In this document: positions 1-64,000 of the stretch, piece by piece
Layout: each line of letters opens with the position of its first letter
Numbering within the stretch: the first letter of the stretch is position 1
Assembly: GCF_003315205.1 (NCBI RefSeq)
Contig: NZ_QNRR01000007.1
Location: forward strand, 186,001 to 250,000
Reading direction: 5' to 3'
Source of the DNA: Roseimicrobium gellanilyticum
GTDB taxonomy: Bacteria; Verrucomicrobiota; Verrucomicrobiia; Verrucomicrobiales; Verrucomicrobiaceae
DNA length: 64,000 nucleotides
The notes under the pieces: generated by a model
What the model saw: only the letters and a program-made list of their open reading frames with translations
Databases searched by the model: none
What the model was told of the DNA's origin: nothing
Position numbers and translations under genes: made by a program

Positions 1-722
1 AAGCTCTTCGTCCAGTCACCGCCGCCATGCACTTGCAGGGCGATGCTGCCCTTGGCGGGGAGGCGCGCTTCCGTTTCGGTCCATTCCATGATCTTCAGGC
101 CATTGATCCAGGTGGTGATGGTGGGCTTGTCTCCACCGGTGATGCGCATCTTGAATTCATTCCAGTCGCCCGCCTTCCAGAAGGTCTTCCATTTCTCCGG
201 AGTCATGTCGACCACCTGAGGCTTGCCATCGGCACCCGGAGGGGTGCGGTCGGGAGTGAGGGTGATGTCGGACTCGGTCGCGCCGAAGTTGAAGAAGCGG
301 AAGTGCGGCTTGCCGCCGAGACCTTCGCCATAGAGACCCATGAGGCTGCCGTCCTTGTGGAAGTCGATGAGGCCCTGGTAGCACTTGCCATCCTCCGTGC
401 TGCGGAGGAAGAGACCGCTGTCCGGACCGAAGTCGTTTTTCATTTCCACGATGACTTCGAACTCGCTGTACTGCTCGTCCGTGAGGATGAGACCGCCGTT
501 TCCGGGGACGTCCTGGGAGCCGGTGATGGCGCCATCCACGACTTCCCACTTGCCGCCGCTGGTGTTCTTGCTGGTGCGGCTGTGGCCGGACTTGGCGCTG
601 ACGTGCCAGCCTTTGAGCGTCTTGCCGTCGAAGATGGAGACGAAGCCGGATTCATCCGCCGCTTGGGACGGAAGGGCCTGGCAGAGAAGCAGGGAGAGGA
701 GAAATGCGGTACGCGTTTTCAT
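1..722 (-). CDS. Secreted DUF1080 (3-keto-disaccharide hydrolase-type) protein, 3' truncated
   Basis: The frame runs leftward from an ATG at 722 and is open to the window edge (240 full codons), so the C-terminus is missing. A signal peptide of about 21 residues ends around SQAADES. The mature part reads FVSIFDGKTLKGWHV, then motifs typical of DUF1080: GGLILTDEQYSEFEV, NDFGPDSGLFLRS, and later VDMTPEKWKTF, FKMRITGG and IALQVHGGG. DUF1080 is a concanavalin-like beta-sandwich fold abundant in Verrucomicrobia and Planctomycetes, and some members are 3-keto-glycoside hydrolases. A periplasmic or secreted role in sugar breakdown is inferred from the family. No operon partner is visible inside the window. 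Confidence 0.85.
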   Translation of the reverse strand, partial: MKTRTAFLLSLLLCQALPSQAADESGFVSIFDGKTLKGWHVSAKSGHSRTSKNTSGGKWEVVDGAITGSQDVPGNGGLILTDEQYSEFEVIVEMKNDFGPDSGLFLRSTEDGKCYQGLIDFHKDGSLMGLYGEGLGGKPHFRFFNFGATESDITLTPDRTPPGADGKPQVVDMTPEKWKTFWKAGDWNEFKMRITGGDKPTITTWINGLKIMEWTETEARLPAKGSIALQVHGGGDWTKS

Positions 723-1045
723 GGAGGCGGATTCTGTACCGGGAGAGTACAGGGGTGCCAGCGGAAAACTTTCCGCCCGCGTCCTTCCGGGGTGGCATGT
801 GGTTGTGCAGGAGGTGCAGGTGCCTCATGATTGCTTAAGCCGGGCTTCATTGAGGAATGCCCCCGGGAACTGAACTTGCACCGCCAGCCAAATGGGTGTA
901 TCAGAGCGCTTCTGGCTAAACATCTGTTAAGTTCAAGGCATGGTAATTTCCACGGAACAGCACAAGGGAGCATTCGGTGGGGATTTGAAAACCCGGTGAT
1001 CGGGCACAGTCGAAGAAATTGCAGTCGTCGAGCTGATACGACAAA
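723..1045. other. Intergenic leader region upstream of the RRM gene
   Basis: A 323-base non-coding stretch lies between the divergently read DUF1080 gene and the RRM gene. It must hold promoters for both. The half near 890-1000 is A+T-richer. No convincing -35/-10 pair or riboswitch was recognised, and there is no clear Shine-Dalgarno before the RRM start codon. Bacterial glycine-rich RRM genes often have long regulated 5' leaders, so an mRNA structure here is possible, but that is inference only. Confidence 0.4.
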
Positions 1046-1438
1046 ATGAGCAATACGAAAATGTACGTGGGCAACCTGTCTTGGACAGCCACTGAAACCG
1101 ATGTCCGTGCCCTCTTCGAGCAGTACGGCGATGTCACGGATATTCATCTTCCTTCCGATCGTGAAACGGGCCGCCCGCGTGGTTTTGCCTTCGTGACCAT
1201 GGGTACCAAGGAAGCCATGGAAGCTGCGATCAAGGCATTGGATGGTTCCGAATGGATGGGTCGTCCCCTCAAGATCAATGAAGCCCGTCCTCGTGAAGAG
1301 CGCGCTGGCGGCGGCGGTGGTTATGGTGGTGGCGGCGGCGGCTACGGCGGTGGCGGCGGTCGCAAGGGTGGTGGCGGCGGCTACGGCGGCGGCGGTGGTG
1401 GTGGCTATGGCGGCGGTGGCCGTCGTGATCGCTACTAA
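1046..1438 (+). CDS. Glycine-rich RRM-domain RNA-binding protein
   Basis: The product is 130 residues with a single RNA recognition motif. RNP2 is MYVGNL (residues 6-11) and RNP1 is RGFAFVTM (45-52), and the aromatic residues that stack on RNA are kept. After about residue 88 the protein becomes a glycine/tyrosine/arginine tail ending GGRRDRY. This architecture matches bacterial Rbp proteins, known from cyanobacteria and other phyla as cold- or stress-induced RNA chaperones. It is monocistronic, because a strong terminator follows within 40 bases. Regulation by temperature is only suggested by the family. The GGC/GGT-rich tail also creates spurious open frames on the other strand. Confidence 0.93.
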
Positions 1439-1475
1439 GCATCCCTGACTCACCAGAGTCCGATTCAAATTTGAG

Positions 1476-1509
1476 GAGCAGCATCGCGAGATGCTGCTCT
1501 TTTTCTTTT
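1476..1509 (+). terminator. Rho-independent terminator of the RRM gene
   Basis: A perfect 10-bp stem GAGCAGCATC / GATGCTGCTC (1476-1485 and 1490-1499) with a GCGA tetraloop is followed directly by TTTTTCTTTT. It lies 38 bases after the RRM stop codon. Confidence 0.92.
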
Positions 1510-1587
1510 GTGGGAGGGTGGAGATTGAAACTGCCGGGTACTTGGGGGCAGGATAGACCTCTTGAGCGTCCCTCTGGTCTCTCTGAA

Positions 1588-1732
1588 CCGGTGGGGAGCC
1601 GCTGCGCCGGCTTCCTTACTAGAGCGGGCGGAGGTGGGGCGGAGCTTCCCGGTGATACCGGCTTGTGAGGCACCAGTTCCACACCGCCTCTGCCCACCTG
1701 ATTAGGAAGCCGACGCGGCGGCTCCCCACCGG
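1588..1732. repeat. Structured intergenic element with 29-bp inverted arms (element A)
   Basis: The left arm 1588-1616 and right arm 1704-1732 are inverted copies that differ at two positions. They start with CCGGTGGGGAGCCGC and run into CGGCTTCCT. The 87-base interior holds its own palindrome, CCGGT-GAT-ACCGG at 1649-1661. Its flanks also pair partly (GGGCGGAGGTGG against CCACCTGATTAG). It sits between the convergent RRM and prs genes. No transposase gene is nearby. A REP-like or MITE-like element is the best reading, but no second copy of this exact family was found in the window. Confidence 0.7.
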
Positions 1733-1861
1733 GTTATCAGGTATGCCACGATGCATACCGGAAGATTGCTCCAGAGTACTACCTCGATTGCAGTGGCTCT
1801 GAGGCGATACACTTTCTCGCCTCCACTGTGCCAGCTCACGGCCAGTCCGTTCAATTCGCGC

Positions 1862-2797
1862 TCAGCCCACATTGAAGAGCGAGGTCACCGACTCGTCATC
1901 GTGAATGCGCTTGATGGCTTCGCTCAGGAGTGGCGCCACACTGAGCGCGGTCACTTTGCTGCCATAGGCCTGCGGCACGGAGTTCGTGGTGAAGACTTCC
2001 AGAATGGGGGAGGCATCCAGGCGCTCGCGTCCCTTCTCGCTCAGCACGGCGTGGGAGACACCGGCGTAGATGTTCTTCGCACCGCTCTCGCTGAGGAGCT
2101 TGGCGGCGGCGGTGAGGGTGCCGGCGGATTCCGTGAGGTCATCTACCATGAGCACATTCTTGCCCTTCACATCGCCAATGACGCTGAGGGCTTCCACTTC
2201 TTCGGCGCTGATGCGGTTCTTTGCCACGATGGCGAGAGGCACGCCAAGGGTCTTCGCATAGGAATGACACATCTTGATGCCGCCCACGTCGGGGGAGACG
2301 ACCACGAGGTCCTCGATGCCACGCTCGCGGATGGCCTTGATGAGGACGGGCGCGGCGTAGAGATGGTCCACGGGAATGTCAAAGAAGCCCTGAATCTGAC
2401 CAGCGTGCAGGTCCATGGTGAGCACGCGATTCACACCGGCAGCCACGAGGAGGTTCGCCACGAGCTTGGCGGTGATGGGCACGCGGGGGCGGTCCTTGCG
2501 GTCCTGTCTCGCGTAGCCGAAAAAGGGCAGCACGGCGGTGATGCGGTCCGCGCTGGCACGGCGCACAGCATCCACCATGATGAGCAGTTCCATGAGGTTC
2601 TGGTTCGCGGGCGGGCAGGTGGGCTGCACGATGAAGACATCGCGACCGCGGATGTTCTCATTGATCTGCACAAAGGTCTCACCGTCCGGGAAAGTCTCCA
2701 CCGTGGCTGAGCCAAGCGGCACGCCGAGGCTGTCGGCGATGGCTTGTGACAATGCGGTGTGCGCAGTGCCACTGAGGACGCGGAGGTGATTTTTCAT
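1862..2797 (-). CDS. prs: Ribose-phosphate pyrophosphokinase (PRPP synthetase)
   Basis: This 311-residue cytosolic enzyme makes PRPP from ribose 5-phosphate and ATP, feeding purine, pyrimidine, histidine and tryptophan synthesis. Visible family features are the N-terminal FPDGETFVQINENIRGRDVF segment, the FFGYARQDRK loop that binds ATP, VLTMDLHAGQIQGFF, and the PRPP-binding loop VLMVDDLTESAGTL. The last differs slightly from the usual VDDMxDTAGT. Length is normal for the family. The 92 bases before its start separate it from the polysaccharide gene upstream, which reads in the same direction. In many bacteria prs sits beside rplY and pth; here they lie about 8 kb apart on opposite strands. 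Confidence 0.96.
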   Translation of the reverse strand: MKNHLRVLSGTAHTALSQAIADSLGVPLGSATVETFPDGETFVQINENIRGRDVFIVQPTCPPANQNLMELLIMVDAVRRASADRITAVLPFFGYARQDRKDRPRVPITAKLVANLLVAAGVNRVLTMDLHAGQIQGFFDIPVDHLYAAPVLIKAIRERGIEDLVVVSPDVGGIKMCHSYAKTLGVPLAIVAKNRISAEEVEALSVIGDVKGKNVLMVDDLTESAGTLTAAAKLLSESGAKNIYAGVSHAVLSEKGRERLDASPILEVFTTNSVPQAYGSKVTALSVAPLLSEAIKRIHDDESVTSLFNVG

Positions 2798-2889
2798 GGG
2801 TCGCGCAGTGAAGGGAGATTCCGACCAAAATCAACTCCCGTCCCGAAATTGCGTGACTTTCCCGTCAGTAAAAGCCGCAATCCTGCCTG

Positions 2890-4848
2890 CTACTGTGCCT
2901 GTGCCTGTGCCTGTGCCTGCGCCGCCAGCGGGTCCGTGGCGCCTGCCGCCTGACGGAGCATGCCTTCATAGTAGCTGAACCACTCATCCCGGCGTCCGGC
3001 GCGTGCTTCATTCGTCCAGAGGTACGCCAGCTCCGCGTCCTGCCAGCGCTGGAGGCGGTGGTAGTGGAAGGCCAGCGCCAGCCTCGGCTCACCATAGAGA
3101 GGGGCGAGGGCTCCCGCTTTTTGGATGGAGGCGTAGGCCTCTTGGGGCATGCCCAGCGGGTCATACACGTCCCCCAGCGCACGCACGGAGAACATGTGGT
3201 AGGGGTTCAACCGGCAGGCTTCCTCAAGGTCGGTGCGCGCGCGGGAAAGCAGGCTCTGCACGAGCGGTTGCGGCTGACCGGAGGCGGCCTCCAGCCGCAC
3301 CATGCCGCGGCGGTACCAGAGCCGGGCATTCTGCGGGTCGAGGTCGATGGCCTTGGACAGCAGTTCCAGCTTCTGGGGGACCACATCATCCAGGGAGAAG
3401 ATGTCCTGCGGTTCCGGCTTGAGCATCTCCGCCTTCTCCGCGTAGTAGTCTGCCCGGCCAAATTGCCAGGTGCCGTAGAGCATCCACGCCCCGGCTGCGA
3501 TGAGGGTGAGCTTCAAGGCGGAACGGACCACCGGGAGGCGCATGGGCTGCCTGTTCTCCGGCTTGAATCCCGGATTTGCCAGGAAGCCAAAGAGCAGCGC
3601 GGCCGTGATGGCGGTGGCAGGGACGTGGAAGTGAAACTCAAACAGGGCATGCACGAGCACCGCGACCAGCGCGGCAACGGCCCCGAGCAGGATGCCGAGC
3701 TTGTTGCTCATGAGGGTCGCGCTCCGGGGGAAGCGCTCCGAGGCGTACCAGTTGAGAAATCTCAAGGCATGCACGAGGTGGCTCCCGACAAAGAGCAGGC
3801 CCAGCGCCAGCCCCACCCAGCCGTACTCCGTGAGGAGCTGCAGCCAGTCGTTGTGCACAAAGAGGGCGTCCTTCGTCCACGCAGGCGTATCTGCGGTGCG
3901 GTAGGTGATGCAGCCCTCCGTGAACATGCGTGAGCCCGCGCCCACCCAGGGGCTCCCGGCATGCTGCGCCAGCGCTGCACGCCAGATGAAGGGACGCGGG
4001 TCGCCCTCGGCAAAACCCGAGCCGCCGAGGCGTGAGCGAAGCTGCTCGGCAAAGACCCCGTACAGCACCAGTCCGCCCAGCACGGCCAGCACACCCACAC
4101 CGGCGAGCACCTTGCCCAGCAGATGCCGCTGGGTGCGATACAGCATGATGACTCCTAATACAGCCAGTACCACCATGCCGATGGCCAGCCCCACCATGGC
4201 GCCACGGCTCACGGTGAGGGCCACACCCACGGCGGCGGAGAGACCTGCGAAGGCGATGCTCAAGCGGCGCACTGCCCCGCTGCGACCGAAGGTGGCCATG
4301 CCTGCCGCCAGCAGGGTCATCATGGTGAGGAAGGAAGCGAGGTGGTTGGAGTTGTTGAAGAAGCCGCCGATGCGCTCGCCATCGCCGAAGGCCCGCATGT
4401 ACTCCGGCACGATGTGGTAGTGCATCATGCCCTTGTCACTGAAGTGGATGAATCCCACGGTGAGATTCCCCACGAGGATGAGCAGCAGCGCGACGAGGAT
4501 CATGGTTCGCGCACGCGGCTGGCTCAGCACGGTGGCGCTCAGCGTGTAGGCCACCGCGCAGCCGAGCAGCATGAAGAGGTCCTCACGCGCATGGATGGTC
4601 ACGGGCGAGGTCATCTGCCGCACCATGAGGTAGGCGGCGAAAAGGAGTCCCGTGAGCAGGCACCAGTGGGAGGGCGGGTGCTGGATGCGCCATGTCCAGC
4701 GTAGACCGGCGATGAGACCTGCAAGACCCAGCACGGCACAGCCCGGCCAGAAGAGAAGCAGCCGCGTCTCCGTGCCCAGAGCACCCACCGCCAGCAGCGC
4801 GAGGAAGAGTGCGGCGGCGACGAGAGCCTTGAAGGTCTGCGTGAGCAT
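2890..4848 (-). CDS. O-antigen ligase/polymerase-type membrane protein with TPR tail
   Basis: The product has 652 residues. The first 450 or so contain about a dozen hydrophobic segments, with the Wzy_C-type signature region around GFFNNSNHLASFLTMM and HNDWLQLLTEYGWVGLALG. The C-terminal 200 residues are soluble and TPR-like (DPQNARLWYRRGMVRLEAA, PYHMFSVRALGDVY). It should act in the inner membrane, joining or ligating surface polysaccharide units. The downstream partner order on this strand is GT4 glycosyltransferase (40 bases upstream), then this gene, consistent with a two-gene exopolysaccharide or O-antigen operon. The last ten residues are alternating Ala-Gln, encoded by a hexanucleotide repeat, and look dispensable. 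Polymerase versus ligase cannot be told from sequence alone. Confidence 0.85.
   Translation of the reverse strand: MLTQTFKALVAAALFLALLAVGALGTETRLLLFWPGCAVLGLAGLIAGLRWTWRIQHPPSHWCLLTGLLFAAYLMVRQMTSPVTIHAREDLFMLLGCAVAYTLSATVLSQPRARTMILVALLLILVGNLTVGFIHFSDKGMMHYHIVPEYMRAFGDGERIGGFFNNSNHLASFLTMMTLLAAGMATFGRSGAVRRLSIAFAGLSAAVGVALTVSRGAMVGLAIGMVVLAVLGVIMLYRTQRHLLGKVLAGVGVLAVLGGLVLYGVFAEQLRSRLGGSGFAEGDPRPFIWRAALAQHAGSPWVGAGSRMFTEGCITYRTADTPAWTKDALFVHNDWLQLLTEYGWVGLALGLLFVGSHLVHALRFLNWYASERFPRSATLMSNKLGILLGAVAALVAVLVHALFEFHFHVPATAITAALLFGFLANPGFKPENRQPMRLPVVRSALKLTLIAAGAWMLYGTWQFGRADYYAEKAEMLKPEPQDIFSLDDVVPQKLELLSKAIDLDPQNARLWYRRGMVRLEAASGQPQPLVQSLLSRARTDLEEACRLNPYHMFSVRALGDVYDPLGMPQEAYASIQKAGALAPLYGEPRLALAFHYHRLQRWQDAELAYLWTNEARAGRRDEWFSYYEGMLRQAAGATDPLAAQAQAQAQAQ
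2893..2916. repeat. Hexanucleotide tandem repeat (CTGTGC)x4 at the 3' end of the polymerase gene
   Basis: Four exact CTGTGC units precede the stop codon on the coding (minus) strand and encode alternating Ala-Gln. Unit gain or loss would change protein length by two residues without shifting the frame. Confidence 0.85.
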
Positions 4849-4888
4849 GCGGGCAGGGCTGGGCAGGAGAGGAGAAGGGGAAGGGAGG

Positions 4889-6085
4889 TCAGGAGCGGCT
4901 GGTGGCCCGCTCGTACGCGGCGAGCAGTGTCTCCACAGAGCGCTCCCAGCTCAGTTCATTTGTGAGCCGCTCATATCCCAGGGCGCCCATGCGTTCGCGC
5001 TCGTCGGGATTGTCGATCATCTCCAGAATCGCATCGCCCAGCTTCTCCGCGGAGTTCTCCATCACATACCTGGCGGCATCGCCAGCGGAGTAGCGTCCTT
5101 CCCTGGTGCCAAACATCACCTGTGCCCGGCTGAAGGCCATGTACTCCAGCGTCTTGTTCATGGTGCAGTGGTCGTTGTAGTCGTTGATGGGGTCACACGC
5201 CACGCCGAGATCCATCGTCTTCAGGGCGGTGAAGAGGAACTCATTCGTCACGCGACCGGGCATGTCCACGAAGCCCTGCAGGGACAGGGAGTCACGCAGC
5301 TTCGTGAGCTCCTCATGCTCCGGTCCGCTGCCCATGAGCAGGAACTGCACATCATTGCGCCGGCGGTGGTGCACGATGTGGCTGGCGGCCTCGATGAGGT
5401 AGTTCACGCCGTCCGCATTGCCCATCACGCCGATGTAGCCCACGAGATGTTTGCGTCCCTTGCGCAGTGTCAGGTCCGCGGCCACCTGGGTATTCAGCTT
5501 GTGCGGGGCGGTGCGCACCACAAAGACATCGTCATCACTCTTGCGCCCACGCTGCTTCACCGTGGAGAGCACGCTTTGATTCGTCGCGATGACCACATCC
5601 GCCAGTGCCAGCGTGCAGCGCTCGGCAAAGCGCACCGCGCGGTAGAGCAATCCCTTCCCGCCGAACTTCGCCTCAAACATTTCTGGCCAGAGATCATGCA
5701 CGTCGAAGACCACCTTCACCTGGGCAAAGAGCTTGAAGGGAAGCGCCACCAGGAAGAGCAGATCCGGCGGATTGCAGAGGTGGATCACATCGAACCCCTT
5801 GCGCCGCCAGGCTTTCAGCGCGCACCAGAATTCCCCCAGCAACGCGGAGGCGTACTCGCTGAGGAATCCGCGGATGCCCTTGGCCTCGCCACTGATCCAG
5901 TGGCGGTAGATCTGGATGCCGTCCAGCACCTCCTCCGCCTGGGTGTAGCCGCGCATCTGCGGGCAGATCACCGTCACGTCATGGCCCGCATCGCGCAAAG
6001 CACACGCTTCCTGCCATACCCGACGGTCGAGGGGTACGGGCAGGTTCTCGACAATGATGAGGACGCGCTGCTTGTCGGAAGTCAT
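4889..6085 (-). CDS. Glycosyltransferase family 4 (WbuB-like)
   Basis: This 398-residue enzyme has a GT-B fold. The N-terminal acceptor domain begins RVLIIVENLPVPLDRRVWQE, a signature of the WbuB/WcaI-like group. FDVHDLWPEMFEAKFG is also typical. The C-terminal GT4 nucleotide-sugar domain includes LVGYIGVMGNADGVNYLI and FLLMGSGPEHEEL. The E(x7)E region appears around NKTLEYMAFSRAQVMFG. The predicted role is transfer of a sugar during assembly of surface polysaccharide, at the cytoplasmic face of the inner membrane. It is the first gene of the pair with the downstream O-antigen ligase/polymerase. The 171-base gap to the divergent DUF4893 gene must hold its promoter. Confidence 0.9.
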   Translation of the reverse strand: MTSDKQRVLIIVENLPVPLDRRVWQEACALRDAGHDVTVICPQMRGYTQAEEVLDGIQIYRHWISGEAKGIRGFLSEYASALLGEFWCALKAWRRKGFDVIHLCNPPDLLFLVALPFKLFAQVKVVFDVHDLWPEMFEAKFGGKGLLYRAVRFAERCTLALADVVIATNQSVLSTVKQRGRKSDDDVFVVRTAPHKLNTQVAADLTLRKGRKHLVGYIGVMGNADGVNYLIEAASHIVHHRRRNDVQFLLMGSGPEHEELTKLRDSLSLQGFVDMPGRVTNEFLFTALKTMDLGVACDPINDYNDHCTMNKTLEYMAFSRAQVMFGTREGRYSAGDAARYVMENSAEKLGDAILEMIDNPDERERMGALGYERLTNELSWERSVETLLAAYERATSRS

Positions 6086-6256
6086 GGAAAATCCTTATAA
6101 ATATACATGCAGACAGGAAGTCTACCGGAGAAAGTCTGGTTTTTTCAGGGCAAATCCATCCTTTAGACCCTTTTTTGCGGAGATTCGCTGAAGTTTAATT
6201 CAGTCCGGCGTTTTAAGTTGCTCGGATTGAGGACCGATTGCAGCATTTTCCAGCCC

Positions 6257-6901
6257 ATGACTTTCTGCCGAAATCTCCATGTTCCGCTCTGGCTGGTCCT
6301 CTGTTTGGTGACCGTGTCGCACATCGCTTCTGTCCACGGCATCGGCGTGGGGGCCGTCAAAGCCCAGCAGAGCGCCATGGATGATGATGAACAGAAGGTC
6401 CTCGCCGGTGCCGAGGAGGCCCTGAAGTCCCAACTGGGGGAAATCAAAAAGACCACCCAGGACAAAGAGAGCCTGGCCGCTGCCGAGGACATGCTCGCCG
6501 TGCTGGCCAAGCCCCGGGTGCCGATAACCACCAGCGAGGAACTCCAGGGGAACTGGCAGGTGCGCAGCCTCCAGACCGGCCAGTACGGAGCCTACACCTA
6601 CCCCTACTTCAAGTGCCGCATCGGCACCGAGGGCAAGGACCTCGTCTTCCACAAGTCCACCGGCTCCCAGCGCCGCAAAGGCACCCTGGTACGCGAGGAT
6701 GAAAACCGCTACCTCTTCACCGGCGGCGCCTACGTGGAAGGCGACCCCGTCGGGCGATACTACGGCGTGAAAGACAATCCCACCGAGGCGCAGAAGAATA
6801 ACAATTCCGTGGGCTACCTCTACAAGCTCGGCAAAGGCCACTACCTCATGATCTTCTCCCCCTCCGGACCGAATGGGGAGATGTATGAGATGAAGAAGTG
6901 A
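6257..6901 (+). CDS. Secreted DUF4893-family protein
   Basis: Starting at the ATG at 6257 gives 214 residues with a hydrophobic signal segment (VPLWLVLCLVTVSHIASVHG). An upstream in-frame ATG at 6218 would put 13 polar residues before it and is less likely. A short helical region (about residues 40-80, rich in E, K and A) precedes a C-terminal domain matching DUF4893. That domain has LQGNWQVRSLQTGQYGAYTY, FKCRIG, KSTGSQRRKGTL, YLFTGGAYVEGDPVGRYYG and LMIFSPSGPNGEMYEMK. DUF4893 has no known biochemical function. An exported, probably periplasmic location is inferred. Confidence 0.72.
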   Translation: MTFCRNLHVPLWLVLCLVTVSHIASVHGIGVGAVKAQQSAMDDDEQKVLAGAEEALKSQLGEIKKTTQDKESLAAAEDMLAVLAKPRVPITTSEELQGNWQVRSLQTGQYGAYTYPYFKCRIGTEGKDLVFHKSTGSQRRKGTLVREDENRYLFTGGAYVEGDPVGRYYGVKDNPTEAQKNNNSVGYLYKLGKGHYLMIFSPSGPNGEMYEMKK

Positions 6902-6998
6902 GAGGGACTCTCGAAGGCGGCGCGCCTACTGGAAGTCGGGTCTCATGATCGCAACGAGCATGAACGTCAGGTTAACGATACGGAATAGGTGCCGAAGG
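6902..6998. other. Intergenic region before element B
   Basis: Nothing recognisable was found between the DUF4893 stop codon and the structured repeat. Together with element B and the 145 bases after it, this makes a 415-base gene-free stretch before the next start codon. Confidence 0.5.
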
Positions 6999-7171
6999 CC
7001 TTGGACTGCGCGCAGCCTGCTGCCGCTTTCCTAAAGTGCAGCCTGCTGCACGCTCCACCGCGACGCAGTCGCGAAGCTTTTCTGGACACGCCCCCTCACT
7101 GGCGGGTGTCACCATCGCCACAGCAGGCTGTGGACTCTTTAAAGTGGCAGCAGGCTGCGCACAGTCCAAGG
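6999..7171. repeat. Multi-branched structured repeat with 31-bp inverted ends (element B)
   Basis: Outer arms 6999-7029 and 7141-7171 are inverted copies matching at 29 of 31 positions; the left arm begins CCTTGGACTGCGCGCAGCCT. Three perfect small hairpins lie inside: GTGCAGC..GCTGCAC-type at 7036-7051, CGCGAC-GCA-GTCGCG at 7059-7073, and CCACAGC-AG-GCTGTGG at 7118-7133. The second and third small hairpins flank an imperfect fourth (GACACGCC / GGCGGGTGTC, about 7085-7110). The folded form resembles a four-armed junction. It carries no open frame of note and no transposase is near. It is probably a non-autonomous or REP/BIME-like element. Confidence 0.75.
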
Positions 7172-7316
7172 ACGCTCCGCGTCACAGCATCCGAATCCGT
7201 CGTTCGTAGTCCGATCTTCTCTGGCATCACACAGTTCCTCTGTCCTGACGATCGCGTGCACCGGTCCCCGAAACATCCCCGCACCACCCGCGTACTCTTC
7301 GACCATTCCCACAATC

Positions 7317-8399
7317 ATGAAATCCACTCTGATTCTCGGACTGCTCGGCCTCATCACCCTTCTGCTTCCCACTCCGGCAGCGGCTCAAAACTTCAAAGTC
7401 ACCGAGACAGATGAACTCATCCACGTCACCGGCACCGCGCTCGACTTTTCCGTTCGCAAGAAGGGCTATGTGAGTGGTGTGGCGGCGGGAAGCATGCTAG
7501 ACAAGAAAACCGGCTTTCGTGATCCCGGCTTCGGTCTCGATATCGTGGACTTCCTCATGGAGTCCGGGAGCGACGAAACCTACCGCGCCCAAGTGCCGGA
7601 GACTCTGCGCTATGAGTTCAACAATCCGCATCACGGAAACATCGCGAAGCGTCTCATCGAAGGACCGCAAATCTGCACCCAGGCAAAGGAACTCTCACCG
7701 CAGGTCATTCGCGGGAGCGACTTCATCGCCGTGACCATGAACTGGAAATACCACCAGGCCGCGCCGGACAAGAAGGCGGGCTCACAGTGGTCGCAGACAC
7801 TCGTCTTCCCGGAAGGAAAGCGGTACTTCATCTCCACCGACAAGGTCACGAGCGCGAACGACAGCGACGGTCTCTTCCTCCGCATCGACATGCCCGGCCA
7901 CGTGAAGCACAAGGAGGGCGATACCTTCAGCGAGATCTACCTTAGTTACTCATGGCCACCACCGCCTGATTCACCGCCGTTCCACGTGCGAGGTCACAAG
8001 CTCGATATCCGCCACGGGGGCACCGTGCCCGCATCCGCCTTCCTCACCAACTTCGCCCCGGACGAAAAGTTCCACTACCGCCGCGAGGGACGCGAGCCAC
8101 CCAAGCGCTTCATCCGCGCTTATCGCCTCCGCGATTCCAAAACCGGTGCCGATGGCCCATGGCTGGCGGGCATGACCTTGAATGCGGTAGACGTGTATGA
8201 GGCCTGGTGTCATCAGCGCAATTATGTCTGTTTCATCCAGGAAATCGGAGGGAGGCCCATCAAGGCGGGTGAATCCTTCAGCGCGGCCTTCATCGTGGGC
8301 TACTTTGATTCCATCGAGGAGATGCAGGAAGTCTATAATCAATACTCCGGTCACAGCGGACTGGAGGTGAGCAAAGGTGGGTGGAGGCTGACGAAATAA
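7317..8399 (+). CDS. Secreted protein of unknown function
   Basis: The 360-residue product starts with a clear signal peptide (MKSTLILGLLGLITLL..AAAQ, cleaved near residue 24). The rest is soluble and beta-rich, with conserved-looking stretches GDTFSEIYLSYSWPPPPDSP, LDIRHGGTVPASAFLTNFAP, and EAWCHQRNYVCFIQEIGG. The two cysteines in the last segment may form a disulphide outside the cytoplasm. It ends with a helix around DSIEEMQEVYNQY. The fold resembles uncharacterised exported proteins of Verrucomicrobia and Planctomycetes, possibly carbohydrate-active because of aromatic-rich loops, but no catalytic motif is recognised. The sialate O-acetylesterase gene follows 112 bases later. Confidence 0.75.
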   Translation: MKSTLILGLLGLITLLLPTPAAAQNFKVTETDELIHVTGTALDFSVRKKGYVSGVAAGSMLDKKTGFRDPGFGLDIVDFLMESGSDETYRAQVPETLRYEFNNPHHGNIAKRLIEGPQICTQAKELSPQVIRGSDFIAVTMNWKYHQAAPDKKAGSQWSQTLVFPEGKRYFISTDKVTSANDSDGLFLRIDMPGHVKHKEGDTFSEIYLSYSWPPPPDSPPFHVRGHKLDIRHGGTVPASAFLTNFAPDEKFHYRREGREPPKRFIRAYRLRDSKTGADGPWLAGMTLNAVDVYEAWCHQRNYVCFIQEIGGRPIKAGESFSAAFIVGYFDSIEEMQEVYNQYSGHSGLEVSKGGWRLTK

Positions 8400-8511
8400 T
8401 CCGGCTGTCGCAAAGCGGTCGCGAAATGTCCGCCTTTTCCCCGACGTATAGGCGGGTCTCGAATTCCATTCTTATCTCAGGAATCAACCGACCTAGACCA
8501 CGCCAAACATC

Positions 8512-10176
8512 ATGCATCGCAAACTCATCCATTCCCTCCTGCTCGCGCTGGCGCTTACGCCAGGCCTCGCGAGCGCGGAGTTGAAGCTGCCGTCCGTCAT
8601 CGGCGACCACATGGTCCTGCAGCAGAAGCAGTCCAATCCCATCTGGGGTTGGGACACGCCAGGCACGAAAGTCTCTGTCACCTTCGCCGGGAAGATGTAT
8701 GCCGCAGACGCGGACAAGGACGGCAAGTGGACCGTGAAGCTGGACCCGCAGGTGGCCAATGCCAATCCGCAGGTGATGAACATCAAGGGCACGACCGCGA
8801 AGGACGTGCAGGACATCCTCATCGGTGAGGTGTGGATGTGCTCCGGCCAGTCCAACATGGGCTTCACCGTGGCGGGTGACTGGAAGGGTGACCTGGAGGC
8901 GCTGGCCTCGAAGCACCCCGGCCTGCGTCTCTTTGCCCTGCCCATGGTGGGCACGCAGGACCTGAAGACGGACATCGACGCGAAGTGGGAGCTTTCCAAT
9001 GCGGACACGGCAAAGCCCTTCAGCGCGGTGGGTTTCTTCTTTGGCCGCTACCTGCATGAGGTGCTCGGCGTGCCGGTGGGCCTGATCGACAATGCCTGGG
9101 GTGGTTCCTCCGCCGAGGCGTGGGTGCGCCGCTCGACCATCGAGTCCGACCCGCGGTTCAAGGACCTCATGGAGCGCTGGAAGACCACGGAGAAGAACGG
9201 CTTTGACCCAGTGAAGGCGAAGGCAGATTTCGAAGCGCAGACGGCCAAGTGGAAGGAAGCCGTGGCTGCGGCGAAGGCCGCGAACAAGCCCGCGCCCCAA
9301 GCTCCCCGCGCTCCGCAGAATCCGCTGACGGGTCAGCATCGCCCCGGCAATATCTTCGCCGGCATGATGCATCCCACCCTCGGGTATGGCATCAAGGGTG
9401 TCATCTGGTACCAGGGCGAGTCCAATGCGGGCCGCGCGCTGGAGTATCGCGACCTCTTCCCCTTCATGATCACGGAGTGGCGCAAGGAGTGGAAGCAGGG
9501 TGATTTCCCCTTCTACTGGGTGCAGCTGGCCGACTTCATGGCGTACAAGGACCAGCCGGGCGACAGCGCCTGGGCAGAGCTGCGTGAGGCCCAGACCCTG
9601 AGCCAGAAGCTGCCGAACAGCGGCCAGGCCGTCATCACCGACCTCGGCGAGGCCAACGACATCCACCCGAAGAACAAGTACGACGTGGCCGCCCGCCTCG
9701 TGCGCTGGGCTCTGGCAAAGGACTACGGCATCAAGATTGCCTACCGCAGCCCGGAGCTGAAGAGCCACGAAATCAAGGGCAACAAGGTGACGGTCACCGT
9801 GGATTGCTTCGGCTCCGGCCTCCGCACCGTGGACGTGAATGACGTGAAGGGCTTCGCCATCTGCGGCGAGGACAAGAAGTGGGTCTGGGCGCAGGCCAAG
9901 ATTGTGGGGAATGACAAGGTGGAAGTCTGGAGCGAAGCCGTCGCAGCCCCCAAGGCCGTGCGCTTCGCCTGGTCGGACAATCCTGTCTTTAACCTCATTT
10001 CCAAGGAAGGCCTGCCCGTCACGCCCTTCCGCACCGACGACTTTGAGATGGTGACCAAGCCCAAGCCCGCCGTCGTGGCCCCGGCCCCTGCCAAGCCTGC
10101 CGCTCCCGTGAAGCCCACCGCTGCCCCGGCCAAGCCTGCGGAACCGAAGACCGCCGCGGCACCGAAGAAGGCGTAA
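8512..10176 (+). CDS. Sialate O-acetylesterase-type secreted esterase
   Basis: This 554-residue protein has a signal peptide (residues 1-22, ending GLASAE), then the N-terminal Ig-like module LPSVIGDHMVLQQKQ..IWGWDTPG. The SGNH esterase domain follows. Its nucleophile lies in EVWMCSGQSNMGF, with oxyanion-hole features in NAWGGSSAEAW and VIWYQGESNAGRA. A late NDIHPKNKYDVAARL segment supplies the catalytic His. The family removes O-acetyl groups from sugars such as sialic acid or plant polysaccharides. The last 45 residues are an Ala/Pro/Lys repeat-like tail, possibly a wall- or surface-associated linker. It is single, with a terminator-like hairpin downstream. The true sugar substrate is unknown. 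Confidence 0.9.
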   Translation: MHRKLIHSLLLALALTPGLASAELKLPSVIGDHMVLQQKQSNPIWGWDTPGTKVSVTFAGKMYAADADKDGKWTVKLDPQVANANPQVMNIKGTTAKDVQDILIGEVWMCSGQSNMGFTVAGDWKGDLEALASKHPGLRLFALPMVGTQDLKTDIDAKWELSNADTAKPFSAVGFFFGRYLHEVLGVPVGLIDNAWGGSSAEAWVRRSTIESDPRFKDLMERWKTTEKNGFDPVKAKADFEAQTAKWKEAVAAAKAANKPAPQAPRAPQNPLTGQHRPGNIFAGMMHPTLGYGIKGVIWYQGESNAGRALEYRDLFPFMITEWRKEWKQGDFPFYWVQLADFMAYKDQPGDSAWAELREAQTLSQKLPNSGQAVITDLGEANDIHPKNKYDVAARLVRWALAKDYGIKIAYRSPELKSHEIKGNKVTVTVDCFGSGLRTVDVNDVKGFAICGEDKKWVWAQAKIVGNDKVEVWSEAVAAPKAVRFAWSDNPVFNLISKEGLPVTPFRTDDFEMVTKPKPAVVAPAPAKPAAPVKPTAAPAKPAEPKTAAAPKKA

Positions 10177-10197
10177 TTCACCTCGCGTTAACTCCTT

Positions 10198-10236
10198 GGC
10201 GTCCATGGGTCCTGCCTGTGGACGCCTTATTATTTA
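10198..10236 (+). terminator. Likely terminator after the sialate O-acetylesterase gene
   Basis: Arms GGCGTCCA (10198-10205) and TGGACGCC (10219-10226) form an 8-bp perfect stem with a 13-base loop. TTATTATTTA follows. The tail is not a pure T-run. Confidence 0.55.
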
Positions 10237-10269
10237 GGGCGGCACGCGGGAAGGAAATCCATCTCCCAG

Positions 10270-10297
10270 TTGACAGACGTGCCATACCGGGTACCCT
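10270..10297 (+). promoter_or_regulatory. Candidate sigma-70 promoter for rplY-pth-rpsF
   Basis: A perfect -35 box TTGACA (10270-10275) is followed after 16 bases by TACCCT (10292-10297), a weak -10 box. It lies about 46 bases before the rplY start codon. The weak -10 keeps confidence moderate. Confidence 0.4.
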
Positions 10298-10343
10298 CTC
10301 CGCCCTTTCCCCGTAAACCAGCGAACCTCAGGAGACAAAGTAC

Positions 10344-11021
10344 ATGGCCAAGATTCTCGATTTGGATGCCAAGACCCGCACTGCCGTGGGCAACGGAGCC
10401 GTCCGCCGTCTGCGCAAAGCAGGCAGCATTCCCGCCGTGATCTACGGCAAGAAGCATGACAGCAAGAATCTTGAAGTCGACGCCAAGACCTTCAGCCGTC
10501 TGGTCGCTCACAGCGTGTCGGACAACATCCTGGTGAACCTGAAGATCGCCGGCGAATCCGCCGACTCCCTCGCGCTGGTGCAGGAAGTGCAACACGACTA
10601 CCTCAAGGGTGGCGTGCTTCACATCGACTTCCACGCCGTCGCCGCGGATGAAGACATCCACGCGAACGTGCCCATCATCCTGAATGGTGTTGATGCAGCG
10701 GAGAAGAAGGGCGGCAAGCTGGAATTCATCCTCCACTCGCTGGAAGTGCACTGCCTTCCCAAGGACCTTCCCGAGAGCCTCGAAGTGGACGTGGAGCCCC
10801 TCAATATCGGTGACTCCATCCACGTGAGCGACCTCAAGCTTCCGGCCGGAGTCTCCACCAAGATCGAAGCCGACGTGGTGGTGGCCATCCTGAAGGAGCC
10901 CACCGTGGCTGAAGAACCCGCTCCTGCCGCTGCCGCAGCTCCTGCTGCCGCCGCCGCTCCCGCCAAGGGCGCCGCTGCTGCGGCTGCTCCTGCCGCGAAG
11001 GCCGCTCCGGCCAAGAAGTAA
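10344..11021 (+). CDS. rplY: 50S ribosomal protein L25, long CTC form
   Basis: This 225-residue protein binds 5S rRNA in the large ribosomal subunit. The N-terminal L25 domain (about 1-95) includes RKAGSIPAVIYGKK and VQEVQHDYLKGGVLHIDFHAV. The C-terminal TL5/CTC domain (about 95-190) includes VPIILNGVDAAEKKGGKLEF and LNIGDSIHVSDLKLPAGV. The last 35 residues are an Ala/Pro/Lys tail. SD-like AGGAG lies about ten bases before the ATG. The pth gene begins 26 bases later, the common order in many bacteria, and both are probably cotranscribed with rpsF and ssb. Confidence 0.96.
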   Translation: MAKILDLDAKTRTAVGNGAVRRLRKAGSIPAVIYGKKHDSKNLEVDAKTFSRLVAHSVSDNILVNLKIAGESADSLALVQEVQHDYLKGGVLHIDFHAVAADEDIHANVPIILNGVDAAEKKGGKLEFILHSLEVHCLPKDLPESLEVDVEPLNIGDSIHVSDLKLPAGVSTKIEADVVVAILKEPTVAEEPAPAAAAAPAAAAAPAKGAAAAAAPAAKAAPAKK

Positions 11022-11047
11022 CCCTGTTGCGCGTCGTCTGACTGGAT

Positions 11048-11677
11048 GTGTCCGGCTCCGGCCCTCTCCCTTCGCTGAAGCCACGCTTGATCGTGGGATT
11101 GGGCAATCCGGGACGCGACTACCAAGACACGCGGCACAATATCGGTTTCATGGTCGTGGACGCGCTTGCCAGCCAGTTCGGTGCCTCCTGGGTGTCCGAA
11201 AAGCGCTGGGATTGCGCGCTCGCCAAGTTCGGTGGTGGGTGGCTGCTGAAGCCTCTCACCTACATGAACCTCAGTGGCGAGGCTGTCTCCGCCGTGAGCC
11301 GGTTCTACAAGATTGAGCCCGGCGAAGTGCTGGCCGTGTATGATGACGTGGACCTCCCGCTGGGGTCCCTGCGCATCCGGCAGAAAGGCAGCGCTGGCGG
11401 GCACAACGGCGTCCGCTCCCTGATTTCCCATCTCGGAGGAGAGGACTTCCCCCGCCTGAAAGTCGGTATCGCCCCGGAAGGCGGCCGTCCCGCGGGTGAC
11501 CGCATGGTGGGACACGTGCTGGGACGCTTCACGGAAGGGGAGCGCCCCGCGCTGGCGCAGGTGCTGGACAGGGCCTCGGATGCCGTGCGCACCGCCCTGC
11601 GCTCCGGCATCGCCAACGCGATGAACATTTTCAACCGCAAAGAGCAATCCAACAACGAAACTACGGAAAAACCATGA
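11048..11677 (+). CDS. pth: Peptidyl-tRNA hydrolase
   Basis: The 209-residue enzyme releases tRNA from prematurely dropped peptidyl-tRNA. Family signatures are LIVGLGNPGRDYQDTRHNIGF with the catalytic His in TRHNIG. Further matches are LLKPLTYMNLSGEAV, VYDDVDLPLGSLRIRQKGSA, and GGHNGVRSLISHLGGEDFPR. The first ten residues before RLIVGLG are not conserved, so a slightly later start is possible, although no better ATG exists. Its stop codon overlaps the rpsF start by four bases (ATGA), indicating translational coupling. Confidence 0.96.
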   Translation: MSGSGPLPSLKPRLIVGLGNPGRDYQDTRHNIGFMVVDALASQFGASWVSEKRWDCALAKFGGGWLLKPLTYMNLSGEAVSAVSRFYKIEPGEVLAVYDDVDLPLGSLRIRQKGSAGGHNGVRSLISHLGGEDFPRLKVGIAPEGGRPAGDRMVGHVLGRFTEGERPALAQVLDRASDAVRTALRSGIANAMNIFNRKEQSNNETTEKP

Positions 11678-11958
11678 GCCGCAAGTATGAAGCGATGATC
11701 GTCCTGGACATGAAGGGACGCGAAGAAAATGTCGAAACGCTGGTGAGCCAGCTCGGCAAGGAATTCGAATCCAATGGTGTGAAACTTCAGCAGGTGGACA
11801 ACCTGGGCAAAAAGAAGTTCCCCTTCGCTCCCCGCCACGTGGAGAGCGGCTACTACATCAATTTCCTCTTCGAAGCTGAGCCGGCCGCCGTGGACAAGGT
11901 GCAGGCCCGCCTCAAGCTCAATGACAACGTGTACATGCAGTACTTCCAGCGCCGCTAA
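11674..11958 (+). CDS. rpsF: 30S ribosomal protein S6
   Basis: This 94-residue ribosomal protein has the S6 hallmarks MSRKYEAMIVLDMKG at the start, and QVDNLGKKKFPFAPRHVESGYYI in parts along the middle. The C-terminus NVYMQYFQRR is typical. It binds 16S rRNA, normally with S18. The rpsR gene for S18, which usually follows ssb, is not in this cluster. The start overlaps the pth stop by four bases; ssb follows 113 bases later. Confidence 0.95.
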   Translation: MSRKYEAMIVLDMKGREENVETLVSQLGKEFESNGVKLQQVDNLGKKKFPFAPRHVESGYYINFLFEAEPAAVDKVQARLKLNDNVYMQYFQRR

Positions 11959-12071
11959 GGCCTGAAGTTTCTGTTGATTCACGCGGCGGATCTCTCCGGC
12001 GATGGGTTTTTGCGGCCCGTCGCCGAAATTAGTTCGCCATCCTTACTCACTCCCTCTAACCTCGCTCCGCT

Positions 12072-12620
12072 ATGGCCTCCTACAACAAAGTGATGCTCAT
12101 GGGGAATCTCACGCGGGATCCCGAAGTCCGTTACACACCCAAAGGAAGCGCCGTGGCCGACCTGGCCATTGCGGTGAACCGCTCGTACACTGCGGACAAC
12201 GGCGAAAAGCGTGAAGAGGTGACCTATGTGGACGTGGTGCTCTGGGCGCGTTTGGCTGAGATTGCCAGCCAGTACTTGAAAAAGGGCAGCCCAGTCTTCA
12301 TCGAAGGTCGTCTCCAGATGGATTCGTGGGAGGACAAGCAGACCGGACAGAAGCGCAGCCGCCTGCGCGTCGTCGGTGAAATCATGCAGATGCTCGGTGG
12401 CAAGCGCGACGGCTCTGGTGATGACCAGGGCGGTGGCGGCGGCGGCGGTGGTGGTGGATACCAGCAGCGCCCGCAGCAGCAGTACCGCAGCGGCGGTGGT
12501 GGTGGTGGCGGCGGCGCTCCTCGTGGCAACCAGCCCGCACGCCAGTCCCAGCCGGCGAATGAAGAATACGGCGACGGGCCCATTACCGACGGACTCGAAG
12601 ACGACGACATCCCATTTTGA
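12072..12620 (+). CDS. ssb: Single-stranded DNA-binding protein
   Basis: The 182-residue protein has an N-terminal OB fold (residues 1-110) with YNKVMLMGNLTRDPEVRYTP, FIEGRLQMDSWEDKQTG and RLRVVGEIMQML. A Gly/Gln/Arg-rich disordered linker follows. It ends with the acidic tip DDDIPF that recruits replication and repair partners. It coats ssDNA during replication, recombination and repair. The terminator right after it ends the rplY-pth-rpsF-ssb unit. Confidence 0.97.
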   Translation: MASYNKVMLMGNLTRDPEVRYTPKGSAVADLAIAVNRSYTADNGEKREEVTYVDVVLWARLAEIASQYLKKGSPVFIEGRLQMDSWEDKQTGQKRSRLRVVGEIMQMLGGKRDGSGDDQGGGGGGGGGGYQQRPQQQYRSGGGGGGGGAPRGNQPARQSQPANEEYGDGPITDGLEDDDIPF

Positions 12621-12648
12621 GCGTCGCTGGTGTTTTGACTTTCACATG

Positions 12649-12675
12649 AAACCGGAGCGTGGCTCCGGTTTTTTT
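12649..12675 (+). terminator. Rho-independent terminator after ssb
   Basis: A perfect 10-bp stem AAACCGGAGC / GCTCCGGTTT with GTG loop runs straight into a T-run, 28 bases after the ssb stop. Its position shows that the next gene does not start at the ATG at 12646 inside it. Confidence 0.93.
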
Positions 12676-12687
12676 GTGCCCGGATTC

Positions 12688-13050
12688 ATGAAGGCGCTCA
12701 TCGACATCATCGATTGGGAGTATCCAGAGACGCGGGAGGCCTATCGGCCCACCGTATGGGACTTGTCCGACAAGGATGAGATCTACAAGCTCGTCCTCGT
12801 CCTGGGCAATGGCGTGATTCTGGAGCTGCGTGCCGAGGCGGATTCGGAAGAGGTGCTGCGGGTCCTGCGCGGCCTGTTCAAAGGCGTCGGTTCCTGCGAG
12901 CAGGTGACGCTCACAGACAAGCAGAAGCAGCGGCTCTGGTACTACTACGAAGGAGACGAGTGCTACGAGCAGCGGGGAAAGAATCCGGGTTACATGATGA
13001 TTGATCCCGTGCCGAGGCCGGAGAAATTTGGTGCATCGGGTCACCCATGA
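12688..13050 (+). CDS. Small hypothetical protein
   Basis: Starting from the ATG at 12688, just after the terminator, the product has 120 residues (MKALIDIIDWEYPETREAYR). An earlier in-frame ATG at 12646 lies inside the terminator hairpin and is rejected. The protein is soluble, acidic, and has an Asp/Glu-rich helix-strand pattern (LVLVLGNGVILELRAEADSE) plus WYYYEGDECYEQRGKNPGY. No known domain is recognised. Its stop codon overlaps the next start by four bases, supporting both as real and coupled. Confidence 0.6.
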   Translation: MKALIDIIDWEYPETREAYRPTVWDLSDKDEIYKLVLVLGNGVILELRAEADSEEVLRVLRGLFKGVGSCEQVTLTDKQKQRLWYYYEGDECYEQRGKNPGYMMIDPVPRPEKFGASGHP

Positions 13051-13634
13051 AACTCCTCTCCACCAGCCACACCATCGCCTATGTGCCGGGGAGGGAGCTG
13101 AGATTGCGCTCCAGGCCCGGATTGGCCATGTGCGTGGGCTTTGTGTTCTTTGCCGTGCTCACGCTGGGCAGTCTCGTGAGTGCCGTGGCTCAGGGCGAGT
13201 GGGGGGTCCTCTGGGGCACCCTGGTCTTTGCATTCTGGGCCTGGCTCATCGGAGCGCTGGTGTGGATGGAATGGACCGACCTCTGTGTGCCTCCCATCGG
13301 TACTGGTCCTGTGACCTGGCGTGATGGTTTGAAAAAACAAACCATCACGGCAGAGCGTGTTCTCGGTGCCATGGTGGATGCTCACGTGCAGCCCAAGCTT
13401 CACAAAGGGCCAGGCCCTACTGCCTTTTTGGGTGTATGGATATGTGATGCCAGCCTGACCAAAGAAGCGGGAACATACCCGTGGCGGCGTTTGTTTTCTC
13501 TCAATGCAGGGAGCTACACGACAGAGCAGGTGCAGGCGGAGTTTGAGAAAATGCGGAGTGCGTTGAAGGAGCTTGGATATCCTGACGAAGTTGCTCTTGA
13601 AGGGAAGAGCAGTTCCAAAGCATCAAACGCCTAG
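13047..13634 (+). CDS. Hypothetical two-helix membrane protein
   Basis: The 195-residue product has two transmembrane segments (about 27-47 MCVGFVFFAVLTLGSLVSAV and 55-74 WGTLVFAFWAWLIGALVWM) and a soluble C-terminal part of about 115 residues with LLKKQ-like basic stretches and SSSKASNA at the end. It is coupled to the preceding small gene through an ATGA overlap. No family is recognised. A membrane-linked role for the pair is plausible but unproven. Confidence 0.6.
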   Translation: MKLLSTSHTIAYVPGRELRLRSRPGLAMCVGFVFFAVLTLGSLVSAVAQGEWGVLWGTLVFAFWAWLIGALVWMEWTDLCVPPIGTGPVTWRDGLKKQTITAERVLGAMVDAHVQPKLHKGPGPTAFLGVWICDASLTKEAGTYPWRRLFSLNAGSYTTEQVQAEFEKMRSALKELGYPDEVALEGKSSSKASNA

Positions 13635-13740
13635 CTCAGAAACGCGCTGCAAGTTCGAGCGGTTAAAGTTGCTGTGCAGTCGTCGAGCAAGATCCTGCTG
13701 CCAGGTGACGTAGGCAATGCGGTCGGGATTTCCTCAATCT

Positions 13741-15771
13741 ATGAAGGTTCTTCTCACGCTATTTGCTGTCGTGTTCTCGTTTCAGGCAGTTGCCATCCAT
13801 GCGACAGAACTGCTGCAGTCGCAGACGCCTCGCGGCACGCATTATGCCATCTCGGGCGATTCATCCGGCAGTCCGGCGCCCACGCTCTTCATCATTGGCA
13901 ATCCGATTTCGGTAATGGGGCAGGAGGGGATGCGCTATCTCATCGGCACTGGAGAGATATTGGCGAAGCATGGCTGGAGGTATGTGCTGCTCGATCCAGC
14001 GTGTGAAGGGCACGACGTCCAAGAAGGCCAGCCAAAGAGTCTGAGTGGCTGGGCCACGCATGCGAAGAACGGTCACGACTTCATGGGGCCGTATGTGCGG
14101 AACTGCGTCGATGTGCTCGATCATCTCATTGATGAAGGGATCACAGATGGGAAGCAAGTTGTTGTGCAGGGCGTTTCGCGCGGTGGCTTCTGCGCTCTGC
14201 ACTTCGCGGCTGGGGAACCACGCATTCAGGCCGTCGTCGGCATTTCGCCAGTGACGAATCCTCTTGCCCTGAAGGAGTTTTCCGGTGTCACTGCAGCGCA
14301 GGTGGCAGGCTTCAGCCTCGATGGGGTGCTGGAGAAGATGGTGAACCGCACGGTATGGATCAGCATTGGGAATGCGGATGATCGTGTGAACTCGGAGGAC
14401 TGCATCGGCTTCACGCGTCGCCTTGTCGCGACGACACAGAGGTTGCAGCCCGGGTTGAATCTCGTCCCGGTGCATCTGCATGTCGGTGTCTCAGCGGGAC
14501 ACCGCTCCCCAGACGACGCTTATGCGAAGGCGGCGGAATTCTTGCTGGCCCAATTTCCTGGAAAGCCGGCATCCGGGGTGACTCGCGATGTATTCAGCGG
14601 TGACTTCCCGCCCGCGAGCTACGGCAAGAATTTCGAGGAGGTGGAAGCCACCGTGCAGGAAGTGATCGAGCGTGTCTTCCGCGACGAAGACGGCATCCTG
14701 CGCAGCGGGGTGAATGGTCGTACCATGAAGCCATTGACGAATACCGAGGTGCTCGATCGTCCCAAGGGCAAAGGCGGTTATCCAGAACACTCGGCGATGC
14801 CGGACGCGCTGAAAGCCGTTTGGCTCAACTACGAAAATGCAGGCGAGGCCAGCGGCGCGTATCTGATGGCGCTTTGCCTCAAATACGAAGCCACCCACGA
14901 TCCGAAAGTGCGTGAACTCGCCCGCCGCACGTTGGATGCCATTGTCACGCTTTGGCGCAATGCCGCGCCATCAGCCGGAAACGGCGGCGGTGGTCGCGGC
15001 TGGTTTCCGAAGCCCTACGCCGGCATCCACAAGCTGGCGGGCATCGAGGAATGCAGTGCCGACCAGTATGCAGGCATCACGCTCGGCCTGCATGCGTATC
15101 ACCGTACCCTGGCCGATGCGGCGGAGAAAAAACAAATCGAGGAGGTCATCGTCTCCTTCTCCGACTGGTGGCATGATCATGACCACAGCGGCGTCTACTT
15201 TGGGAAGCCCATCTGGTGGAAGCGCCTGGAGTGGCACCCGATGGCGGCCGCTTACTTTCTCTACCTTCACGCCCTGGCAGAGTCATGGCGGCCCAGTGCC
15301 AAATCGCGCCAGAGTTTTGAAACATGGCTCGCCTTGAAAGCCACACTGCTGCGCCCTGACAAGGCTACGGGCATCACCATGCATGGCCTGCCAGTGCTCT
15401 GCCTGGAACAGCTCCATCTCCTGCGTCCGGACCTCGATGCTGTCTGGCAACCCGCACTTGTTCACCAGGCTGCTTTGCTCGCCCGCAGCGTCGACCAAAC
15501 GGCACAGAGCAAGCATTTCGAGGTGCTCGGCTATGGCGCTGACTACCTCGGTGCCGCGCATCGTCTGTTGCCGGATGCCGGTTACGATAAGCTTGCGCTC
15601 CGGTGCCTTGAAACGTTGAAGAATCGCGGTGACTTCTACCACATCCGCCGGGAACAGCGCATCGACCAGCTCCCACCCTTGGTGAGTGGCGATGACTACC
15701 GCGACGTCTTCTTCTGCGAAGGCCACGTCCACTGGATGGCGGGTTACTGGCGGAGACAGCTTCAAAAATGA
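13741..15771 (+). CDS. Secreted alpha/beta-hydrolase fused to an (alpha/alpha)-barrel-like domain
   Basis: The 676-residue product starts at the ATG at 13741, giving a signal peptide (KVLLTLFAVVFSFQAVAIHA). An ATG at 13717 would precede it with unneeded residues. Residues 25-285 look like an alpha/beta hydrolase: the nucleophile elbow GVSRGG (Ser146), a late acid region GNADDRV, and a His in SAGHRSPDDA. Residues 300-676 are helical and aromatic-rich (KAVWLNYENAGEASGAYLMA, WWHDHDHSGVYFGKPIWWKR, WLALKATLL), resembling (alpha/alpha)n-barrel glycoside-active proteins. Cleavage of an acylated polysaccharide is a reasonable inference. The second half has no recognised catalytic pair. Confidence 0.7.
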   Translation: MKVLLTLFAVVFSFQAVAIHATELLQSQTPRGTHYAISGDSSGSPAPTLFIIGNPISVMGQEGMRYLIGTGEILAKHGWRYVLLDPACEGHDVQEGQPKSLSGWATHAKNGHDFMGPYVRNCVDVLDHLIDEGITDGKQVVVQGVSRGGFCALHFAAGEPRIQAVVGISPVTNPLALKEFSGVTAAQVAGFSLDGVLEKMVNRTVWISIGNADDRVNSEDCIGFTRRLVATTQRLQPGLNLVPVHLHVGVSAGHRSPDDAYAKAAEFLLAQFPGKPASGVTRDVFSGDFPPASYGKNFEEVEATVQEVIERVFRDEDGILRSGVNGRTMKPLTNTEVLDRPKGKGGYPEHSAMPDALKAVWLNYENAGEASGAYLMALCLKYEATHDPKVRELARRTLDAIVTLWRNAAPSAGNGGGGRGWFPKPYAGIHKLAGIEECSADQYAGITLGLHAYHRTLADAAEKKQIEEVIVSFSDWWHDHDHSGVYFGKPIWWKRLEWHPMAAAYFLYLHALAESWRPSAKSRQSFETWLALKATLLRPDKATGITMHGLPVLCLEQLHLLRPDLDAVWQPALVHQAALLARSVDQTAQSKHFEVLGYGADYLGAAHRLLPDAGYDKLALRCLETLKNRGDFYHIRREQRIDQLPPLVSGDDYRDVFFCEGHVHWMAGYWRRQLQK

Positions 15772-15929
15772 AGCTGCATGGGCTTGATGCCAAAGGAAGT
15801 TGAACCCGGGTCTTTACATGAAAGACGTCGGACTACCTGGAGTGGTTCATGCCACAAGGGTATCGATGGAACACGGACATCGCAGAGGCCCAAGGAGTGG
15901 GAATGCCTCGTTCCTGTGGTGTGAGCGGG

Positions 15930-16454
15930 CTATACGGCCTCTTCTGGCTGCCCTGCTGGCTTTGCCTTGTGGCGCAGGGTCTCTTCCAGACCCTCCAGTC
16001 GCAGCGGGCGGTCGGGCACATGCACCGGAGCCTTCAAGGCGTGGTCACGCATCACGTAGGTGCGTGCCAGCCGGTCGCCCCAGCGCTCCTGTCCATCGAT
16101 GCACAGGAAGATAAGTTCCACGAGTGGCATGAACGGAATGAACAGGATGCAATTGCGAATGGCACTCTGCAGATGCGTGCAGGGCCTGCGATAGCGTGCG
16201 TCCTGGACTCGAATGCCAACGATCCGCTTGCCGATGGCATGACCGCCAAGGTAGGAATCCCCGAAGATGCGATAACCCAGCGCCACCACGAATACGAGCA
16301 TGAAAAGAAGCATGCTGGCTGCATCTTCCACGCCGATCAAGGCACCCGCAAAGGCGATGACCATGACTACCAGCGCGGAGTCGATGCCGTGCGCGAGTGC
16401 ACGTTGCAAGACGGAGGCGGTTTCATATTCGGTGGGGTGATTATCCTCGGACAT
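15930..16454 (-). CDS. RDD-family membrane protein
   Basis: The 174-residue protein has the RDD pattern: an early R-A-L-AHGIDSALV segment where RDD motif residues sit, then DSYLGGHAIGKRIVGIRVQD, and RNCILFIPFMPLVELI. Three hydrophobic segments place it in the inner membrane. RDD proteins are poorly understood; some affect ion transport or cell-envelope stress. It is the last gene of a leftward group that includes the ankyrin protein 58 bases upstream. Confidence 0.85.
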   Translation of the reverse strand: MSEDNHPTEYETASVLQRALAHGIDSALVVMVIAFAGALIGVEDAASMLLFMLVFVVALGYRIFGDSYLGGHAIGKRIVGIRVQDARYRRPCTHLQSAIRNCILFIPFMPLVELIFLCIDGQERWGDRLARTYVMRDHALKAPVHVPDRPLRLEGLEETLRHKAKPAGQPEEAV

Positions 16455-16512
16455 ACGCAGGGGCGCGACGAGTTCACCTGAAAACGGGGGCCTCTGTCAA
16501 TACTGTTGGAGT

Positions 16513-18072
16513 TCATTCTGCGCGGCGCCACAACTCCAGCACTCCGCCTTCGAAGGGGATGGAAAACTTTTCCAGTCCGGTGACATCCTCAGGCCCAATG
16601 GCGTTTTCAAACTTCAGCACGCCGGTATCGAGCTTTCGCTTCAGAAACAGGCTCTCCACATTTTCGATCACGCGTGGCGCAGGTTCTCCTGCGAGTTGCA
16701 CGGTCACATGATAGGGCGGTTGTTGTTTGACGCGGCCAAGAATCGTGGAGCGTACCCAGCCCAGACTGCGGTTGTGCGACCACACCTGGGCGAGCCACGT
16801 GGGTGTATCCACTCCTGATGCGGTGAGGTTCAGGGGCGAGAAAGTGCGCTGCAATCCACGAGCCTCCAGGGCTTTGCGCAGCGAGCGATCTGTCGTTATC
16901 TCCCAGAGGGTCTTCCCTTCCTGCGTCTTCAGATTCACGTCCGCGCCGCGGTCCAGCAGTGCGAGGGCAATCTTCGCACGATTGCCTTGTGCGGAATCCA
17001 CCAGGGGCTCCGTCTGGCCGGGATGCGTTGCCTTGGGTGAGGCGCCCTTCTCCAGAAGCCAGAGCGCGAGGTCCTCATTCCCCGCGCGGATGGCAGCATT
17101 GAGCGGGGTGGCTTTGAAGATATGCTCTTGTGAGCCACCCATGGAGTGCACCATGGCAGTCTGGGTTTCGAGCGCGCTGATGTCAGCTCCTTTGGAAAGC
17201 AACAGCTCGACTACCGCCTGGCGGTCTGCGCGCTTCGAACGGGCGGCGGTGCAGAGTGGGAGCTTGCCGTGAGGTTCCGGCGCAGTGAGTTTCGCGCCCT
17301 TCTCAAGAAACAGCTCGATCAGTGGAATCGAACCATGGGTCAGGGCCTCTTCGAATGCGGATACGCCGACGTTCGAAAGCAGCATGGGATCCGCACCGTG
17401 TTCCAACATTGTCTTCGCAGACGAGAGAGTCCTGGCCGCTGCTTCTACTTCGTCAATGCTTAGAGTGTGCTGGGCGTAGTGCTGTGACGGCTTGATTACA
17501 AGATTCAGAAGGGGGGTGCCGTTGGAGTCCATCGCATTCGGTGATTCTCCCGTATCAAGCAGCAGGCCGAGAATATTCGCGGCGCGATAGTTCGCCGCAT
17601 CCACAATGAATCCGTTCTCTCCTTCATTGAGCCGCGCTCTGACAAAGTCAGCATCATCCTCCTTGTACGCGGCTTCCAGTTTGTCATATGGAGTCGGTTG
17701 TAAACTCGTGGCTACAATGACGGCAAAGGATCCCACTCCCCAAACGACGGTGAGCGGCGCCACGATGAGCCCGCGCCACGAGTGCAGCATGGCCACGCAG
17801 ATGGTCGTCTTCACCGCCAGCCACACAACCACGGCGAGTACGCCGCCGAAGATGGGCAGACCCCAGAGCATGCTCCACGCGAAGTAGTCTGGATTCTCCG
17901 AAATCCAGCTCAAGGCAATGGTCCACACCAGCACCGTGGGCACATTGATGCACAGCGCGATGAGCAGGCTGTACTTCCACGAAACGCGGCCCAGCCACTT
18001 GATGAGAGGCCACTCGATGACTGCCATCACCAGAGCGACCAGGGTGAAGACGAGGAGGATGGCGCCACTCAT
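16513..18072 (-). CDS. Membrane-anchored ankyrin-repeat protein
   Basis: The 519-residue protein has four hydrophobic segments in the first 130 residues (e.g. LLVFTLVALVMAVI, YSLLIALCINVPTVL). Roughly residues 130-400 carry about six ankyrin-type repeats, seen in AANILGLLLDTGESPNAMDS, PLIELFLEKGAKL, VVELLLSKGADI, LALWLLEKGASP and IALALLDRGADVNLKTQEGK. The C-terminal 110 residues form a small beta-rich domain with no family match. It probably mediates protein binding on the cytoplasmic face. It begins two bases after the preceding secreted protein, implying translational coupling. Confidence 0.85.
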   Translation of the reverse strand: MSGAILLVFTLVALVMAVIEWPLIKWLGRVSWKYSLLIALCINVPTVLVWTIALSWISENPDYFAWSMLWGLPIFGGVLAVVVWLAVKTTICVAMLHSWRGLIVAPLTVVWGVGSFAVIVATSLQPTPYDKLEAAYKEDDADFVRARLNEGENGFIVDAANYRAANILGLLLDTGESPNAMDSNGTPLLNLVIKPSQHYAQHTLSIDEVEAAARTLSSAKTMLEHGADPMLLSNVGVSAFEEALTHGSIPLIELFLEKGAKLTAPEPHGKLPLCTAARSKRADRQAVVELLLSKGADISALETQTAMVHSMGGSQEHIFKATPLNAAIRAGNEDLALWLLEKGASPKATHPGQTEPLVDSAQGNRAKIALALLDRGADVNLKTQEGKTLWEITTDRSLRKALEARGLQRTFSPLNLTASGVDTPTWLAQVWSHNRSLGWVRSTILGRVKQQPPYHVTVQLAGEPAPRVIENVESLFLKRKLDTGVLKFENAIGPEDVTGLEKFSIPFEGGVLELWRRAE

Positions 18073-18074
18073 GG

Positions 18075-19088
18075 TCAGTTGGTGCTGGCTTTGGGTTCTT
18101 CGCTGTCTCCTTCGCCCGGGACTGTGCCGAGCACGCGGATCTTACCGGTCTTCACATCCAGCAGACGGAAGGTCTTCTTTCCATCCTCATCGCTGTGCGC
18201 GAGGAAGAAGACCTTGGTCTCATCTGCCGAGGAGCAGAGATTGAAAATGGTGGCCAGCGATTCCTTGATGGGAATGACCTTGAGTGACTGCAGCGTGGTG
18301 GTTGCTTGTTTCCACCGTGCTGAAACGCCTGCTGGCAGCTTCTCCATGTCCGTGCCCGGCTTGGGCATCTGTACCAGGAAAGCTTCCACTTCATTCGCAA
18401 CTGTCATCACCAGCGATTTCCCCGCAGGCGCAATGTCCATGAGGGTGAATGACGAGCCGGGGTTGTTCGCTTCGTATTGAAGAACAGCGAGCGGCGCGGC
18501 GCGCCATGCGTCCAGGGAGAGCCCTTCGTCCACGATGCTTGCCATCCCTGCCCAGAGGTCGCTGTCACTGGAGAAGAAGAAGCTCCCTTCGGCATCAAAC
18601 ACAGCGGAGAACATGGCGGGTGCATCCTTCGCATCGACAAGCTCCGTCTCGCCCTTCGGCAGGGCTTTCAGATGGAATGCGCTGTCTGTCTCAGACTCGC
18701 CTCCGAAGACCTCCATGAGCACATCGCCGGATGCAGGATTCGCATTGATGTCCATCAAGTCACCGTGCTCCAGGGTGAGGACCTTCTTTGCGCTTTCGCC
18801 GCCGGGCTTCCAGAGGAAAAGCTTCTTGGAAGTGGAGAGCCAGAATTGACCTTCGCTTGCCGGCGAGAGGGACTGCAAGTCTTCGCCATCGACCTGCTTG
18901 CCGAGATCAATCACGGTGGTCTTGCCATCAGCGAGGGACACGGACCACACCTTGGCCCCCTCATGAGGGATGGCGATGACGGATTTCCCGTCCTCTGTAA
19001 AAGCAGCCTCAGCCGCGGGGAGGGGAGTGGTGGAAACGTGACCGCACAAGGCGGCCGCCAGCAGCGCAGAAGCAAGAGGCCTCATGCG
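18075..19088 (-). CDS. Exported beta-propeller-like protein
   Basis: The start is ambiguous: the ATG at 19088 gives a signal peptide ending near LPAAEA, while an in-frame ATG at 19121 adds a possible lipobox (LLAGC). The remaining 310 residues show short repeating strands with DGKSVIAIPHEGAKVWSVSL, EGQFWLSTSKKLFLWKPGG, and KVFFLAHSDEDGKKTF, consistent with a WD40/YVTN-like propeller. Function unknown. The gene sits in a leftward group just downstream of the FAD oxidoreductase and two bases upstream of the ankyrin gene. Confidence 0.65.
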   Translation of the reverse strand, partial: RMRPLASALLAAALCGHVSTTPLPAAEAAFTEDGKSVIAIPHEGAKVWSVSLADGKTTVIDLGKQVDGEDLQSLSPASEGQFWLSTSKKLFLWKPGGESAKKVLTLEHGDLMDINANPASGDVLMEVFGGESETDSAFHLKALPKGETELVDAKDAPAMFSAVFDAEGSFFFSSDSDLWAGMASIVDEGLSLDAWRAAPLAVLQYEANNPGSSFTLMDIAPAGKSLVMTVANEVEAFLVQMPKPGTDMEKLPAGVSARWKQATTTLQSLKVIPIKESLATIFNLCSSADETKVFFLAHSDEDGKKTFRLLDVKTGKIRVLGTVPGEGDSEEPKASTN

Positions 19089-19133
19089 GCACGAGGTGGC
19101 GCAACCCGCGAGAAGCGTCAAATCAATGTTGCG

Positions 19134-20372
19134 TCAGCGTTTGTGTGCACGCGCATTGCCCCCATGCCGGTCGAAGCGATAGAGGTCACCATAGGCATTG
19201 GTCTTGCCCAGAAATTGGTCGCGGAGAATCTCCGCCGCGAGCACACTGTAGGTGATGCCGTTGCCTCCGAACCCAAGCGCAAATGACGCGTGGGGAAACT
19301 CGGGTATCTGACCGATGTACGCCAGTCCATCTTCAGTCTCCCCGAACGTACCCGCCCAGCAGAATGCAGGTTCAAGAGGGATGTGTGGAAAGAGGTGCCG
19401 GAACTTGCGTTTCAAGGTCGCAGACTTCTTCGCGATCATGGCATCGCGCTTCTCGGGATCACGGAAGTCTTCATCTTCGCCTCCAATCAGCACACGATGA
19501 TCGTCCGTGGTGCGAATGTAGAGATACGGGTCCGCTTTTTCCCAGAGCAGACAGTTGTCATGCCAGAGATGTCTTCCCGCGGTCAAGGGTTCGCTCACGA
19601 AGGCGAAGGTGCTGTGCAGTTTCACGAGTTTGCGATCGCTGAGCTGCTGGAACTCATATCCCGTGGCGAAGATGATGTGCTTCGCGCGAATGGTGCAGTC
19701 GCGATTGGTCTTCACCAGCACCTGCCTGCCACGGACCTTGTACTCCATGACCTCCGTGCGATCGAAGATACGCAGACCGAAGTCCGCCTGCGCTTTCTCC
19801 AGCAAGCGATGCGTGAGGCGGAAGGCGTCCACCTGCGCTCCATCCCTGGAATAGAGTGCGCACGGCCGCTGGAACTTCATGTGCCTCTTCACCTCCCGCG
19901 CGCTCCACCAATCAATCTCAAATCCCGCCTCCTTGCGCGCGGCGAACTCACGCTTCATGAAGGCGGTGTCGCTGGCACGCTTCGCCATGAAGAGGCTTGG
20001 TTTCAGTGAGAATCCACAGTGGTCATCCAGCCTCTGCGTCAGCTCACGCAGCTTGTAGATGGCATCCCTGCAGGAGTGGTAGCAGCGCTGCGCCGTTTCC
20101 GTTCCGAAGCGTTCCTGCAACTCGACGAGCGGCGTGTCGATTTCATACTGCAGCAGAGCCGTGCTGGCCGAGGTGCTGCCCCAGCCGATGTCCCGGCGAT
20201 CCAGCACCACGGTGGAAACGCCCGCTTCTGCGATATGATATCCCACCAGCGCTCCCGTGATGCCGCCTCCAACGACGACCACGTCACACCGCACGTCTCC
20301 ATCGAGTGCAGGAAAGGCATTCAGAATGCCATTGCGAACAAGCCAGAAGGCGTGGCCAGAGCGGAGGTCCAT
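19134..20372 (-). CDS. FAD-dependent oxidoreductase of the DAO (amino-acid/glycerol-3-P dehydrogenase) family
   Basis: The 412-residue flavoenzyme has an N-terminal Rossmann fold DVVVVGGGITGALVGYHIAE (residues 30-49), and GSTSASTALLQYEIDTPL, which is typical of DAO-fold enzymes close to glycine/D-amino-acid oxidases and YgaF-like proteins. An HIIFATGYEF segment and the final FGGNGITYSVLAAEIL complete the FAD site. The substrate cannot be assigned. The ATG lies four bases from an inverted repeat (20376-20404). Confidence 0.85.
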   Translation of the reverse strand: MDLRSGHAFWLVRNGILNAFPALDGDVRCDVVVVGGGITGALVGYHIAEAGVSTVVLDRRDIGWGSTSASTALLQYEIDTPLVELQERFGTETAQRCYHSCRDAIYKLRELTQRLDDHCGFSLKPSLFMAKRASDTAFMKREFAARKEAGFEIDWWSAREVKRHMKFQRPCALYSRDGAQVDAFRLTHRLLEKAQADFGLRIFDRTEVMEYKVRGRQVLVKTNRDCTIRAKHIIFATGYEFQQLSDRKLVKLHSTFAFVSEPLTAGRHLWHDNCLLWEKADPYLYIRTTDDHRVLIGGEDEDFRDPEKRDAMIAKKSATLKRKFRHLFPHIPLEPAFCWAGTFGETEDGLAYIGQIPEFPHASFALGFGGNGITYSVLAAEILRDQFLGKTNAYGDLYRFDRHGGNARAHKR

Positions 20373-20375
20373 GAG

Positions 20376-20404
20376 GTGTGCTGCCTATGAATTCGGCAGC
20401 ACAC
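20376..20404. promoter_or_regulatory. 10-bp perfect inverted repeat just before the FAD oxidoreductase start
   Basis: GTGTGCTGCC (20376-20385) and GGCAGCACAC (20395-20404) are perfect inverted copies separated by nine bases. The repeat ends four bases from the start codon of the oxidoreductase, so the folded RNA would cover its ribosome-binding region. It may be an operator or an attenuator-like hairpin. It has no T-run and is not a standard terminator. Confidence 0.5.
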
Positions 20405-20452
20405 TGGCCCGTGCGTGTTTGACCCTGGAAGTTTGCTCCAGCTTAATGTTGT

Positions 20453-21502
20453 TTAACCCAACAACCCCCGCAGCATGGGAATCATCTGGACGTACAGGCT
20501 CTGGCCACCGAGGCGGCTGAGCTGTTCGGTGATGAGTTCCACATCGGTGACGAGGTCCGCTGGAAGCATCTGTTCATGGTGATGGCCACCGATGCTGACA
20601 TCTGTCTTGATGTAGGCGGTGCCACAATCGCGAGATACCTTGAAGCACGCATTGTCTGAGCACAGGGTCACGGACTGCACGGCTTCGTTGCCGCTGCTTT
20701 CCGTGAGCTGCACCTCGATCACCTGGCCCTCAGGCTGCTGGAGGCGGATGCTGCCATTCTCCGCGCCCAGGGTGCATTTCAGGCGCACGCCCAGCCACGC
20801 GACAAGGAGCAGCGCGCTGATGCGCTGGCCGGGACAGTGGCTGACTTCCATTTTCTTCAGCTTCGGAAGCTCTGCGAGCGCGGTCGCGTCTGAGAAGCAG
20901 GAGGCAATGGCCGTGCGGAAGAGGTGCGAGCGCAGCCAGCTCAGGTCATACACGCGGAACTTTGAGGTCTTCTCCGTCAGTGCCGTGTGCAGGATGGCCA
21001 TGTCACGAGCGGGGTCGCTCCAGGTCGCGCTGTCAAAGAACAGCAGGTCCATCACGCTGTAGAAGCGCTCGTTGAAGTTCGAACTCAGCTCACCCTGCCA
21101 CCAGCAGAAGAGGGGAAGGTCGGAATCCAGGTGTGCGAAGACGATGTTCCGCACCTGGTTCATGTTGCCCCCTTCGAGGACGAAGGAGACCTGCTCGCTG
21201 CACACAGACTTGTGTCCTTCGTGAAGCTGGCAGTGGGCCGTGACCCAGGCGCGGGCCTTGGGTTCACCATCTGAGGGCAGGACCAGAATCAGGAGACCAC
21301 GGCAGGCATGTTCCAGCGTGATTTCTTCAAGGCGCCTGGTGTTGTCATCCAGAGACTCGGGGTCCTCGCTGTAGATGGCGAAGTTCATGAGCGAGGCCTT
21401 GGTCCTCGCTTCATCCTGGCCCCAGAGCTCCTTCAGGGCCTTGTCCACGCGTCCAAGCGGGACTTCCTGACCGAGTGTGGAAGTGTCGAGTGCGATGCTC
21501 AT
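20453..21502 (-). CDS. opcA: OpcA-type glucose-6-phosphate dehydrogenase assembly protein
   Basis: This 349-residue protein matches OpcA, an activator/assembly factor of glucose-6-phosphate dehydrogenase. Characteristic segments are KASLMNFAIYSED, LEHACRGLLILVLP, and DLPLFCWWQGELS. The start is set at the ATG at 21502; an in-frame ATG at 21589 would read through a structured repeat and is unlikely. zwf lies upstream on the same strand, consistent with one operon. A structured element of about 144 bases sits between them, so coupling may be loose. Confidence 0.9.
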   Translation of the reverse strand: MSIALDTSTLGQEVPLGRVDKALKELWGQDEARTKASLMNFAIYSEDPESLDDNTRRLEEITLEHACRGLLILVLPSDGEPKARAWVTAHCQLHEGHKSVCSEQVSFVLEGGNMNQVRNIVFAHLDSDLPLFCWWQGELSSNFNERFYSVMDLLFFDSATWSDPARDMAILHTALTEKTSKFRVYDLSWLRSHLFRTAIASCFSDATALAELPKLKKMEVSHCPGQRISALLLVAWLGVRLKCTLGAENGSIRLQQPEGQVIEVQLTESSGNEAVQSVTLCSDNACFKVSRDCGTAYIKTDVSIGGHHHEQMLPADLVTDVELITEQLSRLGGQSLYVQMIPMLRGLLG

Positions 21503-21515
21503 GACGGGAAACGGA

Positions 21516-21659
21516 GTTGAGAGCTTATGGTTGAAAGTTGAGAGACTGATGAAGAGCTGTTTCAAGCTGGCCGGTATGCTCCTCCACAAAAGCTGAGCAT
21601 TCCGGCTCGGAACGTTCCTGCATTTTCAGACTCTCAACACTCATCTAACAACTCTCAAC
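21516..21659. repeat. Structured intergenic element between zwf and opcA (element D)
   Basis: Outer arms 21516-21549 and 21626-21659 are imperfect inverted copies (26 of 34 positions) starting GTTGAGAG. An inner hairpin pairs CCGGTATGCTC (21571-21581) with GAGCATTCCGG (21595-21605) at 10 of 11 positions. The left arm shares the TTATGGTnGAnnGTTGAnAGnCTGA pattern with element C at 46248-46385, so the two belong to one repeat family. It carries no gene. Confidence 0.7.
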
Positions 21660-21685
21660 CCATGTCTGTATAAGTTACTTACGCG

Positions 21686-23224
21686 TCAAAGGCGGCGCCA
21701 TACACGGCCGTCTGCCTGCAGGAGTTCATCTGCTTCCTTGGGACCCCAGGAGCCGGCGGGATACTCGCACATGGGCGGGGGATTGCCGGACTTGTGCCAG
21801 GCGTTCTCGAGTTCATCGATGAAGGCCCATGCGTTCTCCACTTCGTCGCGACGGGCGAAGAGGGTGGCGTCACCCGCCATGGCATCCAGCAGGAGGCGCT
21901 CATACGCTTCCGGGCTGGCCTTGCCGAAGCTGGTGCTGTAGCGGAAGTCCATCTTCACCGGCTGCATGAGGAGCTGCACGCCGGGGAGCTTCGAGAGCAT
22001 GCGGAGGGAGATGCCTTCATCCGGCTGGATGCGAATCACCAGCACGTTGCGCGTGCCACGCTGTTGCAGGGTGGGGAAGGGGACCTGGGGTGGCGCCTTG
22101 AAGTGGATGGAGATCTCCGTGGCCTTCTTCGGGAGTTGCTTGCCCACGCGCATGTAGAAGGGCACGCCCTGCCAGCGCCACGTGTCCACAAAGAGGCGCA
22201 GGGCCACATAGGACTCCGTCTTGGACTCGGGATTCACACGGTCTTCCTGGCGGTAGCCCACACGCTCCACGCCATCCACGCTGCCCGCAGTGTACTGGGC
22301 GCGCACGATGTTCTTTGCCACTTCCTCCGGTCCCTTGTAGCGACGCAGGGAGCGGATGACCTTCACCTTCTCATCACGCACGGCATCGGCGCCGAGGTCG
22401 CTCGGGGGTTCCATGGCCACGAGGCTGAGAAGCTGGAAGAGGTGATTCTGCACCATGTCACGCAGGGCGCCGGCGGTGTCGTAGTAACCACCGCGGCCGC
22501 CTTCCATGCCCAGATTCTCCGCGCAGGTGATTTGCACGTGGTCGATGTAGGTGCTGTTCCACAGCGGCTCGAACATCACGTTGGCGAAGCGCAGCACCAT
22601 GATGTTCTGCGCGGTCTCCTTGCCGAGGTAGTGGTCGATGCGGTAGGTGTCCTTTTCCGCGAAGACGTCATTCACGACCTGGTTCAGGTGGCGGGCGGTC
22701 TTGAGATCCTTGCCAAAGGGCTTCTCGCACACCACGCGGGCCCACTTGCCCTCGGGGCCTTCGTTCAGGCCGCTCTGCTTGAGCATGAGCATGATTTCAT
22801 CGAAGAATTCCGGAGCGCTCGCGAGGTAGAAAAGTCGGTTGGCAGGCACGCCGCGCTCTTCGTCAAACTTGTCGAGCAGGGCCTTCAGGGACTTGTAGCC
22901 TTCCAGGTCCTGGAACTCGCTCTTGTGGTAGTGGATGCTCGCTCCAAAGCTGGCCCAGAGAGCGGGATCATGTCCCTGGCGGGAGTGCTTCTTGTTCGCC
23001 TCTTCCAGCTCAGCGCGGAATCCCTCGTCCGTTTTGTCGCGCCGGGCAAAGCCGACCACCTTGGCCTGCGGGGGAAGGTCGCCGCCTGCGGCCAGGTTGT
23101 AGAGCGCCGGGATGAGCTTGCGATGCGTCAGGTCGCCGGTGGCGCCGAAGATGACCACGGTGCAGGGCTCCGCGCGGTGGCGCTGGATGAGCGTTTCCTG
23201 GAAGGGATTTTCGAGTTCTGACAT
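21686..23224 (-). CDS. zwf: Glucose-6-phosphate 1-dehydrogenase
   Basis: This 512-residue enzyme oxidises glucose 6-phosphate with NADP, the first step of the oxidative pentose phosphate pathway. Visible hallmarks are the nucleotide-binding GATGDLTHRKLIPALYN, the substrate motif RIDHYLGKETAQNI with the active-site His, and IDHVQITCAENLG. The start is the ATG at 23224, because the longer frame to 23305 adds unconserved residues. It is followed by opcA on the same strand. Confidence 0.97.
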   Translation of the reverse strand: MSELENPFQETLIQRHRAEPCTVVIFGATGDLTHRKLIPALYNLAAGGDLPPQAKVVGFARRDKTDEGFRAELEEANKKHSRQGHDPALWASFGASIHYHKSEFQDLEGYKSLKALLDKFDEERGVPANRLFYLASAPEFFDEIMLMLKQSGLNEGPEGKWARVVCEKPFGKDLKTARHLNQVVNDVFAEKDTYRIDHYLGKETAQNIMVLRFANVMFEPLWNSTYIDHVQITCAENLGMEGGRGGYYDTAGALRDMVQNHLFQLLSLVAMEPPSDLGADAVRDEKVKVIRSLRRYKGPEEVAKNIVRAQYTAGSVDGVERVGYRQEDRVNPESKTESYVALRLFVDTWRWQGVPFYMRVGKQLPKKATEISIHFKAPPQVPFPTLQQRGTRNVLVIRIQPDEGISLRMLSKLPGVQLLMQPVKMDFRYSTSFGKASPEAYERLLLDAMAGDATLFARRDEVENAWAFIDELENAWHKSGNPPPMCEYPAGSWGPKEADELLQADGRVWRRL

Positions 23225-23378
23225 GGAGTGTGTGCTGACGGGGGATGCCGCCGCGGGAAGCCAGCAGCGGGTGGGCAGACTAGCCCGACCCCCTGCAATG
23301 CGCAACTCACGAGGGCGTTAGATGCAAGCAGGGACCATGAAAGCAATTCATAGGCCGGATGAGGGGAAGAAGACCGTT

Positions 23379-24104
23379 TCAGGCCCCGTCGAAGTTCTCT
23401 TTGATGACCCCACCCAGGTCGCTCAGAAGCTTGTCACAAGCACCCGTGTAGGAGGAGCCGTGCATCACGGCGAGCGTTTGCGGCTTCAACTCCGCAAGCC
23501 GGCGCAGGACACCCTCCGTCTGCCGGGTGTAGGGCATGTAGCCGGAAAGTGGACCTTGGTTCAGGCGGGACATGGCCTCGCGGGTACGGTCGATGAGGTC
23601 CGCCTCCGTGAGCGCTTCGGTGTTTCCGAAATGGTGGAAGAGGTCCGAGCAGAATAGGGTCTTCTGGGTCTCCTCGAACAATACGCCTGCGTCCCAACCG
23701 TGCGGGATGTGGGGTGACTGGTGGAAGCGGAAGCGGTACTTGCCGGTGGTGAGCACATCATCCTGTGTCATGCCGCGGGCGGGGCGGGCGGAAAAATCAT
23801 CCACCGTCACCAGCTTGCCCACGAGGGTACACACAGGCTGGGCCTGCGGAGCAACTTGGAACCAGTCATTCAAGGAACCACACTCGTCGGACTCAAAGTG
23901 GCTCCAGCCAATCCACTTGAGCGTGGCAGGGTCGATGATACTGGCGACCGCATCCTTCAGCAGCGGGAACATGGCCCTCAACCCCGTGTGGAAGAGCAAG
24001 GGCTCCTCATCGCGCACCAGGAAGTGGTTGAACTGCATGTCGTAGTCCTGGGCGTAAACCGAGAGGCGAAACACGTCGGGTGCGATTTCATCAATGGCAG
24101 TCAT
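23379..24104 (-). CDS. MBL-fold, FprA/ODP-like metalloprotein
   Basis: The 241-residue protein has a metallo-beta-lactamase fold close to the oxygen/NO-reducing diiron flavoproteins. It begins IAPDVFRLSVYAQDYDMQFNH, with an early LFHTG. Metal-binding motifs are HFESDECGS, matching the HxExD pattern. Then come SPHIPHGWDAG and LFCSDLFHHFG, with a final VMHGSS. There is no flavodoxin domain, so it is a stand-alone lactamase-type module. It could bind a diiron site, but its substrate is unknown. Confidence 0.8.
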   Translation of the reverse strand: MTAIDEIAPDVFRLSVYAQDYDMQFNHFLVRDEEPLLFHTGLRAMFPLLKDAVASIIDPATLKWIGWSHFESDECGSLNDWFQVAPQAQPVCTLVGKLVTVDDFSARPARGMTQDDVLTTGKYRFRFHQSPHIPHGWDAGVLFEETQKTLFCSDLFHHFGNTEALTEADLIDRTREAMSRLNQGPLSGYMPYTRQTEGVLRRLAELKPQTLAVMHGSSYTGACDKLLSDLGGVIKENFDGA

Positions 24105-24407
24105 GGTGGAGGCGGGTGAGAGCGCAGTGAATGTGGAGCACGAGAGCTTTGTCGATCAGTGCCGGGAGTCGAGTGAAAAAGTATGACAGGTCCGGATGTG
24201 AAACGTTGGTGGTGTGCAGGGGTTGGTTCAGGGCATGAAGGGGGGAAGCAAACTGCATTGGATTCAACGCAGAGGCACAGAGACGCAGAGGAACTTCGGA
24301 GACTGAGGGAACGGCGACTTGGTCACCTGCCATGACTTGTGTCGGGGGAGGCAGAGACGACTGGGCGACATTCATTCCACCTTGCTACTCCGGTGCCTCT
24401 CGCTTCC
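24105..24407. other. Divergent intergenic region between the MBL and BASS genes
   Basis: The stretch carries the promoters of both neighbours. The only structure seen is the short repeat at 24267-24291. An open frame that would extend the BASS gene upstream to 24339 is judged non-coding. Confidence 0.5.
24267..24291. repeat. Short imperfect direct repeat of the CGCAGAGG type
   Basis: CGCAGAGG occurs twice within 25 bases, linked by CACAGAGA. Similar CAGAGGCACAGAGA-type intergenic repeats are familiar from several bacterial phyla, but only one copy was seen here. Confidence 0.4.
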
Positions 24408-25457
24408 ATGCAGGTTCGTATCCCTCTCCTTACCTCAAGCTCTGATTTGAAACCTGCTGCTGCATCACCGCCCGTTCACTGGCTGCGCGCCAATGGCTTC
24501 ATCATCGGACTGGGCTTGGCTGTGCTGCTGGCCTTCCTCCTTCCGGGGCCGGGTTCGCGGCATGGCGTGTTGCATCCGGACATCCTCAACAACGTCGGCA
24601 TCGCCACCATCCTGTTCCTGCAGGGGCTCTCGCTGGCGATGGAGAGGGTGAAGAGTGGTGCTGCCAATTGGCGGCTGCACCTCGTCATTCAGGCTTTCAC
24701 GTTCCTGATTTTCCCCTTGGTGGGATTGGGTTTGAACTACGTCTTGCCAAAAGTTTGGGGTTCGGTGCCTCCGCCTATTCTGGATGGTTTCTTGTATCTC
24801 TGTGTGCTGCCTTCCACCATCTCCACGTCGGTAGTCCTCACTGCCGTGGCGCGCGGAAATACAGCAGGCGCACTCTTCAATGCGGCTCTATCAAACATCA
24901 TCGGTGTCGTCATCACGCCGGTGCTGGTGCACCTGCTCATGCAGCGTAGCGGTGCTGGTGCGGCGATGGAATTCGGACCCCTGCTGCTGAAGATCTCGCT
25001 GCTCACGCTGCTGCCGTTTGGTCTCGGCATGTTGCTGCGTCCACGGCTCAAGGATTGGGTAGATGCGCACAAGAAGTGGAGCACCCGTATCTCGAATGGC
25101 ATCATCCTCTTCATCGTGTACACGGCCTTCTGCGATTCCATCGAGGAAGACATCTGGCATCGTCATGGAGCGTGGCTCACCATTCAAACCATTGCCGTGG
25201 TGATGGTGCTCTTCACTCTGGTGTCACTGCTGGTGCACATCTCCTGCCGCGCGCTGAAGCTGAATCGCGAGGACTACATCGCCGCCTACTTCTGCTCGGT
25301 GAAGAAGACGCTCGCCATGGGCGTGCCGCTGGCGATGCTCATCTTTGGAGAGCGCGCGGACCTTTCGCTGATCCTGCTGCCCATCATGTTCTACCATCCG
25401 CTCCAGTTGTTCATCAACGGACTGCTTGCCAATCAGTGGGCGAAGCGACCAGGGTGA
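24408..25457 (+). CDS. Bile-acid:sodium-symporter-like (BASS/SBF-like) membrane transporter
   Basis: Starting from the ATG at 24408 gives 349 residues with nine to ten hydrophobic segments. Features of the SBF-like family include FIIGLGLAVLLAFLLPGPG, NVGIATILFLQGLSLA, LPSTISTSVVLTAVARGN (the core crossover region) and FCSVKKTLAMGVPLAML. It resembles the eukaryote-to-bacteria SLC10A7 group. The substrate could be an organic anion, with sodium as co-ion. The LamG gene follows 44 bases later on the same strand. Confidence 0.85.
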   Translation: MQVRIPLLTSSSDLKPAAASPPVHWLRANGFIIGLGLAVLLAFLLPGPGSRHGVLHPDILNNVGIATILFLQGLSLAMERVKSGAANWRLHLVIQAFTFLIFPLVGLGLNYVLPKVWGSVPPPILDGFLYLCVLPSTISTSVVLTAVARGNTAGALFNAALSNIIGVVITPVLVHLLMQRSGAGAAMEFGPLLLKISLLTLLPFGLGMLLRPRLKDWVDAHKKWSTRISNGIILFIVYTAFCDSIEEDIWHRHGAWLTIQTIAVVMVLFTLVSLLVHISCRALKLNREDYIAAYFCSVKKTLAMGVPLAMLIFGERADLSLILLPIMFYHPLQLFINGLLANQWAKRPG

Positions 25458-25501
25458 GACGGACTTGTGGAACGTGGCGATTGTTCCAGAGTGGGGCCGT
25501 C

Positions 25502-26779
25502 ATGAAGTCTTTTGCCACATGTCTTCTCTCCCTCTCACTTTCACTCACCTGCACCGTCGGAAACGTGAACGCTGCTGACGCTGCTTTGGACCGCGTGGCT
25601 ATCGTGACTGGCACACCCGGTCTCGTGGCTTTCTGGGATTTTGTGAAGCGCGAACCTGAGGGGGCGCATCGTTTCACGGCGCATGTGCCCAAGGGTGCGT
25701 CGACGGATTACCCGCTGGATGCTGCGAACTATATCCGGGATTACTGGGGCGCGGGACGCGAGGCGACGTACGCGGACTTCCCCTTGCTGGGACGTGGGCC
25801 GTTTGGTGATGCCGTGCGGATTGTGAAGGAGACAGATGCGGACTTCCGCCCCTTCCTCTTTGTGCCGCGTTCACGATTGCATGACACGCCACTGGACATC
25901 AAGGGCGCGGGCAAGGCTGTGACGGTGGTGGTGTGGGCTATTCGTGAGAGTGGCAATCATGCGCTGGCGGGCATCTGGCATGAGGGCACGGATCTGCAGC
26001 AGAATGAAACGGCCAGCATCGCGAAGGTGGAGCGGGGTCAGCGGCAGTACGCGCTCTTTGCCGGGCTGAACAAGCTGGGCAGTGCCTGTGGCCATGTGTC
26101 GGAGAACGGCGCGAGTTCCTTCCTCAACAAGTATGCGCTGCACAAGTGCAACTCGGTGGGCCAGTCCCCTGAGGTTCCGGCGGATGCTCCTGCCGCGACG
26201 CTGGATGCTTCGTGGCAGTGTTTCGCGACGACCTTTGATGATGCGACGGATGAACTCATCGGCTGGCTGAATGGCAAGTCCGGTCAGCGTTGGCTGGAGA
26301 ATCCGAAACAGGACAAGCTCATTTCTTCTGCGTATCAGGCCTACATGCAGGGGCATTATGCGAAGCTGCCGGGCAAGCAGGAGGGTGAAGATGAGTCGTT
26401 CCCGAAGGACCAATACTACAATCCGCCCGAGGAGAAGCCGGTGAGTGTGCTGGTGGCGCGTGAGGAGGGCAATGAGCGCGTGGAGTTGCGCGAGTATCGG
26501 TATACGAAGGTGGAGGTGACGGTGAGGGATGGCAAAGAGGTGTCGCGGGAGTTGGTGGGGTTGAGTTTGAACCCGTGGTGGTATCCGCACGGCATCTATG
26601 TGCCGAAGGATGCGCAGAGTGGTGGGCCCTTCACCATCGGTCGCGTTATCCACAGCAGCCGCAGTGTGGGATTCACGGGATGGATTGGTGGGGTGGCGGT
26701 GTTTGATCGGGCGCTGAGCGAGGAGGAGTTGGCGAAACTATCGGCGATTCGGAGTGGGCCGCCGGTGGTCGTTGAATGA
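25502..26779 (+). CDS. Secreted LamG-like (concanavalin-fold) protein
   Basis: From the ATG at 25502 the product is 425 residues with a signal peptide (CLLSLSLSLTCTVGNVNAAD). A LamG-like beta-sandwich is seen in LVAFWDFVKREP, VTVVVWAIRESGNHALAGIW and GFTGWIGGVAVFDRALSEEE, the classic end of such domains. Such proteins bind or cut surface sugars in Verrucomicrobia. A longer open frame extending back to 25055 overlaps the transporter and lacks support. The island of foreign-looking genes begins 20 bases beyond its stop codon. Confidence 0.75.
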   Translation: MKSFATCLLSLSLSLTCTVGNVNAADAALDRVAIVTGTPGLVAFWDFVKREPEGAHRFTAHVPKGASTDYPLDAANYIRDYWGAGREATYADFPLLGRGPFGDAVRIVKETDADFRPFLFVPRSRLHDTPLDIKGAGKAVTVVVWAIRESGNHALAGIWHEGTDLQQNETASIAKVERGQRQYALFAGLNKLGSACGHVSENGASSFLNKYALHKCNSVGQSPEVPADAPAATLDASWQCFATTFDDATDELIGWLNGKSGQRWLENPKQDKLISSAYQAYMQGHYAKLPGKQEGEDESFPKDQYYNPPEEKPVSVLVAREEGNERVELREYRYTKVEVTVRDGKEVSRELVGLSLNPWWYPHGIYVPKDAQSGGPFTIGRVIHSSRSVGFTGWIGGVAVFDRALSEEELAKLSAIRSGPPVVVE

Positions 26780-26798
26780 GGCTTGAGAGGAATCTAGG

Positions 26799-27491
26799 TT
26801 AGCTCTCTCGGAACGAAGAGAGGCGATTCCATTGAAGCTTTTTGCGACTCCAATGAGCCGAAATGGATTGAACGAACTCTTTGCGAACAAGCTTTGCTCG
26901 TGACCCGAGCCAATCTCCGTTGTCTTTGCGGACTACGATTCCCTCAAGAACGTTGGAGCCTAGTGCACTTGGCCTTTTGCTGATCAGTTCTGTCAGTGAT
27001 GCAATGGTCACTTCACCCTTACTAACGGTAGGTACGACTGCAAGGTCGACGCCAGCAAGAAGTTTGTTTCTTCGGGAAGAACTCCAAAATCCCTTGGTGT
27101 GTCGGTCGTAGATATCAAAAGCTAGGAACCAATCAGGTAGCTCAGTGTAGGTCAAGGAGTGAGTCGCAGTGCACCATTCTCCAAACAGCATGAGATTCCT
27201 GCCTAGGAGAGAGACGAGTGTGTCTCGGTGTTGGGGTATCCAAGATGCGAGTCGCGCAAACTGCCCTGAAAACGGAGGCTCTATGTATTGTCCTCTGTTC
27301 TGAATTTGTAGAATTCCATCGAGATTCACAGAAAAGCCAAGGTTTGCGCCATCGACCTTTTCCTCGACTTCGACTGGGCCAGCCAGAAGTTCGGCGGCTT
27401 CTTGGGGGGTGAGGACTTTATCGTCTCGAGGGATGCCCTCACCCAGCCAAGCTAAGTGAGGTGTATGAGGAAATTTAAAAAAGTCACTCAT
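26799..27491 (-). CDS. RNA ligase (Rnl2/PF09414-type nucleotidyltransferase)
   Basis: From the ATG at 27491 the protein is 230 residues. It has the covalent nucleotidyl transferase motif I EEKVDGAN with the adenylated lysine predicted as Lys45. Further motifs are IQNRG (Ia), FGEWCTATHS (III), FLAFDIYDR (IIIa), EGIVVRK (IV, 183-189) and SRAKLVRKEF (V). These match RNA_ligase-family enzymes that seal nicked or broken RNA, using ATP. It is the third gene of the ATPase-PIN-ligase operon and overlaps the PIN stop by four bases. The A+T-richer composition differs from nearby genes, suggesting transfer. No extra C-terminal domain is present, so it is compact. Confidence 0.85.
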   Translation of the reverse strand: MSDFFKFPHTPHLAWLGEGIPRDDKVLTPQEAAELLAGPVEVEEKVDGANLGFSVNLDGILQIQNRGQYIEPPFSGQFARLASWIPQHRDTLVSLLGRNLMLFGEWCTATHSLTYTELPDWFLAFDIYDRHTKGFWSSSRRNKLLAGVDLAVVPTVSKGEVTIASLTELISKRPSALGSNVLEGIVVRKDNGDWLGSRAKLVRKEFVQSISAHWSRKKLQWNRLSSFRES

Positions 27492-27994
27492 CGCCCAAAT
27501 TTGTTGCGATGGAATCGATGGATGTCCGCAGGGCACAGGAACTCGACTTCAATTTCGTGGTCGGCGAGGGCTGGTGCCCAGTCAATCCACTTGGAATCTG
27601 CTGCCTGCAATATTTTAGGGTGGTCTGGATGTGCAGCGGCAACGGCAACGAATTTCCTGTCGGACGCGTCAAAATTGCTAAGTCGCTCGTCGTCAGGGAA
27701 GCTCTCGAACATGCGCTGTTCATTTGGCTCAAGGGGTACCACGTCACAGCGTTCGATATTCGCTTGGTTTTGTATAGCCCATTTCACGAAGGCATCGCCT
27801 GCCCGATTGCCTGTGAAAGGCTTCGTCTTATTCTGGTATTCTTGGAGAATTGCGCAGTCGCTATCTAAAGCAATGCGCTCCTTTAACATGATCGATTGGA
27901 GCGTTAGAGCACAGGTCGCAACGCAGTCTCCGCTGACAGCGTCGTGCTGACCATTGGCCACCAAGATTACATTTGTATCAACCAAGACGGTCAT
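27488..27994 (-). CDS. PIN-domain nuclease
   Basis: The 168-residue protein is a PIN-domain ribonuclease. It opens MTVLVDTNVIL with Asp6 in the first metal site, has acidic residues near Asp44/Asp46, SDRKFVAVA with Asp112, and AADSKW with Asp133. These four acids match the PIN catalytic set. The family cuts RNA, often tRNA or mRNA. No separate antitoxin sits next to it; the ATPase upstream and the RNA ligase downstream overlap it by four bases at each end, so the three are translated together. A toxin-type role controlled by the ATPase is inferred. Confidence 0.88.
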   Translation of the reverse strand: MTVLVDTNVILVANGQHDAVSGDCVATCALTLQSIMLKERIALDSDCAILQEYQNKTKPFTGNRAGDAFVKWAIQNQANIERCDVVPLEPNEQRMFESFPDDERLSNFDASDRKFVAVAAAHPDHPKILQAADSKWIDWAPALADHEIEVEFLCPADIHRFHRNKFGR

Positions 27995-29376
27995 TTGCCA
28001 GCAAGCTTCTTTTTCTTTTCTACGGCAGCAACAGTGCGCGCAGTGAGGTCTGCCATCTGGTCGCCAAAGAAGTTTTGTGGCCAGTTTTCAATGTCACCAA
28101 ACTGATTTAGCCGTAGAGGCTCCATCTCGGTAGCGGACTCAGTGCGGTTGCAAAAGTAAATCGCAACATCTTGAGATTCGAGAGTGCCCTCGGCTATTCG
28201 CCGTTGCAGTCGATTAAGAAAGTGCTCGGAATGGCTCTCAACAATCAGTTGAACATTGCGATCCCTGTTGTTTTCTCGGGCTTTAACCGCACAAATGAAG
28301 ACGTCTGCCAATTCTGCCTGAACTTGCGGATGCAAATGGATTTCCGGTTGCTCCAACCAAACCACCGAGTTGGCTGGGCAATAAAATGGAAGTACCAACG
28401 CTGGAAGCACCTGTGAGACCCCGAAGCCCACGTCGGTGATTTTCACTTCAGGTGATTGAGGGCCCGTCTTGATTAGAACCTCGTATTCCTTTCGCCCAGG
28501 TGCTACTGGTTTGACTGCAAAGCTGTTAATTACTCCAAGGTCCTTTAACCAACCTGCTATAAACGCACTAAAGTGGCGAAGGTGTTGCTTTGCGCTTCTG
28601 TTTAGTTTTCTGCCGCGAGCCTCGGCGGCTAGGAGCGCCGCGATTGTAAATTCCCCACGGGGCCCCACGTCTTCCGGGGTGTCGCCCGACCATTGGTAAG
28701 TTCGCCGAGGATGATCTCTGAGGGGCCCCAAGTAATATAGACTGTTGAGCATTTGTTCGGTCGCCAATGCAAAATCAGCCAAAAATCCGGCATTCTGATA
28801 TCTCGCGCGACTTGTGTCGGAGATTCGATAAAACTTCTCAGGAGCCTCTAAGGGCCACTTTCTACCAATTGCTTTTTTGAAGGAATAGTGCTGTGATTCT
28901 AGAGAATAATTTCCCTTAGGGTCGCGTGAGAACTCAGCGTCCACCGAAGGGGTCTTGTCGTCGGCGAGGGAATATCGAATAAGCTTAGTTTCAGGCTGCA
29001 ACGACGTATCTGCCGTAAGTTGCACTTTTAAGGCCAGATTTGTGCCACGATATAGTCGGAGAGGTTCGAGCGGGTTGCGAAATCGTATGGCTTCAGGGAG
29101 TTGCCAGCTAACCTCAAAGTCGAGAGTTTGACTTACATCGTGACCATGTAGACAGTCTGCAAAGGTTCCAAGATCGATAAGCGTATTCTGATCACCTAGA
29201 TGCAAAGCACGACGTCGGTCTGACGACTGAGCGGTCTGCTTAAGCGCTAATAGTAGATGCCCAAGACTGCTTTTCCCGGCGCTGTTTGCTCCAAAGATTA
29301 CTGTAAGAGGGGCGAGCTTAACTTCGCCAGTGTCCTTCCATGCTTTGAAGTTTTTGATTCGGAGCGAGGTGAGCAT
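27991..29376 (-). CDS. ABC-type AAA ATPase, OLD/DUF3696-like
   Basis: This 461-residue ATPase starts with MLTSLRIKNFKAWKDTGE and Walker A GANSAGKSS (29-37). It has an ABC-like signature VGFGVSQVLP (316-325), Walker B VVWLEQPEIHLHP (338-350, with Glu345), and a sensor His motif ESHSEHF. The C-terminus GDIENWPQNFFGDQ resembles DUF3696. Such SMC-like ATPases are sensors or motors in defence systems (OLD, Gabija, PARIS). There is no TOPRIM nuclease domain here; cleavage is presumably supplied by the PIN protein encoded next, overlapping by four bases. A promoter with a good -35/-10 pair lies upstream. Confidence 0.88.
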   Translation of the reverse strand: MLTSLRIKNFKAWKDTGEVKLAPLTVIFGANSAGKSSLGHLLLALKQTAQSSDRRRALHLGDQNTLIDLGTFADCLHGHDVSQTLDFEVSWQLPEAIRFRNPLEPLRLYRGTNLALKVQLTADTSLQPETKLIRYSLADDKTPSVDAEFSRDPKGNYSLESQHYSFKKAIGRKWPLEAPEKFYRISDTSRARYQNAGFLADFALATEQMLNSLYYLGPLRDHPRRTYQWSGDTPEDVGPRGEFTIAALLAAEARGRKLNRSAKQHLRHFSAFIAGWLKDLGVINSFAVKPVAPGRKEYEVLIKTGPQSPEVKITDVGFGVSQVLPALVLPFYCPANSVVWLEQPEIHLHPQVQAELADVFICAVKARENNRDRNVQLIVESHSEHFLNRLQRRIAEGTLESQDVAIYFCNRTESATEMEPLRLNQFGDIENWPQNFFGDQMADLTARTVAAVEKKKKLAGK

Positions 29377-29406
29377 GCCACTGGGGTGTTACGCTTTCAG
29401 ACGTAC

Positions 29407-29420
29407 TACTTGATTAAGTA
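29407..29420. promoter_or_regulatory. Palindrome at the transcription start of the ATPase-PIN-ligase operon
   Basis: TACTT-GATT-AAGTA lies just downstream of the -10 box, about where transcription would begin. Its position fits an operator for a repressor. No regulator gene is linked, so the binding protein is unknown. Confidence 0.45.
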
Positions 29421-29425
29421 ATACG

Positions 29426-29454
29426 ATTCTATTTTGTTAATACAGCATTGTAAA
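29426..29454 (-). promoter_or_regulatory. Sigma-70 promoter of the ATPase-PIN-ligase operon
   Basis: On the minus strand, -35 TTTACA (29454-29449) is followed by a 17-base spacer and -10 TAGAAT (29431-29426). It lies about 50 bases before the ATPase start codon in an A+T-rich patch. Confidence 0.75.
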
Positions 29455-29502
29455 TGAAATGCTTTCGACCGGAGTAGTTTAATGTTGAATTGAACACGAG
29501 GT

Positions 29503-31764
29503 TCAGGGCAGCGGGAAGCGCTTGTTCAACTCCGCCACTTCGCTGCGAATCTTCTCCAGCACTTCGGGCTTCTCACGGCCTTCGAGTGCCTCGTGGATCC
29601 ACGCAGCGATCTGCTTCATCTCAGCTTCCTTCATGCCGCGAGTGGTCACAGCAGGAGTGCCGACGCGGATGCCGCCGCCGAGGGTGATCTTCTCGGTGTC
29701 GAAGGGGATGCCGTTCTTGTTCACGGTGATGCCGGCGTGGTCGAGGGTCTCGGAGGCAATCTTGCCGTTCAAGCCGCGGGGTCGCAGGTCCACGAGCATG
29801 AGGTGATTGTCCGTGCCGCCGCTCACGATGCGGTAGCCGAGGGTGCCGAGCTCGGCGGCGAGCGCCTGGGCGTTCTTCACAATCTGCTTTTGGTATTCCT
29901 TGAAGCCGGGTTGGAGTGCTTCATGGAAGCACACCGCCTTCGCCGCAATCACGTGCATGAGCGGGCCACCCTGGGTGCCGGGGAAGACCATGGCGTTGAT
30001 TTTCTTTGCGAGGTCTTCCTGGTTCGTCAACACAATGCCACCACGCGGACCGCGCAGGCTCTTGTGCGTGGTGGAGGTGACGAAGTCTGCATACTCCATG
30101 GGGGAGGGATGCACGCCACCAGCCACGAGACCGGCGATGTGAGCCATGTCTACGAAGAGATAGGCGCCCACGCTCTTCGCGATCTCGGACATGCGGGCGA
30201 AATCAATCACACGCGGATAGGCACTGGCACCGGCGGTGATCATCTTGGGCTTCACCTCCTGCGCCTGCTTGGCGAGGGCATCATAGTCGATGCGCTCATC
30301 CTTCTCGCTCACGCCATAGTGGGTCACCTCATAGAATTTGCCGCTGAAGTTTGCGCTGTGACCATGCGTGAGGTGGCCGCCGTGGGCCAGGTTCATGGTC
30401 AGAATCTTGTCGCCGGGCTGCAGCACGCTGAAGTACACGGCTGCATTCGCCTGCGATCCGGAGTGCGGCTGCACGTTGGCATACTTCGCTCCGAAGAGTT
30501 CGCACACGCGATCGATGGCAAGCTGCTCGGCCTTGTCCACCTCTTCACAGCCACCGTACCAGCGGCGTGCGGGATAGCCTTCCGCATACTTGTTCGTGAG
30601 GCATGAACCCTGCGCGGCCTGGACGGCGCGGCTCGCGAAGTTCTCGCTCGCGATGAGTTCGATGTTGCCCTGCTGGCGCTGCTCTTCGCCTTCGATGACA
30701 TCGGCGATGGCAGGGTCCTTCTGGCGGACCACATCCGCAGCGCGCTTGCGTAGGGAATTCATCTTGTTCACACGGCGCAGGTGGCGCTCACCGCTGGCTG
30801 TTGCGGTGTTGATGAAGGCTTCCACAATGGCGATGCCCTCTGCGGTGGAAGTCGTGGTGCCGGCGAGGCAGACCACGTTGGAGGAATTGTGTTCGCGGGT
30901 GATGGCGGCGGTTTTCGCATCATGCACCAGCGCGGCCTGGATGCCGGGGTGGCGGTTCGCCGTGATGCTCATGCCAATGCCGGTGGTGCACACCAGCACG
31001 CCGGCGTCTGCTTCCCCACTCAGCACGCGGGCGCACACCGCCTCGGCGAAGTCGGGATAGTCCACGCTGTCCTTACCGTGCGTGCCGAGGTCATGCACCG
31101 TCTTGCCAATACCACGCAGGTGGGCCACGAGAGCGTCCTTGAGGTCGATGCCGCCGTGATCAGAGCCAAGGGCAATGCTCTGCACCAGGGTATTCGTGGC
31201 GGAAGAGGCGGCGGGATCAGAGGCGCTGGCGGAGGAGTGCATGGCTTGGGGCGTCGGTGCGGTGGCGGTGGCGGTGGGTTGGTGGTTCCTGTCGAAAGTC
31301 TGGTCGATGTAGGCGAGGATGGTCGGCAGCAGTTTCTGCAGCGTCTTGAGTGTCTGCTCGTAGTCGCGGCGGCCACCACCGAAGGGATCCATGATGTCCC
31401 GGCCACGAATGCTGTCATCCGGTGAGAACTCGCTGAGCAGGTAGACCTTGTCTGCTGCCTCCGGATACATCATCTCGACCGCATGGAGATGCCCCGCGCT
31501 CATGGCAAAGATGTGGGTCACATCTTTGAGCAGGTCGGAGGAAATCTGCCGGCTCCGGTGGCCGGAGAGGTCGAAGCCCAGCTCTCTCAGAAGCTGTACG
31601 GTGTGTGTGGCGGGGAAGTCTCCCTCATGGGCTCCCACGCCTGCGGAGAGTACCGCATAGTCCTGCCGCTCCGCCACCATGCCACGAAAGAGTGCCTCCG
31701 CCATGGGACTGCGGCAGGTATTGCCGGTGCAGACGAAGAGGACGCGTTTCAGAGCGGAAGACAC
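29503..31764 (-). CDS. glyA: Three-enzyme fusion: low-molecular-weight protein-tyrosine phosphatase, ribose-5-phosphate isomerase B, serine hydroxymethyltransferase
   Basis: One uninterrupted frame encodes three enzymes. From the GTG at 31764 (753 residues; a TTG at 31833 is an alternative) the N-terminal 160 residues form an LMW-PTP with P-loop CTGNTCRS and IMDPFGGG. A Pro/Ala/Thr-rich linker follows. Then comes RpiB (about 195-333) with [13 protein letters not shown] and [13 protein letters not shown], interconverting ribose and ribulose 5-phosphate. The last 418 residues are a complete SHMT with [20 protein letters not shown], and PLP lysine site [12 protein letters not shown], making glycine and methylene-THF from serine. 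An internal ATG at 30762 could also start SHMT alone, but no stop codon or Shine-Dalgarno separates the parts. Confidence 0.9.
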
Positions 31765-31887
31765 AAGCGGGAAGGGAGCAGGTGGCTGCGGAAAGGGGGA
31801 TAGACAACTTGCTCCGCTCCGGGGATTTGTCAAAAGGCGGGAGGTCCGCCAAGTCCCTGACCGCTTTCTCGCGTGTGCCGTGCCTGC

Positions 31888-32475
31888 TCAACTGCCATTC
31901 GTCGCGCCGTTCAGCGCGGGAAAGGCCTGGAGTCCGGTCAGCTCCATGAGGTCGGGGTAGTTCTTCAGCAGGTGCTTCCAGAGAGCTCCGAGGTCCCGAT
32001 AATATTGGAGCCAGCGGAGCAGGAGAAGGTCCATCACGGCGCCTTCGGTCCAGTCCACCAGCTTTGTGTAGCCCATGACCATGGCCACGCCGGTGGCTTC
32101 CACGAACTGTGTGAGCTGATCCTCGTCAATCATCACCGTGCTGCAACTGGCGACGTGCACCACCCAGCCGCGGAAGCGTTTGCCCATCATCTTCGCCAGC
32201 GCCTTCAAGTTAACCAGCTTATCACCGAGCTCAATCTTCCCGGTGACGCCGTGGAAGGCGAGCACGAGGATGCCGTAGGAGGGCTTGCGTTTGAAGAGGC
32301 CCAGATTGTGCTCCAGTTCCTCCTGCGTGTTGCAAGTGAGGTAGATGAATTTTGCCGAGGTGGTGCGTGCGGTCAGCTCAAGAATCGGCAGCACGCTGAG
32401 GCGGTTTTCCAAGTCCTCATCCCACAGCGATTCCAGGCAGGCGATGTTCTTGAGGTATTTCGGGACTCGGGGCAT
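31888..32475 (-). CDS. DUF6642-like protein with caspase/CHAT-style His-Cys dyad
   Basis: The 195-residue protein is taken from the ATG at 32475 (MPRVPKYLKNIACLESLWDE), which matches the start of DUF6642-type proteins; a longer frame to 32640 is unlikely. It resembles a single-domain caspase-like fold: strand ILVLAFHG with His75-Gly76, then a strand VVHVASCST with Cys111, 36 residues apart. This is the spacing and context of CHAT/clan CD peptidases. Proteolysis is inferred; no substrate or partner is visible. It lies 123 bases from the fusion gene, same strand. Confidence 0.6.
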   Translation of the reverse strand: MPRVPKYLKNIACLESLWDEDLENRLSVLPILELTARTTSAKFIYLTCNTQEELEHNLGLFKRKPSYGILVLAFHGVTGKIELGDKLVNLKALAKMMGKRFRGWVVHVASCSTVMIDEDQLTQFVEATGVAMVMGYTKLVDWTEGAVMDLLLLRWLQYYRDLGALWKHLLKNYPDLMELTGLQAFPALNGATNGS

Positions 32476-32690
32476 GATTGGGGACGAGATTGGATACGCT
32501 TGGGGTGTATCCAAGAGGCGGGTTGTGACGGAGAATTCAGATGAAGAATCCCGGGAAACCATCGAAACCCATTGATAGTCAATATTGTTGAGGTGTCGCC
32601 GCGTCCGGGCGTTGGCAAAAGAACCCTCAGTCCACTCCAAAAAGGTATACGAGGCATTGGAAAAAGCGCTGGGGACAGCAATGATGCGGA

Positions 32691-33209
32691 ATGGGCAATG
32701 TGGGTGAATCGATCAAAGCAGTCTTGGGAGGCATCGTCTTCCTGCTCGTCGGCCTCGTGGCGACTTGGGGTTCATGGCGCGAGATGGGCAAGCACGACGC
32801 GTTGCAGGAGCACGGAGTGCGTTCCATTGGCACTGTCAGCGGCGCGTCCAGCAGTTCTGGCAGAGGGGGCAAATCCTATCGCGTGGACTTTACCTACCGG
32901 GTGAATGGCAAAGAATACAAGGGTAGCTCTTCTCTGCCGGACAAGGTGTTCAGCAAATATGCTTCCGAGTACTTCTACAGCCCGAGTTCGATACCCATCA
33001 AGTACCTGCCTGAAGACCCCTCTACCGCAGAAGTGGCGGACGTGGACCTCCCCAGCGACCACTACGCCTGGTCGAAGTGGCTGTTGTTGATGCCCATCGG
33101 GATCACCGTGATGGGAGGGCTCTATCTTTACAATGGGGGCGCTTCGCTCCTAGCCTCCATGAGGACTTCGAGCGGCTCTCCACCGACCAAACATTTTGGC
33201 GGGTTTTAG
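32691..33209 (+). CDS. DUF3592-type membrane protein
   Basis: The 172-residue protein has two transmembrane segments (AVLGGIVFLLVGLVATWGSW near the start; LLLMPIGITVMGGLYLY near the end). Between them is a beta-rich extracytoplasmic domain with GTVSGASSSS, RVDFTYRVNGKEYKGSS and IPIKYLPEDPS, as in DUF3592. Function unknown. The Dabb gene follows 45 bases later. Confidence 0.75.
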   Translation: MGNVGESIKAVLGGIVFLLVGLVATWGSWREMGKHDALQEHGVRSIGTVSGASSSSGRGGKSYRVDFTYRVNGKEYKGSSSLPDKVFSKYASEYFYSPSSIPIKYLPEDPSTAEVADVDLPSDHYAWSKWLLLMPIGITVMGGLYLYNGGASLLASMRTSSGSPPTKHFGGF

Positions 33210-33254
33210 TCCTGCCTCATTGACGTCAGCGTGAAGAATGGATTTCCTGCCAGC

Positions 33255-33635
33255 ATGAAATCATTGCCCGCCTTCCTCGCTGTTGTACTGGCTCTCTTTA
33301 TGTCCACTGCCTCCGCTTCTGCCGCCGATACGCCTTACCGTCATGTGGTTCTGTTCAAGTTCAAGGACGGTACCACGCCTGCACAGGTGAAGACGGTGGA
33401 GGATGCCTTCCGTGGATTGCCCGGCAAGATTGACACCATCGTGGACTTCGAGTTCGGGACCAATGTGAGCCCGGAGGGGAAGGACGGCGGCTTCACGCAT
33501 TGCTTCTTCCTTACGTTCAAGGACAAGGCTGGCCTGGAAGTCTACCTTCCACATCCCGCGCACAAGGAGTTCGGCGCGACGCTTCGCCCGTATCTCGACA
33601 AGGTGCTGGTGATTGACTACGTGGCCGGGAAGTAA
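33255..33635 (+). CDS. Secreted Dabb-domain (stress-responsive A/B barrel) protein
   Basis: Starting at the ATG at 33255 gives 126 residues: a signal peptide ending STASASAAD, then a ferredoxin-like Dabb domain with YRHVVLFKFKDGTTPAQV, IVDFEFGTNVSPEGK, HCFFLTFKDKAGLEVYL and HPAHKEF. The family is small, dimeric and widespread; exported versions are common in Verrucomicrobia and Planctomycetes. A strong terminator follows. Confidence 0.87.
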   Translation: MKSLPAFLAVVLALFMSTASASAADTPYRHVVLFKFKDGTTPAQVKTVEDAFRGLPGKIDTIVDFEFGTNVSPEGKDGGFTHCFFLTFKDKAGLEVYLPHPAHKEFGATLRPYLDKVLVIDYVAGK

Positions 33636-33657
33636 ACCTAAGGCAGCGTCTTGGTCG

Positions 33658-33690
33658 GAGGGCGGTGATTGTACCGCCCTCAGTTTCTTT
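33658..33690 (+). terminator. Terminator after the Dabb gene
   Basis: A perfect 9-bp stem GAGGGCGGT / ACCGCCCTC with a 6-base loop (33658-33681) is followed by AGTTTCTTT. Confidence 0.8.
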
Positions 33691-33850
33691 GTGTCATGAG
33701 CAAGGCACCGGGGTTTTCGCAATTTTGAGGCTAAAAGTTACTTTAGAAACGGTCAATTTCGTCGGAAATTTATTGTAAATATTAATTGTATAAGGAATGA
33801 TTCAGGCTCAAATTTGGAGTACTCCCACGCACACATCCCTCCAATCGCTC

Positions 33851-35254
33851 ATGAACCTCCGCTCTCTTCGCCATCTGGCGTGCGCCATGGTCGCCCTCTC
33901 CGGGTTTTCCCTTGCCCATGCTGGCACTCCAACGGCTCCCTCCGCACCGCCTTCTGCACCAGCTCCTTCTGATTTGGAGGCCTTCTTCATGCAGGACTAT
34001 CTCCTGGGTGACTGGGGTGGCCTGCGCACGGATCTGGCCAACAACGGCCTGTCCTTCGAGCTCTTCTACATCGGCTCCATGCCCACGAACATGCATGGCG
34101 GCATCGAGGAAGGCACGGTCTATCAGGGCGCGATGCTCATGATTGCGGACTTCGACACCGAGAAGGCTGGTCTTTGGAAGGGTGGTCGCCTTCACGTGTC
34201 CGGGGTCGACCTCCACGGGGAATTGTTCTCCAAGAACCACGTGGGTGACTTCAACAAGAGCAATCTCGTGGACTTCGAAAACGACTTCCGTCTCTGGGAA
34301 GCCTATTACGAGCAGAAGCTGGGAGACTCCCTCACGGTGAAGCTCGGCCTCATGACGGCGGATGCGGACTTCATCCTGCCGGACTTCTACCACTCCCTGT
34401 CGAACATCACCTTCCTGAACCAGACGTTTTTCTTCCCCACGCTGGTCTTCAATCTGTATGACATCCCCGGATTCCCGGTCGGCAATCATGCGCTGAACTC
34501 CTCTCCGTACGGCTCGCTCGGCGCGGTGGTGAAGTGGAATCCGGACAAGAAGTTCTACATGAACTTCGGCATCTATGACGGCGAGCCGAACCTTGGTGAT
34601 GGCGGCACGGATTTCTCCCTCAGCGACGACCAGGGGGCGCTGATGTTCTTTGAGACCGGCATCCGCTGGAATGTGGAAGGCAGCAAGTGCCTGCCTGGCG
34701 ACCTCAAGCTGGGCGCCTTCTACCACACGGATGAGTTCTCTGATGTGTATGACGTGGTGACGAGCTTCGCGGGTCTCAGCTCCGGGGCCAAGACACACGA
34801 CGGCAACTACGGCTTCTACGCCCTCCTTGAGCAGATGCTGGTCTGTGAGTCGGGCTGTGAGGCAGATCTGGGTCGCGCTGGCTGCCAGGGCCTCTATTCC
34901 TTCCTGCGGTTCACTGGCGCTCCGGCGGATCGCAACCTCACCCAGTTCGGCGTGGACGGCGGCTTCGTCTGGAGAGGACTCATTCCCACCCGCGACTACG
35001 ACACCCTCGGCATCGGCGGTTCCTACCTCCAGATGAGCGATGACATCCGCCGCGGCCAGAAGCTGGTGAACAAGCTCGCACCGGGCTCCTTCGTGGTGGC
35101 AGACTACGAAGCGGCCATTGAGGTGAACTACAAAGTGCAGCTTGCGGCCTGGTGGACCATCCAGCCCAGCTTCCAGTACGCCATGCATCCCGGCGGCTCC
35201 GGTGAGATTGAAAACGCCTGGGTCTTCATCCTGCAGTCGACGCTGCGCTTCTAG
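33851..35254 (+). CDS. oprB: Carbohydrate-selective porin, OprB family
   Basis: The ATG at 33851 gives 467 residues with a signal peptide (CAMVALSGFSLAHAG). The mature protein has OprB hallmarks: DYLLGDWGGLRTDLANNG near the start, and alternating strands through FLRFTGAPADRNLTQFGVDG, GIGGSYLQMSDDIRRGQ, ending ENAWVFILQSTLRF with terminal Phe. OprB porins form outer-membrane beta-barrels for sugar uptake. A proline-rich stretch follows the signal peptide. The upstream 160 bases are unusually A+T-rich and likely hold the promoter. An upstream in-frame start at 33797 is less likely. Confidence 0.9.
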   Translation: MNLRSLRHLACAMVALSGFSLAHAGTPTAPSAPPSAPAPSDLEAFFMQDYLLGDWGGLRTDLANNGLSFELFYIGSMPTNMHGGIEEGTVYQGAMLMIADFDTEKAGLWKGGRLHVSGVDLHGELFSKNHVGDFNKSNLVDFENDFRLWEAYYEQKLGDSLTVKLGLMTADADFILPDFYHSLSNITFLNQTFFFPTLVFNLYDIPGFPVGNHALNSSPYGSLGAVVKWNPDKKFYMNFGIYDGEPNLGDGGTDFSLSDDQGALMFFETGIRWNVEGSKCLPGDLKLGAFYHTDEFSDVYDVVTSFAGLSSGAKTHDGNYGFYALLEQMLVCESGCEADLGRAGCQGLYSFLRFTGAPADRNLTQFGVDGGFVWRGLIPTRDYDTLGIGGSYLQMSDDIRRGQKLVNKLAPGSFVVADYEAAIEVNYKVQLAAWWTIQPSFQYAMHPGGSGEIENAWVFILQSTLRF

Positions 35255-35281
35255 CCCGCGGGCAACTGCTCATTTCACGCC

Positions 35282-35316
35282 AAAAGCAGCCAGCACTCCG
35301 CTGGCTGCTTTTTTTG
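35282..35316 (+). terminator. Rho-independent terminator after oprB
   Basis: AAAAGCAGCCAGC and GCTGGCTGCTTTT (35282-35294 and 35300-35312) form a 13-bp perfect stem with a 5-base loop and a T-run. Confidence 0.92.
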
Positions 35317-35401
35317 TTTCCGGTGGTGGCACCCTGCTCGTAACTGCATCTCGTGCTTGCTTTTCGGCACATGGGTTGCTCATGTGCCCGCTCTATTTCT
35401 T

Positions 35402-37333
35402 ATGTGTGGCATTTACGGCTTCGCCGGATTCAAGGAAGAAGGTCTGCTCGACCGCATGGGGCGGGTCATCCGTCATCGTGGGCCGGATGGTCAGGGACGC
35501 TATGAAGCGCCCGAGGGCGTGCCCTTCAGCATGGGCATGCAGCGCCTGAGCATCATCGACCTGGAAGGCGGCTGGCAGCCGGTGTTCAACGAGGACCAGT
35601 CAATTGCCATCTGCTACAACGGCGAGACCTACAACTACGTCGAACTCCGCGAAGAGCTGGAGGCCAAGGGGCACCAGTTCCGCACGCACAGCGATACCGA
35701 GTGCGTGGTGCATGGATATGAGGAGTGGGGGATTGAGGGCGTGCTGCAGCGGATGAACGGCATGTTCGGCTTCTGCCTCTACGATGCGCGGAAGCGGGAG
35801 TTCTTCATTGCCCGTGACCGCTGCGGTCAGAAGCCGATGTACTACCACCATGCGAATGGTCGGTTTCTTTTCGGGAGCGAGGCCAAGAGCATCCTGCAGA
35901 GCCAGCACTACACGGCGGAGGTGAATCTTGAGGCCATCGATCCGTACCTCACGCTGCGGAATGTGCCGGAGCCAGCGACCATGTTCAAGGGCATCTACAA
36001 GCTGCCCACGAGCCACTACCTGCACTACAAGCTGGCGGATAACTCGCTGAAGATCGCGCGCTACTGGGAAGTGCCGCTGCTGGATGCGCGCACGGCGAAG
36101 TACAAGAGTGATGGAGAGTATTTCGAAGCCCTGGAGCATCTCTTTTATGACTCGGTGAGACTCTGCATGCGCAGTGACGTGCCTGTGGGCGCGTATCTCA
36201 GCGCGGGAGTAGACTCCTCCCTCACCGTGGCGGCGATGACGCGCTACAGCAGCAACATCAACACCTACAGCGTCGGCTTTGACTCGCCGGTGGATGAGAC
36301 GCCGGCGGCGCGTGAAACGGCAGCCTTCCTCGGCACGAAGCATCATGAGATTATCTGCCAGCCGGAGGACTTTGATCTGCTGCCCAAGATCGTGTGGCAC
36401 ATGGATCGCCCCGTGGGCGATGCGCTGCTCATCGCTTTCTACAAGCTGGCGGAAGGTGCGAGCAAGGACCTGAAAGTGGTGCTCGGTGGTGAGGGCGCGG
36501 ATGAGGCGTTTGCAGGGTATTCCTTCCAAGGTGTCATCACGAAGGTGGAGAAGATGCGCCGGATGATTCCGGGAGTGACTTCCATCGCGGCGCCCATCTT
36601 TGCGGCGACGCCTCCCGGCATCCTGAACAAGTTTTTCACCTTCCCGGCGGACCTTGGCAGCCAGGGGAAGAAGCGCGTGGTGGAGTTCCTTTCCAAGTAC
36701 AGCGGCCGCGATCTGAACCACAACTTCAATGCCCTGCGCACGCTGTGGAGTCAGGATGAGAGACGCGATACGTACTCGGAGAAGTTCAAGAATCTGGCCA
36801 CTGATGCCTGGATGGCGAAGGAGAAGGAAAAGGACAAGCATGGACCCTTCCTCGATCGACTCCTGAAGTTGCAGTACGACGAATGGCTGCAGGACTGGGC
36901 GCTCATCCGCCAGGACAAGAACACCATGGCGCACTCGCTGGAGTACCGCCTGCCCTTCCTCGATCACCGTTTGATTGAACTGGCCTTCACGATGCCTGCG
37001 CATCTGAAGATCAACAAGGGCACGGACAAGTTCATCGAGCGCCAGCTTGCGGACAAGGTCTTTCCCCAGCACATCGCGCGTCGTCAGAAGATTCCCTTCT
37101 ACCTGCCGGTCGAGTACTTCCTGGATCAGCCGCAGTTCAAGTCACTCGTCGCGGAGACCTTGAACCCGGATGCCGTGAAGAAGCGTGGTTACTTCGACCC
37201 GGCGAAGGTGACCCGTCTGCTGGAGAACATGCGCAGCACACGTGAGTTCGTGTATTGCAAGCAGGTCATGTCCCTCGTGGTGCTGGAACTGTGGCACCGG
37301 GTGTTCGTGGACAAGAGCATCCGATTTGATTGA
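35402..37333 (+). CDS. asnB: Asparagine synthetase (glutamine-hydrolysing)
   Basis: The ATG at 35402 puts the catalytic Cys at position 2 (MCGIYGFAGF), required for the class II glutaminase, so the longer frame from 35357 is rejected. Residues 1-210 are the glutamine amidotransferase domain (IRHRGPDGQGRYEAPEG, AICYNGETYNYVELREEL). The synthetase domain has the AMP-binding GAYLSAGVDSSLTVAAM, GEGADEAFAGY, and DKNTMAHSLEYRLPFLD. It makes asparagine from aspartate or acts in surface-polysaccharide modification; at 643 residues it is of normal length. Confidence 0.93.
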   Translation: MCGIYGFAGFKEEGLLDRMGRVIRHRGPDGQGRYEAPEGVPFSMGMQRLSIIDLEGGWQPVFNEDQSIAICYNGETYNYVELREELEAKGHQFRTHSDTECVVHGYEEWGIEGVLQRMNGMFGFCLYDARKREFFIARDRCGQKPMYYHHANGRFLFGSEAKSILQSQHYTAEVNLEAIDPYLTLRNVPEPATMFKGIYKLPTSHYLHYKLADNSLKIARYWEVPLLDARTAKYKSDGEYFEALEHLFYDSVRLCMRSDVPVGAYLSAGVDSSLTVAAMTRYSSNINTYSVGFDSPVDETPAARETAAFLGTKHHEIICQPEDFDLLPKIVWHMDRPVGDALLIAFYKLAEGASKDLKVVLGGEGADEAFAGYSFQGVITKVEKMRRMIPGVTSIAAPIFAATPPGILNKFFTFPADLGSQGKKRVVEFLSKYSGRDLNHNFNALRTLWSQDERRDTYSEKFKNLATDAWMAKEKEKDKHGPFLDRLLKLQYDEWLQDWALIRQDKNTMAHSLEYRLPFLDHRLIELAFTMPAHLKINKGTDKFIERQLADKVFPQHIARRQKIPFYLPVEYFLDQPQFKSLVAETLNPDAVKKRGYFDPAKVTRLLENMRSTREFVYCKQVMSLVVLELWHRVFVDKSIRFD

Positions 37334-37359
37334 GACGAACTTCGAGGTAGCACCAGATG

Positions 37360-37386
37360 GCTTGCCCCTTGCACCAAGGGGCAAGC
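37360..37386. terminator. Hairpin between the convergent asnB and coiled-coil genes
   Basis: An 11-bp perfect stem GCTTGCCCCTT / AAGGGGCAAGC with a 5-base loop lies between convergent stops. There is no T-run on either side, so it may be a bidirectional factor-dependent terminator or an mRNA end-protecting hairpin. Confidence 0.45.
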
Positions 37387-37400
37387 TGGTCATTGAGTGA

Positions 37401-38831
37401 CTACATTTTCACACTGGTACCCACCTTGGGGCCTTCGGGCTCAGTCTTCACCTTGGAGCCCAAGGATTCGCGCACGCTGACGTTCTTTTTCAGGGCCTCG
37501 ATCTCCAAGTCATTCTTATCGTGTTCCAGGTGGGCCTTTTCATTAGTGTTCATCACCTTTTGGCTCTTTTCCTGGATGGTTTGCAACTCCTGCCTTCCTT
37601 CTTTGGACAAGCCGTCACCGAGCGGGCCTTCTGCAAAAGCTTGAATCGTCGCTGCGGCGTTCCGCTGTTTTTCGGCTTCACGGTACGCCAGATCTCCTGG
37701 CGCGAGCTCGTCCTGCCTGTGACCCAGTTTTTCGATGGATTCCTGATTCTGCTTCTGCAGGGTTTCGGACATCGCGGAATCCATGCGCTGGATGATGTCC
37801 TCCTTGGCCTTGTCGATCTTGTTGATGAGATCTTTCTTGGCGCCTTCGATGCCACCGTGGCGGATGGCCTTGATGCGGTCGAGGATGCCGGGGTTCTTCA
37901 GCTTGTCGAGTTCTGCCTCGAGCTTGTCGATCTTCTGGTAGGTGAGGGCAGCGCCCTTCACGTTGGGATCGATGCCACGAACCTGTTCGACCCCCTTGGC
38001 TTGTGAAAGGGTCTTCGGATCGATCTTCAGTCCAGTGAGATCACTCCGGCTAAGGTCCACGCCTTTGAGGTTCGCACCGCTGAGGTCCAGCTTCTGGTCC
38101 TTGACCTTCGCCAGGGACTTGGTGCCACCGCTCATGTCGGTGGCGTTCATGCGGCCTTTGGCATGCTCGATGATGCTGGATACCTCTTGTGGGCTCTTGC
38201 CCTGAGCAGCGCCGAGTTGTTTTTGCAGCGCGCCCTGGACAATGGAGGTGGATGTGTCCTCGACGGTTTTGCCGAAGGTCTTCGACTGGGCCTTGAGTTG
38301 CTTGAGCTGCTCCCGCACCTCTTCGTTCTTGTATCCTTCACCCTCCTCTGTTTCGAGGTTCATGTTGTCGAACATGACCTTCTCCACCTTGCCATCCATC
38401 TCAGCACTGCCGGCGGAGATCATCATGATCTGGGCTTCGGCGAGCACCATGGGATGGATGTTGTAGTTGTTGTGCTTCAGCAGGTCGTCGACTGCAGTGA
38501 CGAGCTGCTCCCTGGACATGGTGGCGGAGGTAAGGCCCGCTTCCATTACTCCTATCACACTGTGGGGGTGCTGATTCGTGACAACCCCGGATTCGGGATC
38601 GAGACCGTCGGGGAGATTGTTGATCGTGGTGGATTTGATCCCCACGTCGAACATGTCGCGCAGTTCCTGATCCGTGAGTTTGTCGTAGTCCGGCTTCTTG
38701 CCACCCGTGGCCAGCTTTGAGAGAGTCTCCACCTTCTTCAGGCGCTCGGTGTCCGAAGTCATGACCTGCTCGAGTTGCTCGATCGAGCGGACGATTTGCT
38801 GGGTTCTTCTTTCGAGTTCTTCGGGAGGCAT
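37401..38831 (-). CDS. Coiled-coil protein of unknown function with one pentapeptide stretch
   Basis: The 476-residue protein is hydrophilic, Lys/Glu/Gln-rich and lacks a signal peptide or membrane segment. Heptad-like coiled coils are predicted at about 1-50 and 295-450 (EELERRTQQIVRSIEQLEQV; KIDKLEAELDKLKNPG). A middle part contains one short pentapeptide-type array (DLSGANLKGVDLSRSDLTGL, about residues 245-265). No known family is recognised. Structure suggests a scaffold, filament or secreted effector-like protein. It lies downstream of the SGNH gene on the same strand, with a strong hairpin between them. Confidence 0.7.
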   Translation of the reverse strand: MPPEELERRTQQIVRSIEQLEQVMTSDTERLKKVETLSKLATGGKKPDYDKLTDQELRDMFDVGIKSTTINNLPDGLDPESGVVTNQHPHSVIGVMEAGLTSATMSREQLVTAVDDLLKHNNYNIHPMVLAEAQIMMISAGSAEMDGKVEKVMFDNMNLETEEGEGYKNEEVREQLKQLKAQSKTFGKTVEDTSTSIVQGALQKQLGAAQGKSPQEVSSIIEHAKGRMNATDMSGGTKSLAKVKDQKLDLSGANLKGVDLSRSDLTGLKIDPKTLSQAKGVEQVRGIDPNVKGAALTYQKIDKLEAELDKLKNPGILDRIKAIRHGGIEGAKKDLINKIDKAKEDIIQRMDSAMSETLQKQNQESIEKLGHRQDELAPGDLAYREAEKQRNAAATIQAFAEGPLGDGLSKEGRQELQTIQEKSQKVMNTNEKAHLEHDKNDLEIEALKKNVSVRESLGSKVKTEPEGPKVGTSVKM

Positions 38832-38913
38832 GGCCGTAGGGATGGGAGGAGTTGAGTGGTTGGAGAGTGGCGATTTGGATGTGGAGCCAGCTCTCTCTTG
38901 CTACCTATGAAAT

Positions 38914-38948
38914 CGGAGGGTCGGCGCAAAAGTTACGCCGACCCTCCG
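38914..38948 (-). terminator. 13-bp hairpin between the SGNH gene and the coiled-coil gene
   Basis: CGGAGGGTCGGCG (38914-38926) and CGCCGACCCTCCG (38936-38948) are perfect inverted copies with a 9-base loop. On the minus strand it follows the SGNH stop by about 84 bases, and its tail is GATTTCATAGG rather than a T-run. It could be a weak terminator or a leader structure of the coiled-coil gene. Confidence 0.5.
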
Positions 38949-39031
38949 AAGAATGACGGTCTTGCTTGTGCTTGCTGGAGGTCGAGGTTCTGGAAGGCGA
39001 CATCCAAACATTCACTTAAGTTCAGTGATGA

Positions 39032-39742
39032 CTAGTGAACGGCGCGCACAATGGCATCAGCAATGGCTTGCATCCCTTTGTCTCCCGGATGCCTGGCCAC
39101 ACCTTCGTGTTTGAAGGGGCGCTCGGATCGGGCGTAGTTGGATTCGTCCTTTCCGAGTGCGCTGATATCAACAAACACACCTCCGGACTCCTGACAGGCT
39201 TGCTTCAGCGTTTCATCCTTGGCGGTGTTGGACCAGAAGGAACTGCGCACGATGATCTGTGGATTGCGGTTCGCCTTCAACCGGGTGAGGAGCTTCTGCA
39301 CGCTGGCTTTGAGTTGTGCCTTCGACTCTTCCGTGGTGAGTGCAGGCACGTTCTCACCAATGGCGAGAATGATGAGGTCGGCCCCGAAGTCCGCAGCGTC
39401 CTTGAGCTTCGCATCCACATCATAGGAAGCGTAGTTTCTCTCAAACTCGGCAATGTTTACCGCCAGTACGGTTGGCTTTGCATTGGCACGAGCGGTCAGG
39501 GCTTTTTCAATCAGGTGGACGAAGTCCTTGTCCTCTGCGCTTGCTGCCATGCCCCAGTTGCCTGTCCACCCGATGTCCGGCTTGGGGCCGTGCCGGGTGA
39601 TGCTGTTGCCGAGGATGAGGACCTTCTGGGGAGGCTTCGGCGCAACATCCTGAGCCAGGATGGGGGAGATGACTTGGGACGCCGAAAGGGTGGCCAAAAT
39701 GAGAAGGATGGCCGGAATGGGGGAGTGGCGGTGGAATTTCAT
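39032..39742 (-). CDS. Secreted SGNH/GDSL hydrolase
   Basis: The 236-residue protein has a signal peptide (residues 1-30, ending SPILAQD). Block I is KVLILGNSITRHG, with the Ser nucleophile replacing the usual GDS context. The oxyanion Asn block is IILAIGENVPAL, and the catalytic Asp/His pair is in ARHPGDKGMQ. The enzyme is predicted to cut ester bonds in exported substrates, probably acetyl groups on polysaccharides. Confidence 0.86.
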   Translation of the reverse strand: MKFHRHSPIPAILLILATLSASQVISPILAQDVAPKPPQKVLILGNSITRHGPKPDIGWTGNWGMAASAEDKDFVHLIEKALTARANAKPTVLAVNIAEFERNYASYDVDAKLKDAADFGADLIILAIGENVPALTTEESKAQLKASVQKLLTRLKANRNPQIIVRSSFWSNTAKDETLKQACQESGGVFVDISALGKDESNYARSERPFKHEGVARHPGDKGMQAIADAIVRAVH

Positions 39743-39963
39743 GAGGGGATAAGAAAATTTTCCGCCGTCCGGGTGATTCGACAGGCGTGAAAGTTGGGTG
39801 AAGGCGGTGCGCGAAAATTATCCGGAATTGCTACTGCTGGAGGGCCGTCTTTTCTCGATTTCGCCTCTGAATCAAGCGGTCCTGCAGGATTTTAGGAGGA
39901 CTTGCACATTGCCCATACCGTTTGACAGCCCCCCGTTCGCGTGTTGAATCGCCCTTCCAGATC

Positions 39964-41208
39964 ATGCTTCAGGAACTCAAACAACGCGAAAAGGACGGAA
40001 ATTTCATCCATGTAGGCCTCGTCGGAGCGGGCGCCATGGGCTCGGGCATCGCGTACCAGATTGGCCGCACCCCGGGCATGCGGTTGTCCTTTGTCGCGGA
40101 CAAGGACATCAAGGCGGCGGAAAACGGCGCGGCCCGCTATGGCAAGCCGACGAAGATCACGACGGATTGCATGTCCATGCTGCACGACTCGAGCGTGAAG
40201 GTTGACGTGTTTGTAGAAGCCACCAATTCTGTCATCGCGGCGTACGACTACTGCGTCGGCGCGATTGATCGCGGTGCCCACTGCGTGCTGATGAATGCCG
40301 AGGTGGATGCCATTCTCGGCTATCTCCTGCGTGATTTTGCCCGCAAGCAGAACGTCATCGTGACCAGCGACGCCGGCGACCAGCATGGCGTGCTTGCCCG
40401 CATGATGGAAGAGATTGAGATGTGGGGCTTTGACATCGTGCAGGCTGGCAACATGAAGGGCTTCCTTGATCGTCATCAGACCCTCGAAGGCATTGAGCCC
40501 ATCGCCAAGCAGCTCGGCCTTTCCACGGTGCAGTGCCTGGCCTACACGGACGGCTCCAAGCTCAACATTGAGATGTCCGTCATCGCCAATGAATACGGCC
40601 TGACGCCCATCGTTCCCGGCATGGAAGGCCCCCGCGCCACCAAGATGCAGGACGTGGTGGATCTCTTCGACTTCGACAAGTACAACGGTCAGGGCCGTGT
40701 GGACTACGTCCTCGGCGCCAAGGAACATGGTGGTGGTGTGTACGTGGTCGCGCGCTGCGACAGCACGTTCCAGCAGCGCTACATGAACTACTACAAGGTG
40801 ACGAACAAGCACCCGTACTACGTCTTCCTGCGCCCCTACCACCTGTGCCACCTCGAGACGCCGCGTGCCGTGGCTCTGGCTGCCATGTATGGCAAGGCGG
40901 TGCTGACCATGCGCGCCGGTCGTGTGACGGACACCTTCGCTTATGTGAAGGCGGACGCTCCCGCCGGTACTCGCGTGGAGCACGCCATCGGTGGTAATGA
41001 AGTCTACGGCCTCATCGACGAGGCAAAGAAGGCGGATGCTGCGAACCATGTGCCCCAAGGTGTGCTGGATATTGAGGACTCGGACGCCCGTCCTGTCTTC
41101 AAGCGGGCGGTGAAGAAGGATGAACCCCTGACGTGGGATGACATCGAGATTCCCGCCAACCGCATGACCGAACTCTGGGAGAAGCAGAAGGCGCTTTTCG
41201 CCCGCTGA
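39964..41208 (+). CDS. NAD(P)-binding homoserine-dehydrogenase-like protein with SAF domain
   Basis: The ATG at 39964 gives 414 residues. The N-terminal Rossmann domain has FIHVGLVGAGAMGSGIAYQI (residues 14-33), followed by VEATNSVIAAYDY and the catalytic-like region VILMNAEVDAILGYLL-type (CVLMNAEVDAILGY). A C-terminal SAF-type domain (about 315-395) begins GKAVLTMRAGRVTDTFAYVK. Similar proteins act beside sugar-epimerisation or polysaccharide genes, and their substrates are unknown. The FAD-dependent oxidoreductase follows 29 bases later in the same direction, so they likely form one pathway. Confidence 0.82.
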   Translation: MLQELKQREKDGNFIHVGLVGAGAMGSGIAYQIGRTPGMRLSFVADKDIKAAENGAARYGKPTKITTDCMSMLHDSSVKVDVFVEATNSVIAAYDYCVGAIDRGAHCVLMNAEVDAILGYLLRDFARKQNVIVTSDAGDQHGVLARMMEEIEMWGFDIVQAGNMKGFLDRHQTLEGIEPIAKQLGLSTVQCLAYTDGSKLNIEMSVIANEYGLTPIVPGMEGPRATKMQDVVDLFDFDKYNGQGRVDYVLGAKEHGGGVYVVARCDSTFQQRYMNYYKVTNKHPYYVFLRPYHLCHLETPRAVALAAMYGKAVLTMRAGRVTDTFAYVKADAPAGTRVEHAIGGNEVYGLIDEAKKADAANHVPQGVLDIEDSDARPVFKRAVKKDEPLTWDDIEIPANRMTELWEKQKALFAR

Positions 41209-41237
41209 GCCATCAGCCCCAGAACCCCGAGCCTGGA

Positions 41238-42626
41238 ATGTCTTCCTCGAACAAGCACGTCGTGATCCTTGGCGGAGGGCCATGCGGCCTGTACGCAGCC
41301 CGGGTGCTCTCACGAGTGGGTGTGAAGGTGACGCTGCTGGAAAAGGACGTGCGTCCCGGTGGACTCGCGACCTCCCATCAGCGTGGTGAAAACTGGTACG
41401 ACCTCGGCTGCCACATGCTGCACGAGTTCGACAAGGAGATCTATGAGGACATCATGGAACTCATGGGGGATGAGAGCATTCCCGTGCAACTTGATGCGAA
41501 GATTCGCTGGGCTGGTGCCTTCTACCGCTACCCGCTGCAGTTTCAGGACATGATCAAGGGCATCCCGCTGCCCATCCTGGCCTTCTATACCATTGGCCTC
41601 TTCTACGCGCAGATCCGCAAGAGCCTGGTGCCCTGGACTCCGAAGAACGCGGAGCAGGCGCTCATCCAGCTTTACGGTTCCCCGCTGTATCGCTTTTTCT
41701 TCAAGGACTTCACGCATCGCTACTGGGGCATTCACCCCAAGGAGTTGAGCGCCACGTTCATCACCACGAAGATGCCCCGCCTCAGCGCGGTGGACGTGCT
41801 GAAGAAGGCGTTCGGCAAGCTGGGCGTGAAGGACAAGGGTGTGAAGGCAGTCGACAGCGCGTTGCACGAGGAAACGCTGCACTATTCGCGTACGGGAGCT
41901 GAAGCCATGCCCCGGGCGATTGCCAAAGCAATTGGCGAGCAGGGTGGGGAAGTCGTCGTGGGCGCTGATGTTTCGCGCATTGAGTTGAGCGAAGGAAGAG
42001 TCTCGAAGGTGTACTACCAGAAGGATGGCGCCGAGCACTCCGTCGTCTGCGACGAATGCATTTCCACCATCCCGATGCCGTGGCTGGTGCAAAAGACCGA
42101 ACCGCCACCTCCCCAGGAGGTGCTGGACGCGGCGAAGGAACTCCGATTCAAGCCCATCGCCATCTATGGTCTGCTGGTGAGGAAGGAGAAGTGCCTCGAT
42201 GCTCTGTACATCTACTACCGTGACCGCGCCTTCCATCGCGTGGGCGAACCGAAGAACGCCGGCCTGACCGTGAAGCCCGAAGGGCACACGGTGCTGATCG
42301 TGGAAACCACCTGCGAACTGGGTGATGCCAAGTGGCAGGGCACGGAGGAGATGAAGGACCGAATTTTCAAGGATCTTGAAGCCGAGAAGATCTGCACCAA
42401 GGCAGACGTGGTGGAGACACACGTGCTGCACGGTGAGACCGGCTATCCCATCTTTGCACTCGGCTTCGAGCCTTATCTGGAAAAGGTGACTGGCTGGGTG
42501 AAGAGCATCCCCAATTTGCAAACCACCGGCCGCCAGGGCGGATTCAAGTATCCCAACATGCACTCCGCCATGCGCATGGGAGCGACTGCCGCACAGACAG
42601 CGCTGAAGAGGCTGGGTTCCCAGTAG
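41238..42626 (+). CDS. NAD(P)/FAD-dependent oxidoreductase, protoporphyrinogen-oxidase/UDP-galactopyranose-mutase-like
   Basis: The 462-residue flavoprotein has FAD-binding HVVILGGGPCGLYAARVLS (residues 7-25), with the second glycine motif LLEKDVRPGGLATSHQRG. The YDLGCHMLHEFDKE segment and final GRQGGFKYPNMHSAMRMG are typical of the amine-oxidase/UGM/PPOX superfamily. Homologues of this type occur in surface-glycan clusters. It is 29 bases downstream of the SAF oxidoreductase, probably cotranscribed. The substrate is unknown. Confidence 0.82.
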   Translation: MSSSNKHVVILGGGPCGLYAARVLSRVGVKVTLLEKDVRPGGLATSHQRGENWYDLGCHMLHEFDKEIYEDIMELMGDESIPVQLDAKIRWAGAFYRYPLQFQDMIKGIPLPILAFYTIGLFYAQIRKSLVPWTPKNAEQALIQLYGSPLYRFFFKDFTHRYWGIHPKELSATFITTKMPRLSAVDVLKKAFGKLGVKDKGVKAVDSALHEETLHYSRTGAEAMPRAIAKAIGEQGGEVVVGADVSRIELSEGRVSKVYYQKDGAEHSVVCDECISTIPMPWLVQKTEPPPPQEVLDAAKELRFKPIAIYGLLVRKEKCLDALYIYYRDRAFHRVGEPKNAGLTVKPEGHTVLIVETTCELGDAKWQGTEEMKDRIFKDLEAEKICTKADVVETHVLHGETGYPIFALGFEPYLEKVTGWVKSIPNLQTTGRQGGFKYPNMHSAMRMGATAAQTALKRLGSQ

Positions 42627-42729
42627 AGACCGCGTGGCTTTGCGTGGGCCGCGCAATCGCGGATCGCCCGTCCATGCAGCCATTACCCGTCTCCCTTGCG
42701 GTTCATGGAGTTCCGCCTAGGATGGGCGG

Positions 42730-43113
42730 ATGAACTTCTCTCCCGTCAAGCTTCGTGCCGCCTGCGTGTTGGGATTTACAGGTGTCGCGCTCGGTGCGTT
42801 CGGTGCCCATGCCCTCAAGGATCACTGGAAGGAGACGCTTGATGCGGTGGAGGCGGCGTACCGTCTGGATATCTGGGAGACGGGTGTGTTCTACCACCTG
42901 GTGCATGCCGTCGTGCTGCTTGTCCTGGCCTTCGGATGCCCGGAGAAGCATCAGGGCAAGCTGGCGAGCTATAGCTTCGTCATTGGAGTGAACATCTTCA
43001 GCGGCAGTCTCTACATGCTGGCCATCACGGGTTTGAAGTGGATGGGTGCGATTGTGCCGATTGGAGGTATGTTGCTCCTTGCTGGTTGGGTTCTGACAGC
43101 GCTCAGGAAGTGA
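42730..43113 (+). CDS. DUF423-family small membrane protein
   Basis: The 127-residue protein has four hydrophobic helices. It shows the DUF423 signature GFTGVALGAFGAHALKD near the start and FYHLVHAVVLLVLAFGC, and IFSGSLYMLAITGLKWMGAI. The family is widespread and uncharacterised. Its stand-alone position gives no clue. Confidence 0.9.
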   Translation: MNFSPVKLRAACVLGFTGVALGAFGAHALKDHWKETLDAVEAAYRLDIWETGVFYHLVHAVVLLVLAFGCPEKHQGKLASYSFVIGVNIFSGSLYMLAITGLKWMGAIVPIGGMLLLAGWVLTALRK

Positions 43114-43155
43114 GATGTGACGTCGCGAACGGCAGGAAGTTCCGTCTTCAATTAG

Positions 43156-43467
43156 ATGTCCGCTCCAACTATTTCGTTTCTGGTTGCTGAAGAGCACCTT
43201 GAAGATGGTCTCTGGAATCCAAAAGATTCAGCTGAGGCGCCCGCGGGCCTGCAGATCAACTTGATTGGAAATAGAGCTCACTATCTGAAACTCGCTGAGT
43301 TTATCAAGAAGTTCGCGGAGCAGGATACTTCCAACGACTCAGAGTACCACGAACACTTCAATGGCATGATGAGTGTGGATGGTAGGACCCGACTCCATAT
43401 CATCCTGAGAAAGGACGACGTGGGCGATGGCAGCTATTCCACTTCATTTCCCAAGTCTCGCAAGTGA
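43156..43467 (+). CDS. Small hypothetical protein, possibly Imm32-like
   Basis: The 103-residue soluble protein includes LQINLIGNRAHYLKLAEFIK, EYHEHFNG, and a short C-terminal strand region. This layout (Y-x-x-L-A helix, paired His) recalls Imm32-type immunity or immunity-like proteins, but the match is from memory and weak. No toxin gene is next to it. Confidence 0.5.
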   Translation: MSAPTISFLVAEEHLEDGLWNPKDSAEAPAGLQINLIGNRAHYLKLAEFIKKFAEQDTSNDSEYHEHFNGMMSVDGRTRLHIILRKDDVGDGSYSTSFPKSRK

Positions 43468-43514
43468 GGCGAGGCAGCTCCGATCCGCGGCTTTCTGCGA
43501 TTGTCTGGGCTCGC

Positions 43515-43934
43515 TCACACCGCCCCCACCTGCTTCAACCAGTCCTGAAGGTTGTAGTAATTCGTGATGCGGGCCACTTTCCCGTCGCGGATGTCGAAGA
43601 AGGCACCCACGCGCAGGTAGTAGGTCTGGCCCGTGGCTTCGGGAAGGCCTTCGTCTGTGCTGATGTACTTGCCATCGATGAAGAACTCGGCCGCGCCCCG
43701 GGAACCATCTTCCGAGCCGAAGACCTGCAGCTCGCACACCTGTTCCTTGTAGCTGCGATCCATGCGCTGGAGGAAGGTGCGGAAGTTCTCCTTGCCCACG
43801 TCGCATCCACCCTGGTTGATGTCATGCTTCACATCATCCGTGAGGAGTTCCAGGAAAGCTTCACGGTCCCCCGCATTGAAGGTCTCGTAGTAGCGGGTGA
43901 TGAGGGCGAGGGCTTGTTCGCGAGTGGAAGGCAT
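43515..43934 (-). CDS. NTF2-like (SnoaL/ketosteroid-isomerase-type) protein
   Basis: From the ATG at 43934 the product is 139 residues (EQALALITRYYETFNAGD), an alpha+beta cone fold with LLTDDVKHDINQGGCDVG, YKEQVCELQVFGSEDG, and a final KVARITNYYNLQDWLKQ. It could be an isomerase, hydratase or binding protein. It lies tail-to-tail with the 43156-43467 gene and is divergent from the S11 gene. Confidence 0.85.
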   Translation of the reverse strand: MPSTREQALALITRYYETFNAGDREAFLELLTDDVKHDINQGGCDVGKENFRTFLQRMDRSYKEQVCELQVFGSEDGSRGAAEFFIDGKYISTDEGLPEATGQTYYLRVGAFFDIRDGKVARITNYYNLQDWLKQVGAV

Positions 43935-44107
43935 GGCGTGATGACTTGGGGTGTGGGGCGAACATTCCATGCAAACGGCTCGCATCCTGCGCAACCAGAA
44001 ACACATGGCCTGAGAACACACGGGCATGTCTTTTCCGCTCCCTTGGACACCCCGCCATGCGGACGGAAAACTTGCACCGTCCTTTAGTCCCGCTATCCTG
44101 CCCGCCC

Positions 44108-45085
44108 ATGCTCCGTCCGACCCCTGTCCTGTCCGCGCGTGTCTCCGGCCTTTTTCGCCTGCTGGTGCTTTCCGGCATGTGCTTGATCTCTGGCGCGCTT
44201 TTTGCTCAGACGAGCGTCATCGCAGTCGATGTCTACAACAAGAAGATTCACGTGGAGTCAGGTGGCAATGTGAAGCGTCCCGTCGGCGGACTTGCCAAGG
44301 TGGCCACGGCACTGGTGGCGCTGGATTGGTCAGACGTGACCAAGGTGCCGTTGAACACTCTTGCCACGGTGTCGCAGTCAGACCTGCAGATTGCTGGTTC
44401 GAACAGCCTCGGTCTTGCTCCCGGCGACCAGATTACTCTGCGCGATCTCATCTATGCCGCGATGATGTCCTCTGACAATGTCGCCGCCACCACGCTGGCC
44501 GCCTTCGTGGGGAATGACATCAATGCCCGCCGTGGTCGCGGTGGCGATCCCATTGCCACTTTCGTTGGGGAAATGAACAAGCTGGCAGCGCGTGAAGGCA
44601 TGAAGAAGACCCGCTTCACCAATCCGCATGGGTTCGAGAACAGTCGCAGCACGCCCTTCTCCACAGCGGCAGACATGGCCCGCCTGAGCATGTACGCCAT
44701 CTCCCGCGCGCCCTTCCGCTTCTACACGAACCAGCGCTCGCGGAACATCACTGTCCTCCGTGGCGGCGCTCCTCTGACGGTTCCCCTTCAGAACACCAAC
44801 GCGCTGCTGCGCCGTGGCAACATCGATGGCATCAAGACCGGCAACACACCGATGTCCGGAGGTTGTGTCATCGTCACCGAAGAGCGTCCCGGTACGGTGA
44901 ACAAGGATCCCGCCTCAGGTGCGAGCGTGGTGTACCGCCATCGTATGGTGGCCATCGTTCTGGGCTCCGCAGATCCCTTCACAGAAGGTCTTGCCGTACT
45001 CCAGCAGGGTTGGGGCGGCTATGACCAGTGGCTCCAGGCCGGTCGACCGGTGCAGGATGCCAAGGAACTGCTGGGCACCTTCTGA
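44108..45085 (+). CDS. Peptidase S11 (DacA-like) D-Ala-D-Ala carboxypeptidase homologue lacking the active-site serine
   Basis: From the ATG at 44108 the product has 325 residues with an export signal ending SGALFAQ. In S11 enzymes the catalytic SxxK lies in a PxSxxK context. Here the aligned stretch is RPVGGLAKVATALVAL, so Gly61 replaces Ser and Lys64 is kept. The SxN motif (Ser122-Asp-Asn124 in MMSSDNVAA) and KTG (Lys243, in IKTGNTP) remain. The family trims peptidoglycan stem peptides. Loss of the serine predicts a substrate-binding protein or regulator. The nearby sequence is otherwise intact and in frame. Confidence 0.85.
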   Translation: MLRPTPVLSARVSGLFRLLVLSGMCLISGALFAQTSVIAVDVYNKKIHVESGGNVKRPVGGLAKVATALVALDWSDVTKVPLNTLATVSQSDLQIAGSNSLGLAPGDQITLRDLIYAAMMSSDNVAATTLAAFVGNDINARRGRGGDPIATFVGEMNKLAAREGMKKTRFTNPHGFENSRSTPFSTAADMARLSMYAISRAPFRFYTNQRSRNITVLRGGAPLTVPLQNTNALLRRGNIDGIKTGNTPMSGGCVIVTEERPGTVNKDPASGASVVYRHRMVAIVLGSADPFTEGLAVLQQGWGGYDQWLQAGRPVQDAKELLGTF

Positions 45086-45142
45086 TTCTTTTTCCTCAAT
45101 ACTCCCACCTCAAAACTCCCAAGACTCAGACACCCAATACCC

Positions 45143-46228
45143 ATGCGCATCGGCATTCTCAACAGCGGCGGCGATTGTCCAGGACTCAATGCAGTGATTC
45201 ACGGTGTGGTGGGAGCAGCCACGGAACTTGGCTGGGAGGTAATTGGCTTCCGCGATGGCTTTGAAGGCCTCCTCCCCAATGGGCCTGGCCATGTGAAACT
45301 CGACCCCGAGCGCACCATCGGCATTCTGAAACTGGGCGGCACCATCCTGGGCACCACGAACAAGGGCAACTTTGCCGTGAAGATCGGCGTGGACAATGTG
45401 GCCCAAGTCGCCGCAGACATCATGGAGCAGGCCAAGGCCACCATCAAATACCTCGGTATTGAAGCTCTGATCGTGGTGGGGGGCGACGGCTCACTGACCA
45501 CCGGTCTCCAGCTCTGCCAGGAAGGTGTGCCTGTCGTGGGCGTGCCCAAGACGATCGACAATGACCTTCAGGCAACGGCGATGACCTTCGGTTTCGACTC
45601 CGCAGTCGCCGCGGTGGTCGACGCCCTGGACCGCCTGCACACGACGGCGGACAGCCACCAGCGCGTGATGGTGGTGGAAGTGATGGGCCGCCACGCCGGC
45701 TGGATTGCCCTGTACGGTGGCATCGGTGGCGGTGCGGACATCGTGCTCCTGCCGGAAATCAAGTTCACCATGGAGAATGTGGCTGCCCACGTGAAGCGTC
45801 TCTACGCTGCCGGACACCGTTCCGTCCTCATCGTGGTGGCAGAAGGGGCCGAGATGGAAGGCGGCGGTCTCATGACCCGCGAGCAGATGGATGCCGAGAA
45901 GCGCCAGGTGAAGCTGGGCGGCATCGGCGAATACGTGGCCAAGAGCGTGGAAAAGATGACCGGGCACGAGACTCGTGACGTGCGTCTGGGCCACCTCCAG
46001 CGCGGGGGCTCTCCCACGCCTCTGGACCGTATCCTGGGCACCCGTTTCGGGGTGAAGGCGGTGCACCTCATCAAGGAGCAAAAGTATGGCCGCATGGTCA
46101 GCTACCAGAGCTACCACGTGGGTGATGTGCCCATCGAGGAGGCTGTGAACAAGCTGCGCCTCGTGCAGCCGACCAGCGAAGTCGTCCAGGCCGCCCGCGC
46201 TGTTGGCATCAGCTTTGGCGACCGCTGA
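45143..46228 (+). CDS. pfkA: 6-phosphofructokinase
   Basis: The 361-residue glycolytic enzyme shows NSGGDCPGLNAVIHG at the start and the phosphate-site GGDGSLTTG (113-121). It has GVPKTIDND (133-141), GRHAGWIALYGG, and the substrate-site GHLQRGG-like LGHLQRGGSP. The combination of GGDGS with PKTIDND fits the group III (mixed) PFK type. That group includes ATP-dependent enzymes, but PPi use cannot be excluded by eye. No linked glycolysis gene is present. Confidence 0.92.
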   Translation: MRIGILNSGGDCPGLNAVIHGVVGAATELGWEVIGFRDGFEGLLPNGPGHVKLDPERTIGILKLGGTILGTTNKGNFAVKIGVDNVAQVAADIMEQAKATIKYLGIEALIVVGGDGSLTTGLQLCQEGVPVVGVPKTIDNDLQATAMTFGFDSAVAAVVDALDRLHTTADSHQRVMVVEVMGRHAGWIALYGGIGGGADIVLLPEIKFTMENVAAHVKRLYAAGHRSVLIVVAEGAEMEGGGLMTREQMDAEKRQVKLGGIGEYVAKSVEKMTGHETRDVRLGHLQRGGSPTPLDRILGTRFGVKAVHLIKEQKYGRMVSYQSYHVGDVPIEEAVNKLRLVQPTSEVVQAARAVGISFGDR

Positions 46229-46247
46229 GGCTAACAGCGGAGTAGAT

Positions 46248-46385
46248 GGTTTATGGTCGATGGTTGATAGCCTGACTCTGAAGCAGTTCTGGGTGGTGGG
46301 AAGCCCCGCCCGGTAGAGGGCTCACTCTCTCGTTCGAGGGAGGCTCATTCTCAGGCCATCAGCTATCAACTCTCGACCATCAACC
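46248..46385. repeat. Structured intergenic element after pfkA (element C)
   Basis: A left arm with GGTTTATGGTCGATGGTTGA (46248-46275) and an inverted right arm ending GACCATCAACC (46351-46385) pair over most of their length. An inner stem uses CTCTCTCG and CGAGGGAG near 46324-46342. The left arm matches element D at 20 of 25 aligned bases. It probably belongs to the same repeat family, placed between pfkA and the Lrp gene. Confidence 0.65.
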
Positions 46386-46479
46386 CTGTGTTGAGGCTGG
46401 ACAGAGTCGCAAAAGCTGTCCTTGCACAGCATCGAATCCATTGGCTTCCAGGCCGGAATGCGCTAGCGTCTCGGCCACC

Positions 46480-46959
46480 ATGGATAGAATACTGGAACTC
46501 CTTCGAGAAAACTCACGCCTCACCAACAAGGAAATCGCCAACCGTCTCGGCCTCGCCGAGGCCGATGTCGCCTTCCGCGTGGCCGAGTTGGAGAAGGCCG
46601 GTACCATTCTGGGATACCATGCGGTCATTGATCAGGAGAAGATCGGCAAGCGTGGCGTCACGGCGTTCATCGAAGTGAAGGTCACGCCCGAGAGCGGTGG
46701 CGGCTTTGATCGTTTTGCGCGGCGCGTCTCCCAGTATGAACAGGTGAGGGGCTGCTACCTCATGAGCGGTGGCTATGACCTCATTGTGGTCGTGGAAGGA
46801 GCGGATCTCTATGATGTGGCTCGTTTCGTGGCGGAAAAACTCAGCACCCTGGATGTCGTTCTTTCGACGGCGACACATTTCCAGCTCCGCACCTACAAGC
46901 ATGACGGCTTCCTGCTGAATACGCCGTCCACGGAAGGTCCCCTGCCAGTTTCGCCATGA
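46480..46959 (+). CDS. Lrp/AsnC-family transcriptional regulator
   Basis: The 159-residue regulator has an N-terminal helix-turn-helix (MDRILELLRENSRLTNKEIANRLG) in pieces typical of AsnC-type HTH and a C-terminal RAM domain (VTPESGGGFDRFARRVSQYE, CYLMSGGYDLIVVVEG) that binds amino acids. The ATG at 46480 is preferred over 46441. Its stop overlaps the aminotransferase start by four bases, so it probably regulates or senses products of that enzyme. Confidence 0.92.
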   Translation: MDRILELLRENSRLTNKEIANRLGLAEADVAFRVAELEKAGTILGYHAVIDQEKIGKRGVTAFIEVKVTPESGGGFDRFARRVSQYEQVRGCYLMSGGYDLIVVVEGADLYDVARFVAEKLSTLDVVLSTATHFQLRTYKHDGFLLNTPSTEGPLPVSP

Positions 46960-48149
46960 GCCTGCCCCGCCAAATGGACCTTTCCAATAAACTGTCCCGG
47001 CAGCTCAGCGGCATTCCCCGCAGCGGCATCCGCGATTTCTTCGAGCTCGTCATTGGTCGCAGTGACGTCATTTCCCTGGGTGTAGGCGAGCCTGACAAGC
47101 CCACACCCTGGCCCATCCGTGAGGCCGCGATTCGTTCCCTTGAAAAAGGTCAGACCAGCTACACGAGCAATCTCGGTCTGGAGTCCCTGCGCGTGGCCAT
47201 CAGCGAGTACGTCGCCGGCCAGTTCCGCGTGACCTACGATCCGAAGACGGAAATCCTCGTGACCGTGGGTGTGAGTGAGGCGCTGGACCTTGCCTTCCGT
47301 GCGGTGCTGGATCCCGGTGATGAAGTCATCTATCACCAGCCGTGTTATGTGTCCTATGGGCCGAGCATCACCATGGCGTATGGTGTGCCCGTGCCGGTGA
47401 ATACCCGCTTGGAGGATAACTTCGCCCTGCGCGCAGAGGACGTGGAAAAAGCCATCACGCCGAAGACCAAGGTCATTGCGCTGAACTTCCCCACGAATCC
47501 CACGGGCGCGATCGAGCCTCCGGAGGAACTGGAGAAGATCGCCCAGCTCTGCGTGAAGCATGACCTGCTCTGCTTCACCGATGAGATCTACAGCGAACTG
47601 CTGTATGACGGTGGCCAGCACAAGAGCATCGTGGAATTCCCCGGCATGCGTGAGCGCACCGTGCTGCTGCATGGCTTCTCCAAAGCTTTTGCCATGACGG
47701 GATGGCGTCTCGGGTACGCGTGTGCGCCTGCGGTGCTGCGTGAGGCGATGATGAAGATTCACCAGTACTGCATGCTCTGCGCTCCCATCATGAGCCAGGT
47801 GGCGGCGCTGGAAGCGCTGCATCAGGGTACGACGGTGATTGAGCCCATGCGCCAGAGCTATGAGGAGCGCCGCAACTTTGTGGTGCGCCGCCTCAATGAA
47901 ATGGGCCTGAGTTGCTTCAATCCCGGTGGTGCGTTCTACGTGTTCCCGGATGTGAGCTCCACGGGACTTTCCGGCCGTGACTTCGCGCTGAAGCTTCTCG
48001 AAGAGAAAAGCGTGGCGGTGGTCCCTGGCAATGCCTTTGGTCCCACGGGTGAGAAGTGCGTGCGTTGCTGTTATGCCACGGCGCCGGATCTTCTCGTGAA
48101 GGCCATGGACGGCATGGAGGAGTTTGTGAAGTCACGAAAGGTGGCTTGA
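46956..48149 (+). CDS. PLP-dependent class I aminotransferase
   Basis: The 397-residue enzyme has the fold-type I pattern: VTVGVSEALDLAFRAVLDPG, LNFPTNPTGAIEPPEEL with the AAT Asn, TDEIYSELLYDG, and the PLP lysine in GFSKAFAMTGWRLGY. The C-terminal Arg region CVRCCYATA is present. It resembles AspB/PatA-type transaminases using aromatic, Asp or Ala substrates. It is translationally coupled to the Lrp regulator. Confidence 0.92.
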   Translation: MSLPRQMDLSNKLSRQLSGIPRSGIRDFFELVIGRSDVISLGVGEPDKPTPWPIREAAIRSLEKGQTSYTSNLGLESLRVAISEYVAGQFRVTYDPKTEILVTVGVSEALDLAFRAVLDPGDEVIYHQPCYVSYGPSITMAYGVPVPVNTRLEDNFALRAEDVEKAITPKTKVIALNFPTNPTGAIEPPEELEKIAQLCVKHDLLCFTDEIYSELLYDGGQHKSIVEFPGMRERTVLLHGFSKAFAMTGWRLGYACAPAVLREAMMKIHQYCMLCAPIMSQVAALEALHQGTTVIEPMRQSYEERRNFVVRRLNEMGLSCFNPGGAFYVFPDVSSTGLSGRDFALKLLEEKSVAVVPGNAFGPTGEKCVRCCYATAPDLLVKAMDGMEEFVKSRKVA

Positions 48150-48194
48150 TTCCGACGGCGTGCCGCGTAGCCACTTCGCAGTCCGCTGCCCGGC

Positions 48195-48950
48195 ATGCCT
48201 CAAGTTTCTCTCCCAGCTATCAAGTCCCCGGCGGTGGCACATGTGCTGCCGCTGGCGCTTTTCATGCTGCTGAATGCGGTACCCTCAGCAGTGGGGGTGG
48301 AGAATCCTGACCTGCCATGGTGGAAGCACTCGCCCGAGCAGTGGGTCTATCCCGCGCAGACGGTGATTATTGCCGTGGTGCTGGCGCTCGGCTGGCGGCA
48401 CTACCAGTTTCAGCCGTTTCGTGGCTTTGGTTTGGCTGCAGTGTTGGGTATTGTTGGGATTTGTCTGTGGTGCCTGCCGGCGCTCCTGTGGCAGAAGCTC
48501 ACTGCGGCAGGACATGCGATTCCCGAGTGGGCCGAGTGGTTCGGCTTTGCGGAGCGGAAGGATGGTTTTGATCCCAGCTTTTTCCAGAGCGAATCCTTTT
48601 GGTATCCCGCAGCCCTCGTGATGCGTTTCCTCCGGCTCGTGCTCATCGTGCCGTTGGTGGAGGAGATTTTCTGGCGTGGCTTTCTCATGCGCTACCTCAT
48701 CGCAGATGGGGATGACTTCCGGAAAGTTCCCTTCGGCAAACACACATGGTTCTCCTTTGCCGTGGTCACCACTGGAGTGGTGCTCGCCCACCATCCCGTG
48801 GATTATCTCGGGGCGCTCATCTGGGGCAGCCTTGTGTATTTCGTGGCCGTGAGGACGAAGAGTCTCGCGGCGTGCGTGCTCATGCATGCCGTGGCGAATC
48901 TGCTTTTGGGCATCTATGTGGTGAGCACGAAGCAGTGGGGTTTCTGGTAA
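48195..48950 (+). CDS. CPBP-family intramembrane endopeptidase, CAAX-protease-related
   Basis: The 251-residue protein has about six hydrophobic segments. The Abi/CPBP motif is VPLVEEIFWRGFLMRYL (paired Glu, then Arg), with VVLAHHPVDYLGALIWG and CVLMHAVANLLLGI completing the metal-like site. It resembles the CAAX-protease-related family often seen with exosortase/PEP-CTERM systems, but no exosortase is here. It may cut membrane-embedded substrates. Confidence 0.88.
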   Translation: MPQVSLPAIKSPAVAHVLPLALFMLLNAVPSAVGVENPDLPWWKHSPEQWVYPAQTVIIAVVLALGWRHYQFQPFRGFGLAAVLGIVGICLWCLPALLWQKLTAAGHAIPEWAEWFGFAERKDGFDPSFFQSESFWYPAALVMRFLRLVLIVPLVEEIFWRGFLMRYLIADGDDFRKVPFGKHTWFSFAVVTTGVVLAHHPVDYLGALIWGSLVYFVAVRTKSLAACVLMHAVANLLLGIYVVSTKQWGFW

Positions 48951-49074
48951 GTGTTTTGCCTGTTACGGACAAGAGGGTTCGTCTTGGTGCAGAGGATGAA
49001 TGAATCGTGTATGGCTGGGTTTGTGAATTGAGGTGTAATTGTCGAGAGCTATCGATTGTCACCGCCTGCCTCTC

Positions 49075-49566
49075 ATGCCTGAGAACACGCCCCTGTCTCC
49101 ACTGCCCGAAAGGGAACCCATTCAGCAATCTCCGAGAATGGGATGTAGCATTGGTATTTTTGGCTGGGCGTTCATCGGGTTGCTGTGCTTGGCCGTGCCT
49201 GTGGCATCACTCTTCCTGCTCAATAAGTTCCGGACACAGAAGTACAAGGAGTTCCACGAGGGAGCGGCGCGGCAGACGATCCAGGTCAATCTCATGATGA
49301 TAAGCGCCGCGCTCAACGCCTATCGCACTGCCGCTGCAACCTATCCGACTACGGCCCAGGGGCTGGAGGCTCTCATGGAAAGGCCCACCGAGCCGCCTCT
49401 CCCCAGCCAGTGGTTTTCCGTTCTGCGGGAACTTCCCAAGGACCCGTGGAAGCAACCCTACAAGTATCGGAACCCCGCGACCAAATCGAAGAATGGGTAC
49501 GACCTGTACTCGGTGGGGAGTGATGGGGTCGACGGCACGGCGGATGACGTGGGGAATTGGCAGTAG
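49075..49566 (+). CDS. GspG-like (type II secretion major pseudopilin-type) protein
   Basis: From the ATG at 49075 the protein has 163 residues: a proline-rich start, one membrane segment (IGIFGWAFIGLLCLAVPVA), then a C-terminal part clearly like GspG: ATYPTTAQGLEALMERPTEP, LPKDPWKQPYKYRNP and the final GYDLYSVGSDGVDGTADDV that binds calcium in GspG. The prepilin GFTLIE cleavage motif is missing, so it may stay membrane-anchored rather than form a pilin-like fibre. No other T2SS gene is near. Confidence 0.82.
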   Translation: MPENTPLSPLPEREPIQQSPRMGCSIGIFGWAFIGLLCLAVPVASLFLLNKFRTQKYKEFHEGAARQTIQVNLMMISAALNAYRTAAATYPTTAQGLEALMERPTEPPLPSQWFSVLRELPKDPWKQPYKYRNPATKSKNGYDLYSVGSDGVDGTADDVGNWQ

Positions 49567-49689
49567 CTCCTTTTTGAGGAGAGCGGAGTCGACTCCGCAT
49601 CACGCCTCGCAAGCAGGGGTGGTCGCATAATTTGAACGAACGGCTGAATTCTTATTGCAATTGCGTCTCAGGTGCTTTAGAAGCAGCTC

Positions 49690-50604
49690 ATGACGGCAGC
49701 CTCCATTCGCCCTGAGACTCTCCACGGAGACCTGCGTGCGGACGGTTTTCGTATCCGCATCTGGCGCTTTCATGCGGGAAGGGACACGAGGCTTGAGTTT
49801 GGCATTTCCTCAGAGTCCACGGTCATGGCCTTGAGCTTCACGGGTCGACTGGTGTTTGCGAGCCAGGATGGCCAGGTGAGGATTGCTTCGGAGCAGCTTG
49901 TGGTGGCCTCCAAGGTGCGCCCTGAATCGCAATGGATTGCTTTGGAGGGAGGGCGGCATCGGGGCCTGATGGTCGAGCTGGCTCCCCACCTGATGGCGCA
50001 GCTCGGTGGCGTGGAGCGCGGGGTACGGCCGTCGCACGAAGTCGTACAGAGCGTCACCGTCAATCGTATCGGTCAGGGGGATGTGTCCCGTGTGCCCACC
50101 GTGGTGCTCAGCTTGGCACAGCAGCTCAGCACCCCTCCTGCCCACACGGCATGCCTTCCCATCTGGTTTCAGGCCAAGGTGATGGAACTCGCCTCTCTGA
50201 CTCTCTTTGCCCCAGCCATCCAACCGATGAACACCTCAAACGAACCTGCCGGAAGGGAGAGCCTTGAGCGCGCTCTCTTCCTCCTCGAACGGGATCTGGA
50301 AAATCCTCCCACGCTGGAAATGCTGGCTCAGGAGGTAGGTTGCGGGCCATTCCATCTCAGCCGGCTCTTTGGGAAGCTCACGGGAAAGACCATGCCAGAG
50401 TTTCTCAGGCAAAAGCGCATGGAGCGCGCGGCCCTCATGCTCCGCACCACGCGGCAAAGCGTGAGCGAGATCGCCCTGGCAGTGGGGTACGAAAGCTTCA
50501 GCGCCTTCACTCGGGCGTTTGTGCGTGAGGTCGGTTCGACTCCGACCACCTACCGCGCCCACGGCGGAATGTTGCCAATTGCGGCACAGCAGCCAGCAAC
50601 CTGA
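49690..50604 (+). CDS. AraC-family transcriptional regulator
   Basis: The 304-residue regulator has a sensor part and a C-terminal tandem HTH: LEMLAQEVGCGPFHLSRLFG, FLRQKRMERAALMLRTT and ALAVGYESFSAFTRAFVREV. The N-terminal 190 residues are a cupin-like or unassigned ligand module. It probably regulates a metabolic or stress gene nearby, but the target cannot be named. The start is supported by the ATG at 49690. Confidence 0.92.
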   Translation: MTAASIRPETLHGDLRADGFRIRIWRFHAGRDTRLEFGISSESTVMALSFTGRLVFASQDGQVRIASEQLVVASKVRPESQWIALEGGRHRGLMVELAPHLMAQLGGVERGVRPSHEVVQSVTVNRIGQGDVSRVPTVVLSLAQQLSTPPAHTACLPIWFQAKVMELASLTLFAPAIQPMNTSNEPAGRESLERALFLLERDLENPPTLEMLAQEVGCGPFHLSRLFGKLTGKTMPEFLRQKRMERAALMLRTTRQSVSEIALAVGYESFSAFTRAFVREVGSTPTTYRAHGGMLPIAAQQPAT

Positions 50605-51109
50605 GTCAAGCAAGCCTCCCAATCTCGCTATCATTCCGCCATGCACTTGAGACGAAATCGCAATAACAGCTCGCCCGAGTCTTCCCGGCTCATGGCAGCG
50701 AAGGCGATGGGTCTCTGCACGGTTCACGCAGCGGACGGCGGACCGGAAAACTTTTTCTCAACACTCCCAAGACCAATTTCGGCACCGGGTGGTGCCGGGT
50801 GAGGGGCATCCTGCTGGCCGTGTCCATGCTGACAGCCTGAGCAACTGTTGGCACCAAAAAATGGCGCGGCTGGCGGGATGTCCAAGTCCCCCTTCCCCAG
50901 CACGGGGTGCGGCACTCGCATGCAGGCATGGAGCGTCGCAAAGGAATATGCCAATCGCGGAGCGCTGAGGAGAACGGGAGACGAGTCAGCGATTGAGAGC
51001 CATGAGTTGAAAACCGAGAAGCAACGTCAGGCGCGAATCATCTGTCAGATGTCTCCGCCGCTGCCCGTTCCGTTGATCTGATTGACTCATCCACTCACCC
51101 AAGTTGCTC
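50605..51109. other. 505-base region without a convincing gene
   Basis: Between the AraC and Kelch genes no persuasive gene is seen. Short open frames exist (e.g. 50641-50805 plus), but none has a recognised domain. A perfect 7-bp hairpin CGGCACC-GGGT-GGTGCCG lies at 50780-50797 without a T-run. Remnants of a lost gene cannot be excluded. Confidence 0.4.
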
Positions 51110-52192
51110 ATGAATTCCCGGCAAACCTCCTCATGGCCTCGCTCCAGAAGATTCGTGCTCGCACTCCCATGTCTTTCCTTCCTTGCAGTGGTGCTTTCTG
51201 CGGGTGTTGCGGCTGAGGATGCTGCGCCTTCCACGCTGCCGTCATTGCCCGAAGCGGTGACGAGTTTCGGCGGCGCCATCAGTGAGGACGGTCAACTCTT
51301 CGCGTACGGTGGTCACAAAGCAGGCACGCATGAGTGGTCGCTGGACACGACAAGCGGCAAACTGAACCGGCTCGATCTGTCCAAGCCGGGGGCTGCCTGG
51401 GAAACGCTAGGCGAGGGGCCGAAGGTGCAAAGCCCTGGTCTCGCTGTGCACGCGGGAAAGGTCTACCTCATCGGTGGCATGCAGCCGCAGAATAAGGAGG
51501 GCTCGAAGGCGGAGCTGCTTTCGCTGAATCACGCGATGATGTTTGATCCGGCGGTCAAGGAATGGAAAAAACTTCCTAACCTGCCTGCGGGTAGGTCCAG
51601 TCACGAAGTAGCGGTGCTGGATGGCAAGCTCTACGTAGCCGGTGGATGGCCGCTCGACACGCGCAAATCCGAAACGAAGCCGGATGATGCTGAGGTGGAG
51701 CGTGGCTACCACAACACCATGCTGGTGCTGGACCTTGCCAAGCCAGATGCCTGGCAAAGTGTGCCCCAGCCCTTCCAACGCCGTGCGCTCTCTGTGGTGG
51801 CGAGCCAGGGAAAAATCTACGCACTCGGTGGCATGAATGAGAAGAACGAGGTGACGGCGGATGCGGATGTGTATGACGTGAAGTCCGGCAAATGGGAAAA
51901 GCTTCCCGAGATTCCCATCGTCTCCAAGAAGACCAAGGCCTTTGCCACGGCTGCATGTGCCCTGGACGGACGGGTATTGGTGAGTCCTGCAGGTGGGAAG
52001 ATCTTCGCGCTCTCACCGGACGCGAAATCCTGGATCGAAGTTGGTGAGCTCCAGACCCATCGTCTTTTCCACCACATCGAACCCTGGAAGAACAGCCGGG
52101 TCATTGCGCTCGGCGGTACCAAAGGCACCAAGCCGATCGATAGCGTGGAAATCGTCACCATCGCACCGCCGTCGACCGTGAGCGCGAAGTAG
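51110..52192 (+). CDS. Secreted Kelch-repeat protein
   Basis: From the ATG at 51110 the protein has 360 residues and a signal peptide ending GVAAEDA. It has about five Kelch-type beta-propeller blades, seen in LAVHAGKVYLIGGM, VAVLDGKLYVAGGWP, SVVASQGKIYALGGMN, and CALDGRVLVSPAGGK. Each blade holds the GG and aromatic pattern. These propellers usually bind ligands or sugars outside the cytoplasm. The DUF4198-like gene follows 49 bases later. Confidence 0.85.
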   Translation: MNSRQTSSWPRSRRFVLALPCLSFLAVVLSAGVAAEDAAPSTLPSLPEAVTSFGGAISEDGQLFAYGGHKAGTHEWSLDTTSGKLNRLDLSKPGAAWETLGEGPKVQSPGLAVHAGKVYLIGGMQPQNKEGSKAELLSLNHAMMFDPAVKEWKKLPNLPAGRSSHEVAVLDGKLYVAGGWPLDTRKSETKPDDAEVERGYHNTMLVLDLAKPDAWQSVPQPFQRRALSVVASQGKIYALGGMNEKNEVTADADVYDVKSGKWEKLPEIPIVSKKTKAFATAACALDGRVLVSPAGGKIFALSPDAKSWIEVGELQTHRLFHHIEPWKNSRVIALGGTKGTKPIDSVEIVTIAPPSTVSAK

Positions 52193-52241
52193 TCATTCCC
52201 TTTCTGATATCCTCTCAATCCTCACAAACTCCCGAACGTCC

Positions 52242-52901
52242 ATGCTGCCACGCTTCCTCTCCACGCTCTCGATTCTGCTTTGCCTGACATCCGCCATCTC
52301 CGCGCATGAAGTCTGGATTGAGGAACTGGATGGCAAGCTGGTGGTGCGCTTCGCGGAGTATGGCGAAGAGTATGAGAAGTCACCGGGACACCTCGATTCG
52401 CTGACGGCACCCCAGGCGTGGACCACCGGCGAAGACGGCAAGCCCGCGCCATTCGAAGTGCAGAAGAAAGCGGATCACTTCCTCCTGGTTGGCGCGACCA
52501 CGGCCAAGGGCGCGACGGCAGAGACGGGCTTTCCTGTGATGAAGCGCGGCGATGCTCCGGCTCGCAAACCGAACTTCTATGCGCGCTGGCACCATGCGGC
52601 CGCGGGTGAGGCCAAGCCTGCGATGATGTTCGACATTGTGCCGACGGCGACTCCTGGTGAGGTGCAGGTGTTTTTCCGGGGCAAGCCGATGGCCGACACG
52701 AAGGTCTTTGTCGTGCCGCCGCAGGGCAAGGAAGAAGAACTCACCACGGACAAGGATGGCAAGGCCAAGTTCACCATCGGCAAGTCCGGTAACTACCTGC
52801 TCTATTGCAAGCATCATCGCGAAGACCTTCCTGGGTTCTCGGGTGGCGTGGCCTACGAAGCGCTGAGCCACAATTGCTCCCTGCTGTGGAAGCAACCCTA
52901 A
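52242..52901 (+). CDS. Exported DUF4198-like protein
   Basis: The 219-residue protein has a signal peptide ending SAISAHEV. It resembles DUF4198 (periplasmic Ni/Co-uptake-associated type): HEVWIEELDGKLVVRFAEYG, a VFFRGKPMADTKVFVVPPQG strand pair and FTIGKSGNYLLYCKHHRED. The His at the mature N-terminus could bind metal. It likely pairs with the Kelch gene immediately upstream. No transporter is linked. Confidence 0.72.
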   Translation: MLPRFLSTLSILLCLTSAISAHEVWIEELDGKLVVRFAEYGEEYEKSPGHLDSLTAPQAWTTGEDGKPAPFEVQKKADHFLLVGATTAKGATAETGFPVMKRGDAPARKPNFYARWHHAAAGEAKPAMMFDIVPTATPGEVQVFFRGKPMADTKVFVVPPQGKEEELTTDKDGKAKFTIGKSGNYLLYCKHHREDLPGFSGGVAYEALSHNCSLLWKQP

Positions 52902-52973
52902 ATCGATAGCACGGTGAGCGGTGAGCGGTGCGGCAGTGGGACGGTGGGAGCTTCTTTGAAGTGATGACTGTCC

Positions 52974-53612
52974 CTAGGCGGCGAGGCGCTTTTCAAGGTC
53001 CTTGCGTACAATGGGCGCGAGGGCCTCGATGGTGAGGAGCTTCTCCAACGTCTCGGTGGCTTCTTCATTGAGGCGATGGACTCCGAGGAGATCGCGCACC
53101 GTGACGCGCAGCGGGTGCTGCTCCACGATTTCAATGGTGTCTCCCATGGCGAGCGTGCCTTCTTGGAGCACCTTGTAGTAGAAGCCACTGTGGCCACTTT
53201 GCAGGAAGGGCTTCAGGATATCAGGGCGACCGACCTTGTGCGCGAACTTGAAGCAAGGCAATCGCTCACAGGTAACTTGGAGCAGGACATTGCCCATGCG
53301 GTGGACATCGCCGATGCAGACTTCCGTTTCGACAAGGCCGCTGGTAGTCAGGTTCTCACCGAAGGTGCCGTGTGCCAGTGATTCTGCGCCGAGGAATTTT
53401 GCCCAGTGAGGATAGTGCTCGATGGGATAAGCGTAGACCGCTTGATGTTCCCCGCCGTGAACGGTGAGATCTGCCTGTCCATCACCAGCGAGCCCCAGTT
53501 TGCGTAACTCCACCGGGCCGGTCACCGGCTCCTTGTAGATACCCGTGGGCACTGCCTTTCCGTTGATTTCGATCACGCGGGGCATGGCGACATTCACGGA
53601 GAGGATTTGCAT
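52974..53612 (-). CDS. MOSC-domain protein (YiiM-like)
   Basis: The ATG at 53612 gives 212 residues. The MOSC pattern is VTGPVELRKLGLAGDGQADL, VHGGEHQAVYAYP, GTFGENLTTSGL, GDVHRMG, and VTCERLPCFK with the conserved Cys. YiiM-like proteins reduce N-hydroxylated compounds using molybdenum cofactor. A thioesterase gene lies upstream with the same direction. Confidence 0.88.
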   Translation of the reverse strand: MQILSVNVAMPRVIEINGKAVPTGIYKEPVTGPVELRKLGLAGDGQADLTVHGGEHQAVYAYPIEHYPHWAKFLGAESLAHGTFGENLTTSGLVETEVCIGDVHRMGNVLLQVTCERLPCFKFAHKVGRPDILKPFLQSGHSGFYYKVLQEGTLAMGDTIEIVEQHPLRVTVRDLLGVHRLNEEATETLEKLLTIEALAPIVRKDLEKRLAA

Positions 53613-53718
53613 GGGGCGAGAGTGGGAGTTGGGTGCAAGCGGACGGCACAACGTGCCGCATGATTCACGCCAACAGTACGGTTGCGGTGGGCGGATTGGT
53701 GCCGCCGATTAAAAACCA

Positions 53719-54213
53719 TCACCGCACCGCCACATACGTACCCGTGAATCGCACACAGGTCTGTGCATTCTCGGTGACCGTGCAGGTGAGCTGGATGCGA
53801 GCTTTGCCTTTTTGGGTGAACTGTCTGTGAAAGCTCTGCATCAGAGCTGCATCAGGGCGCTCACACACCACGCGAATCAAGGGCTCCTTGACCGGATGGA
53901 GATAGGAGATGGTACTTTCCTTCACCACGACGTGAGGCTTGGAGGTGTGCGTGCCGGCTTCTTCTTCACGACTTTGCCCTTCGAGATCCAGCCAGAGCAG
54001 CGCATAGCCTGCAAGCGTGCACAGCGCGCTCAGGCTCCCTCCAAAGGCCGTGCCAAGATGGTTGTGATTGGTCTCAAGAGGGGCGGTAAGAACCAGGTGG
54101 CCCGTGTGGGCTTCGTAGGACTCAATGCCCACGCCCATCGCGCGGGTGATGGGGATCTGGGCATGGAGGTACGCTTCGGTTGTCTGGCAAAGAGCCTGCG
54201 GGTCGGTGGGCAT
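53719..54213 (-). CDS. YiiD-C-like hotdog-fold thioesterase
   Basis: The 164-residue protein has a hotdog fold. LETNHNHLGTAFGGSLSALC is the family signature with the catalytic-site residues, and WLDLEGQS-type and ISYLHPVKEPLIRV strands follow. It could cleave acyl-CoA or acyl-ACP thioesters. The MOSC gene is downstream by 106 bases. Confidence 0.82.
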   Translation of the reverse strand: MPTDPQALCQTTEAYLHAQIPITRAMGVGIESYEAHTGHLVLTAPLETNHNHLGTAFGGSLSALCTLAGYALLWLDLEGQSREEEAGTHTSKPHVVVKESTISYLHPVKEPLIRVVCERPDAALMQSFHRQFTQKGKARIQLTCTVTENAQTCVRFTGTYVAVR

Positions 54214-54453
54214 GATTCGTGGTTGCGCACCATGGGAAGCGCTTCGCCACAGGCAAGTGGGGATGCAGGAGCATGGGGTGGTGTTGCAGGAACCACTAGT
54301 GACACTAACAGGAGGTCAAATTGGGGAGGAGTTGGGAGCTTCTCAGCGCCGCCGATCTAAAAATCACCCAATTGACCCCGCACCAGAGATGTCTAGGCTC
54401 AATCTCAGGCGGGTGCATCTTCTTGGGTAACCACCAGTTACGATAGCAATTTC

Positions 54454-54906
54454 ATGAATCTAAGCTTCGTCACAGATACGTCGACGTTGTGCGTTTTTGA
54501 TCTGGAGGCACTCAGACATCGTTTACATGATGATGCTGATTGGTGGAGCATACCTGAAGATGAAGTGGCAGAGGTTAACCTGGGAAATGTCGCTTTCCTG
54601 GGATTGGGGAAAGACGGCCGATTTGATGTGAGGCTTGTGGACGAGGTGCACAACGGCATCTGTGTTATGCTAAAATGTCCGTCTGGCAGGATGTTTATTG
54701 GTGCTGGCGAGGAGGTGACAGGCGGAGAGCTGGAACCGGAAGCAGTTCGAGGCGGTGGATTCTATCGAGTGGAACCCGGGACATATGTAGTCCACGCAGC
54801 ACTCGTTGTTCCGAACCAAATCCAACTCAGCTTGTCGCGAACTGTCAATTCGCCCGTGAACAGGTTTCTCGTGCCGGTGAGCCTTATGGAAAAAAACCAC
54901 ATCTAG
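54454..54906 (+). CDS. DUF6386-like small protein
   Basis: The 150-residue soluble protein (TDTSTLCVFDLEALRHRLHD) resembles DUF6386, a family often seen beside toxin/immunity genes. It has many small beta strands and no signal. Composition is A+T-richer than the surroundings, hinting at transfer. A short inverted repeat (GGTCAAATTGGG / CCCAATTGACC near 54314-54377) lies before it. Confidence 0.55.
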   Translation: MNLSFVTDTSTLCVFDLEALRHRLHDDADWWSIPEDEVAEVNLGNVAFLGLGKDGRFDVRLVDEVHNGICVMLKCPSGRMFIGAGEEVTGGELEPEAVRGGGFYRVEPGTYVVHAALVVPNQIQLSLSRTVNSPVNRFLVPVSLMEKNHI

Positions 54907-54965
54907 CGGACTATCCGCGGACATCTATCGGCGGCGCGAAAAGAGGGCCATACCATATTCACCCT

Positions 54966-56423
54966 TCACTTCGCCTTCAACTCCGCCAGCATGCTCTTTA
55001 GCTTCTCTGCGATCTTGGTGGAGGCATCCACTTCCAGATAACTGCTGCGGGCGCGCCAGGTTTCGTAGCCGCCCAGCTTGTGTTGCTCGGGCGTGGGAAG
55101 ATAGCCGTTGTAGCCGTTGGCGAGAGAGACGGTGAAGTGGCGGGTGAAGGGCGTGCTCTTCTTCAGGTCGAGGCCGATCTCCACAAACGTCTCGCAGGGG
55201 ATGGTGGCGATGCTGAGATCACCGATGCGATAGGCTTGCAGCTTCACAGGGACTTTGTCGGGATAGTCGGCGAGCTTCACGGTCTCACGGGCATAGATGG
55301 CCTTGCGGTCGGCCCACTGACCGTCTTTGTCCTTGGGGACGGTCTCGAGTATTTGCCTGGCTTGGGCGAGGCCCGCAGCGTCCGCTTTGCGCACGCCAAG
55401 CTGGAGCACGGTTTCCGAGGTGCCGAGCATGGTCGTGGGTGACCACTTCAGGTTGTCATAGGCGCCCATGGCGGCGTCAGCCACGCTGCGTGCGACGTTC
55501 TTGATCTGTTCACCGGGTTGGCGCTTCAGGCGGATGGGAGAGGCGAAGTTGATGTTGTTGATGTCGCCGCTGGTGCCGTTCGACATGATGCCGACAAACG
55601 CAGGCTTGCCCTGATAGCGCGTATCGGTGGCCTTGAGGCGCCCGGCCATTTCATGGGCGAACGCGGCGAAGTAGTCGGCGGAGATGGCTGGATTGCCGCC
55701 CACATAGTGGAGGCTGTAATTCGCCAACAGGGCGAGGGGGCGCTTGTCCTCGGCGGATCGCACAGCAAGGATGCCCACATCCGGATCCACGGGACCGGCG
55801 GGCACGGAGACCTTGGGATTCTGTGCGCCGGGATTCATCCAGGCACGGTCCGTCGTGACGGAGAAGGGGTTCTCATACTGCTCCTGCTCCTTCACGCGCC
55901 AGCGCCGGTTGAAGACCTGCGAGGGATCGCTGCCGAAGCCCCATGCGATTTCTGCGGGTTCCAGATTTTCATGTGCCTTGATCAAGCCCTCTGCGATGAG
56001 AGCGGGCACCGTGGCCACATAGTCCATGTCGGGGTCGCTCTGGAATGCAGGACCGAGAGCCGCGGCAGAGTGCGTATGCGTGGCGGAAATCATGATCTGG
56101 CCAGCAGGTACCCCGGTCCTTTTTGAGGCGATTTCCTTGGCCTTGTCGCAGATGTCCTGCGGGATCATGCAGGCATCTACCACACACAGGATGATTTCCA
56201 CTGCACCGTCATGGATGGCCACACAGCGCGCGTGCATCGGGTCCGTGATCGCTTGTGCAAATCCTCCCTTCATGCTGCCATTCACCGCAGAGGGAAATTT
56301 GGTGGGGGAGATGTCCTGGGCATAGGCGCCTGCGCGGAGAGTCCCCGCAGCATAAATAGCAGACGGCATCAGGATGCACGTAGCGAGCAACACAGGGAGC
56401 AGGAGAAAAGACCAGCGTGTCAT
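54966..56423 (-). CDS. Neutral ceramidase-like exported hydrolase
   Basis: The 485-residue protein has a signal peptide (LLATCILMPSAIYAAG). It matches the N-terminal domain of neutral/alkaline ceramidases: GAYAQDISPTKFP, PMHARCVAIHDGAVEIILCV, ISATHTHSAAALGPAF (metal His residues), LANYSLHYVGG, and SNGTSGDINNINF (active Ser region). Versions in Verrucomicrobia and Planctomycetes lack the C-terminal domain and likely hydrolyse other amides. It is not linked to a partner. Confidence 0.88.
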   Translation of the reverse strand: MTRWSFLLLPVLLATCILMPSAIYAAGTLRAGAYAQDISPTKFPSAVNGSMKGGFAQAITDPMHARCVAIHDGAVEIILCVVDACMIPQDICDKAKEIASKRTGVPAGQIMISATHTHSAAALGPAFQSDPDMDYVATVPALIAEGLIKAHENLEPAEIAWGFGSDPSQVFNRRWRVKEQEQYENPFSVTTDRAWMNPGAQNPKVSVPAGPVDPDVGILAVRSAEDKRPLALLANYSLHYVGGNPAISADYFAAFAHEMAGRLKATDTRYQGKPAFVGIMSNGTSGDINNINFASPIRLKRQPGEQIKNVARSVADAAMGAYDNLKWSPTTMLGTSETVLQLGVRKADAAGLAQARQILETVPKDKDGQWADRKAIYARETVKLADYPDKVPVKLQAYRIGDLSIATIPCETFVEIGLDLKKSTPFTRHFTVSLANGYNGYLPTPEQHKLGGYETWRARSSYLEVDASTKIAEKLKSMLAELKAK

Positions 56424-56569
56424 GCGTGCTGGTACGCGGTCCGTTTCCGCCTTCTTTGCCTTGCATCACAAACCGAGGGAACGTGGCCACATTCGGCACA
56501 TGCAGGGCTCTATGCGGCTGGCACGTGCAGAACATGGCGGAGTCCCTGCTCCACACGTGTTCATGTTTC

Positions 56570-57430
56570 TCAGGAGAACACCACCGTCTTGTTCCGGTAC
56601 ACCAGCAGACGATTCATCACATGCCACCAGAGGGCCTTGGCGAGCACGGTCTTTTCCAGGTCCTTTCCAAGGCGCACCAGATCCGCCACGCTGTCTTCAT
56701 GAGACACGCGCATCACGTCCTGATGGATGATGGGGCCCTGATCGAGGTCCTCGGTCACGTAGTGACTGGTGGCGCCGATAATCTTCACCCCGCGCTCGTA
56801 GGCCTGATGATAGGGCTTCGCTCCCACGAAGGCGGGCAGGAAGGAGTGGTGGATATTCAGGATGGCGTCCGGGAATTCACGGATGAGCGCCGGGCTCACA
56901 ATCTGCATGTAGCGAGCGAGCACCACGGTATCGATCCCGTGCTCGCGAAGCAGGGCGATTTGAGCTTCTTCCTGCGCGGCCTTGTTTGCCGGCGTGATGG
57001 GGAAGTGGTGGAAGGGAATGCCGAAGCGTTCCGCCGCAGGGCGCAGTACTTCGTGATTGCTGACCACCACGGGAATCTCCACCGGCAGCTCACCAGCTTC
57101 ATGACGTGAGAGCAGATCGTACAGGCAATGGCTTTCCTTCGAGACGAAGAGGGCGAGCCGCTTCCGCTGGCTGGCGAAGTGCAGCTTCCACCACATCTGG
57201 TGGCGGCGACCCAGGATGGAGAATCGCGAGTCGATCTCCTCCTTCTCCAGATGGAACTTCTCCAAGGACCACTCCACGCGCATGAAGAAGAGATTGCCCA
57301 GAGGATCGATGTGCTGCTCGAGATCGAGGATGTTCCCGCCGTGGGAGAAGATGAACCCGGTCACATCATGGACCAGTCCAGGCTGGTCCGGGCAATGAAT
57401 GAGCAGGGTGGCGGTGTCTGAAGTGGGCAT
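56570..57430 (-). CDS. purU: Formyltetrahydrofolate deformylase
   Basis: From the ATG at 57430 the protein has 286 residues: an N-terminal ACT domain (TLLIHCPDQPGLVHDVTGFI) and a formyltransferase-like catalytic domain with NIHHSFLPAFVGAKPYHQAY, where the Asn-His pair and the late Asp (TSHYVTEDLDQGPII) form the active site. It hydrolyses 10-formyl-THF to THF and formate, balancing one-carbon pools. The SHMT part of the fusion at 29.5 kb is in the same pathway but not adjacent. Confidence 0.95.
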   Translation of the reverse strand: MPTSDTATLLIHCPDQPGLVHDVTGFIFSHGGNILDLEQHIDPLGNLFFMRVEWSLEKFHLEKEEIDSRFSILGRRHQMWWKLHFASQRKRLALFVSKESHCLYDLLSRHEAGELPVEIPVVVSNHEVLRPAAERFGIPFHHFPITPANKAAQEEAQIALLREHGIDTVVLARYMQIVSPALIREFPDAILNIHHSFLPAFVGAKPYHQAYERGVKIIGATSHYVTEDLDQGPIIHQDVMRVSHEDSVADLVRLGKDLEKTVLAKALWWHVMNRLLVYRNKTVVFS

Positions 57431-57492
57431 TGCTCCAAGTTTCGACAGATTTCGGGTGTCGGCAACCTTTCGCCCACGGGTGTGGTCCGATG

Positions 57493-58743
57493 TTACCCGG
57501 GCGGAAGCATGGATGGTCCATCCTTGCACCACATTCCCAGAGACCGAAGTTGCAACCTGATGACCGTCGCATCTTTGGCTTCGAGCTTCACTTCGTGACC
57601 CTCGCCCTCACGCTGACAGAGGACTCGAAGGACGAGGTCACAGGATGGTGGCTCATCGCCATTGACCTGAAGACCGATGAGGTGCGTTTCATCACCCCGC
57701 TGTACTTTGAGCAGTGGTGGGTGGAGCCTCATCGGGCCGTTCCAGCTCTCAGGCGAACTCACATTCCAGCCGTTCTGGGACAAGAGCTGTGCGGTGACCT
57801 GAACGGCCGGAGGCGCGCCATTCCAGGAATCGCCCGCCCGTAGCGCGCTGAACATGTCTTCCAGCAGGTAGTCCGAGTCGCCCGGTCGATCGGCCCATGG
57901 TGTGCCTTCGTATGGCAGGGGCTGCTTCAATTGCACCTCCAGAAAGGCACTGCCTACGACGAGAGCTCCCTCCCGGGGCACGTATCCCGAGGTGGCATGA
58001 TCCATGACCATGAACCGGAGTTTGAGTGGTGGCAGGTTGCTCCTGGACTCGTCGCTTTCGACGGTGCCCTCAAACATCCATCCCTTATCGCCGAAGAACT
58101 CGATGGCACGCAGGTTTTCCACCTTGGTCACAAAGGTGTACCAGAGGGGCTCCTCGGAAGGCTGGAACGAGCGAAGATTTTCGTTGGAAATGGTGACCCT
58201 GGAGAGGTCGGCCGGGGCGACGTCTGGCTCCTTCTCCTTCCGCATAGCGCGCTGTATTTCCAGAAGTGGCCCCTGAGTGATCTCGAAACTCGATTCCATG
58301 GGGGACAGGTCTGAGACCAGCGCCCCGAGGTCGGCCAGATAGTGTCCGCCTGGGCGGAGCAGTGGCTGGTGGTCCGCGTAGTCGGGGTCAAATGCCTCGA
58401 GCTGTGTCCCGCGTTGCGTCAGCATATGAAGAGCCCCAGCGCAGGCGAGATCCTCATCCTCCAAGGTGTCCAGCAGTTCCACTTCCGCAGGTTCGCCATC
58501 TACGAGTATGGGATAGGCGGCTTGCATGAGAAGGCCCTCCGACTTCGAGCGCTCGATGAGGATCGCAATGCCCACGCCATCCTGGCTTACGCTGGCGGAC
58601 TGAAATTGCTCTGAAGGGGTCTCCCTGAGCGGGCTGCCCCATCCCTGCCAGACCGAGGTGGGAAAGGCCTTCAGGAAGCTGTCGAAATCCGCCAGGGCTT
58701 CATAGCGGTCATCACCCAGGAGCAAACGGAGCGTCCAGTGCAT
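57493..58743 (-). CDS. Hypothetical protein
   Basis: The 416-residue protein has no signal, membrane helix or recognised domain. It starts MHWTLRLLLGDDRYEALADF and is acidic in the middle. It includes LWYTFVTKVENLRAIEFFG and GWMFEGTVESDESRSNLPPL, and ends in several beta strands. A soluble cytoplasmic role is likely. It precedes purU on the same strand. Confidence 0.68.
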   Translation of the reverse strand: MHWTLRLLLGDDRYEALADFDSFLKAFPTSVWQGWGSPLRETPSEQFQSASVSQDGVGIAILIERSKSEGLLMQAAYPILVDGEPAEVELLDTLEDEDLACAGALHMLTQRGTQLEAFDPDYADHQPLLRPGGHYLADLGALVSDLSPMESSFEITQGPLLEIQRAMRKEKEPDVAPADLSRVTISNENLRSFQPSEEPLWYTFVTKVENLRAIEFFGDKGWMFEGTVESDESRSNLPPLKLRFMVMDHATSGYVPREGALVVGSAFLEVQLKQPLPYEGTPWADRPGDSDYLLEDMFSALRAGDSWNGAPPAVQVTAQLLSQNGWNVSSPESWNGPMRLHPPLLKVQRGDETHLIGLQVNGDEPPSCDLVLRVLCQREGEGHEVKLEAKDATVIRLQLRSLGMWCKDGPSMLPPG

Positions 58744-58841
58744 GAGTCAGAGTTTTGCGATGCGCATGCTCATTCGCCACCAAGGTTCCTAAACTCAAGG
58801 GAAATCGTAAAGCGATGGGCAGATCCACTTCATGAGAGAAG

Positions 58842-58926
58842 TGGTGCTCGGGAAGGGACTCGAACCCTTAAGCCTTTCGGCACAAGATCCTTAGTCTTGC
58901 GCGTATACCAATTCCGCCACCCGAGC
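58842..58926 (-). tRNA. tRNA-Leu, anticodon AAG
   Basis: The acceptor stem GCTCGGG/CCCGAGC is perfect, the D arm begins GGTGGCGGAATTGGTATAC, the anticodon stem CAAGA/TCTTG encloses loop CTAAGGA, so positions 34-36 are AAG. A long variable arm (GCC-GAAA-GGC), a T arm with AAGGG-TTCGAGT-CCCTT and encoded CCA follow. All class II leucine features are present. The anticodon suggests a modified A34 (inosine). A hairpin CCACTTC/GAAGTGG (58825-58844) overlaps its 3' end and may aid 3' processing. Confidence 0.95.
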
Positions 58927-58940
58927 GGGAGGGGACCGAG

Positions 58941-58968
58941 AGTATGCGTAGTCTCGCGACGTGTGCAA
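58941..58968 (-). promoter_or_regulatory. Candidate promoter of tRNA-Leu
   Basis: On the minus strand TTGCAC (58968-58963) and CATACT (58946-58941) are separated by 16 bases. The -10 lies about 15 bases before the tRNA 5' end. Both boxes match the consensus only in part. Confidence 0.5.
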
Positions 58969-59061
58969 GCAGTTTGAGCACTTTCGCTGACAATAAAATG
59001 GTCCGGCCCTTTCCAAGGGACGGACCAAATGGTGTCAGGGTGAGACCGATCCAGAGGGCGG

Positions 59062-59607
59062 CTATCGGGGATCCCGGCCAGTGGCTTCCACGTACTGCTG
59101 TTTCACGCTGTCGTAGCGTTCCTGCCAGCGCACGATGTCCCGCTGGAGTTCCATGTTCTGGCGCTCCAGCCACAGGGTGCGGCTGCGGGTGGCGCCGCCG
59201 CCTTCCGCCGTGCTTTCCTCCCCATAGCCCACGCCGGACTCGAGTGTGCCACGCACACGGTGGGGACTGGCCTTGAAGAAGGGCATCTCGCTGATGCGGC
59301 TGCGGTTGCCGTCCGCGGTATTGATCACGGTCACATGGTCATCGATTTCACCGGTGGCCAGGAACTCCTGAAGAGTGCCGACGCTCGTGGGTCCGTAGAG
59401 AAAATTGTCCGGCATCTCAATCAGCCAGTCCATCTGCAGTTCGGCCACCATGGGCGCGCGCCGCCAGGTGACCTTCTCGTCATTGCTCACACGATCCAGC
59501 GGGGAAATTTTGGCACCTGCGGCCCAAATCCGGAGCTGTTCCAATGGAGCCGGACCAAAAACTTCATTGTCCGTGACCTTGAGGAGATACCACGAATTGT
59601 CGCTCAT
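59062..59607 (-). CDS. GYF-like/DUF4339-type protein
   Basis: From the ATG at 59607 the protein has 181 residues. Two repeats resemble GYF_2 domains: SWYLLKVTDNEVFGPAPLEQ and MPDNFLYGPTSVGTLQEFLA, each with a xGP pattern. The C-terminal third is a coiled coil (ERQNMELQRDIVRWQERYDS). Such domains bind proline-rich ligands or protein partners. It diverges from the LptA-like lipoprotein gene 113 bases away. Confidence 0.78.
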   Translation of the reverse strand: MSDNSWYLLKVTDNEVFGPAPLEQLRIWAAGAKISPLDRVSNDEKVTWRRAPMVAELQMDWLIEMPDNFLYGPTSVGTLQEFLATGEIDDHVTVINTADGNRSRISEMPFFKASPHRVRGTLESGVGYGEESTAEGGGATRSRTLWLERQNMELQRDIVRWQERYDSVKQQYVEATGRDPR

Positions 59608-59719
59608 GTTCAGGATTCTAGCGGGATGGACGGGCCGCTTCCAAGAAAAAAGCACGGACGGGGGAGGATTCGTCGTTTTGATGTTGGTTTGCTTGCGTGC
59701 ACTTGCTTATCTTGAATCT

Positions 59720-60535
59720 ATGGAGTTACCGATGCCGAAGAATCTGCTTCCACCCCTTTTGCGCCTCAGTTTTGCCCTGACCTGCGGCCTGGTGCTGCCC
59801 ATGTGCCAGTCCACCTCGACCACAACGGGGGATGCTTCCGCCGCGGCTCCACACGCGGGACCGCTCACCGGGGCAGAAATTGCGGACAAGCAGGAGGGTG
59901 TGGATGTGGGCAAGCTCCTTTCCATGACGTACGACGAGGCGAAGAAGGTGAGCCCGAACAGCCTTGCCGTGCCGCCCTTTTACAAGCTGACCGCGGATGA
60001 GATTACGGTGCTGCGGACCAATGCCAAGGGGCAGCCGGAGCGTGTGCGCGCCAAGGGGAAGGTGTTTGTGCAGATCGATTTCCGTGAGAAGCTGGTGGCG
60101 CTGGCCCAGGAGGCCTACATCGAGTCCGATGGCGAAGTGATCCTTCGTGGCCGCCCGCTCCTGAAGCGGGGCCGCAGCGTGGTGGAAGGCCTGAGCGAAA
60201 CGACGGTGTATTACATCAAAGGAACCCGTCTCCAGGTGATTGGAAAGCATCGTCTGGCCAAGCAGGAGGGCGGCATCGAGAGCCCCCATGGCGGTACCAT
60301 CCGGCCCAGCTTTGACGTGCAGCCCACGTGGCGTCGCGCGTGGAAGGATGGCCCGAACCCACTCCTCCCTGCGTTGACTCCTTCCGTGGTGCCAGCCGAA
60401 ATGCGTGCCAGCCCCCTGCTGCCACCGGTGCAGAACTCCAGTGATCTGCCGAAGCTCCTCGTGCCGGATGATGATCCGCCGATCCCTTCGACAAACGGAG
60501 CGAAGCCGCTGCCCGTGCCGCCGCCGCCACAATAA
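59720..60535 (+). CDS. Lipoprotein with LptA/OstA-like domain
   Basis: From the ATG at 59720 the protein has 271 residues. A lipobox (LPMC) ends a signal peptide, so it is anchored in the envelope. A beta-jellyroll LptA-type stretch is seen in RVRAKGKVFVQIDFREKLVA, EAYIESDGEVILRGRPLLKR, and TTVYYIKGTRLQVIGKH. The rest is proline-rich. LptA-like domains shuttle or hold lipopolysaccharide, but this one may have another ligand. An ATG at 59732 is an alternative start. Confidence 0.8.
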   Translation: MELPMPKNLLPPLLRLSFALTCGLVLPMCQSTSTTTGDASAAAPHAGPLTGAEIADKQEGVDVGKLLSMTYDEAKKVSPNSLAVPPFYKLTADEITVLRTNAKGQPERVRAKGKVFVQIDFREKLVALAQEAYIESDGEVILRGRPLLKRGRSVVEGLSETTVYYIKGTRLQVIGKHRLAKQEGGIESPHGGTIRPSFDVQPTWRRAWKDGPNPLLPALTPSVVPAEMRASPLLPPVQNSSDLPKLLVPDDDPPIPSTNGAKPLPVPPPPQ

Positions 60536-61182
60536 GGGGCGGCCAGCCCTCCCTGCGGGACCATTCACGGCGGCCTCACGTCATTTCTGTGAGGCTCGCC
60601 AGGCTGCGATGCGTTGAATTCCAGTGTCGATCTCTGCTTGGGCTCTCACCGTGAGGTCAGCCAGGGCAGATAAAGTTGTCGGATGGCACTGACGACCGTG
60701 ACCCTTCAGGGTCTCACTGGTGCATGCTATCTTGGGGCTTGCTCGTCTCGGAAAGCTGCGCGTTGAGCGCACGCTCATCCCTCTGCTGTGCCAGAGTGAT
60801 GAAGTACTGCTTCTTTACCGCGGGATCTTTCTCATGTGGCGACACACATGGCTGTAAGCGCCATCCTGCTGATGGATGAAAAGACTGGATTCACAGTGAG
60901 AACACGTCCCAAAGACGGGCTTCTTTGGATCGCGACCAACTAAAGGGGCGCAACTGGGGGTGGATGCTCCTGCGACATGAAGTGGGAGAAGGATGGCAAA
61001 TCGTGCGTGAATGCATGCGCTCTCACGAATGACGGGCAAAAGCGGGAATGAATCAGGCTCGACCTTACCGAAGCCCGGTCCGGCGCGGAGATTGCTCGAC
61101 AGAAACATCGACATTGATGTCAGAAATGAGAATTTAACAAATCCTGAAAAAATTGCTTCCCTGAAAGGACTGGAGCTGTTAA
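60536..61182. other. 647-base region with no intact gene
   Basis: This stretch between the lipoprotein and histidine kinase genes has no intact gene. It holds the decayed gene at 60581-60978. The last 100 bases are A+T-rich and contain the promoter and ribosome-binding site (GGAG at 61172-61175) of the kinase. Confidence 0.5.
60581..60978 (-). pseudogene. Probable decayed small gene, frameshifted
   Basis: Reading leftward from the ATG at 60978, three frames in turn give protein-like text: MSQEHPPPVAPL, then GTCSHCESSLFIHQQ with paired Cys, then HEKDPAVKKQYFITLAQQ, then LADLTVRAQAEIDTGIQRIA. Each frame is stopped before the next becomes coding-like. The simplest reading is a small zinc-ribbon-type gene with at least two indels. 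Sequence error is an alternative. Confidence 0.35.
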
Positions 61183-62880
61183 ATGCTAGTCATTGTTAAC
61201 TTTTTACACCGCATGTCAGCCCTTGCAGTTGAGAACTATCGCTCGCGCACCGGGACCCCGGCGGAACCCACGGCCGATCCAGTAAGGGCGGCCCACATGG
61301 CCAACTCCTTCCTAAGGACCGCATTGGACCAGGCGAGCGAGGGGATCATGATTGTGGCACCCGGACTCCAGCATAACCTCGGCCCCCGCATCCTGCTGCA
61401 CAACACGCGGATGGCGGCGCTGGTGGGAGCGGAGCCCCGCACGGGACTGTGTGATCGATTCATCACCCAACTCGCTGCGACTGAGGAGGAGGCGACTGAT
61501 CTGCTGCGTGTGCTGCGCGCGACCGTGAAGCAGGGTGGCGCCGCCCAGTGGGAAGGCGGACTGAGGACACTTTTCGGCGGCAAGGTGGTGCGCTGCATCT
61601 GGCGCATCCGTGCGGTGATGGATGAGCATGGCCGTGTGTACAACTACACGCTCTCCGTGACCCAAGCTCCGGCACCATCGGCTGTGGAGCGCAATGGTTA
61701 TGCACTGGAGGGCGTCATGAGCGACTCCCGCCGTCTGCGCAATGACAATCTCGCCACCATGGCGGTGGGCGTGTTTCACGACCTGAACAACCTGCTCGGC
61801 ATCATGATGACGAACCTCTCTGAGGCGGCCATGATCACGCCGCCGCAGGGGCAGGTGAGTTCGCATGTGGACGAGGCTCTCGCCGCGGCACGGCAGGCCT
61901 GCGATTTCGTGAAGGAGACGATGCGCATGGCCAAGGACATGCCGGAAAATCGTTCTGCCTCGGACGTGGCCCAGATCATCCGCATGACCGCCCGCATCAC
62001 GCAGAGCGGCAGCGGGGTGAATCTGCACATGAGCCTGCCCAAGGACCTGTGGTGGGCGGTGGTGGATGCCCCGCGCATCTCGCAAGTGCTGCAGAACCTG
62101 ATCCTGAACGGCATTCAGGCCATGAATAATCATGGTCATATGGACGTGCTCGCGCGGAACATTGTGGCGCCTCAGGGGCACCATTCGCTGCGTCCGGGCC
62201 CTTATGTGGAAATCCTGGTCCGCGACCGCGGCTGCGGCATGGACCCGGCAGATGCCGCCCGCGCGCTGAACGAATCCTTCACCCGCAAGCCGAATGGCAA
62301 CGGTGTGGGCCTGACCACTTGCAAGCACATCATCACGGAGCACGGCGGGCAGATCGCGGTGTCCTCCATGAAGAACGTGGGTACGGAAGTCATGTTCTGG
62401 CTGCCGGCCACCCAGCCTCTGCAGGGCAAGGACGCCGCACCTGTCGCTCCGCCACGCCTCAAGTCTGGTCTCGGTACCATCCTGGTCGTGGATGACGAGG
62501 AGCGTCTGCGCAAGGTGGTGCATGCCGTGCTGAAACGCTGCGGCTATCGTGTCTTTGAAGCCTCCAGTGGTGAAGAGGCTGTGCAAGCCTACCGGCAGCT
62601 CATGCGCCAGAATGATGATGTGGACATCGTCATCATGGATCTCACCCTGAAGGGTACCCTCACGGGGGAGAAGGCCATGATGGAAATCTGCGCCATGGAT
62701 CCCTCTGCGAAGGTCATCGCCTCCAGTGGTGGCATGCTGGAAGAGTCCCGTGAGGGCTTCCTCTCACAAGGTTTCTGTGATGTCCTTCCCAAGCCCTATC
62801 TGGCAGCCGATGTCTCGAACGTGGTGCATCAGGTCCTGATGAAAGACATCAAGGGCGAACACTCTGGACGGGCAGCCTGA
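61183..62880 (+). CDS. Hybrid sensor histidine kinase/response regulator
   Basis: The 565-residue protein has a PAS-like sensory part (residues 45-165), a HisKA dimerisation region with phosphoacceptor His199 in VGVFHDLNN, and the HATPase domain with N box NLILNGIQAM (Asn309) and G box DRGCGM. The C-terminal receiver domain has Asp437/438, phosphoacceptor Asp486 in IVIMDL and Lys537 in PKPY. The pattern resembles CckA/NtrB kinases. No transmembrane helix is present, so it senses a cytoplasmic signal. The ATG at 61183 has GGAG seven bases away; 61213 is an alternative. No output regulator is adjacent. Confidence 0.92.
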   Translation: MLVIVNFLHRMSALAVENYRSRTGTPAEPTADPVRAAHMANSFLRTALDQASEGIMIVAPGLQHNLGPRILLHNTRMAALVGAEPRTGLCDRFITQLAATEEEATDLLRVLRATVKQGGAAQWEGGLRTLFGGKVVRCIWRIRAVMDEHGRVYNYTLSVTQAPAPSAVERNGYALEGVMSDSRRLRNDNLATMAVGVFHDLNNLLGIMMTNLSEAAMITPPQGQVSSHVDEALAAARQACDFVKETMRMAKDMPENRSASDVAQIIRMTARITQSGSGVNLHMSLPKDLWWAVVDAPRISQVLQNLILNGIQAMNNHGHMDVLARNIVAPQGHHSLRPGPYVEILVRDRGCGMDPADAARALNESFTRKPNGNGVGLTTCKHIITEHGGQIAVSSMKNVGTEVMFWLPATQPLQGKDAAPVAPPRLKSGLGTILVVDDEERLRKVVHAVLKRCGYRVFEASSGEEAVQAYRQLMRQNDDVDIVIMDLTLKGTLTGEKAMMEICAMDPSAKVIASSGGMLEESREGFLSQGFCDVLPKPYLAADVSNVVHQVLMKDIKGEHSGRAA

Positions 62881-62893
62881 GGATCAAGGGCAG

Positions 62894-64000
62894 TCATCGT
62901 TTTCGCAAGGTGGGCGAATAGTCCCCCAGCGGGGTGGCCGTCCACCATTCGCCTGTCTTTTGGCGAGTTTCCGCATCCGTGAACTGGTAGCGGTAGAACT
63001 TTGCCCGGACCGCATGGATGGACTCGATGGGAAAGGGAGGCGGCTCCATGAGGGAGTAGATCCTCTCGTCATGCCGTAAAAGCGCTTCCAGATACCTGCC
63101 GAACCACGCCATCTGCGGATTCTGCAGGTCTCGCTGGGGGATGAAGCCGGGGTAGAATGCGGCGAACCACATCTGCCAGTCCAACCGCGGCTGATGCGGA
63201 GCGACGAAGGGTGGCGCCCGATCCAGCAGTCTAGGCTTCCACTTGAACTCCAAGGGCTGGAAGTAGGCGCCGTCGTCGCTGACCTCGATGATGATCTCAT
63301 TCCGCTCCGTGGTCATGACCCGGAAGAGGCCGTAGCTATTGATGGTGCGGAAGGGGGCAAGGTACTCGGTGCAGTCTGAGAGTGTGCTGAAGAGCGCACC
63401 GGTCTTCGGAATGTTTTCGCGAACGGCCACGGCGATGCTGAATAGCAACATCAGTGATACGACGGCACCTTGCCCCACAAGCATCCACGTGGGAGGTGCT
63501 GCTGGTGGCGTTTCCGTCCAGCGGAGCCACCGCTTCAGGAATGCCGGCCAGCAGGTGTCGTCGAGGACCGAGAATGAGAGGAGGATCGTGAGCCAGTTGA
63601 AGAAGGTGTAGTTGCCCGTCAAAAGGACGACAAACATCAGCCCGGTGAAGGAGAAGGCGACCACGAGATTCAGTGTGCGTATCGTCTGTACCCAAGCCGG
63701 GGCCAGCAGGCGCCAAACCCATGCGACTACGATGAGGAACGGTACTACAAGCTCCACGACAAACATAAGAACGCAGGAGGCCTTGTGGAACCAGAGCGGG
63801 AAGTGATGGACGTGCCAGGCAACCCAGGTGGGGATGGGCTGTGACTCGTAGTGATAGGACAGGGCGGTGAGGTTGTGCCAGTTGGGATCGCCTGCAGTGA
63901 TCTTCGTGAGGCCGGAGAGGAACATCAATTTCAGTATCAGCGCCTGCGGGAGAAGCATCGTCACTCGCGACGGAGACGGCGTCTTGTCATGAATGCGCCC
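62894..64000 (-). CDS. Lipase maturation factor-family membrane protein, 5' truncated
   Basis: The frame stays open to the right window edge, so the N-terminal third is missing. The GTG at 63964 is internal: SGLTKITAGDPNWHNLTALS and YESQPIPTWVAWHVHHFPLW are central family motifs. About six hydrophobic segments precede a soluble C-terminal domain with FKWKPRLLDRAPPFVAPHQP, RLDWQMWFAAFYP and FYRYQFTD. The family sits in membranes and helps fold lipases in animals; bacterial forms are uncharacterised. Confidence 0.9.
   Translation of the reverse strand, partial: GRIHDKTPSPSRVTMLLPQALILKLMFLSGLTKITAGDPNWHNLTALSYHYESQPIPTWVAWHVHHFPLWFHKASCVLMFVVELVVPFLIVVAWVWRLLAPAWVQTIRTLNLVVAFSFTGLMFVVLLTGNYTFFNWLTILLSFSVLDDTCWPAFLKRWLRWTETPPAAPPTWMLVGQGAVVSLMLLFSIAVAVRENIPKTGALFSTLSDCTEYLAPFRTINSYGLFRVMTTERNEIIIEVSDDGAYFQPLEFKWKPRLLDRAPPFVAPHQPRLDWQMWFAAFYPGFIPQRDLQNPQMAWFGRYLEALLRHDERIYSLMEPPPFPIESIHAVRAKFYRYQFTDAETRQKTGEWWTATPLGDYSPTLRKR

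Follow-up and report, generated by a model that had tools for sequence, protein, structure and literature searches.

Within the window, by which we mean the whole stretch of 64,000 nucleotides of Roseimicrobium gellanilyticum DNA that was analysed, three minus-strand genes form an operon (Table 1). A preliminary description of this DNA had placed here an ABC ATPase, a PIN nuclease and an RNA ligase joined by ATGA overlaps at both junctions, and this holds: the three open reading frames, the two overlaps and the residues it had named (K35 of the ATPase, D6, D112 and D133 of the PIN protein and K45 of the ligase) are all present. The operon had also been thought A+T-richer than its flanks and a transferred island. 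Its GC content is 0.502, against 0.605 in the 5 kb to the left and 0.594 in the 5 kb to the right, and GC as low as this is found in 0.4% of same-sized stretches in the window. Transfer is borne out by a genome of the same genus (G288), which has an empty site with the two flanks 188 bases apart. A search for repeats at the island ends found nothing convincing.

Table 1. Position of the operon and its parts in the window
Feature	Coordinates	Strand	Remarks
ATPase gene	27991..29376	-	461 aa; first gene; OLD-like ABC ATPase with C-terminal DUF3696; PADLOC HEC-03B
PIN-domain ribonuclease gene (predicted)	27488..27994	-	168 aa; second gene; D6, E52, D112, D133; PADLOC HEC-03A
ATP-dependent RNA ligase gene (predicted)	26799..27491	-	230 aa; third gene; K45 in EEKVDG
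ATGA overlap, 4 nt, ATPase stop / PIN start	27991..27994	-	
ATGA overlap, 4 nt, PIN stop / ligase start	27488..27491	-	
Inserted island	26770..29506	.	no blastn match in same-genus genome G288

The three proteins

The ATPase has the Pfam domains AAA_15, AAA_21 and DUF3696, and the domain scan recognised no nuclease domain in it. Among the PADLOC profiles the HEC-03B model matches residues 1-457 of 461 (E 9.6e-136). The Walker A lysine, K35, is present in 75 of 77 relatives, the other two being cut by a contig end.

In the case of the second protein the Pfam PIN_3 match (E 0.08) is below the family cut-off, and the assignment comes instead from the PADLOC HEC-03A profile (residues 1-157 of 168, E 1.8e-24) and from the likeness of the AF2 model (pLDDT 96.5) to VapC toxins, which come top (Z 9.8) when VIA-align is run over the Foldseek candidates. 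Foldseek alone gave no match under 1e-3 for the model, and a sequence search of the PDB gave none. D6 and E52 are kept in 93 of 93 relatives and D112 and D133 in 92 of 93, the exception (L114) being a broken PIN; the invariant E52 is additional to the residues named earlier. As modelled, the protein is a VapC-fold PIN with four acidic residues.

The third protein matches Pfam RNA_ligase (PF09414, E 3e-31) and consists of the nucleotidyltransferase domain only, with no recognisable extra RNA-binding domain. K45, E105, F125, E183 and K200, which we take to be the motif I lysine and motifs III, IIIa, IV and V, are kept in 87 of 87 relatives. The best Foldseek match to the AF2 model (pLDDT 92.7) is the Naegleria RNA ligase, with REL1, archaeal RNA ligases and T4 Rnl2 also among the nearest, and in a sequence-profile search of the PDB archaeal ligases were best (E 3e-6). 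The protein stops about 28 aa past motif V, and the stretch after this motif is modelled at lower confidence. It appears to lack the C-terminal domain that full-length T4 Rnl2 has, and it is thus unsure that it could seal unaided. The loss of catalytic residues in homologues that the preliminary description had allowed for was not seen, as these residues are kept in nearly all relatives.

Distribution and mobility of the operon

Among the 80 nearest PIN loci in genomes, which are the best 80 of 249 relatives found with an alignment having 9 of its 11 rows from ligase-bearing loci, all three genes are present in the same order and strand in 60, and a ligase gene is downstream of the PIN gene in 76. 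Order and strand are identical in 60/60 of the three-gene loci, and in 31 of these each of the two junctions is a 4-nt overlap. As a control the published HEC-03A model was run on 387 genomes of the phylum, and the ligase gene adjoins 5 of the 6 strong matches (own genome included). In the same genomes a system-ligase profile, which contains the ligases of four of these five genomes, exceeded 360 bits in these 5 and in no other, the rest scoring about 200 at most, and with the window ligase alone as query the genomes divided in the same way (204-223 bits in the five, at most 116 in the rest). We therefore reject the ligase as a chance neighbour, given its recurrent pairing with PIN both in the genome loci and in the control. 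Divergence of PIN and ligase is also correlated, r being 0.84 for the 67 loci compared that have all three genes and 0.74 for 85 with PIN and ligase; over the 67 loci the values are 0.53 for ATPase-PIN and 0.51 for ATPase-ligase, and each of the three 67-locus correlations was reached in 0 of 2000 permutations. The 46 sampled system ligases group in a single clade (99/94) that excludes most of the phage ligases and of those that stand alone, and all but two of the sampled viral-contig ligases; a newly captured phage ligase is rejected on these grounds, with those two as exceptions.

The operon is thus a widely conserved mobile module. Its relatives in genomes and on plasmids dispose of the idea that the trio is present only here, and the recurrence in distant bacteria that had been looked for was found. 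The preliminary description had also considered that its genes might occur with other partners, and this is in part the case. Five loci have an intact PIN and no ligase (L022, L033, L068, L072 and L098), and in one Aeromonas caviae plasmid an IS element splits the ligase gene, leaving ATPase and PIN intact; since PIN can be intact with no adjacent or intact ligase, the latter is not an obligatory antidote or strict antitoxin. The ATPase was not found in 15 loci, belonging to an Aquabacterium/Burkholderiales group, in which PIN and ligase are still paired. In 10 of these 15 a minus-strand gene of 568-620 aa is directly upstream, and the six of the ten that were scanned have AAA_22 and PG_binding_1, with a GspA_C39-like match in five.

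The trio is also found on conjugative and mobilizable plasmids, and one copy is that of Azotobacter chroococcum pAcX50e. Some neighbours of the relatives are ResIII, N6 methylase, DrmMI and MADS proteins, and many others are ordinary genes; REase_III has a neighbour count of 4, near copies included. These neighbours, taken as raw counts, and plasmid carriage suggest a possible association with defence. The Acinetobacter soli copy is beside methylase and helicase genes with an HNH gene; PADLOC names the methylase DrmMI-like, and Hma-embedding of this copy was dropped. Its ATPase is annotated as two pieces. Phage searches gave no match with PIN, partial matches only with the ATPase, and distant matches only with the ligase (31% identity or less among the matches listed). 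P0003 alone had no relative in viral contigs, and E. coli genomes searched with the Aeromonas operon DNA had no copy.

Possible function of the operon

The reading that we prefer, to which we give about an even chance, is of a mobile module of defence type: an ATPase-gated PIN would cut RNA and the co-encoded ligase would reseal it. The OLD-like ABC ATPase would sense a trigger and license the VapC-fold PIN ribonuclease, which would cut cellular or phage RNA; the minimal ligase would then rejoin the same 3'-OH/5'-phosphate break left by PIN, and this resealing may undo leaky or transient cutting and let the cell recover. Nick-sealing ligases of the Rnl2/Rnl5 type join 3'-OH/5'-phosphate ends with no end healing. 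VapC-type PIN nucleases are described as leaving such ends (PMC7180214), and this chemistry, with the nick-sealing Naegleria ligase as best Foldseek match, favours resealing of PIN cuts by the ligase. Cutting and resealing is also favoured by the co-occurrence of PIN and ligase, their fixed order and correlated divergence, the single ligase clade and the kept catalytic residues, and by the pairs that persist in the 15 ATPase-less loci. More tentatively, and at somewhat less than even probability, the operon may be a reversible immune effector, with cutter and sealer of the same cut, matched ends and ABC ATPase control all in one operon.

The RNA-cutting defences known to us end in arrest or death of the cell, or else repair enzymes of the phage counteract them. 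A bacterial system in which the cutter is encoded next to a sealer of its own would have a built-in recovery step. If this is so, the level of immunity would depend on how far sealing keeps pace with cutting, and the response could be turned off once the threat has passed. Phages could then defeat the system by carrying the ligase alone, as the phage-like contig L120 may do, and lone phage ligases are possible counter-defence.

It is unlikely, in our view, that the ligase is instead a general RNA-repair arm against other toxins, of phage or rival origin, with ATPase and PIN acting separately as HEC-03 and the genes travelling together as anti-attack functions. The five ATPase-PIN loci with no ligase would fit this, as would the solitary ligases of the family that occur in phage-like contigs and bacteria. 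However the strict gene order and overlaps, the PIN-ligase r of 0.84 and the ATPase-less PIN-ligase pairs all argue for a closer tie, and the window operon has no end-healing kinase or phosphatase, so that 2',3'-cyclic ends would be beyond its repair alone.

A role in RNA processing, with PIN and ligase excising, circularising or editing a specific RNA under direction of the ATPase and the product being the purpose, is quite improbable. PIN and ligase are indeed the most tightly linked pair, the 15 ATPase-less pairs, 10 of them with a similar upstream gene, look like a fixed locus, and REL1, an RNA-editing ligase, is among the matches to the ligase fold; but plasmid carriage, the empty site in the sister genome, the HEC-03 matches and the VapC-like PIN point to conflict more than to processing.

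We think it least probable of all that this is a toxin-antitoxin or addiction module for plasmid maintenance rather than phage defence, with PIN as toxin and ligase as enzymatic antitoxin: the toxin-like VapC fold, the conjugative and mobilizable plasmids and the Aeromonas copies that adjoin the addiction-type genes Hok/Gef and AbiEii are in its favour, but it needs an indispensable ligase where loci with intact PIN and absent or broken ligase exist, for the window copy and for most of the 80 loci in genomes the contig carries no plasmid label, and we know of no usual place for an ABC ATPase in such modules.

Relation to known systems

With regard to toxin-antitoxin systems, the PIN fold is closest to VapC toxins, but no VapB-type gene is present in the trio, the gene upstream of PIN being the overlapping one for the 461-aa ATPase. 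The ligase shares its nucleotidyltransferase fold with T4 Rnl2, Naegleria and REL1 ligases, among the nearest solved structures, and differs in being only 230 aa. MazF and RtcB offer another parallel, although RtcB is of an unrelated ligase family with other end chemistry and is not known to be encoded with the MazF nuclease as one operon. In E. coli the MazF cut is reversed by RtcB (PMC5408214), a bacterial RNA ligase in this way undoing what a bacterial toxin nuclease has cut. RNA is also cut and resealed in phage conflict when T4 Pnk-Rnl1 repairs PrrC-cut tRNA (PMC12409363), but in that case nuclease and ligase belong to opposing parties and a kinase has to prepare the ends, whereas here both are in one bacterial operon and the ends expected would, unlike those of PrrC, need no healing. 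Pnkp1-Rnl-Hen1 is described as a bacterial system that includes an RNA ligase and repairs RNA damaged by ribotoxins (PMC4411300). Our operon differs in having its own ribonuclease and an ABC ATPase, and the Pnkp/Hen1 kinase-phosphatase and methyltransferase are absent from its genes and from the first 25 neighbour families.

PARIS (AriA-AriB) is similar in pairing an ABC ATPase with an RNA-directed nuclease that is a protein of its own, the target in that case being tRNA (PMC12409363). However the second gene here encodes a PIN and not the Toprim AriB, a ligase is added, neither PIN nor ligase matches the PADLOC AriB models, and the match of the window ATPase to AriA (E 1e-24) is far weaker than that to HEC-03B (1e-135). 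The ATPase also matches NsnB of Menshen (E 3e-61); none of the Nsn models matches the other two proteins, and NsnA and NsnC, which that system has beside NsnB, are absent here.

The closest system is HEC-03, a candidate defence system in PADLOC, HEC standing for 'Hma-embedded candidate' (Payne et al. 2024, bioRxiv 10.1101/2024.01.29.577857, as cited in PMC12988326). The window ATPase and PIN match the two HEC-03 protein models nearly full length and are adjacent in one operon with an ATGA overlap. The earlier view of the set as a candidate undescribed system, matching no known one, is thus rejected for ATPase and PIN, and stands for the ligase, which matches no PADLOC model. No literature on the ATPase-PIN-ligase trio was found in open-licence PMC papers, which does not establish its absence from print, and novelty is limited to the ligase as third component, within what could be searched. 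The window operon also differs from HEC-03 in not being embedded in another defence system, and we take Hma-embedding to be the way in which HEC-03 was discovered and not part of its definition. HEC-03 as modelled in PADLOC is without this recurrent third gene, and we offer the ligase as a pointer for annotators.

Gene content of the operon and predicted folds

The three open reading frames of the operon lie head to tail on the minus strand, with ATGA common to each neighbouring pair.

Genes of the operon (window positions); HEC-03B and HEC-03A are the ATPase and PIN models of the PADLOC candidate defence system HEC-03
Gene	Position	Strand	Type	Matches
ATPase	27991-29376	minus	ORF	Pfam AAA_15, AAA_21, DUF3696; PADLOC HEC-03B (E 1e-135)
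PIN	27488-27994	minus	ORF	PADLOC HEC-03A (E 2e-24)
Ligase	26799-27491	minus	ORF	Pfam RNA_ligase (E 3e-31)

The PIN protein has only PIN_3 at E 0.08 in Pfam, and its AF2 model (pLDDT 96.5) gave no Foldseek match below 1e-3; when its Foldseek candidates were aligned with VIA-align, VapC toxins ranked first (rmsd 3.0 over 123 residues) with Z 9.8, a score to be set against the top Z of 7 to 8 that this tool commonly gives. The ligase matches no PADLOC model at up to E 1. The top Foldseek match of its AF2 model (pLDDT 92.7) is a Naegleria RNA ligase at E 2.8e-8, with a query-based TM of 0.59 and an rmsd of 9.2, followed by REL1 and then archaeal RNA ligases and T4 Rnl2.

Catalytic residues are well conserved. 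PIN D6 and E52 are present in 93/93 relatives, and D109, D112 and D133 in 92/93, the exception being the broken PIN of locus L114. Eleven ligase residues (E44, K45, D47, G48, R66, G67, E105, F125, D126, E183 and K200) are present in 87/87 relatives and R203 in 74/87. ATPase K35 is found in 75/77, the remaining two being truncated; signature residues are altered in three Aquabacterium ATPases (L094, L097, L107), and that of L093 lacks E342.

Insertion site, distribution and neighbours

The operon is an accessory insertion. Its GC content is 0.502 against about 0.60 on either flank, and the flanking genes, which we take to be a glyA frame and a gene for a LamG-type protein, adjoin each other in the same-genus genome G288; the encoded proteins share 98% and 92% identity between the two genomes. 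In blastn of the window against G288 homology ends at 26769 and restarts at 29507, and the 188 bases between the two flanks in G288 have no match. No convincing repeats were found at the island ends. Plasmids from Aeromonas, Azotobacter, Tistrella and Rhodococcus also carry the operon, as do three IMG/VR contigs (L116, L117, L121). The glyA region is spanned by a single minus-strand frame of 776 aa (29503-31833), with parts that are presumably low-molecular-weight phosphatase-like, RpiB-like and glyA; in relatives, too, the open frame at this place exceeds glyA in length, and this is possibly a conserved fusion.

Species genomes were scanned with the PIN alignment and the best 80 of 249 relatives kept, a sample biased to ligase-bearing loci because 9 of the 11 query rows came from such loci. 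All three genes are present in 60 of the 80, with the same order and strand in 60/60; these include L045 with an ATPase-PIN gap of 1.4 kb, L114 with its broken PIN, and L059 and L071, in which a contig end cuts the ATPase. Another 16 have PIN and ligase but no ATPase (L052 among them begins where its contig does), and the other 4 have ATPase and PIN but no ligase (L069 among them stops where its contig does). By starts picked by script, 4-nt overlaps occur at ATPase-PIN in 40/60, at PIN-ligase in 42/60 and at both in 31/60.

As a less biased control, PADLOC's own HEC-03A model was run against 387 genomes of the phylum and gave 7 matches, 1 weak (E 9e-4) and 6 strong, including the window's own genome. 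A ligase adjoins the match in 5 of the 6 strong genomes, G129 being without. A ligase profile, built with ligases of those 5 genomes included, scored above 360 bits in exactly these 5 and about 200 or less in the others, and the window ligase alone gave the identical split in 288 genomes (204-223 bits against 116 or less).

Taxa with the three-gene form are, as labelled, Verrucomicrobiota, Pseudomonadota, Thermodesulfovibrionales (Nitrospirota), Myxococcota, Desulfobulbaceae, Acidobacteria MAGs and one Rhodococcus plasmid; MAG binning may err, as a neighbour gene of L088 (Chloroflexota) is 99% identical to that of L080. In L075, L076, L079, L093 and L106 the operon is flanked by two genes of similar size in 5/5, likely the Na+/H+ antiporter and ATP-synthase-type genes that each occur five times in the neighbour scan below, which would put it at a common chromosomal site.

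For ATPase-bearing loci the genes adjoining the operon on either side were included when they shared its strand and measured 140-1110 aa. This gave 68 genes, and the scan covered 66 of them (Tistrella's two were excluded). The first 25 of 94 Pfam families include ResIII (6), N6_Mtase (3), Eco57I (3) and HNH_2 (2), and also ordinary genes such as 5 Na+/H+ antiporters and 5 ATP-synthase genes; the first 25 of 321 PADLOC models include REase_III (4), type I MTase (3), mad2 (3) and DrmMI (2). These are raw counts, and they are inflated because 4 of the genes upstream are copies of one another at 94-99% identity. An HNH gene is in the position of the ligase in Acinetobacter soli and L098, with an N6 methylase adjoining.

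Incomplete loci and ligase phylogeny

Five PIN loci have no ligase (L022, L033, L068, L072, L098), and tblastn of these found no ligase remnant. In L018, an Aeromonas caviae plasmid (NZ_AP022111.1), an IS256-type element splits the ligase while ATPase and PIN are intact. These loci count against a strict antitoxin role for the ligase.

With L052 excluded, there are 15 PIN-ligase loci without ATPase (L050, L053-L058, L060-L065, L067, L070), in which tblastn found no ATPase of the operon kind. Active-site residues are retained in these pairs. The occurrence of such loci indicates that PIN and ligase together either work or do no harm when the ATPase is missing. In 10/15 a minus-strand gene of 568-620 aa is immediately upstream, and the 6 scanned have AAA_22 plus PG_binding_1. 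This form of the locus looks fixed and domesticated.

The midpoint-rooted ligase tree has 74 rows (46 chosen system ligases, 21 from viral contigs and 7 others). All 46 are inside one clade of 48 (support 99/94), the other two being L118, which lies at the end of its contig, and L120, on a long branch and of unsure placement. The 7 sampled ligases from ATPase-less loci form one derived clade (100/100), and the ATPase was thus probably lost once.

Over 67 three-gene loci the pairwise distances of PIN and ligase correlate at 0.84, those of ATPase and PIN at 0.53 and those of ATPase and ligase at 0.51 (0/2000 permutations as high for each); over 85 PIN-ligase loci the PIN-ligase correlation is 0.74. 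Mean identity of the Tistrella proteins to other loci is 0.36 for ATPase, 0.52 for PIN and 0.56 for ligase. PIN and ligase are therefore the tightest pair.

The L120 ligase (5998-6663 of IMGVR_UViG_3300028029_000002, a phage-like contig of 80.6 kb) is 43% identical to the window ligase, with no PIN or ATPase within 6 kb, and is a candidate for phage counter-defence through resealing. The window's own genome has a second, stand-alone RNA ligase (L012, contig C6, 116084-116782), which is outside the system clade; closely related ligases occur in G187, G217 and G234, genomes of the same family.

Proposed mechanism and relation to known systems

The ends that Rnl2/Rnl5-type nick-sealing ligases join are exactly 3'-hydroxyl and 5'-phosphate, and the title of the Naegleria ligase structure reads nick-sealing. 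VapC toxins are described as producing 3'-hydroxyl and 5'-phosphate ends (PMC7180214). None of the genes in the window operon encodes an end-healing enzyme, and with such ends none would be needed. We therefore read the operon as a putative ATPase-licensed cutter with its own sealer: the ATPase would license the PIN protein to cut RNA, and the ligase would seal the cut, so that damage is limited or reversed.

By their PADLOC matches the ATPase and PIN genes are HEC-03 ('Hma-embedded candidate'), already catalogued as a candidate defence system. The HEC class appears in PMC12988326, and a passage of PMC13356809 names HEC-03 without description; PIN domains have been validated in other defence systems (PMC13092281). 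The three-gene form was not found in the open-licence PMC literature searched, and within that literature the new part is the ligase as third gene beside the HEC-03 ATPase and PIN. The nearest reported precedent that we found for a bacterial ligase reversing a toxin nuclease is RtcB, which undoes the cuts made by MazF (PMC5408214).
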